From Candidatus Magasanikiibacteriota bacterium (GTDB taxonomy: Bacteria > Patescibacteriota > Patescibacteriia > Magasanikbacterales > GWA2-37-8): a stretch of 32,500 nucleotides of DNA. Shown piece after piece: positions 1 through 32,500 of the stretch (position 1 is its first letter; each line of letters opens with the position of its first letter). The stretch spans positions 1-32,500 of the forward strand of contig CALRIA010000007.1 of the NCBI GenBank assembly GCA_943359595.1, read 5' to 3'. The translations under genes and the position numbers were made by a program. The notes under the pieces were generated by a model. It had not been told where the DNA came from, ran no database searches, and saw nothing but the letters and a program-made list of their open reading frames with translations.

Positions 1-156
1 TTATACAATCAATGAGGAAAGCAGACAAAAACACGAGAATAGCTTTAGTTTCATTTACATATAAGTGACACAAAAGCTTTTCTCGTGTGAGTTAAGCCTT
101 GGACCTCGGGTAGAGGTAAATTGCTTTTTAAGCTTTTAGCTTGAAGGAAGACTGTC

Positions 157-741
157 ATGAACGGAAAATATTTGGATTGGACGCGGGGCGAAGAAGAAGC
201 CCTGCTCAACATCGTCGGTGGTACGGAAGTGGCACGTGCCGTGCTTCGTGGTGATAAAAAACTCACCGTCGAGAACATCGCGCCTCAGCAATCCGTCACT
301 CCACCGCCGCTCGTCGGCACTGTGGTCAAGACCATCACCCTCAAGCCGTACAATGCAAAGTCGGTTGCCGAAGCGATCAAGCTCGGCAAGTACGACGGCG
401 TTGACGGCGACATCGTTCAGCTGTTCGCTGACGATGAGGTGGGTCTCACCACGGCGCAGAAAGTGATTCTGGTGCAATTCGACCGGAACTGGACCAACAC
501 CGAGGTGCTCGCCTGGGCAAAGGAAAACGGCGACAAGAAGCCGATTCTGCCCAAGCACATCTACGCCATCGGCGCTCAACATCCCGAGGAGCAGCGAAAG
601 CGGTCAATCGCCGGGTGCGGCTCCGTGCGGGACGGCCGCGTCCTGTACCTCGGCGGCTATTCCGTCTGGCGTAGCCTGTACCGGTCTTCGGTTTCGGGCG
701 ACTGGGATCAGGACTGCGTGGTCGGCTTCCTCAGCGAGTAG
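157..741 (+). CDS. DGR target protein; C-terminal variable region (GCGSVRDGRVLYLGGYSVWRSLYRSSVSGDWDQDCVVGFLSE), hypothetical CPR-type protein, possibly C-type-lectin/FGE-like fold
   Basis: 194-aa ORF preceded by GAAGGA; last ~122 nt are a near copy of a downstream repeat with adenine-only differences; N-terminus 'GEEEALLNIVGGTEVARAVLRG' and 'PEEQRKRSIAGCGSV' resemble a paralogous CPR hypothetical family (from memory). Confidence 0.9.
   Translation: MNGKYLDWTRGEEEALLNIVGGTEVARAVLRGDKKLTVENIAPQQSVTPPPLVGTVVKTITLKPYNAKSVAEAIKLGKYDGVDGDIVQLFADDEVGLTTAQKVILVQFDRNWTNTEVLAWAKENGDKKPILPKHIYAIGAQHPEEQRKRSIAGCGSVRDGRVLYLGGYSVWRSLYRSSVSGDWDQDCVVGFLSE
614..735 (+). repeat. DGR variable repeat (VR) at 3' end of target gene
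   Basis: 122-nt ungapped alignment to 1113..1234 (offset 499); 15 mismatches, every one at an A of the TR. Confidence 0.95.
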
Positions 742-1112
742 TGCTTGGATTCTGGGCACCTTGGTTCTATCAAGGTCGCTTGGATCCTTCGGCTCGTTTT
801 CGCAGCAAAATCCCACATCAGTACGACTCGATTCATTTCGGGTACGACTGGTGTGGGTGCTTCGTTTTTATGGTATACTAAATTCGGATAGTAAACGAAA
901 CAGTCCAATACTACGGTTATGGGCGGTTGAACTCTGGATAAACCAATTGGCCAGAATAGTTTGCGACAAGTCTCAAACTAGCGTGCTACTGGTATACCCT
1001 AAAAATGAAGATACTCGGTACAAAATGGTAGGGAAATAAAGTTTCCAAATTCGATTCAGCCCGAAGAGTATTCAACGGGTGGTGTTTATAGAAGCTATTT
1101 TGTACATTTGTA

Positions 1113-1234
1113 GGTGCGGCTCCGTGCGGGACGGCAACGTCCTGTACCTCAACGGCAATTCCGACTGGCGTAACCTGAACCGGAATTCGGTTTCGAACGA
1201 CTGGAATCAGAACTGCATGGTCGGCTTCCTCAGC
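1113..1234 (+). repeat. DGR template repeat (TR)
   Basis: Non-coding copy of VR carrying AAC/AAT codons where VR has R,G,Y,S,Y,S,G,D,D. Confidence 0.95.
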
Positions 1235-1246
1235 TAGTCTCTCATT

Positions 1247-1283
1247 CTCTCTCGATTAAACAATCGGGAGAGTTTCTTTTTTT
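1247..1283 (+). terminator. Hairpin plus T-tract just 3' of TR; overlaps stop codon of avd on the other strand
   Basis: ctctctcgatt-aaac-aatcgggagag (11 bp, one G.U) followed by tttcttttttt. Confidence 0.7.
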
Positions 1284-1630
1284 AGTGAAGTCATCCACCC
1301 ACCAACCATTTTTCCAATTTCTGTTAGTTGAACAGAAAGAGTTGTATATTTTCGATTGTCCAATCCTTTTAATTCCCACAAGACTTTTAAAAAGAATTTC
1401 AGTAAATCTAATCGAATACTTAATTTTTGTATGGCAACATATTTTTCTGCTCTTGCGGTATAGCCGGCAATGAGAGCCAATTCGAGACAATCACTAAATA
1501 GATTGTCTACTTTAACACCTAAAGTATAGCGAGTAAGACGAGGTAGTTTAATTAAAAAACCATGCCACAGTTTGTAACTTGTATTTAATTTAGCTACAAT
1601 GGGTAAATCGTTTGAATTTGCTAAATCCAA
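1256..1630 (-). CDS. avd: Avd-like four-helix-bundle DGR accessory protein
   Basis: Translation '...LPIVAKLNTSYKLWHGFLIKLPRLTRYTLGVKVDNLF..ELALIAGYTARAEK..AIQKLSIRLDLLKFFLKVLWELKGLDNRKYTTLSVQLTEIGKMVGGW' matches the Avd/four-helix bundle family pattern. TTG start at 1630 preferred; the ORF is open up to ATG at 1687. Confidence 0.85.
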   Translation of the reverse strand: MDLANSNDLPIVAKLNTSYKLWHGFLIKLPRLTRYTLGVKVDNLFSDCLELALIAGYTARAEKYVAIQKLSIRLDLLKFFLKVLWELKGLDNRKYTTLSVQLTEIGKMVGGWMTSLKKETLPIV

Positions 1631-1666
1631 ACGGGGGGGGGGCGTAAAAGAATTTTTTTGGGAATT

Positions 1667-2668
1667 ATGAAAAGGCAATTGGTTCATACGTATAATGATA
1701 TTATTTCTTTAGAAAACCTCTGTCTGGCGTGGCAGGAGTTTGTTATTGGTAAAAAAAGTAAAATAGATGTGCTTAAATTTGAACGTAACTTAATGGACAA
1801 TATTGTAGAGCTTCACGATAGTTTAGTCAACAAAACTTATCGCCACGGTGGTTATAAAAGTTTTTATATCACCGACCCGAAGAAACGACATATTCATAAA
1901 GCGAGCGTGAGGGATAGATTGCTTCATCATGCTATTTATCGAATCTTATATCCGTTTTTTGACCCTACCTATATTCCTGATTCTTATTCTTGTCGCGATG
2001 ATAAGGGGACACATAGGGCAATCAATCGGTTTAATTATTTTGCGCGCCAAGTGAGTGAAAATAACAGTCGCACTTGTTGGGTGCTTAAATGTGATATTAA
2101 AAAGTTTTTTGCCAGCATTAATCAAGAAATATTGATTTCTATATTACAAGAATATATACCGGATAATAATATAATTTGGTTGCTAAAAAATGTAGTTGAT
2201 AGTTTTCATACAGACACACAAGTTGGAGTTGGGTTACCACTCGGCAATCTTACCTCGCAACTCTTTTCAAATATTTATATGAATCGTTTTGATCAATGGG
2301 TTAAGCATGTTTTAAAAGCCAAACAGTACATCCGTTATGCCGATGATTTTGTTTTTATTTCAGAAGATGAGGACTATCTAAAAAGTATTATCCCCCAAAT
2401 ACAAGAATTTTTACAAACAAATCTTAGATTATCTTTACATCCGGATAAGTTGTTTTTAAAGACGGTTGCGTCCGGTGTTGATTTTCTTGGTTGGGTGAAT
2501 TTTTCTGACCATAAGGTTTTGAGAACAAAAACAAAACAGAGGATGTTTAAAAAAATACAAAAATCTATTAGCGAGGAAAGTCTGCAATCATATTTTGGGC
2601 TGATACGCCATGGTAATACTAACAAATTGCACAAAGAAGCGGTTGTTCATCACTGGCTATGGCAATAG
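1667..2668 (+). CDS. DGR-type reverse transcriptase
   Basis: YIRYADDFVF catalytic motif, GLPLGNLTSQLFSNIYMN motif typical of DGR RTs, DFLGW, C-terminal SYFGLIRHGNTNKL; adjacent TR/VR/avd. Start ATG 1667 (or TTG 1658). Confidence 0.95.
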   Translation: MKRQLVHTYNDIISLENLCLAWQEFVIGKKSKIDVLKFERNLMDNIVELHDSLVNKTYRHGGYKSFYITDPKKRHIHKASVRDRLLHHAIYRILYPFFDPTYIPDSYSCRDDKGTHRAINRFNYFARQVSENNSRTCWVLKCDIKKFFASINQEILISILQEYIPDNNIIWLLKNVVDSFHTDTQVGVGLPLGNLTSQLFSNIYMNRFDQWVKHVLKAKQYIRYADDFVFISEDEDYLKSIIPQIQEFLQTNLRLSLHPDKLFLKTVASGVDFLGWVNFSDHKVLRTKTKQRMFKKIQKSISEESLQSYFGLIRHGNTNKLHKEAVVHHWLWQ

Positions 2669-2733
2669 TCTTAAAATCATATTGACAAAATCCATTTTTT
2701 ACTATAAAATAACGCTATTATTGTTGAATATAT

Positions 2734-2807
2734 CGCGGGGTAGAGCAACCAGGCAGCTCGTCGGGCCCATAACCCGAAGGTTCTCGGTTCAAATCCGAGC
2801 CCCGCAA
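2734..2807 (+). tRNA. tRNA-fMet (CAT), initiator
   Basis: cgcgggg...ccccgca acceptor with C1:A72 mismatch, A11:T24, GGG/CCC anticodon stem, CAT anticodon; CCA not encoded. Confidence 0.95.
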
Positions 2808-2815
2808 CAAACAAA

Positions 2816-2842
2816 AAAACCGTCTTAGGGACGATTTTTTTG
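2816..2842 (+). terminator. Terminator downstream of tRNA-fMet
   Basis: aaaaaccgtc-ttagg-gacgattttttt. Confidence 0.65.
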
Positions 2843-2883
2843 TTTTTATAATTTATCTCAATTATTATAGAGACCTGCTATTG

Positions 2884-2912
2884 TTGACAAAACTGAATAA
2901 TTTTGGTATGTT
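2884..2912 (+). promoter_or_regulatory. Sigma70-like promoter
   Basis: TTGACA-17 nt-TATGTT. Confidence 0.6.
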
Positions 2913-2918
2913 TTAAAA

Positions 2919-3019
2919 TCCAATTAATAATTGGAACTGCTCTTTTACAAAGTTGCAGGGGAAGAAAATTGCCTATTGATTGGACAATTTTTCCCCCTTG
3001 TAACTTCAACTTTTTTCAG
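2919..3019 (+). ncRNA. Candidate structured leader/attenuator or ~100-nt sRNA
   Basis: Begins at predicted TSS; small hairpin ccaatt-aat-aattgg (2920-2934), then long imperfect stem 2950-2971/2985-3006, then acttttttc. Confidence 0.45.
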
Positions 3020-3072
3020 CACTGATAGGGGTGCGCCATTGTGGTGTAGGTGCTCTTTTCTGGAGGTTAATT

Positions 3073-4068
3073 ATGTTCGAGCGCAATGTTTTGGAACTTG
3101 GTGCGTATGAGCCTGTGCTCGTCGCTCCTGGAGTTGGAATCTGGAAATACCAGTCCAAACTGCCGTTGACCACCGGTGGTCGTCTGCGGATCTTCTTCCT
3201 GGGTGTCGGAGCTGCCTTTTCGACCAAGATGTTTCAGTCGAACATCGTCATCGTCAAAGGCAACGTCGCTTTGTTCGTGGATTTGGGAACGAAATCTTCC
3301 TTGAAAATGGCGGAGTTCGGTCTTTCGGTTCACGATGTTCAACACTTGATTGCTACGCACTCTCACGCTGACCACATTGGCAGCTTGGAAGAGCTGGCGC
3401 TCAAGCGGCGGTATGAAGCGCCGTTCATGTTTGAACCGCCCAAAGGTGCAGATGAGGAATTCGGGATCTACATGGACCGCATCATCGCTGCACGTAGCGG
3501 TGGCAAGTTCCGTCCCAATCTCTATATTCCGCACAATTATGCGCAAGTGTTGTGGGGCTGGTCGTTGCGCGGTGGCTTGGCTTTCAGCGAAGAGATTGAT
3601 CTCAACGGTCCCAAGGGTGAGATGCTCATGGGCCATTTCTTCAACCTCATTCCGCCGAGGAAGCTCGACGGTTTCGGTGTGGATTCCTGGGAACAGGACA
3701 TCGGCGGCATTCGCATCCAAACCTTCGTCACTAAGCACATTCCGGATGCAGCTGATCTGGTCACCGAGAGCATGTACTCGGCGGGCATGGTCATCGATGG
3801 TCGGGTATACTACTCCGGCGACACTAAGTTCGACGAAACCACGACTATGCGGTTCGGCGCTGGTTGTGAACTTTTGTTTCATGATTGTCAACACTTTCCT
3901 GGCGGCGTCCATGCATTCTACGGCGATCTGAAACGTTTGCCGGAGTCGATGCGTGCCAAAATGTTACTGTATCATCTGACTGACCCGATGCTCAACATCG
4001 ACGTCAAGAAGGATGGATTCTTGGGCTTTGCTGAGCCTGCGCCGGTCGTCTACGACTTCATTGACTGA
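3073..4068 (+). CDS. MBL-fold metallo-hydrolase
   Basis: THSHADHIG motif, YYSGDTKF, LLFHDCQH; GGAGG upstream of ATG 3073. Confidence 0.85.
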   Translation: MFERNVLELGAYEPVLVAPGVGIWKYQSKLPLTTGGRLRIFFLGVGAAFSTKMFQSNIVIVKGNVALFVDLGTKSSLKMAEFGLSVHDVQHLIATHSHADHIGSLEELALKRRYEAPFMFEPPKGADEEFGIYMDRIIAARSGGKFRPNLYIPHNYAQVLWGWSLRGGLAFSEEIDLNGPKGEMLMGHFFNLIPPRKLDGFGVDSWEQDIGGIRIQTFVTKHIPDAADLVTESMYSAGMVIDGRVYYSGDTKFDETTTMRFGAGCELLFHDCQHFPGGVHAFYGDLKRLPESMRAKMLLYHLTDPMLNIDVKKDGFLGFAEPAPVVYDFID

Positions 4069-4137
4069 AGCAGAAGAGATAGGACAGAAAAATTTGTGTT
4101 TCTTTTCTTCGTCTTAACGAAGCGAACAAGGGGCATG

Positions 4138-4210
4138 ATTTATCAAGCTACCTACTCGTAAGTGTTTTATCAAAATATAAAATATTTACGAGTAGCTTGA
4201 TAAAAAAATT
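4138..4210. terminator. Large inverted repeat between convergent genes
   Basis: tttatcaagctac(ctac)tcgtaag...tttacgagtagcttgataaaaaaa. Confidence 0.7.
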
Positions 4211-4215
4211 AAAAA

Positions 4216-4249
4216 TAAAACACACCAAATTTAATTGGTGTGTTTTTAA
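4216..4249. terminator. Bidirectional terminator hairpin
   Basis: aaaacacacca-aatttaat-tggtgtgttttt. Confidence 0.75.
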
Positions 4250-4264
4250 TTTATACTTAAGCTG

Positions 4265-5323
4265 TTACTCATGGTTATTATCCAAATCTTTTTTGTAATA
4301 TTCATCATACATTTCCCAAAACGACAAAAGTAGAGAGGCGATTACCGGTCCGATAATAAATCCAGAGATGCCGAAGGTGAGAATACCGCCTAAAGTTGAA
4401 AATAAAACTAACAGAGGATGTAATTCTGAATCTTTTCCTACTAAAATTGGGCGAATAAAATTGTCGATCGTTCCAATAACTAATGTTCCAAATAAAATCA
4501 TTCCAATTCCAGTACTAAAATGACCAGTTAACAATAGTACAATCGCAGCTGGTAGCCAGACAAAATAACAACCAATGCCAGGAATGGTGGCTAGTAGTAC
4601 CATCATCAACCCCCAGATTAACGCCCCTTGTATACCAGCCACTGCAAACATTGCCCAACCAAGAGTGCCCTGAATTAAACCGATAATTACACTACCTTTG
4701 ATTGTGGCACGTACAGTAGAGGTGAATTTTTTGTATAGTATTTTTTCGTAACGATCACCTAGCGGGCATAGATGCATTAGTTCTCTCAAAAATTTTTCTC
4801 CATCGCGTACAAAGAAAAATAAAGCATAAAACATGATAAAAAACATCACGGCGAAGACTATCGAATTTTGAGTGATAGTTTTGGCACTGTCCAATAAGAA
4901 GCTAGTGATTGACTGGTATAGCTCAACTATTTTTTGTGTTAAAAATGACTGGTCAATATTGAGCTGAGCAGTATATGGATTTTGTTTTATTAATTGGATA
5001 GTGTGCTGGATGCTTTCGTTAATTTCGCCGCTTTTGTTGGTTGCTGTGCCATAAAGATCCACTGCTTCTTTTGCTACCAATGTACCAATACCAATCATCG
5101 GCAATACAATGATAATAAAAATTAATATTAATGTTATAGCTGAACTGAGATTGGGTACTTTTAATTTTCCATCTAGTCGTTTGTATAATGGATAAAAAAT
5201 CCCAGCCAAAATTGCTGCCCAAAAAAGTGGGTAGAAGAATGGTTTCATGATAGTAAAGAAAGCCGCCGTTACCACTGCCAGTAAAACAAAAAATATAAAA
5301 TGACGCATTTTTATAAAATCCAT
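4265..5323 (-). CDS. AI-2E family transporter (PerM/YhhT-like)
   Basis: Multi-TM protein with characteristic 'GLIQGTLGWAMFAVAGIQGALIWGLMM...IPGIGCYFVWLPA' and 'NFIRPILVG' motifs. Confidence 0.85.
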   Translation of the reverse strand: MDFIKMRHFIFFVLLAVVTAAFFTIMKPFFYPLFWAAILAGIFYPLYKRLDGKLKVPNLSSAITLILIFIIIVLPMIGIGTLVAKEAVDLYGTATNKSGEINESIQHTIQLIKQNPYTAQLNIDQSFLTQKIVELYQSITSFLLDSAKTITQNSIVFAVMFFIMFYALFFFVRDGEKFLRELMHLCPLGDRYEKILYKKFTSTVRATIKGSVIIGLIQGTLGWAMFAVAGIQGALIWGLMMVLLATIPGIGCYFVWLPAAIVLLLTGHFSTGIGMILFGTLVIGTIDNFIRPILVGKDSELHPLLVLFSTLGGILTFGISGFIIGPVIASLLLSFWEMYDEYYKKDLDNNHE

Positions 5324-5375
5324 ATAAATTGATTTATGTTTATCTATCTTATTTTATCAAAAAAACCCAATTAGT

Positions 5376-6788
5376 TCAATTTTTAACTTCGACAATTTCT
5401 TTAATCGTTTCTTTGGGAACTACTCTAAATAGTAAAATAAAAATAGTATAGACTACACTACCCAGTATAATTGATAGTATTACATGCGGTAATTGTATAT
5501 ATCTTATAAAGATATACATGATTAATCCAGATAGCAATATTTTGAACAGTGTTTTTAGTTGAGGCAAAAAAGAAGTGTGGTAAAAAACTAGAAACATCAA
5601 CATCAAACCAGCATAAATTTCTGAAAAAATGGTTACTCCGGCCGCTCCGTAGATTCCAAATCGCGGAATAAAAATAAAATAGCCGATGACACTTAGAACG
5701 GCATCGGATAAATAAATCCAAACAGCCTGCTTTTGTTTGTTGATAGCTAGAGCGGTATAGCCAAAAACAATTCCCAGACATATTCCTAAAATTGTCCAAC
5801 TCAGCCAGATTAAAATTTTCCCAGAACCGATAAATTCGTCGCCACCAACAAAATGCATAATTGGTTCAGCTAAGGTGGCGGCCCCAATCATCATCGGGAT
5901 TAATAATAGGGACATAAGGTTAAAAGACGTTTGGAGATATTTTTTAAATTCTGTATATTGAGATCGTGAATAGAAATAAGCTAATAGCGGCGACATAATC
6001 CCCATAGTTAAAGCGGCGATTTGTACAATTACATCCAATACTCGGTAAGCGGCACCATAAAATCCCACCTGAGTTTGTGTGCTATAAAGAGGCAAAACAA
6101 CTCGATCGCCTTGTAGATAAAAGGAATTAAAAATAATACATAAAGCAGTTGGATATATCGCTTGAAAAATCGCTTGAAAAATTTCACGATCAAAAGCAAA
6201 CTGAATTTTTGGCATTTTATAAAATAAATATAAAGCGTTTATAACAGAAGCGCTGGTTAAAATAAGCATGAATGGTAAAAAAGCGGCATTAATTTTTATT
6301 AATAAAATCACTCCAATTAATAAAATCATTCGACCAATTAGCTCACCAGCTGTAATTATTTGAGTCTTTAGTTGCATTTGGAAATAACCTGAAAATACGT
6401 GACTGACACTAATGGCGAAAAATGATAGTGAAGTAATCGCGACTGCGATTTTTACTTCAATTGGATATGGGAAGAATAAGAACAATAAAGGAGCTGCCAG
6501 TTGGAATAAGGCGGCTGTAGCAATTCTTAGAGTAAACAGATTGTTTAATAATTTTTCTTTATCAAATTTTGGTTGGGAGAGTAGATTCGCGGTCGTAATG
6601 GTAAAGCCAAAATCGCTAAAAATTCCGACAAATTGCAAAAAACCAATCACGGTAGTGTACCAACCAAATTTTTCTGCCCCTAAACTGCGGATAATTAGTA
6701 GGACCGTTATTAATCCTAATATAGTGCTAATGGCTTTTCCTATTAGCTGTACTATTGTATTGTGGGCTATTTTTCTTTTAAGAGTCAT
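5376..6788 (-). CDS. Oligosaccharide flippase / polysaccharide biosynthesis protein (MATE/Wzx-like)
   Basis: 470 aa, multi-TM, N-terminal 'IAHNTIVQLIGKAISTILGLITVLLIIRSLGAEKFGWY'. Confidence 0.85.
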   Translation of the reverse strand: MTLKRKIAHNTIVQLIGKAISTILGLITVLLIIRSLGAEKFGWYTTVIGFLQFVGIFSDFGFTITTANLLSQPKFDKEKLLNNLFTLRIATAALFQLAAPLLFLFFPYPIEVKIAVAITSLSFFAISVSHVFSGYFQMQLKTQIITAGELIGRMILLIGVILLIKINAAFLPFMLILTSASVINALYLFYKMPKIQFAFDREIFQAIFQAIYPTALCIIFNSFYLQGDRVVLPLYSTQTQVGFYGAAYRVLDVIVQIAALTMGIMSPLLAYFYSRSQYTEFKKYLQTSFNLMSLLLIPMMIGAATLAEPIMHFVGGDEFIGSGKILIWLSWTILGICLGIVFGYTALAINKQKQAVWIYLSDAVLSVIGYFIFIPRFGIYGAAGVTIFSEIYAGLMLMFLVFYHTSFLPQLKTLFKILLSGLIMYIFIRYIQLPHVILSIILGSVVYTIFILLFRVVPKETIKEIVEVKN

Positions 6789-6852
6789 AAAATTTCGTAT
6801 TTATTATAGCATGCGTTGTCGTGGTTTACAATTGATGATATAATTAATTTTT

Positions 6853-7860
6853 ATGAAAAAATATTTATTAGTTTTATTTATTAGTTTGATTTTTATTTTG
6901 CCAGCTCATGCTGAAGAAATTTTTGTTACCAGTAGTTCCGAGGTGGTCACTTCTACTGAGAATATATTGTATGAAGTAAAAACTGGTAGAGAGCTTATTG
7001 AAGAGCCGTCAATTCGAGTGGGGCTGTCAAAAATTCAGGATCCAATAAAGTTTAAATCAGAAATGGATTATGAGATTTATAGTGGCGATGAAATTGTCGG
7101 TTTATTGCCAGCTGGTGAGATAGCTAAAATTAGTTATAAAAAAGGTAAATATTTTTTGGCAAGTGATAATCTAAATTTAGAAAGTGAAAATTTTTGGCGG
7201 TTGGTACCGGCTGAAGATGGTGGGGTGTTTGATTTGCCGGGTTGTAAACGAACGCTCATTGGTCGTAAAATATCTTATTGTTCCTATCGTGGAATTTTGG
7301 AATATCGGTATGGTCAAAAAAGTAAAATACCTTTTCTAATAAACGAACTGCCGCTTGAAGATTATATGAAGGGGATTGCCGAGACCGATAATAATTCAGC
7401 GCAGGGCTATATTAAAGCGGTGTTAGTAGCGGCTCGTAGTTATGCTTATAAAAATATTAGCCTTAATCCACCTACTGACAAAAGATTGTTTGATGTTTAT
7501 GCTACGACTCAGGATCAACTTTACTTAGGTTATAATTCGGAAAAAGCTATGCCACGTATTGCTCAGTTTGCGCAAGAGACGGCTGGAGAAATGGTAACCT
7601 ATGATGGTAGCGTGGTAACTACACCTTATTTTACTCATACAAATGGTAAGACCAAAGATTGGAAAAATAATGCAGGAGAAAATGATCGGCCATGGCTTAT
7701 GAGTGTAGATTGTATATATGATAAATACAAGAAAAATGCAGGACACGGTATTGGTATGAGTACTCACGATGCGCTGATGAGAGCTACCAAAGATAATTGG
7801 GAGTATATACAGCTATTAGAGTATTATTATACTGGTACGCAAATAGAGAAAATTTATTAA
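6853..7860 (+). CDS. SpoIID/LytB-domain protein
   Basis: 'LPLEDYMKGIAETDN...YIKAVLVAARSYAYK', 'TPYFTHTNGKT', 'GHGIGMSTHDAL'; signal peptide. Confidence 0.85.
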   Translation: MKKYLLVLFISLIFILPAHAEEIFVTSSSEVVTSTENILYEVKTGRELIEEPSIRVGLSKIQDPIKFKSEMDYEIYSGDEIVGLLPAGEIAKISYKKGKYFLASDNLNLESENFWRLVPAEDGGVFDLPGCKRTLIGRKISYCSYRGILEYRYGQKSKIPFLINELPLEDYMKGIAETDNNSAQGYIKAVLVAARSYAYKNISLNPPTDKRLFDVYATTQDQLYLGYNSEKAMPRIAQFAQETAGEMVTYDGSVVTTPYFTHTNGKTKDWKNNAGENDRPWLMSVDCIYDKYKKNAGHGIGMSTHDALMRATKDNWEYIQLLEYYYTGTQIEKIY

Positions 7861-7861
7861 A

Positions 7862-7896
7862 TAAAAATCCCCGATTTAATAGGGGATTTTTATTTT
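7862..7896. terminator. Bidirectional terminator
   Basis: aaaaatcccc-gatttaat-aggggattttt between convergent ORFs. Confidence 0.8.
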
Positions 7897-8187
7897 TTAT
7901 TCTATCGGTTCATCTTGTAGAACATTCTGGTATTGCTCAAAAAGGCCATGTGATTTTAATATACTAATGAGTGGGGCGTGTATATCGATTGAAGTAAATT
8001 TTTGTCCTAATAAATTTGCCTGTGTTTGTTCGATAAACAGTTTTAAAAATGTTTCTTCATTTTCCGCTGACCACTCTTTAAAATCGTCACTCGAGTGTCT
8101 ATTTTTAACTACATAAACACCGTTTTCTATACTAAATCCTATATAAAAGTCTGCAAGACTTATTTCATTTTTATTTTCTCGTGACAT
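7897..8187 (-). CDS. Hypothetical protein
   Basis: 96-aa ORF in operon-like position. Confidence 0.6.
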   Translation of the reverse strand: MSRENKNEISLADFYIGFSIENGVYVVKNRHSSDDFKEWSAENEETFLKLFIEQTQANLLGQKFTSIDIHAPLISILKSHGLFEQYQNVLQDEPIE

Positions 8188-8198
8188 ATTTAAAAATT

Positions 8199-8738
8199 TT
8201 ATTTTCCGACGTGATATTTTTTATCTTCTGAAGATAAATTTATAATTGCCTCACGTAATTTATCCGGACGATGTACATTGTGGATAATAAATTTTGGAAT
8301 TGGGCCAGCGGTTTGTAAGTAGATATTTCCGTAATTAAAAATTGTAGCCCAAAATCCATGAACTTCAGAAGTAACATCTTGGATCTGATAAAGATCTACT
8401 TCAGCTACTGTGCGAGCAAAAAGAGAAATTTGATGCACATCTACCAAACGATCGTTGGTTATAATCCAAGCATCTAAATAAAATTCAACAAAAAAAGAAT
8501 AGAAAAATAAAAACGTTGATAGATAATAAGCACTACCAGCAATTATCATAAGCGTGTAAGTATTGGGGTTTTGCATCGTGTTAGTAAAGGCAGAAGCAAA
8601 AAACCAGTATACTGCAATAGGAATTAGCAATATGGCAATAAAAATTGCTAAATATGGAAAAAAAGTAACTCCATGTCGTCTCAACACATATTCTACTTTT
8701 TCATAACTTTTAATTTTTACTATAGATTTTATATTCAT
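8199..8738 (-). CDS. PH domain-containing membrane protein (bPH2-like)
   Basis: Two TM helices then 'WIITNDRLVDVHQISLFARTVAEVDLYQIQDVTSEVHGFWATIFNYGNIYLQTAG'. Confidence 0.75.
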   Translation of the reverse strand: MNIKSIVKIKSYEKVEYVLRRHGVTFFPYLAIFIAILLIPIAVYWFFASAFTNTMQNPNTYTLMIIAGSAYYLSTFLFFYSFFVEFYLDAWIITNDRLVDVHQISLFARTVAEVDLYQIQDVTSEVHGFWATIFNYGNIYLQTAGPIPKFIIHNVHRPDKLREAIINLSSEDKKYHVGK

Positions 8739-8741
8739 ATT

Positions 8742-9047
8742 CTAAAAATTAGCAGAAGTTAAGGCGCTTGAAACCCAGTCACTATTCCAAAGAGTTAGCG
8801 GTTGTCTCCAATCAACTTCATTTAATAATATGAAAGTAAAAAATATAGTCGCAACAACAAGTGTGATTATTAGAAAAGTTGTAAAAAAACTTACCACAGT
8901 CAACGCTCCATTATGATATAGATGTGAAAAATTTATAAAAGAAAAAATTCCGAGAATTGATATATAAGCTAAATAAATAAAAAGTATAATGTAAAGTGGA
9001 ATAGTGATTATCATATTATAATAATGTTTGATTTTTGATCTGATCAA
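8742..9047 (-). CDS. Hypothetical membrane protein
   Basis: Hydrophobic ORF overlapping the 3' end of ruvB. Confidence 0.5.
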   Translation of the reverse strand: MIRSKIKHYYNMIITIPLYIILFIYLAYISILGIFSFINFSHLYHNGALTVVSFFTTFLIITLVVATIFFTFILLNEVDWRQPLTLWNSDWVSSALTSANF

Positions 9048-10047
9048 AACCTAAATGAGCATAGGCGGCGGGGGTGGCTTTGCGACCGCGTGGCGTGCGT
9101 TCTAAAAAACCTATCTGTAATAAAAATGGTTCGTATATATCTTCGATGGTATCCATTTCTTCGGCGACGGCAGCGGCTAAAGTGTTGAGCCCGACTGGTC
9201 CACCGTTGAATTTTTCAATCATGGTGGTGAGCAGTAGGCGGTCAATTTCATCTAGTCCAAATTCATCGATTGCGAGCATCGCCATCGTGTCGCTGACAAT
9301 TTTTTTATCAATCGATTCCTGATTGTTTACCTGAGCAAAATCACGGGCGCGTTTTAATAAACGATTGGCGATACGTGGAGTGCGACGGGCACGTTGAGCG
9401 ATGAGAATGGATCCGTCTGGTTCCAATTTAGTTTTTAATAAAATGGCGTTGCGGTTTACAATAGTTTCAATATCGCTATGTTCGTAAAAATTTAAATGAA
9501 AGATATGACCAAAACGATCGCGTAGTGGTCCGGGTAATAAACTCATTTTAGTAGTAGCACCAATCAAAGTAAATTTTTCTAGTGGCATACGGATGGTGCG
9601 GGCGGCTGGACCTTGGCCGATGATAATATCAAGAGCATAATCTTCTAAAGCAGGATAGAGCACCTCAGCAATAGTTTTGTTGATGCGATGAATTTCGTCG
9701 ATAAATAAAATATCGCCTCGTTGTAAATTGGAAAGAATCGCGGCGAGATCACCGACTTTTTCTAAAACTGGGCCAGAAGTTACTTTAATATTGCCACCCA
9801 TTTCGCGGGCGATGATATGAGCTAAAGTTGTTTTACCCAATCCCGGATTTCCATACAATAAAACATGTTCCAAAACATCATTACGCACTTTAGCTGCCGC
9901 GATGGAGACATTCAAATTTTTTTTAATTTGGGTTTGACCAACAAAATCAGTTAAAAGTTCCGGTCGTAAAGTGACTTCGAGAACAGTTTCTTCGACAGCA
10001 CTTTCGGAATTTACCAATCTATTTTCTGTTTGATTTTCTTCTATCAT
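9016..10047 (-). CDS. ruvB: Holliday junction branch migration helicase RuvB
   Basis: LRPELLTDFVGQTQIKKNL, LLYGNPGLGKTTLAHIIA, DEIHRINK, IGATTKMSLLPGPLRDRFG; likely start ATG 10047. Confidence 0.97.
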   Translation of the reverse strand: MIEENQTENRLVNSESAVEETVLEVTLRPELLTDFVGQTQIKKNLNVSIAAAKVRNDVLEHVLLYGNPGLGKTTLAHIIAREMGGNIKVTSGPVLEKVGDLAAILSNLQRGDILFIDEIHRINKTIAEVLYPALEDYALDIIIGQGPAARTIRMPLEKFTLIGATTKMSLLPGPLRDRFGHIFHLNFYEHSDIETIVNRNAILLKTKLEPDGSILIAQRARRTPRIANRLLKRARDFAQVNNQESIDKKIVSDTMAMLAIDEFGLDEIDRLLLTTMIEKFNGGPVGLNTLAAAVAEEMDTIEDIYEPFLLQIGFLERTPRGRKATPAAYAHLGFDQIKNQTLL

Positions 10048-10087
10048 AATGATATTATTATACTTAATAGCTAACTTAAAGTCCAAT

Positions 10088-10558
10088 ATGTCTGAGTTTC
10101 AAACACAAAATACGGAATGGCGAAAACATAACACGGCTGAGGGGCGTGAATTGAAAATGGAAAATAAGGAAAAGGCACCGGATGACCAAGAAAAAAAAGC
10201 GGCTGCCAGAGAACGCGCCGAAGTGGTAAGCAAGGAAGTGAAAAGCACTCAAAAACAGATGCAAAATATCATGGCCAACATGCAACAGGTGATAAAAACT
10301 GTGCAGGCGATCCGAGCTCAGTTGCAATTGTCGAGTGATGGATCAATCCCATCAGTACAGAGAGATGAAAAAAATATTGAAATTTTAAAAAATAAACTGG
10401 CCAACTTGCGCGGTGAGTTGGGTGATTTGCGATCGGCTTTAGTTGTTGAATTAAAAAAAGAACTTATTAAAAATAATAAAAATTTAGTTGATCAAGATGC
10501 TAAAAGTGAGGCAGAAAATCAGGCCGATCAAGTGCTTTCTGAATTGGGATTGAAATAA
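10088..10558 (+). CDS. Hypothetical coiled-coil protein
   Basis: Charged/heptad-rich 156 aa ORF from ATG 10088, followed by terminator. Confidence 0.6.
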   Translation: MSEFQTQNTEWRKHNTAEGRELKMENKEKAPDDQEKKAAARERAEVVSKEVKSTQKQMQNIMANMQQVIKTVQAIRAQLQLSSDGSIPSVQRDEKNIEILKNKLANLRGELGDLRSALVVELKKELIKNNKNLVDQDAKSEAENQADQVLSELGLK

Positions 10559-10600
10559 AAAAATAGTAGTGGTGCATGATACGTTAATGGTTTGTGGATA

Positions 10601-10624
10601 ACTCGCGAATACGCGAGTTTTTTG
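10601..10624 (+). terminator. Rho-independent terminator
   Basis: actcgcg-aata-cgcgagttttttg. Confidence 0.8.
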
Positions 10625-10640
10625 TTTAGATCTGGCACAT

Positions 10641-10669
10641 TTGGCAGGCATTTTGCGATGTGGTATAAT
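10641..10669 (+). promoter_or_regulatory. Sigma70-like promoter of class II RNR
   Basis: TTGGCA-17 nt-TATAAT. Confidence 0.8.
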
Positions 10670-10688
10670 AAGTCCACTCAAGAGGGTA

Positions 10689-10736
10689 ATACTATATCTA
10701 GTGTTTAAATAAAGATTTCAACACTATCAGTAGTAT
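10689..10736 (+). promoter_or_regulatory. Tandem NrdR-like boxes
   Basis: ATACTATATCTAGTGT (10689-10704) and ACACTATCAGTAGTAT (10721-10736), 32 bp start-to-start, upstream of nrdJ. Confidence 0.7.
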
Positions 10737-10769
10737 TAGACGCGATATTAAATCATAATCCTTTTTAAT

Positions 10770-13700
10770 ATGCAGACTGCCATTGCGACTAAAACTTTTA
10801 AATTAGATAAAGACTTCCAATATCCTGATGGCGCCATGCATTTTCCTCGTCACTATACCAAAGATGGTGTCAGTCCTTTTGATATGTTTACTTATGTGGT
10901 TCGTCCTTCAGTAATTCGCGAACCAAGTGGTAAATTGATTTTTGAAATGAATGATGTTGAAGTGCCAAAACAATGGTCTCAAGTGGCCACTGATATTTTG
11001 GCTCAAAAATATTTCCGCAAAGCTGGCGTGCCACAATATGACGATAATGGTCTACCAAAATTAAACATGGATGGCACTCCAATTTTAGGTCCAGAAAAAA
11101 GTGTGAAACAAGTCGCTCATCGTTTGGCTGGTACTTGGAGATATTGGGGGGAGAAGTATGGCTATTTTGCTAGTGCCAAAGATGCTCAAGTATTTTATGA
11201 AGAGCTGGTGTACATGATTATCAATCAAATGGTGGCCCCAAACTCACCACAATGGTTTAATACTGGTTTGTATTGGGCTTACGGCATCAACGGTCCGGCC
11301 CAAGGTCATCACTATGTTGATCCAGATACTGGTGTATTGACTCGCGCTACGGATTCTTATTCTCACCCTCAACCACACGCTTGTTTTATCCAATCCGTAA
11401 AAGATGATTTGGTAAATGAAGGTGGAATCATGGATTTATGGGTGCGTGAAGCTCGTTTATTTAAATATGGTAGTGGTACTGGCACCAATTTTTCCAGTCT
11501 TCGTGGTTTTGGTGAAAAACTTTCTGGTGGCGGACAGTCTTCTGGTCTGATGAGCTGGTTAAAAATCGGTGATCGCGCCGCTGGGGCGATAAAATCTGGT
11601 GGCACTACTCGTCGCGCCGCTAAAATGTGTGTGTTAAATATTGATCATCCGGATATTGAAGAGTTTGTTGGTTGGAAAGTAAAAGAAGAAGATAAAGTTG
11701 CCGCTTTAATCGCGGCTGGGTATGAGGGCGGTTATGAAGGTGAAGCTTATTTGACTATTTCTGGTCAGAATTCTAATAATTCTGTTCGCATTACTCATGA
11801 TTTCATGGAGGCAATGGTCAAAGACAATGGTTGGGATTTGCGTTGGCGTACTGATGGACGATCTTGTAAAAAATTGAAAGCTCGTGATCTTTGGGATAAA
11901 ATTGCTTATGCCGCATGGCGTTGTGCTGATCCTGGATTGCAATTTGATACCACTATTAATGATTGGCATACTTGTCCTGCATCTGGCAGTATCAATGCTT
12001 CCAATCCTTGTAGTGAATATATGTTTTTGGATGATACGGCTTGTAATTTGGCTTCGATAAATTTGGCACATTATTATGATCCGGAAACTTCTACTTTTGA
12101 TATTACCGGTTTTAAATATACTACGCGTGTCTGGACAGTGGTTCTTGAAATTAGTATTTTAATGGCTCAATTTCCTAGTGCAGAAATTGCTCAAAATAGT
12201 TATGATTTTCGTACATTAGGTTTGGGTTATGCCAATATTGGTAGTTTGTTGATGACTGCTGGAGTTGCTTATGATTCACCAGAGGCCTTGGCTTTTGCTG
12301 GTACAGTTACTGCACTAATGACCGCCGAATCTTATTCTACTTCCGCTGAAATGGCTAGCTATTTGGGCACTTTTAACAAATATAGCGAAAATCGTGACAA
12401 CATGTTGCGTGTTATGCGTAATCATCGTCGGGCGGTATTTAATGTGCGTGAAGACGAATATGAGGATCTGGCGGTAAAACCAGTTGGGATTGATCCACAA
12501 TTTGCTCCTGCCTACCTATTGGCGGCGGCTCGTGAAAGTTGGAATCGCACTTTGGAGATGGGTGAAAAATATGGTTTTAGAAATGCTCAAACTACTTTAT
12601 TGGCACCTACCGGTACAATTGGTTTATTGATGGATTGTGCCACTACTGGTGTGGAGCCAGATTTTGCTTTGGTGAAATTTAAAAAATTAGCTGGTGGTGG
12701 ATATTTTAAGATTGTGAATGAGTCTGTGCCGGTCGCTTTGAAAACTTTGGGTTATAAGGAAAATGAAGTGATCGATATCGTCGATTATCTTAAAGGACGG
12801 GCAACTCTTGTAGGTTCACCAGTTATTAACCATGAAAGTTTGATGGCCAAGGGTTTGACCAAAGAAGAGTTGGAAAAAATTGAAAAATCATTGGCTGGAG
12901 CATTTGAATTGCAATTTGCTCTCAACGCTTGGACTTTGGGTGAAGATGTACTCAAACGTTTAGGTTTTTCTAGTGAACAATTTTTGGACACTAACTTCAA
13001 TTTTCTTAAAGCGCTTGGTTTTACTGATGATGAAATTGAAAAAGCCAATGAATATGTCTGTGGTGCTATGGCCATTGAAGGGGCGCCATATCTAAAAGTA
13101 GAACATTATAAAGTATTTGATACTGCTAACAAAAATGGCAAAAAAGGAAAACGCTTTATTCATTATTTGGGTCACATTCGCATGATGGCCGCGGTGCAAC
13201 CATTTTTGTCTGGAGCTATTTCCAAAACTATCAACATGCCAAATGAAGCTACACTTGAAGATGTGAAGATTGCCTATATGGCTTCTTGGAAGTTGGGTTT
13301 GAAAGCTAACGCTATTTATCGTGATGGTTGTAAAATGTCTCAACCGTTGGCTAGTAAATCTGAGACCAAAAAAGAGGAAGTAAAGGTGGAAGAAACTGTT
13401 GAAGTTAAAGCAGAAACAAGAACAGAAGAAAAATCCGTCAAAACTTTTGCTCTTTCCAATCAAGAACAGACCATCATCAATCAATTGGTGGGAGTTGATC
13501 AAGCTCAGATGACTTATGCGCATGATGGTAGCACTCAAGGTACCAAGATTTATATTCACGGAGAGCAACGTAGAATGCCATACAAACGTAGTGGCCTGAC
13601 AATTAAGGCGAAAGTGGCTGGACAGAAAATTTTCTTACGTACGGGCGAATATCCAGATGGTCGCTTGGGTGAAGTATTTATAGATATGTATCGTGAGGGG

Positions 13701-14267
13701 GCAGCTTTCCGCAGTATGTTAAATTTATTTGCTATTTCTATTTCAACTGGTTTGCAATATGGTATTCCTCTTGAAGAATACGTTGATAAATTTACTTTTA
13801 CTAGATTTGAACCAGCTGGCATGACTGACCATCCTAATGTTCGTTCCTGTACTTCAATTGTGGATTTTGTTTTCCGAGTATTGGGAATGGAATATCTTGG
13901 ACGTACTGATTTTGTACAGGTCAAACCAACCGGCATCCAAAAAAATCGTGTACAGCAATTGGAAAAATTATTAGCAGAAGCGCGTGGTCAAAAAACTATG
14001 AGTTTTGATGATACTGCCGATGAAGTAGAAAAAGAAAAATTAGCTCTACAAGAACAGGAAGAAGATTTGGAAGATGAAGTAGCCAGTTTAATCACTTTGA
14101 CAAAATTAGAAAAAAAAGCGGAAATTGTAGCTACGACTGCCGCTGATCAAATGCTATCTGGAATGATGGGAGATGCACCGCCTTGTCCTACTTGTGGACA
14201 TATAACTATTCGTAGCGGTAGTTGCTATAAATGCCTCAATTGCGGAAGTACTACTGGGTGCAGTTAA
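10770..14267 (+). CDS. nrdJ: Vitamin B12-dependent (class II) ribonucleoside-diphosphate reductase
   Basis: NSPQWFNTG, GSGTGTNFSSLR, NPCSEY, ACNLASINL, C-terminal TSCPD-like and zinc-ribbon CPTCGH...CLNCGSTTGCS. Confidence 0.95.
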   Translation: MQTAIATKTFKLDKDFQYPDGAMHFPRHYTKDGVSPFDMFTYVVRPSVIREPSGKLIFEMNDVEVPKQWSQVATDILAQKYFRKAGVPQYDDNGLPKLNMDGTPILGPEKSVKQVAHRLAGTWRYWGEKYGYFASAKDAQVFYEELVYMIINQMVAPNSPQWFNTGLYWAYGINGPAQGHHYVDPDTGVLTRATDSYSHPQPHACFIQSVKDDLVNEGGIMDLWVREARLFKYGSGTGTNFSSLRGFGEKLSGGGQSSGLMSWLKIGDRAAGAIKSGGTTRRAAKMCVLNIDHPDIEEFVGWKVKEEDKVAALIAAGYEGGYEGEAYLTISGQNSNNSVRITHDFMEAMVKDNGWDLRWRTDGRSCKKLKARDLWDKIAYAAWRCADPGLQFDTTINDWHTCPASGSINASNPCSEYMFLDDTACNLASINLAHYYDPETSTFDITGFKYTTRVWTVVLEISILMAQFPSAEIAQNSYDFRTLGLGYANIGSLLMTAGVAYDSPEALAFAGTVTALMTAESYSTSAEMASYLGTFNKYSENRDNMLRVMRNHRRAVFNVREDEYEDLAVKPVGIDPQFAPAYLLAAARESWNRTLEMGEKYGFRNAQTTLLAPTGTIGLLMDCATTGVEPDFALVKFKKLAGGGYFKIVNESVPVALKTLGYKENEVIDIVDYLKGRATLVGSPVINHESLMAKGLTKEELEKIEKSLAGAFELQFALNAWTLGEDVLKRLGFSSEQFLDTNFNFLKALGFTDDEIEKANEYVCGAMAIEGAPYLKVEHYKVFDTANKNGKKGKRFIHYLGHIRMMAAVQPFLSGAISKTINMPNEATLEDVKIAYMASWKLGLKANAIYRDGCKMSQPLASKSETKKEEVKVEETVEVKAETRTEEKSVKTFALSNQEQTIINQLVGVDQAQMTYAHDGSTQGTKIYIHGEQRRMPYKRSGLTIKAKVAGQKIFLRTGEYPDGRLGEVFIDMYREGAAFRSMLNLFAISISTGLQYGIPLEEYVDKFTFTRFEPAGMTDHPNVRSCTSIVDFVFRVLGMEYLGRTDFVQVKPTGIQKNRVQQLEKLLAEARGQKTMSFDDTADEVEKEKLALQEQEEDLEDEVASLITLTKLEKKAEIVATTAADQMLSGMMGDAPPCPTCGHITIRSGSCYKCLNCGSTTGCS

Positions 14268-14280
14268 AAAGCTTGTAGCG

Positions 14281-14313
14281 GATCCTACCTCGAAAAGGTA
14301 GGATCTTTTATTT
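14281..14313 (+). terminator. Rho-independent terminator after nrdJ
   Basis: gatcctacct-cgaaa-aggtaggatcttttattt. Confidence 0.8.
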
Positions 14314-14363
14314 GCTTTTATTTTTTTCTTTTGTTAATATAAGTTTCTATAAAACTTAAAATT

Positions 14364-14903
14364 ATGATTAAAATTTATACTAAAACTGGTGACACTGGAG
14401 AATCTTCTTTGCTTGGTGGAAAACGTGTTACTAAAGATTGTATTACTCTACAAGTGATTGGAGAAATCGATGAACTTAATTCTAAATTGGGTGAAGTGAT
14501 AGCCCATCTTTGGGAAGAAGAACCGGCTCAATTTTTAAAAAAAATTCAACGGGATCTATTTAAAACTGGTGCTGAAATTGCCTCTTTGCAGACTGAATTT
14601 AATTCTAAAATAACAAAGATAGAGCAAGTAGAAATTGAGGAATTAGAGAATAATATTGATGCCTTTGCTGAACAATTGCCAGAGTTAGTTAATTTTATTT
14701 TACCTGGTGGAAATTTATCGGGAGCTCATTTACATCATGCTCGTACTATTTGTCGTCGAGTTGAACGAGTGTTGGTAGCTCTGGGAAAAGAAAAGGAAGT
14801 GCGCCCAGAATTATATAAATATTTTAACAGACTGAGTGATTATTTTTTTACTGCGGCTCGGTGGATAAATTGGCATGATGGTGTGGAGGAATATAAAGTT
14901 TAG
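14364..14903 (+). CDS. Cob(I)yrinic acid a,c-diamide adenosyltransferase (PduO/MMAB type)
   Basis: 'IYTKTGDTGESSLLGGKRVTKD', 'LNSKLGE', 'LPGGNLSGAHLHHARTICRRVER'. Confidence 0.92.
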   Translation: MIKIYTKTGDTGESSLLGGKRVTKDCITLQVIGEIDELNSKLGEVIAHLWEEEPAQFLKKIQRDLFKTGAEIASLQTEFNSKITKIEQVEIEELENNIDAFAEQLPELVNFILPGGNLSGAHLHHARTICRRVERVLVALGKEKEVRPELYKYFNRLSDYFFTAARWINWHDGVEEYKV

Positions 14904-14943
14904 GTTTTTATCAATAGTTTTTTTTATTCACATTTTGATAGAC

Positions 14944-14972
14944 TTGACATAGTAGTTTTTTAAAACTACAAT
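14944..14972 (+). promoter_or_regulatory. Consensus sigma70-like promoter
   Basis: TTGACA-17 nt-TACAAT; predicted TSS ~14979. Confidence 0.75.
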
Positions 14973-14978
14973 GAACAT

Positions 14979-15146
14979 TACTTTTCTCTATAGAGTTGCG
15001 ACAGATTTGATGTTTCAATCGGATCGGATTTTGAAAGCATTCTCTCTCCATTTCCACTATGCTTCGGTATCTTGGAATGGCGTTTTCTACATTTGATTCG
15101 CTAATTAATACATGCAGATCTGCTCGCAGCTCTGTGGAGAAAAGAA
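14979..15146 (+). ncRNA. Structured ncRNA, 6S-RNA-like architecture (candidate)
   Basis: Closing stem 14981-15006 / 15118-15144 (26 bp: 23 Watson-Crick + 3 G.U, one 1-nt bulge), extendable inward; large internal loops; apical hairpin with UUCG tetraloop (~15057-15068); begins at TSS of consensus promoter. Confidence 0.65.
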
Positions 15147-15152
15147 AAAATT

Positions 15153-15233
15153 GCCCAGGTGGTGTAATGGTAGCCACGCAGGACTTAAAATCCTGTTCCT
15201 TCGGGAGTGCGGGTCCGAGTCCCGCCCTGGGCA
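15153..15233 (+). tRNA. tRNA-Leu (TAA)
   Basis: gcccagg...cctgggc acceptor, loop CTTAAAA, long variable arm, GGTCCGAGTCC T-arm. Confidence 0.95.
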
Positions 15234-15331
15234 CAAATTAAAATAACGCATTAAATATGTGTTATTTTAATTTTAAATTAATAAGTGATATACTATCGGC
15301 ATATTTGTATTTGTAAAATTAAATTTTTATC

Positions 15332-15763
15332 ATGAAAAATATCGGATTTTTATTTGCTATTAGTGCGGCTATAGGTTGGGGTTTGGTGTACGCTATTGAT
15401 CAAAGAATTTTAACAAAAATTTCGCCTTTGACAATCATGTTGATCAACTCGGCTTTGACCGTTGTGATAGTTTTGCCGTTTTTATTTTTTGAAAAAAATA
15501 CTGTGAGAGATTTGTCGTCAATGAATAAAATGAATTGGCTGTTATTTATTGTGGCGATGATCTTGACCGTCGTGTCCAATTTTTTAATTTTGTCCGGTGT
15601 AAAATTATTAGGTGCTTCTCCGGCGGCGATTTTGGAGATTGCTTATCCATTTTTTGTAGTTTTGTTTAGTTTTTTGTTGTTTGGACAAACTGTTAGTTGG
15701 TATTTTGTTTTGGGTTCGTTGTTGATTTTTGCTGGATCAGCTGTAATAATTGTAACTAGTTAA
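15332..15763 (+). CDS. EamA/DMT-like small membrane transporter
   Basis: 143 aa, four TM helices, 'GWGLVYAIDQRIL', 'LGASPAAILEIAYPFFVVLFS'. Confidence 0.7.
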   Translation: MKNIGFLFAISAAIGWGLVYAIDQRILTKISPLTIMLINSALTVVIVLPFLFFEKNTVRDLSSMNKMNWLLFIVAMILTVVSNFLILSGVKLLGASPAAILEIAYPFFVVLFSFLLFGQTVSWYFVLGSLLIFAGSAVIIVTS

Positions 15764-15779
15764 AATTATTAATATTTTT

Positions 15780-16646
15780 ATGTCAAAAGATAAATACACC
15801 GCCGTGTGGGTATCACATACCTCAATATCGGATTTTTTGAAATGTCCGCGGGCTTATTATCTGAAAAATATTTATCGTGATCCTCAAACTAAACATAAGA
15901 TAAAATTAATGTCGCCAGCTTTGGCATTGGGACAAAGTGTACATGAGGTGTTGGAATCTTTGTCGCAACTACCACGAGGCGGTCGTTTTAATGAGCCGTT
16001 ACCAACTAAATTTGAACGAGCGTGGGAAAAGATAAAAGGTGAAAAAGGCGGGTTTCCAAACGATGATACAGAATACCAATATAAAAAACGTGGACTTGAA
16101 ATGCTCGCTCGTGTCTACAACCATCCTGGTCCAATAAATAATCTATCGGTTAAAATCCAAATGGATTTACCATATTATTGGTTATCTGAAGAAGACAATA
16201 TTATTTTATGTGGCAAGGTAGATTGGCTTGAATATTTGCCAGACACTGACAGCGTTCATATTATTGATTTTAAAACTGGTAAAGTCCAAGAAGAAGAAAG
16301 TTCTTTGCAATTGCCAATTTATAGTTTATTGGTGGCAAAATGTCAAAAAAGAAAAACTACCAAAGCTAGCTATTGGTATTTAGCTGAAAATGATACTCTT
16401 ACAGAAAAATCATTACCAAATCTAGAGGAAGCAGAGAAAAAAATATTGGAGATTGCTAGGCAGATAAAAGTGGCTCGTCAGATTAATCGTTTTAAATGTC
16501 ATCATGAAGAAGGATGTTTTGCCTGTAAACCGTTTGAAGCTATTCTAAATAAAAAAGCTAAGTTGGTTGGCCAAGATGAATACGGAGCTGACGTTTATAT
16601 TATTGTTCAAACAGATGAGGAAAATAGAGAAGGGGAAATATTGTAA
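15780..16646 (+). CDS. PD-(D/E)XK nuclease family protein (RecB/AddB-like)
   Basis: 'SHTSISDFLKCPRAYYLKNI', 'GKVDWLE', 'IIDFKTGK', 'QLPIYSLL'. Confidence 0.85.
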   Translation: MSKDKYTAVWVSHTSISDFLKCPRAYYLKNIYRDPQTKHKIKLMSPALALGQSVHEVLESLSQLPRGGRFNEPLPTKFERAWEKIKGEKGGFPNDDTEYQYKKRGLEMLARVYNHPGPINNLSVKIQMDLPYYWLSEEDNIILCGKVDWLEYLPDTDSVHIIDFKTGKVQEEESSLQLPIYSLLVAKCQKRKTTKASYWYLAENDTLTEKSLPNLEEAEKKILEIARQIKVARQINRFKCHHEEGCFACKPFEAILNKKAKLVGQDEYGADVYIIVQTDEENREGEIL

Positions 16647-16648
16647 TT

Positions 16649-16714
16649 AAAAAACCACTCGCTACCGATGAGTTCAAAATTTTAAGCTCATTGGTATAGA
16701 CGAGTGGTTTTTTA
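16649..16714. terminator. Bidirectional terminator between convergent genes
   Basis: aaaaaaccactcg...cgagtggtttttt with inner taccgatgag/ctcattggta. Confidence 0.8.
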
Positions 16715-16758
16715 TAAGCCGCACCCCGACATAGTCGGGGGATGCTTAGATGCCTCCT

Positions 16759-17007
16759 TTATCTCTGCGATTTTTTGGATTGAGATTTGGCCTTGATTTT
16801 CAGAGCCGTTCCACCTACTACTCCGACGAAAAGGCTGAAAAACAGCCAAAGACCCCAACCAACCTGTTTGCGACTGAGAGCAAACTCATCACCACCTTTA
16901 TCAATTTGAATAGTGGTAGTGACCAAAAAAAAGACACACAGTGCAATTCCCAGTACGCCACCCCACGTAAGTAAGTGACCCAAAAGAAGTAAGTGCTTAG
17001 GTTTCAT
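16759..17007 (-). CDS. Small hypothetical membrane protein
   Basis: 82 aa, two TM segments, GGGAG upstream of ATG. Confidence 0.6.
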   Translation of the reverse strand: MKPKHLLLLGHLLTWGGVLGIALCVFFLVTTTIQIDKGGDEFALSRKQVGWGLWLFFSLFVGVVGGTALKIKAKSQSKKSQR

Positions 17008-17205
17008 TTTGTCTCCCAGAGTTGTCCGAAGTTGTCAAGACACAATGTAGCTTATTTTTTTGACAGTTGTCAATAACTATTGGTTAATATTTTATCTAAC
17101 TGTGGATAACTATAAGTTAATTTATATAAAATAAGCCTTTTTTTGCTTGTATATTAGCCAAAAATTGGCAAAAAACTTGACAATTTAATCATAACTACCA
17201 TCATT

Positions 17206-17234
17206 TGACAAAACTTCAAAATTGTATTATTATT
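17206..17234 (+). promoter_or_regulatory. Candidate rpoBC promoter
   Basis: TTGACA-17 nt-TATTAT, ~240 nt upstream of rpoB. Confidence 0.65.
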
Positions 17235-17479
17235 TATCCGCTTTCGTGGAAAGGCCACGCAATACAAAAAAACGCTTAACAAAGCAAAAAGTGGCAATTA
17301 TCAGTGTGATAAAAAAGCTGCTTGCAAGGTAATTCAATAATTTTTTTTCATGTTAACCTTGCCGTTTTCCTCTAAAATATAACAAAAAAGCCATAAAAGC
17401 CTATTTTTTTGGCACTTTTTTTGTTTAAAATTTTCCCCAATCACTTTTTTATAAAAAATTTATTTAAAAACTTCACCTT

Positions 17480-20400
17480 ATGCCTGTATTCAAACGCCAA
17501 GCACTCAAGGAAAAAGATAGAAAGTTTTTTACGAAAGTAAAAAATACTATTCCGTTGCCAAACCTAATTGAATTGCAATTGGATTCGTATAACTGGTTTG
17601 TAAAAAATGGGATTAAAGAATTGTTTGAAGAAGTTTCTCCAATCACTGATTTCTCTGGTCGCAATTTGGAGTTATATTTTGAAGATTATTATTTGGATGA
17701 ACCTCGTTTTGATGAGGTGACTTGTAAAAAACGTAATGTTACTTTTGAGGCTCCTCTACGCATAACTGCTCGCTTGACCAACAAAGCGACTGGCAGTACA
17801 AAATCTCAAGAAATTTATTTGGGAGATGTACCGATGATGACCAAACGTGGTACTTTTATCGTTAACGGTATTGAACGTGTGATTGTATCTCAGTTGATCC
17901 GCAGTGCGGGTGCTTTTTTCACTGCTCAAAATGAGCGTGGACGTCGCTACTATGGTGCTAAAGTTATTCCAAATCGTGGAGCTTGGCTGGAAATTGAAAC
18001 TGATATAAATAATGCTATCTGGGTAAAAGTAGATCGCAAACGAAAAGTTGCCGTAACTTCTCTATTGAAAGCTTTTGGTTTTGATGATGAAGAAAAAATT
18101 AGAAATTATTTTAAAGATGTAAATAATCATCCTACCATCGACTATATTGATGCTACTTTGAAAAAAGATTTGGCCAAAAATATGGACGAAGGTTTGATTG
18201 AAGTTTATAAACGTATTCGTCCAGGTGATCTGGCTACTGCTGAGAATGCCAAAGGTTTGATCCATTCCATGTTTTTCAATTTTGAAAGATATGATTTAGG
18301 ACGTGTGGGTATTTATAAATTTAATACTAAATTTGATCTACCTTCCAAATCAGAAGATTATGACAACAAAGAAAATCGTGTATTGTCTACTGAAAAATTA
18401 TTGGCTGTAATCAAAGAAATTATTCGCTTGAATGTGACTCAGGAAGAACCGGATGATGTAGATCATCTAGGCAACCGTCGTATTCGTGCAGTTGGTGAAC
18501 TTGTGCAAAATCGTTTCCGTGTTGGTTTGGCTCGTATGGAGCGCATCGTGAAAGATCGTATGAGTACTTATGATGTAGAACAATTAGTGCCAAATAAAGT
18601 TATCAATGCTCGTCCGGTAATGAGTGCTATCCGTGAATTCTTTATGAGTTCACAGATGTCTCAATTTATGGATCAACACAACCCACTTTCTGAACTTGAG
18701 CACAAACGTCGTTTGTCCGCTTTAGGTCCTGGTGGTTTGTCTCGCGATCGCGCTAGTTTCGAAGTTCGTGACGTACATACTACTCATTACGGACGTATTT
18801 GTCCGATTGCTACTCCGGAAGGTCCGAATATTGGTTTGGTGAATCACCTTTCCAGTTTTGCTCGTATCAATGAATTTGGTTTTATTGAAACCGCTTATCG
18901 CAAAGTCTTGCGTGAAATAAAAAATGAAGCCTCTTTAATTGAAGGTGAAATTTTGCGCGGTGATATTGGTGGTGTTAAAGATGGCACAAAAATTACCAAA
19001 GAAATTGCAGCTAAATTGGCTAAAGAAAAAATTGCCGTAATCACAGTCAAACCACGCGTTACCAATGAAGTGGTATATTTAAGTGCTTTTAAAGAAGAAA
19101 AATATACAACTGCTTCAGCTCGAACCAAAACAGATGATGATGGTTATTTCCTTGATGATTATGTACCAGCTCGTGTAAATTCAAAACCTGGTGTAGCCAA
19201 AACTATTGATTTAGAATTTATTGATGTTTCTTCCGCACAGATTGTGAGTATCGCAACTTCTTGTATTCCTTTCTTGGAACATGATGATGCTACTCGTGCT
19301 TTGATGGGCACAAACATGCAGCGCCAGGCTGTACCTTGTATTCGTCCAGAACCACCATTAGTTGGTACTGGTGTAGAACATGAGGCGGCAGTATATTCTG
19401 GTCAGGTAGCGATTGCTGATGAAGATGGCGAAATTATTGAATGTGACGGTGCCCATATCGTTTTAAAAGGTAAAAAAGAAACTCATACTTACAATCTAAA
19501 TAAATTTTTACGTGCTAATGCCGCTACTTGTATCAACCAACATCCTACTGTGGTTGTCGGTCAGAAAGTAAAGAAAGATGAATTTTTGAGTAACGGTCCA
19601 AGTATTGCTGAAGATGAATTGGCTCTTGGCCAGAATGTATTGGTGGCTTATATGGCATGGGATGGTTTCAATTATGAAGATGCTATTATCGTGTCTGAAC
19701 GTGTAGTACAAAAAGATCGATATACATCTATCCATATTGAAGATTACACTATCGATGTTCGTGAAACTAAGCTTGGTCCAGAAGTAGTAACTTCCGATAT
19801 TCCAAATGTTTCTGAAGAAAAATTAAAGAATTTGGATTCTGAAGGTATCGTCCGTATTGGTGCTGAAGTAAAATCCGGTGATATTTTAGTTGGTAAAATT
19901 ACTCCAAAAGGTGAAACTGAGTTAAGTGCAGAAGAAAGATTATTGCGCGCAATTTTCGGTGAAAAAGCTCGTGATGTTCGTGATTCTTCTTTATATCTTG
20001 AACACGGTGAACATGGTAAAGTTATCGGTATTCAAATATTTTCGGAAGAAGCAGGAGATAAATTGGAACCAGGTGTTATAAAACAAGTACAGATCACTGT
20101 GGCTGATATGCGTAAAATTCAGGTTGGTGACAAAATGGCCGGTCGCCATGGTAACAAAGGTGTTATCTCCAAGATCGTGCCTTCTGAAGATTTGCCTTTC
20201 TTGGAAGACGGTACTCCAATTGATATTGTATTGTCACCGCTTGGTGTTATTTCTCGTATGAACCTGGGTCAGTTGCTTGAAACACACTTAGGTTTGGCTG
20301 CCAATGCATTAGGCTACAAAGTAGCTACTCCAGTATTGAATGGTTTGACTGAAGAACAAATTTACGAAGAATTACAAAAAGCTGGTTTGCCAGTTTCTGG

Positions 20401-20923
20401 ACAGGCTCAACTTTACGACGGTCGTACTGGTGAAGCTTTTGATCACAAAACTACTATTGGTTACAACTATATGTTGAAACTTAACCATATGGTGGAAGAC
20501 AAGATTCACCAACGAAGTATCGGTCCATATAGTTTAATCACTCAACAGCCTTTGGGTGGTAAAGCTCAGTTTGGTGGACAGAGATTTGGTGAGATGGAAG
20601 TTTGGGCTCTGGAAGCTTATGGTGCCGCTCATACTTTGCAAGAAATTTTGACTATTAAATCCGATGACGTGCCAGGCCGTTCCAAAGCTTATGAAGCTAT
20701 TATTAAAGGTGAAGAAATTACTCGCGTTAATATTCCAGAGTCCTTTAACGTGTTGGTACGTGAAATTAAGGGTCTTGGTTTGGAAGTAGAATTATTGAAG
20801 AAAAATGAATCTGGTGAATATGAGAATGTAGAAGAAGTGGAAGCACAAGAACAAAAACAAAATAAGAAAAATGAAAATGCCCTTGATGACTTAAATAGTC
20901 AACAAGGAACTTCTAATAAATAA
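17480..20923 (+). CDS. rpoB: DNA-directed RNA polymerase subunit beta
   Basis: Characteristic RpoB blocks (e.g. SQFMDQHNPLSELEHKRRLSALGPGGLSRDRASFEVRDVH, GDKMAGRHGNKGV). Confidence 0.99.
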   Translation: MPVFKRQALKEKDRKFFTKVKNTIPLPNLIELQLDSYNWFVKNGIKELFEEVSPITDFSGRNLELYFEDYYLDEPRFDEVTCKKRNVTFEAPLRITARLTNKATGSTKSQEIYLGDVPMMTKRGTFIVNGIERVIVSQLIRSAGAFFTAQNERGRRYYGAKVIPNRGAWLEIETDINNAIWVKVDRKRKVAVTSLLKAFGFDDEEKIRNYFKDVNNHPTIDYIDATLKKDLAKNMDEGLIEVYKRIRPGDLATAENAKGLIHSMFFNFERYDLGRVGIYKFNTKFDLPSKSEDYDNKENRVLSTEKLLAVIKEIIRLNVTQEEPDDVDHLGNRRIRAVGELVQNRFRVGLARMERIVKDRMSTYDVEQLVPNKVINARPVMSAIREFFMSSQMSQFMDQHNPLSELEHKRRLSALGPGGLSRDRASFEVRDVHTTHYGRICPIATPEGPNIGLVNHLSSFARINEFGFIETAYRKVLREIKNEASLIEGEILRGDIGGVKDGTKITKEIAAKLAKEKIAVITVKPRVTNEVVYLSAFKEEKYTTASARTKTDDDGYFLDDYVPARVNSKPGVAKTIDLEFIDVSSAQIVSIATSCIPFLEHDDATRALMGTNMQRQAVPCIRPEPPLVGTGVEHEAAVYSGQVAIADEDGEIIECDGAHIVLKGKKETHTYNLNKFLRANAATCINQHPTVVVGQKVKKDEFLSNGPSIAEDELALGQNVLVAYMAWDGFNYEDAIIVSERVVQKDRYTSIHIEDYTIDVRETKLGPEVVTSDIPNVSEEKLKNLDSEGIVRIGAEVKSGDILVGKITPKGETELSAEERLLRAIFGEKARDVRDSSLYLEHGEHGKVIGIQIFSEEAGDKLEPGVIKQVQITVADMRKIQVGDKMAGRHGNKGVISKIVPSEDLPFLEDGTPIDIVLSPLGVISRMNLGQLLETHLGLAANALGYKVATPVLNGLTEEQIYEELQKAGLPVSGQAQLYDGRTGEAFDHKTTIGYNYMLKLNHMVEDKIHQRSIGPYSLITQQPLGGKAQFGGQRFGEMEVWALEAYGAAHTLQEILTIKSDDVPGRSKAYEAIIKGEEITRVNIPESFNVLVREIKGLGLEVELLKKNESGEYENVEEVEAQEQKQNKKNENALDDLNSQQGTSNK

Positions 20924-20934
20924 TTTTTTCTCCT

Positions 20935-23900
20935 ATGAATCGAGATTCAACTAAAAGTGCAAACTTCGATGCGATTCGCTTGCGTCTCGCATCTCCTGAA
21001 ACCATTCGCGCTTGGTCTTTTGGTGAGGTAAATAAACCGGAGACCATCAACTATCGCACACAAAAACCAGAAAAAGGTGGTTTGTTTGCTGAAGAAATTT
21101 TTGGGCCTACCAAAGATTGGGAATGTTATTGTGGTAAATATAAAAAAATTCGCTACAAAGGAATTGTTTGTGATAAATGTGGGGTAGAAGTTACTACTTC
21201 ATTGGTTCGTCGCGAACGTATGGGTCATATCGAATTGGCCGCTCCGGTAGCTCATATCTGGTTCTTGCGTTCAGTACCTTCTAAAGTTGGTTTAATTTTA
21301 GATGTACCAGTTCAAGCTTTGGAAAAAGTAATTTATTTTGCGGCTTTTATTATTTCTCATGTTGACGAAGAAGGAAAACATAAAGCTAGTGATCAGATGC
21401 GTCAGGAATATAAATCCAAGAAAAAACAGATTGAACATGAAACTGAAATAGAAATTAAAAAAGCTAATGATCAAAAATTGGGCGCTGAATTTTTAGAAAA
21501 AATTCAACATGAAACAGAGCGCAAACAGCAAGCTTTGGAACAAGATTTCTTGGCTGCTGACAAAGAGTTAAAAGAATTACAAGTTTTAAAAATTTTATCA
21601 GAAAATCGTTATCAGGAGTTATCTTTGCGTTTTGGACATTTATTTGAAGCGGGTATTGGTGCTGAAGCAGTTTACAATTTGCTGGAAAGAATCAATATTC
21701 CAGATACTATCAAACAGATTCTTGATGAACAAACAACTTCAAAAGGTGCAAAATTAGAACGCCTAACTCGTCGCCACAAATTATTAAATAGTTTGATGGT
21801 CAACAAGATTCGTCCAGAATGGACAATCATGAAATGCATTCCAGTTATTCCTCCAGATTTGCGTCCGATGGTAGCGCTAGATGGCGGTCGTTTTGCTACC
21901 TCCGATTTAAATGATTTGTATCGTCGCGTAATCAATCGCAATAACCGCCTACGTCGTCTTTTGGATCTTGATGCTCCAGAAGTTATCTGTCGCAACGAAA
22001 AACGTATGTTGCAAGAAGCTGTGGACGCATTGATTGATAATAATGCTCGTCATGCTAAAACAGTTTTAGCCGCTACTGGTCAGAAACGTCAGTTGCGATC
22101 ATTGGCTGATATTTTAAAAGGTAAGCAGGGTCGTTTCCGTCAGAATTTACTCGGTAAACGTGTAGATTATTCCGGCCGTTCTGTTATCGTCGTAGGTCCA
22201 CAATTGAATATTGATGAATGTGGCTTACCAAAACGTATGGCCCTAGAACTTTTCAAACCGTTTATTATGGGTGAAATTATTCGCCGTGAATTGGCTCATA
22301 ATGTTCGTAGTGCTAGTAGATATATCGAAGCTGAACATGATGAAGTTTGGGATATCTTAGAAGAATTGACTCAAAATACTCGCGTAATGTTAAATCGCGC
22401 TCCTACTTTGCATCGCCTTGGTATTCAAGCTTTTCATCCACGTTTAGTAGAAGGTAAAGCTATTCAATTACATCCATTGTGTTGTACTGCTTTTAATGCC
22501 GACTTTGATGGTGATCAGATGGCTGTGCATTTGCCTTTAACTGCGGAAGCTCGTTGGGAGGCAGAAAATTTGATGGCTTCAGAAAAGAATTTGCTCAAAC
22601 CAGCTACTGGCCAACCGGTGATTACTCCTAAACAGGATATCGCTTTGGGTTGTTTCTATCTTACCAACTATCACAGTAGCGATACTGGCCCAGTTAAGAA
22701 ATTTTATTCTTCTGTCAAAGAAGCCAAGTTGGCATATAAATGTCGCGTGGTAACTTTACACGAAAGAATTAAAGTGCGTTTTAGTGAAAGTGAATTAAAT
22801 AAATTTCCCGAAGGAACTAATAAATTGATTGAGACTTCTTTGGGGCGTATTTTATTTAATGAAATTTTGCCAGATAAAATTGCTTACTATAATGAAGTTA
22901 TTACTGTAAAGAAAATGGCCGAAGTTATCCGTTTTTGTTTGGAATGCTATGGACAAGAAACTACCGCTCACTTTTTGGATGAATTAAAAAATCTTGGTTA
23001 TCGCTATGTTACTAAATCTGGTTACTCTTTAGGTATTGCTGATTTTCCGAAGATTGAAGAAAAAGACTCTTTGATTTTAGTAGCGGACAAACAAGTGGCG
23101 GAAGTGGAAGAACAATATCAAGAAGGTTTGCTGACTCAAGCGGAACGCCATGCCAAGATCTTGGAGATTTGGACTTCTACTAAAGATAAAATCGTTGCTA
23201 ATAACCAAAAGAACTTGGACAAAAATGGTCCAGTATACGCTATGATTGAATCAGGTGCGCGTGGTACTTGGGGTCAACTAGGACAGGTTATTGGTATGAA
23301 AGGTTTGGTAGTATCACCATCTGGTGACATTATCGAATTGCCAGTAAAAGGTAACTTTAAACAAGGTTTTGATGTGTTGGAATATTTCATTTCTTCACAC
23401 GGTACTCGTAAAGGTTTGTCTGATACGGCTTTGCGTACTGCTAACGCTGGTTATTTGACTCGTCGTTTGGTGGACGTATCTCAAGATGTTGTAATCTTGG
23501 AAGAAAACTGCGGTGATACTACTGGTGAAATTTTCACTGTTGCTCAATCCAAAGAAATGGGTGAAAAACTTTCTGATCGTGTGTGGGGTCGTTATGTTAT
23601 TTCTGAAGTTAAAGTCGGTGATAAGGTGTTTGTAAAAGCTGGCGATGTCATTGATGATAAAACTGCGCGCGCGATTGATGAAGCGGGAGTAAACGAAGTA
23701 CATGTGCATAGCGTTTTACAATGTAAATTACCAAAAGGTTTCTGTCGCAAATGTTATGGTTATGATTTGGCTCATAATAAACCAGTAGAATTTGGTACTG
23801 CCGTTGGTATTATTGCCGCTCAATCTTTGGGTGAGCCTGGTACTCAACTTACATTACGTACTTTCCACTCTGGTGGTGTGGCTGGAGTTGATATCACTCA

Positions 23901-24831
23901 AGGTTTACCTCGTATTGAAGAATTATTTGAATGTCGTCCTCCAAAACGCAAAGCAGTGTTGTCTGAAGTAGATGGTAAGGTGGAAATTGAAGATGCTGAT
24001 GGAAAGATTGTTACTTCACCTACTGGTAAAAAGATTTTTGAAGGTCGTCGTGGACAAAAAATTCTCAGAGTTCATTTTGAGGGAATGGAAGAAACTAAGA
24101 TTAAATTTGATAGTGGTGATGAAGTAATGGTAAAAGATGAAGACGAAATCGCTCCAGGTCAAGTTATCTTGGTGCGCGGTACTTCTGGTGAAGAAGTAAC
24201 TGCTAAATATCAGACCAAAGTTAAACTTGGTAAAAATAATTTGGTATTAACTTATATCGGTGCCAAAGTTCGTGAATATATCATACCGTTAGGTTTTAAG
24301 TTGTATGTTAAGGAAGGTGAACAGGTTCAAAAAGGTCAACAGATGACTGATGGTAGTATCAACTTACAAGAATTATTTGAACTCAAGGGTCGTCCAGCAG
24401 TTCAACGTTATATTTTACAAGAAGTTCAGAATATTTATTCTTCTCAAGGTCAGAAAGTAAATGATAAACATGTAGAATTACTTATCTGCCAAATGTTTAG
24501 TCGTATGCAGGTAGAGGAAGCTGGCGATACTGAATTATTGCCAGGTGAGGTAGTAGAAAAAGCACAATTCATGTATGCTAATCAGATGGCAAAAAAGAAT
24601 AGTGCTAAATTATCTACTGCCAAAGAATTGTTGTTTGGTGTGTCACGCGTGGCGCTTTCCACTCAAAGTTTCTTGTCTTCTGCATCGTTCCAAGAAACTG
24701 CTAAGGTGTTGATTAATACTGCATTAACAGGAAAGATTGATTATCTCGAAGGTTTGAAAGAAAATGTGATTATTGGTCGCTTGATTCCAGCTGGTACTGG
24801 GTTCAAAAAAGAAGTAGTTGTTGCTAAATAA
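20935..24831 (+). CDS. rpoC: DNA-directed RNA polymerase subunit beta'
   Basis: NADFDGDQMAVH, CYCGKYKKIRYKGIVCDKCGVEVT, GEPGTQLTLRTFHSGG. Confidence 0.99.
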   Translation: MNRDSTKSANFDAIRLRLASPETIRAWSFGEVNKPETINYRTQKPEKGGLFAEEIFGPTKDWECYCGKYKKIRYKGIVCDKCGVEVTTSLVRRERMGHIELAAPVAHIWFLRSVPSKVGLILDVPVQALEKVIYFAAFIISHVDEEGKHKASDQMRQEYKSKKKQIEHETEIEIKKANDQKLGAEFLEKIQHETERKQQALEQDFLAADKELKELQVLKILSENRYQELSLRFGHLFEAGIGAEAVYNLLERINIPDTIKQILDEQTTSKGAKLERLTRRHKLLNSLMVNKIRPEWTIMKCIPVIPPDLRPMVALDGGRFATSDLNDLYRRVINRNNRLRRLLDLDAPEVICRNEKRMLQEAVDALIDNNARHAKTVLAATGQKRQLRSLADILKGKQGRFRQNLLGKRVDYSGRSVIVVGPQLNIDECGLPKRMALELFKPFIMGEIIRRELAHNVRSASRYIEAEHDEVWDILEELTQNTRVMLNRAPTLHRLGIQAFHPRLVEGKAIQLHPLCCTAFNADFDGDQMAVHLPLTAEARWEAENLMASEKNLLKPATGQPVITPKQDIALGCFYLTNYHSSDTGPVKKFYSSVKEAKLAYKCRVVTLHERIKVRFSESELNKFPEGTNKLIETSLGRILFNEILPDKIAYYNEVITVKKMAEVIRFCLECYGQETTAHFLDELKNLGYRYVTKSGYSLGIADFPKIEEKDSLILVADKQVAEVEEQYQEGLLTQAERHAKILEIWTSTKDKIVANNQKNLDKNGPVYAMIESGARGTWGQLGQVIGMKGLVVSPSGDIIELPVKGNFKQGFDVLEYFISSHGTRKGLSDTALRTANAGYLTRRLVDVSQDVVILEENCGDTTGEIFTVAQSKEMGEKLSDRVWGRYVISEVKVGDKVFVKAGDVIDDKTARAIDEAGVNEVHVHSVLQCKLPKGFCRKCYGYDLAHNKPVEFGTAVGIIAAQSLGEPGTQLTLRTFHSGGVAGVDITQGLPRIEELFECRPPKRKAVLSEVDGKVEIEDADGKIVTSPTGKKIFEGRRGQKILRVHFEGMEETKIKFDSGDEVMVKDEDEIAPGQVILVRGTSGEEVTAKYQTKVKLGKNNLVLTYIGAKVREYIIPLGFKLYVKEGEQVQKGQQMTDGSINLQELFELKGRPAVQRYILQEVQNIYSSQGQKVNDKHVELLICQMFSRMQVEEAGDTELLPGEVVEKAQFMYANQMAKKNSAKLSTAKELLFGVSRVALSTQSFLSSASFQETAKVLINTALTGKIDYLEGLKENVIIGRLIPAGTGFKKEVVVAK

Positions 24832-24846
24832 TTTCTTCTGCAATCA

Positions 24847-24938
24847 ACACGGTAAATTGTTTTCGCTTTTTTCACCCGCGAGGGTGAAAGGATGAGCCTT
24901 GGCTCATAACCCGCTCAAACAATTTACCGTGTTTTTTT
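24847..24938 (+). terminator. Branched (three-way-junction) terminator after rpoC
   Basis: 16-bp outer stem acacggtaaattgttt/aaacaatttaccgtgt + T7, enclosing hairpins ttcaccc-gcga-gggtgaa and atgagcc-tt-ggctcat. Confidence 0.75.
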
Positions 24939-25046
24939 GTATCTAATTTAAGATTTTTTATAGTAAATGCTAAAATTTGATTTTTGGCTAAATTGTGGTA
25001 TTATTTGAAAGGAGGGAATAATAACTCAAATTATTATTAAAATACT

Positions 25047-25894
25047 ATGGGTAAAAAATCAAAAAATAAGGCAATTGCTATTTTTGAAGGTAGTCAGATT
25101 CGTCGTTATTGGGATGAGGATAAAGAACTATGGTATTTTGCTGTTTCAGATGTTGTTGCAGTTTTAACTAATAGCGTTGATCCTGTAGCATATTGGCGTA
25201 AATTGAAAGAAAGATTGCTTAAAGAAGGTGGAAATGAAACCGTGACAAAATGTCACGGTTTGAAAATGGTTGCCCCTGATGGTAAGATGCGTATTACTGA
25301 TGCGGCCGACACCGAAGTTATGTTGCGTCTTATCCAATCTATTCCATCACCTAATGCCGAACCTTTTAAACTCTGGTTGGCTCGTGTCGGTTATGAACGA
25401 CTAGAAGAAACCGCTGATCCAGAATTAGCTATCGATCGCGCTTTGAAAACTTATTTGCAGAAAGGATAAGTAAAGAATGGATAAATTTGAGATTAAAAAG
25501 TATTGAGATTCGCAAAACATTGACTGACGAATGGGAGAACCGAGGTGTAAAGGAAGGGTTGGAATTTGCTATTTTGACGAATGAAATTACTGAGGCGTGG
25601 ACGGGATTGACCACCAAAGAATATAAAAGATTGAAAGATCTCAAAAAAGAAAATTTGCGTGATAATATGACCAATTTAGAATTGGTTTTGAATATGCTTG
25701 CGGAAACAGCGACTACCGAAATTTCACAAAAGCGCGAACCAAAAAATTTGGATGAAAATAAAGTTGTTGCCCGTGAAGGTGGCGGTGTGGCTGGAAATGC
25801 ACGCAAGGATATTGAATATAAAACGGGAAAAAAAGTGGTTACTGATAAAAATGCGAAAATATTAAAGTGGGATGATAATAAAAAGATAAAATAA
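25047..25894 (+). pseudogene. DinD-like / BRO-N domain protein, split by a -1 frameshift near 25467-25469
   Basis: ORFs 25047..25469 and 25487..25894 join as ...ALKTYLQKG|(Y)SKEWINLRLKSIEIRKTLTDEWENRGV... when one nucleotide is restored. Confidence 0.8.
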
Positions 25895-25900
25895 ATAAAT

Positions 25901-26626
25901 ATGTCTGGACATTCCAAGTGGCACAATATTCAACAACGTAAGGGGAAGCAGGATGCGAAGCGCAGTAGTATGTTTGCTAAGTATTCTAAGGCTATAACAT
26001 TAGCAGCTCAGCGGGGTGGGGCTGATGTTGATAGTAATTTTTCTTTGCGTATGGCCATTGAAAAAGCAAAAAGTGTCGCGATGCCAAAGGATAATATTGA
26101 TCGGGCGATTAAAAAAGGTACTGGTGAAATTGGTGATGTGGCTCAAATCGAAGAAGCGGTATATGAGGCCTATGGTCCAGGTGGGGTGGCCATTATTATT
26201 AAATGTTTGACTGATAATAAAAATCGTACGAGTGCTGATATCAGACATGTATTGTCAAAAAATGGTGGTACTTTTGGTAGTAGCGGTAGTGTGATGTGGA
26301 TGTTTGATCTGTTGGGTTTGATTCAGATCGAAACTTCCAAACTTCCTGTTGATCGTAATGCTTTTGAAATGAATATGATTGAGGCAGGAGCGGAAGATAT
26401 ATCGGTAGAAGGTGAACAAGTAGAAATAAAAACTAAAGTTGAAAATTTTTCTAAAGTTATAAATGAACTGAAAGAACTAGGTATTGAACCAGACGATTCT
26501 GGTCTGAGATATGTTCCAAAAGATGAAGTGGAGATTAATGATGAAGTTCGCGAGCAATTATCTGGATTATTTGAATTGCTGGAAGAAAATGATGATGTGG
26601 AGGATTATTTTACAAACGCTGGTTAA
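25901..26626 (+). CDS. yebC: YebC/PmpR family transcriptional regulator / translation factor
   Basis: MSGHSKWHNIQQRKGKQDAKRS... Confidence 0.97.
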   Translation: MSGHSKWHNIQQRKGKQDAKRSSMFAKYSKAITLAAQRGGADVDSNFSLRMAIEKAKSVAMPKDNIDRAIKKGTGEIGDVAQIEEAVYEAYGPGGVAIIIKCLTDNKNRTSADIRHVLSKNGGTFGSSGSVMWMFDLLGLIQIETSKLPVDRNAFEMNMIEAGAEDISVEGEQVEIKTKVENFSKVINELKELGIEPDDSGLRYVPKDEVEINDEVREQLSGLFELLEENDDVEDYFTNAG

Positions 26627-26634
26627 AATATATT

Positions 26635-27135
26635 ATGTCAAAACAAGAAATTATATTAGGAATTGATCCTGGTTTTGGCCGAATGGGATATGGGGTGATT
26701 GAAAAAATGAAAACTGGAGAGTGGCAAGCGTTGGATTATGGTTGTATTAATACCTCTCCTAAAAAATCATTTGTAGAACGTTTGCAGGAAGTATGTGAGG
26801 CAGTGGAACTTCTTATTAAAAAATATAAACCGACAGTAGTTGGGGTAGAAAAATTATATTTTGCTAGAAATGTTACTACGGCTATCGAGGTAGCTCAAGC
26901 GCGCGGGGTAATTTTGCTTTGTGCGGTACAAGCTGGTTTACCAGTTGATGAATTTACTCCTCAGCAAGTAAAGCAGGCAATAACTGGTTATGGTAAAGCG
27001 GAAAAAATTCAGATGCAAAAAATGGTCGCAATAATTTTAAAAATAAAAGGTAAAATAAAATCTGACGATGCCGCCGATGCGCTCGCGATTGCACTGTGCA
27101 CGGGGCAAAGTTTGTGGCTTAAAAAAACTAAATAG
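26635..27135 (+). CDS. ruvC: Crossover junction endodeoxyribonuclease RuvC
   Basis: ILGIDPGFGRMGYGVIE, VGVEKLYF, DDAADALAIALC. Confidence 0.96.
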   Translation: MSKQEIILGIDPGFGRMGYGVIEKMKTGEWQALDYGCINTSPKKSFVERLQEVCEAVELLIKKYKPTVVGVEKLYFARNVTTAIEVAQARGVILLCAVQAGLPVDEFTPQQVKQAITGYGKAEKIQMQKMVAIILKIKGKIKSDDAADALAIALCTGQSLWLKKTK

Positions 27136-27136
27136 T

Positions 27137-27787
27137 ATGGTTAAAATTTTATACGAAGACAATCATTTAATCGCCGTTTTTAAACCAGCTGGTACTTTGG
27201 TGCAGGGTGATGAAACAGGGGATAAATGTTTAATGGATGAAGTTAAAGAATATTTGAAAGAAAAATATAATAAGCCTGGGCAGGTTTTTTTGGGATTGTT
27301 GCACCGTTTAGATCGCCCAGTAAGTGGGGTAGTGTTGTTCTCTAAAACTAGTAAAGGGGCATCACGTTTATCAGAGCAAATTCGTTTACATAAGGTGCAA
27401 AAAGTTTATCGAGCATTGGTAGAGGGAAAAGTTAAAAAAGAAAAAGGCACTTTAATAAACTGGTTGAGAAAAGATGAACAAAAAAATAAAGTGACCGTTT
27501 TTGACGAAGATACAAAAGATACGCTGTATGCTGAATTAGATTATAAGGTTTTAAAATCCAATAGCAAGAATTCGTTGTTAGAAATAAATTTAAAAACTGG
27601 GCGTCCTCATCAGATTCGTACACAGCTGGCTCATATTGGACATCCAATCGTCGGTGACCTGAAATATGGGGCGGTAGCGCCATTGCCAGATAAATCTATC
27701 GCGTTATGTGCAGTGTCGTTTACATTTGAAACAGCGACAGGTGGTGAAATAAAAACAGCGGCTACTGAGCCACCGTTTAATATATAA
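27137..27787 (+). CDS. RluD/RluA-family pseudouridine synthase
   Basis: 'LLHRLDRPVSGVVLFSKT', 'LKTGRPHQIRTQLAHIGHPIVGDLKYG'; start ATG 27137. Confidence 0.93.
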   Translation: MVKILYEDNHLIAVFKPAGTLVQGDETGDKCLMDEVKEYLKEKYNKPGQVFLGLLHRLDRPVSGVVLFSKTSKGASRLSEQIRLHKVQKVYRALVEGKVKKEKGTLINWLRKDEQKNKVTVFDEDTKDTLYAELDYKVLKSNSKNSLLEINLKTGRPHQIRTQLAHIGHPIVGDLKYGAVAPLPDKSIALCAVSFTFETATGGEIKTAATEPPFNI

Positions 27788-27793
27788 TTTTTT

Positions 27794-28489
27794 CTATATT
27801 TTTTCGAATAGTGGTTTATAGATATCTTCTTTGATGTCTATTTTTAATTCGTTGCGGTTAGTGATGTTAGTAAATTCAACTGGTGCATCAGATATTATGC
27901 AGAGCGGTTGTTTTTCGGTGCCTTCGCCCATAGTTAGCACTGCGGCAGTGGCTAGACTATCAGCGACATCAGTTTTAGAAAATTCAAACGGTCGGCCAAA
28001 TAAATCTGGCTTACCGACGTAATTTTTTGTTCCTTTGAAGCCGGCATATCCCAAAGATACTCCAACCACACCCGCCCGTAAAGGCAAAAGGCGGCTGTCG
28101 GATATTATCACTCCTAGTTTTTTTAATTTATTTTTCTTCAATAGATAAGTACGAATTTTTTTAGCTGATACAAAACTATTTTTGGGAAGTAAGATTAGTT
28201 TTCCATTAGCATTGGATTCATCGACTCCAGCATTAGCCAAGACGTCACCGTTTTTAATGGTGAGCCAAACGTATTTTGTTTTCATTGCCCAGTCACTTTC
28301 TTTTTTTATTATTTCATCTTTTTCTGTCTTGGTTTTGACAACACAAAATCTGCCTTCAGATAAAGCCACAATTTTTGAAGTTACTACCACGATATCTTTG
28401 TTTTTAACTTTTGGTAAATATTTATCTAAAAAATAAAATAGATCACCGTTTTCTTTGAATAGAGAAGTTTTAATTGGTTGGACTATCAT
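27794..28489 (-). CDS. Coenzyme F420-0:gamma-glutamyl ligase (CofE)-like protein
   Basis: 'DIVVVTSKIVALSEGR', 'NAGVDESNANGKLILLP', 'LGVIISDSRLLPLRAGVVGVSLGYAGF', 'ADSLATAAVLTMGEG'. Confidence 0.8.
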   Translation of the reverse strand: MIVQPIKTSLFKENGDLFYFLDKYLPKVKNKDIVVVTSKIVALSEGRFCVVKTKTEKDEIIKKESDWAMKTKYVWLTIKNGDVLANAGVDESNANGKLILLPKNSFVSAKKIRTYLLKKNKLKKLGVIISDSRLLPLRAGVVGVSLGYAGFKGTKNYVGKPDLFGRPFEFSKTDVADSLATAAVLTMGEGTEKQPLCIISDAPVEFTNITNRNELKIDIKEDIYKPLFEKI

Positions 28490-29138
28490 ATTTTTTATCA
28501 CGTAATAAACGGATGCCAATATAACTCAGTGGAGTGTAGACAAAACCCATGACCACTTTGTATATCCACCAAGGCAAAATAATCATGATTAATGTTTTTA
28601 GTGGGTAAACTCCGTAAAAAGCGACGAACATAAAAATTACAGTGTCCAAAAATTGTGACCAGATGTTAGATAGGTTAGATCTAATCCAGAAAAATTTGCT
28701 ACCAATATTAGTTTTTTGTTTAAAAAAGAAAAATGCCAATACATCTTGGTATTCACCGATAACATAGGCTAATAAAGAAGCGATAGAAATGCGCGCAGAT
28801 AAACCAAAAATTTGGTTGTAACTAGCTTTCATCCAGATTGCTCGTGGTCCCCATGGAGCAATACCAGAAATAGCACTATATAATAAAAATAAGGCGATAC
28901 TTAACGCTCCGGCCATTACAAATAAACGGGCAGTTTTTTTGCCATAAACTTCGCCGACAACGTCGGTAGTTAAAAATACAAATGGGAAATAAAACACTGC
29001 TACCGATAGTTGGGTGCCAAGGATAAATGGCATTAGTTTAGACCCAATCGTATTGGAAGCAAATAGTGAGGCTAAATATATGGTTAGTACTATTACCAGC
29101 TTAAGTGAAAATTCTACTTTTTCATTATTTTCTTTCAT
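28470..29138 (-). CDS. Queuosine precursor transporter (YhhQ/DUF165 family)
   Basis: 'ASNTIGSKL', 'TTDVVGEVYGKKTAR', 'GEYQDVLAFFFFK', 'RSNLSNIWSQFLDTVIF'. Confidence 0.88.
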   Translation of the reverse strand: MKENNEKVEFSLKLVIVLTIYLASLFASNTIGSKLMPFILGTQLSVAVFYFPFVFLTTDVVGEVYGKKTARLFVMAGALSIALFLLYSAISGIAPWGPRAIWMKASYNQIFGLSARISIASLLAYVIGEYQDVLAFFFFKQKTNIGSKFFWIRSNLSNIWSQFLDTVIFMFVAFYGVYPLKTLIMIILPWWIYKVVMGFVYTPLSYIGIRLLRDKKYDSPTN

Positions 29139-29139
29139 A

Positions 29140-29970
29140 TTACAAAATTTGTTTTAAAATATCATTAATAAAATTAAAATTATCATTTCCTCCAAATACA
29201 ACATCAAACTTTTGGGTGAATTTTTGTTCGTCTTCTTCTTTGTGAGAAAAAGCCACAGTCAATAAATTTTTATATTCAAATCCTTCGATCATTCCTAGAT
29301 CATCAATTTGATCACCTAGTAATATTACATTTGTTCGTTCTATTAGACTTTTAAAGAAGGAAAATTCACGTAAAATTATTTCATATTTGTTTAATGAATG
29401 AATAATAGGTTTTTTAGAGCCGACCATATAGCCTTTTTCATCAAATTCATAATAATTGGCTACTATATGTACATTATTAGTTAAAATTCCGTTTAATTCA
29501 AGCATTTTTTCAATCATATAAGCTGGTCCGCCTGAAATAATTACTATTGGAATATTATGTTGATGCAATAAATTAAAAAAAGTTTTTGTTCCTTCGCGCA
29601 ATTTTATATGCATTGCTTCCATCGCCATATCCATATCACGTTTGTTCAATCGACAATTAATAAGCAGTTCTTGATGTTCTATCCACCAGTCTTCCATTTT
29701 TTTCATTCGTTCTGATCTTGAAATATTTTGGTCATGTTCAAACGGTGCATATTTTTCAAGTAGGGCAAAAGAAGCCGGTCCATATTCTGGTGTTAAATAG
29801 CCACCAGCGCGTAATTGGCCGATTAGCGAGCCGACTGGTTTGCCATTAATATAGGAAATAGCGGTAATAGTTTTGTCAAAATCGCTAAGAATATGCAGTT
29901 TATTTGCTCCACCGTCGGTCATTTTTTTGATTATCGTATTCAATTTGTCCGTATTAGAGATTAGTTTCAT
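29140..29970 (-). CDS. UMPH-1-like pyrimidine 5'-nucleotidase (HAD superfamily)
   Basis: 'LHILSDFDKTIT', 'REGTKTFFNLLHQHNIPIVIISGGPAYMIEKML', 'LLGDQIDDLGM'. Confidence 0.75.
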   Translation of the reverse strand: MKLISNTDKLNTIIKKMTDGGANKLHILSDFDKTITAISYINGKPVGSLIGQLRAGGYLTPEYGPASFALLEKYAPFEHDQNISRSERMKKMEDWWIEHQELLINCRLNKRDMDMAMEAMHIKLREGTKTFFNLLHQHNIPIVIISGGPAYMIEKMLELNGILTNNVHIVANYYEFDEKGYMVGSKKPIIHSLNKYEIILREFSFFKSLIERTNVILLGDQIDDLGMIEGFEYKNLLTVAFSHKEEDEQKFTQKFDVVFGGNDNFNFINDILKQIL

Positions 29971-30310
29971 AAATTGGCCTATAAAGTCATTTAATATAGA
30001 ATAAAACTATCATTTAATTGGCTTGATAAGAGAATTATAAGGCTAAATAACCTAATGGTCAATGATTTATGTCCAAATAATTGAGGGTGTTAATATTATA
30101 GCATTGCGTGAAACAATATCAGAAGTCTTTAGCGTTGAAATAAAAAGTAAAAAGAGAATATGAAATAATGTTTGCTACTATTAAGAATTATTTTTATATT
30201 TTATTAGGAATAAAAATATGTGATTTGATAACACACAAAATTTTTTATGGTTTGATGGACAATATGGTAAAATAAAAATAATTAATTTTTTTTAAAAACT
30301 AAAATAAACA

Positions 30311-30340
30311 AAAAATCCGCTTAATTAGCGGATTTTAAGT
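30311..30340 (-). terminator. Terminator of the 32-aa Lys-rich gene
   Basis: aaaatccgc-ttaatta-gcggatttt; on minus strand followed by tttgttt. Confidence 0.75.
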
Positions 30341-30345
30341 AAGAA

Positions 30346-30444
30346 TTATTTCTTCTTTTTTGCCTTTGATTTTGCTTTAGCTCTTGGTTTTGCCTTAGGT
30401 TTAGCCTTTGGTTTTGCCTTAGCTTTTGCTTTTGCTTTTGCCAT
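30346..30444 (-). CDS. 32-aa Lys/Ala/Pro-rich basic peptide (histone H1-tail-like)
   Basis: Minus strand: GGAGGTGAAATTTATG then MAKAKAKAKAKPKAKPKAKPRAKAKSKAKKKK stop; absent from supplied ORF track because of size. Confidence 0.8.
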   Translation of the reverse strand: MAKAKAKAKAKPKAKPKAKPRAKAKSKAKKKK

Positions 30445-30699
30445 AAATTTCACCTCCATTTTTTTACTCTCATAAAGTTGAGAGAAATTAATTTTTTCTA
30501 CTCGCGAGTGCGAGAAAAAATTTGTGAGAAGTATTTTTTACAAGACAAGCATTGTTGTAAAAAATATTTTCTTCGACCGATACGTATATTATAATGGCTT
30601 TCATTAAAAAATGAAATAGTATATAGCAAAGTTATGCACAGGTGAAATATTTTTCTAAAATTATTTTGTATATTAAATTTTTTTATAAAAGTTTTATTG

Positions 30700-30761
30700 T
30701 ATAAATTTTATTATTAAATTTATAATTTTAGTAAACAATAAATTCAATAATAAAATTTATA
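30700..30761. repeat. AT-rich perfect inverted repeat, 16-bp arms
   Basis: tataaattttattatt (30700-30715) / aataataaaatttata (30746-30761). Confidence 0.7.
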
Positions 30762-30769
30762 TTAAAAAA

Positions 30770-30793
30770 TAACACTGTTAGTGTTATTTTTTT
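30770..30793 (-). terminator. Terminator of the tRNA-Lys/tRNA-Arg transcript
   Basis: aataacac-tgtta-gtgttatt flanked by A/T tracts. Confidence 0.65.
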
Positions 30794-30794
30794 G

Positions 30795-30866
30795 TGCCCT
30801 CGGCAGGAGTCGAACCCACGTCCCCAGGTTCGAAGCCTGGTGTCCTATCCGTTGAACGACAAGGGC
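30795..30866 (-). tRNA. tRNA-Arg (TCG)
   Basis: Minus-strand cloverleaf GCCCTTG...CGAGGGC A, loop CTTCGAA. Confidence 0.93.
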
Positions 30867-30889
30867 ATTTTAATTAGGTTGTATGTTGG

Positions 30890-30962
30890 TGGGCCGGCCG
30901 GGGATCGAACCCGGGACCTTATCCTTAAGAGGGATCTGCTCTACCAGCTGAGCTACCGGCCC
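30890..30962 (-). tRNA. tRNA-Lys (CTT)
   Basis: Minus-strand cloverleaf GGGCCGG...CCGGCCC A, loop CTCTTAA; CCA encoded. Confidence 0.93.
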
Positions 30963-30976
30963 GTAAAGGTGATCTG

Positions 30977-31747
30977 TTATTGGATCTGATCACCCAGTTG
31001 TCTTTTGATTATTTCTATTTTTGGTCCTTTCCATGTTTTGATTTTTAAGGCGGCTTCAGCGGCTTCAGTTTGAGCTTCTTGTTTGCTACTTCCTTCACCA
31101 CTTGCGATTAATTCTTTTTCTAAGAATATGCCAACTTTAAAAATTTTAGAATGATCTGGTCCGGTCTCTTCTAATACGCGATAGGTTGGAGTAATTCCTA
31201 GAAGCTCTTGAGAAGATTCTTGAAAACGACTTTTGGCGTCCATATACAAACCGTTTTCTAATATATATGGTAATTTGGAAATTACACAGCGCAAAATAAA
31301 TTGCTTGCAAGCATCATAACCTTGGTCAAGATAGATTGCACCGACTAATGATTCAAATACATTGGCCATGATATAATCACGAGCTTTGGTGCCAGCGTCT
31401 TTTGATTCTCCGTGACTTAGAAATAAGAATGGTTCTACACCAATTTCGTATGCTACGCTAGCCAACATTTTGGCATTTACCAAAGCTGCGCGCCAATTGG
31501 TTAGCTCACCTTCAGGATTACCGTATTCATTGAAAAGATATTCAGTAACGACTAGCTCTACCACAGCATCCCCCAAAAATTCAAGACGTTCATTTTGTCC
31601 TAAAGGAAATTCGTGGTGTTCATTTAAATAAGAACGGTGAACAAAAGCTTGGACTAAAAAATCAATATTTTTGAATTTTACTCCAACCTTTTCTTCTAAT
31701 AGTGGAAAGTTTTTTTCTTGAACTTCTGGTAAGTCTATTGCTTTCAT
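30977..31747 (-). CDS. rnc: Ribonuclease III
   Basis: 'NERLEFLGDAVVELVVTEYLF', C-terminal dsRBD; start ATG 31747 or 31780. Confidence 0.96.
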   Translation of the reverse strand: MKAIDLPEVQEKNFPLLEEKVGVKFKNIDFLVQAFVHRSYLNEHHEFPLGQNERLEFLGDAVVELVVTEYLFNEYGNPEGELTNWRAALVNAKMLASVAYEIGVEPFLFLSHGESKDAGTKARDYIMANVFESLVGAIYLDQGYDACKQFILRCVISKLPYILENGLYMDAKSRFQESSQELLGITPTYRVLEETGPDHSKIFKVGIFLEKELIASGEGSSKQEAQTEAAEAALKIKTWKGPKIEIIKRQLGDQIQ

Positions 31748-31751
31748 ATTT

Positions 31752-32201
31752 TTATTTATTTTTTTCTGTTTCTGGTTCACCGTTTGGGTACATATCTTTG
31801 TATAGTGATCCTAGTACGCCGTTGACAAATTTTCCTGAGGCTATGCCACCATAGCTTTTGCCTAGCTCAATTGCTTCATTAATAGCGACTTTGGGTGGAA
31901 CGTCAGGGTTGAATTTCATTTCCCAGATACCAATACGTAAAATATTACGATCCATCACGGTAATTTTTTCTAATGGCCAATTTGGAGCATATTTTACAAT
32001 AATATCATCAATTTCTGAAAGATGGTCGATAATGCCATTTACGATATCATTAGAAAATTGCTTTTCATCACCTAAACCAACACCAAATTCTTTGATATTT
32101 TGGTCTAAAATAGCCGGTAGACCAGCGCTAGGCTGTCCCCGAAAATCCCATTCAAAGATGGTTTGCATAGCGATTGAGCGAGCTAGATGACGATTGGACA
32201 T
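31752..32201 (-). CDS. nusB: Transcription antitermination factor NusB
   Basis: '[19 protein letters not shown]', '[14 protein letters not shown]', '[14 protein letters not shown]'. Confidence 0.93.
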
Positions 32202-32247
32202 AAGGAAAAACTAAGGCCAATAGTTAAAAAACTATTGGCCAAAGGCT

Positions 32248-32463
32248 TTATTTCTTTTTAGTTTTGCGTACGGCGCGAGCGGCACGTTTGGCTACATCAA
32301 CAACTTGGCGACCACGGTATGTTCCACAAAAGGCACAAGCACGATGTGGAAGGGTGGTTTTGCCACATTTTGGACAAATAGCTGGGTTAACAGCATCTAA
32401 TCCATGTTGAGCAGCACGACGGCGTTTGTCGCCACTGGTACGGCGATGACCAGGTAAACCCAT
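32248..32463 (-). CDS. rpmF: 50S ribosomal protein L32
   Basis: 'TSGDKRRRAAQHGL', 'CPKCGKTTLPHRACAFCGTYRGRQV'. Confidence 0.95.
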   Translation of the reverse strand: MGLPGHRRTSGDKRRRAAQHGLDAVNPAICPKCGKTTLPHRACAFCGTYRGRQVVDVAKRAARAVRKTKKK

Positions 32464-32500
32464 ATTGGTAAAATTACTAAGTAAAAAAATTAAACTTGGA

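What the first reader, a model, noticed from the sequence alone, without database searches (positions are those of the whole stretch)
14944..15152. Undescribed 6S-like RNA upstream of tRNA-Leu
The consensus promoter TTGACA-17-TACAAT predicts a start at ~14979. From 14981 to 15144 the two ends form a 26-bp closing stem (cttttctctatagagttgcgacagat with atctgctcgcagctctgtggagaaaag; 3 G.U, one bulge), extendable by several more pairs inward. Then come large unpaired central regions and an apical stem ccatttcca...tggaatgg capped by a UUCG tetraloop. Long closing stem, central bubble and apical stem at ~165 nt is the architecture of 6S RNA (promoter mimic for RNA polymerase). The tRNA-Leu starts 8 nt after the stem, suggesting co-transcription and RNase processing. 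The ORFs predicted across it are spurious.
Basis: partly seen in the sequence, partly recalled or inferred. Interest (0 to 1): 0.75.

Follow-up and report, generated by a model that had tools for sequence, protein, structure and literature searches.

The report
Undescribed rod-shaped RNA, not 6S
Nearly every sequenced Magasanikbacterium (a bacterial lineage known almost only from metagenomes) carries one copy of a previously undescribed ~165-nucleotide rod-shaped RNA gene; it resembles the RNA-polymerase regulator 6S RNA in outline, but the same genome has a separate, better 6S candidate and this RNA lacks the open bubble that 6S needs.

Summary
The RNA is real; the 6S label does not hold. Window 14980-15144 encodes a structured RNA behind a TTGACA-N17-TACAAT promoter, 8 nt before tRNA-Leu(UAA). 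Its fold is far more stable than shuffles (z -8.5). Covariance models find one copy in 24 of 25 genomes of the same family (Ca. Magasanikbacteria), in three more named genomes, and in one genome of another order of the class. 29 of 48 base pairs show two-sided changes; 0 of 500 shuffles reach this. Promoters are kept in 23 of 24 copies, terminators follow many, and no reading frame is conserved. The usual neighbours in the family are rpoB and ftsK. It matches no Rfam family. A separate 6S candidate lies elsewhere in the same genome (G000:C26:10439-10574) and in 16 of 25 family members, all of which also carry this RNA. The supposed central bubble is mostly closed by covarying pairs; the only long exposed conserved stretch is an 11-nt pyrimidine-rich loop. 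I read it as a new ncRNA family: an autonomous rod RNA that presents this loop and a small conserved internal loop to an unknown partner. Existence is near certain; mechanism is inferred (about 0.45). RNA-polymerase binding (about 0.2) is not excluded.

The parts
14944..14972 (+). sigma-70-type promoter TTGACA-N17-TACAAT
   Evidence: 23 of 24 homologues have a promoter with at most 2 mismatches just upstream, against 215 of 4800 shuffled controls.
14980..15144 (+). structured ncRNA (mature part; start predicted at ~14979-14980)
   Evidence: z -8.5; one copy in 24/25 family genomes; covariation.
14993..15133 (+). conserved core found by covariance models R1/R2 (155.9 and 141.2 bits)
14981..15013 (+). 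closing stem, 5' strand (pairs with 15110-15144); contains conserved TGCG pairing CGCA
   Evidence: Pairs in model columns 5-8 with 176-179 never vary in 24 homologues; 12 of the 20 core stem pairs have two-sided changes.
15110..15144 (+). closing stem, 3' strand
15014..15019 (+). 5' side of the central element: small loop TTC (3 nt) then AAT, which pairs across
   Evidence: AAY pairs with RYU of 15101-15109; column 27-153 covaries CG:13 UA:6 AU:1.
15101..15109 (+). 3' side of the central element: 3-nt bulge, pairing partner, A-rich loop
   Evidence: the core motif UCAAUCGG / CGUAAAUUAAA is also kept in the other-order homologue L204.
15020..15029 (+). upper helix, 5' strand CGGATCGGAT (pairs with 15091-15100 ATTTGATTCG)
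   Evidence: helix 3; C-G to A-U and U-A exchanges.
15091..15100 (+). upper helix, 3' strand
15039..15048 (+). exposed pyrimidine-rich loop ATTCTCTCTC
   Evidence: Family consensus AAUUCUCUCUC is the longest unpaired stretch in the mean partition function; TCTCTCT invariant in the first 9 homologues.
15049..15080 (+). apical hairpin; sequence varies, pairing kept
   Evidence: Helices 5 and 6: all 7 pairs have two-sided changes.
15153..15234 (+). tRNA-Leu(UAA), probably on the same transcript here
   Evidence: no terminator between RNA and tRNA here or in L033, L034, L040.
15240..15284 (+). A+T-rich hairpin after the tRNA, possible terminator of the joint transcript
   Evidence: By eye and in the folded region; not called by the consensus scan.

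Best explanation
Shown: this is an autonomous non-coding RNA gene of Ca. Magasanikbacteria and at least one other lineage of the same class. It has its own strong promoter and ends at its own terminator or, in this genome, apparently reads through into tRNA-Leu. It folds into an almost continuous rod with a long closing stem, a small conserved internal-loop element, an upper stem, an exposed pyrimidine-rich loop and a variable apical hairpin. Inferred: the rod is a stable scaffold. The conserved internal loop with its conserved UGCG/CGCA stem, and the near-invariant UCUCUCU loop, are recognition sites for a partner (a protein, less likely another RNA), so it acts in trans as an RNP or sponge-type regulator. 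In this genome RNase P cutting at the tRNA 5' end would leave the RNA with its 3' end near 15152.
For: One copy in 24 of 25 family genomes, three further named genomes and a homologue with downstream ftsK in another order. 29 of 48 pairs with two-sided changes, 0/500 shuffles. Promoter in 23/24; terminators in many copies. No conserved frame. Position changes between genomes (rpoB/ftsK, tRNA-Leu, convergent genes in L042 and L052), so it does not depend on one downstream gene. Sequence conservation concentrates in the internal-loop element and the exposed pyrimidine loop while the apical hairpin drifts.
Against: No partner has been identified and no expression data exist. The motif GAGAGA is not enriched before start codons (0 against 0.46 and 0 against 0.42 expected in two genomes), and its overall count is only slightly raised (57 against 44 and 57 against 36), so no target class supports base-pairing by the loop. 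No protein family is a constant neighbour apart from rpoB and ftsK.
Confidence: 0.45

Rival explanations
1. It binds RNA polymerase: a second, highly divergent 6S (like B. subtilis 6S-2) or an independent RNAP-binding RNA in the manner of Ms1 or CoRP.
For: Length and rod shape with a long closing stem; strong promoter; one copy per genome; next to rpoB, divergently oriented, in about ten genomes. Papers expect more RNAP-binding RNA types (PMC11077062), and Ms1 was at first taken for 6S (PMC9130861). With a start at ~14979 the central element is at about nt 36, near the pRNA start at nt 40 of B. subtilis 6S-1 (PMC8876501).
Against: No Rfam 6S signal at E<=10 in 20 homologues and no R3 (6S) signal. 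A separate 6S candidate is in the same genomes. The central element is closed by covarying pairs. Distance from promoter to the element varies by about 19 nt between copies.
Confidence: 0.2
2. It is a cis-acting leader or attenuator of the downstream gene (ftsK or tRNA-Leu).
For: Upstream of ftsK on the same strand in 13 of 24 genomes and in the other-order homologue L204; tRNA-Leu downstream in 8. A terminator between RNA and ftsK would fit attenuation.
Against: The downstream gene differs between genomes; in L042 and L052 the first downstream ORF found is convergent. In L204 the closing stem is itself followed by a T run, and a TTGGCT/TATAAT-like promoter lies before ftsK.
Confidence: 0.12
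3. It is the lineage's missing SRP RNA.
For: Neither small nor large bacterial SRP RNA models find anything in 25 genomes of this order, and the RNA is near-universal in the family.
Against: The GGAA-capped domain IV with its AGCAG internal loop, the hallmark of SRP RNA (established knowledge), is absent: the apical loop drifts freely. No Rfam SRP signal. Sister families also lack Rfam SRP hits but lack this RNA too.
Confidence: 0.05
4. It is a trans-acting antisense sRNA whose UCUCUCU loop pairs with ribosome-binding sites.
For: Near-invariant exposed pyrimidine seed.
Against: GAGAGA is not enriched before start codons in two genomes.
Confidence: 0.12

Closest known systems
6S RNA (SsrS, Rfam RF00013)
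   Same: Rod-shaped RNA of about 160-200 nt with long closing stem, own promoter, often single copy
   Different: No covariance-model similarity, no open central bubble, and a separate 6S candidate in the same genome
Patescibacterial 6S candidate defined here (model R3; G000:C26:10439-10574)
   Same: Same genomes, similar size, own promoter and terminator
   Different: Different sequence motifs; weakly paired ~14-18-nt 5' bubble and a 3' hairpin; its sister-family relatives match Rfam 6S end to end, below threshold
Ms1 / CoRP RNAP-associated RNAs of Actinobacteria
   Same: Large structured RNAs outside Rfam 6S; Ms1 too was first taken for 6S
   Different: Ms1 is ~300 nt with extra terminal hairpins (PMC9130861); RNAP binding of the RNA here is untested
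Bacterial SRP RNA (RF00169, RF01854)
   Same: Rod-shaped small RNA
   Different: No domain IV (GGAA loop and AGCAG element); apical loop not conserved

Membership tests
6S RNA (RF00013) | Scores with the 6S covariance model | tested here: not met
   No hit in own genome, in the window RNA at E<=10, or in 20 family copies at E<=10; control genomes ring in 5 of 14.
6S RNA (RF00013) | Large, mostly unpaired central bubble between closing and apical stems | tested here: not met
   Column 27-153 covaries (CG:13, UA:6, AU:1), closing the region to a ~3x3 loop and a 3-nt bulge; compare the 6S candidate of the same genomes.
6S RNA (RF00013) | Rod of ~160-200 nt with long, interrupted closing stem and apical stem | tested here: met
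6S RNA (RF00013) | Is the genome's best 6S candidate (not itself a definition, but a check on the label) | tested here: not met
   R3 model built from sub-threshold RF00013 hits finds a different locus in 16/25 family genomes including this one; RF00013 hits fall on R3 coordinates in further genomes.
6S RNA (RF00013) | Binds sigma-70/A holoenzyme and templates pRNAs | not testable with these tools
   Needs biochemistry or small-RNA sequencing.
Ms1-type RNA | ~300 nt, 6S-like core with extra 5' and 3' hairpins | tested here: not met
   Length ~165 nt and no extra hairpins.
Ms1-type RNA | Binds RNAP core without sigma | not testable with these tools
   Needs RIP-seq or gel shift.
SRP RNA (RF00169/RF01854) | Covariance model match and conserved domain IV with GGAA loop | tested here: not met
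   apical loop varies.
Any other Rfam 15 family | Match at gathering score | tested here: not met
   none; the best sub-threshold hit is a eukaryotic miRNA hairpin model matching stem shape only.
Y RNA / YrlA | Y RNA covariance match and a Ro60 (TROVE) protein in the genome | tested here: inconclusive
   No RNA match; TROVE protein not searched.

The most novel reading that the evidence does not exclude
A new class of machinery-binding rod RNA in Patescibacteria, present alongside 6S and often encoded beside rpoB, that regulates RNA polymerase or another core machine by a mechanism other than the open-promoter mimicry of 6S.
Probability: 0.25. Interest if true: 0.85.

Novelty: categorically new. 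Interest (0 to 1): 0.58.

Why it matters
Few non-coding RNAs are described for the Candidate Phyla Radiation, whose small genomes keep few regulators. A single-copy RNA present in nearly every member of a family, with a homologue in another order, is likely to matter to these cells. The work also gives a Patescibacterial 6S model whose members score below Rfam's cut-off, so absence of 6S in these bacteria should not be assumed, and it separates two rod RNAs that are easily confused. The novelty claimed is of the RNA family; its function may still prove to be of a known kind.

Tried and rejected
6S identity. Spurious hairpin: rejected by covariation and conservation. Protein-coding gene: no open frame shared by the homologues. 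RBS-targeting seed: GAGAGA not enriched before starts and no clear target class. SRP RNA: with no domain IV. R2 hit in G031 (L205): inside a 627-codon open frame, chance. Four hits of the DNA pattern outside Patescibacteria (L074, L076, L081, L082): not matched by the RNA model, chance. A homologue at the rpoB-ftsK gap of the sister family: none seen; that gap holds an rpoB-directed leader instead. Literature searches found no paper that describes 6S in Patescibacteria: the one hit uses the name for SRP RNA.

Full report
OBSERVATION. The predicted transcript folds at -70.6 kcal/mol, against -36.2 +/- 4.0 for dinucleotide shuffles (z -8.5, 0 of 200).

HOMOLOGUES. A BLASTN search of 95 relatives gave nine RNA sequences beyond the tRNA. 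Their alignment already showed 16 of 54 pairs with two-sided changes. The covariance model R1 built from them finds one locus in 24 of 25 genomes of the same family and none in the 70 other genomes (extra hits are the complementary strand of the same loci). A 24-sequence model, R2, gave the same picture in the order and, under stricter filters with few candidates scored, in 384 genomes of the phylum (a weak negative). R2 confirms 15 of its 19 loci, among them three genomes not in the first set, and does not match the four loci outside Patescibacteria. With lax filters, R2 finds one homologue in another order of the class, G091 (E 1.2e-7). It is followed by ftsK and lies about 2.8 kb from rpoB on the opposite strand.

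GENE ANATOMY. 23 of 24 copies have a promoter with at most two mismatches to TTGACA/TATAAT directly upstream; shuffled controls reach that in 215 of 4800 cases. Many copies are followed at once by an intrinsic terminator. In four genomes an HNH endonuclease gene lies between RNA and tRNA-Leu. Elsewhere the RNA sits between divergent rpoB and ftsK (rpoB in ten loci, ftsK in thirteen). In L042 and L052 the first downstream ORF found is convergent. No reading frame is open across the RNA in all homologues.

STRUCTURE. On the 24-sequence alignment 43 model pairs give 25 pairs with two-sided changes and 92.5% paired cells, never reached in 500 shuffles and falling to 32-46% when slid. Reading the columns showed further pairs. 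AAY at columns 25-27 pairs with RYU at 153-157, where column 27-153 covaries CG:13, UA:6, AU:1. CUA-type triplets at columns 40-42 pair with 133-135. With these, 29 of 48 pairs have two-sided changes, again 0 of 500. What is left open is a ~3x3 loop, a 3-nt bulge, and an 11-nt pyrimidine-rich stretch (consensus AAUUCUCUCUC, ~90% unpaired). The alignment was fitted to the R1 structure, so percentages lean towards it; the added pairs were not part of that model, but I chose them by looking at the columns.

IS IT 6S? Rfam 6S does not match own genome or 20 copies at E<=10. It does give six sub-threshold hits in the sister family f5 (23.9-38.9 bits, gathering 46.4), five of them end to end; the printed alignments show the CACCCACCU-type 3' motif of the 6S consensus. 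A model built from these five (R3) finds one locus in most f5 genomes and, separately, in 16 of 25 family genomes, this one included (G000:C26:10439-10574, 57.4 bits). Those 16 loci show covariation of their own (27 of 42 pairs, 0/500), promoters and terminators and a weakly paired 5' bubble. Further f5 loci give RF00013 hits on the R3 coordinates (L097, L107, L109, L110). R3 has no hit on the RNA of this finding. All 16 genomes with R3 also carry the finding's RNA. The R3 loci of the family itself do not reach RF00013, so their 6S identity rests on the f5 link; I hold it at about 0.85.

FUNCTION. The evidence supports a trans-acting, stably folded RNA with two conserved recognition elements: the internal loop with its UGCG/CGCA stem, and the pyrimidine loop. 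What they bind is unknown. The loop as an RBS-pairing seed is not supported. An SRP role is suggested only by the lack of Rfam SRP hits in the order and fails on domain IV. A cis leader is contradicted by changing neighbours. RNAP binding remains open: papers report further RNAP-associated RNA types (PMC11077062), and Ms1 is the precedent for a 6S look-alike with another mode (PMC9130861).

VERDICT. A real and, as far as Rfam 15 and the held literature show, undescribed ncRNA family; not a 6S RNA by the tests available; mechanism inferred only.

Noticed in passing
G000:C26:10439-10574 (-), locus L119:401-536; model R3: 6S RNA candidate of the window's genome, below Rfam's threshold; R3 finds loci in 60 of 95 relatives.
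   Followed up: yes
window ~17205-17435 (+), upstream of rpoB (17480): rpoB leader: promoter TTGACA..TATTAT, hairpin GCAAGGUAA...UUAACCUUGC, then a terminator-like hairpin with T run before rpoB; the same layout in other family members and an analogous leader with CAAUGUGUCUGAA in the sister family. Looks like an rpoB attenuator. The single-sequence fold is not unusual.
   Followed up: partly
L031:1722-2198, also L035, L036, L037: HNH endonuclease ORF between the RNA and tRNA-Leu in four genomes; possible mobile element near a tRNA.
   Followed up: partly
25 genomes of the order: No small or large bacterial SRP RNA found by Rfam models; the SRP RNA of this lineage is either absent or very divergent.
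   Followed up: partly
window 10770-14267 and 14364-14903: Class II (B12-dependent) ribonucleotide reductase next to a cobalamin adenosyltransferase: B12 use in a reduced CPR genome.
   Followed up: no
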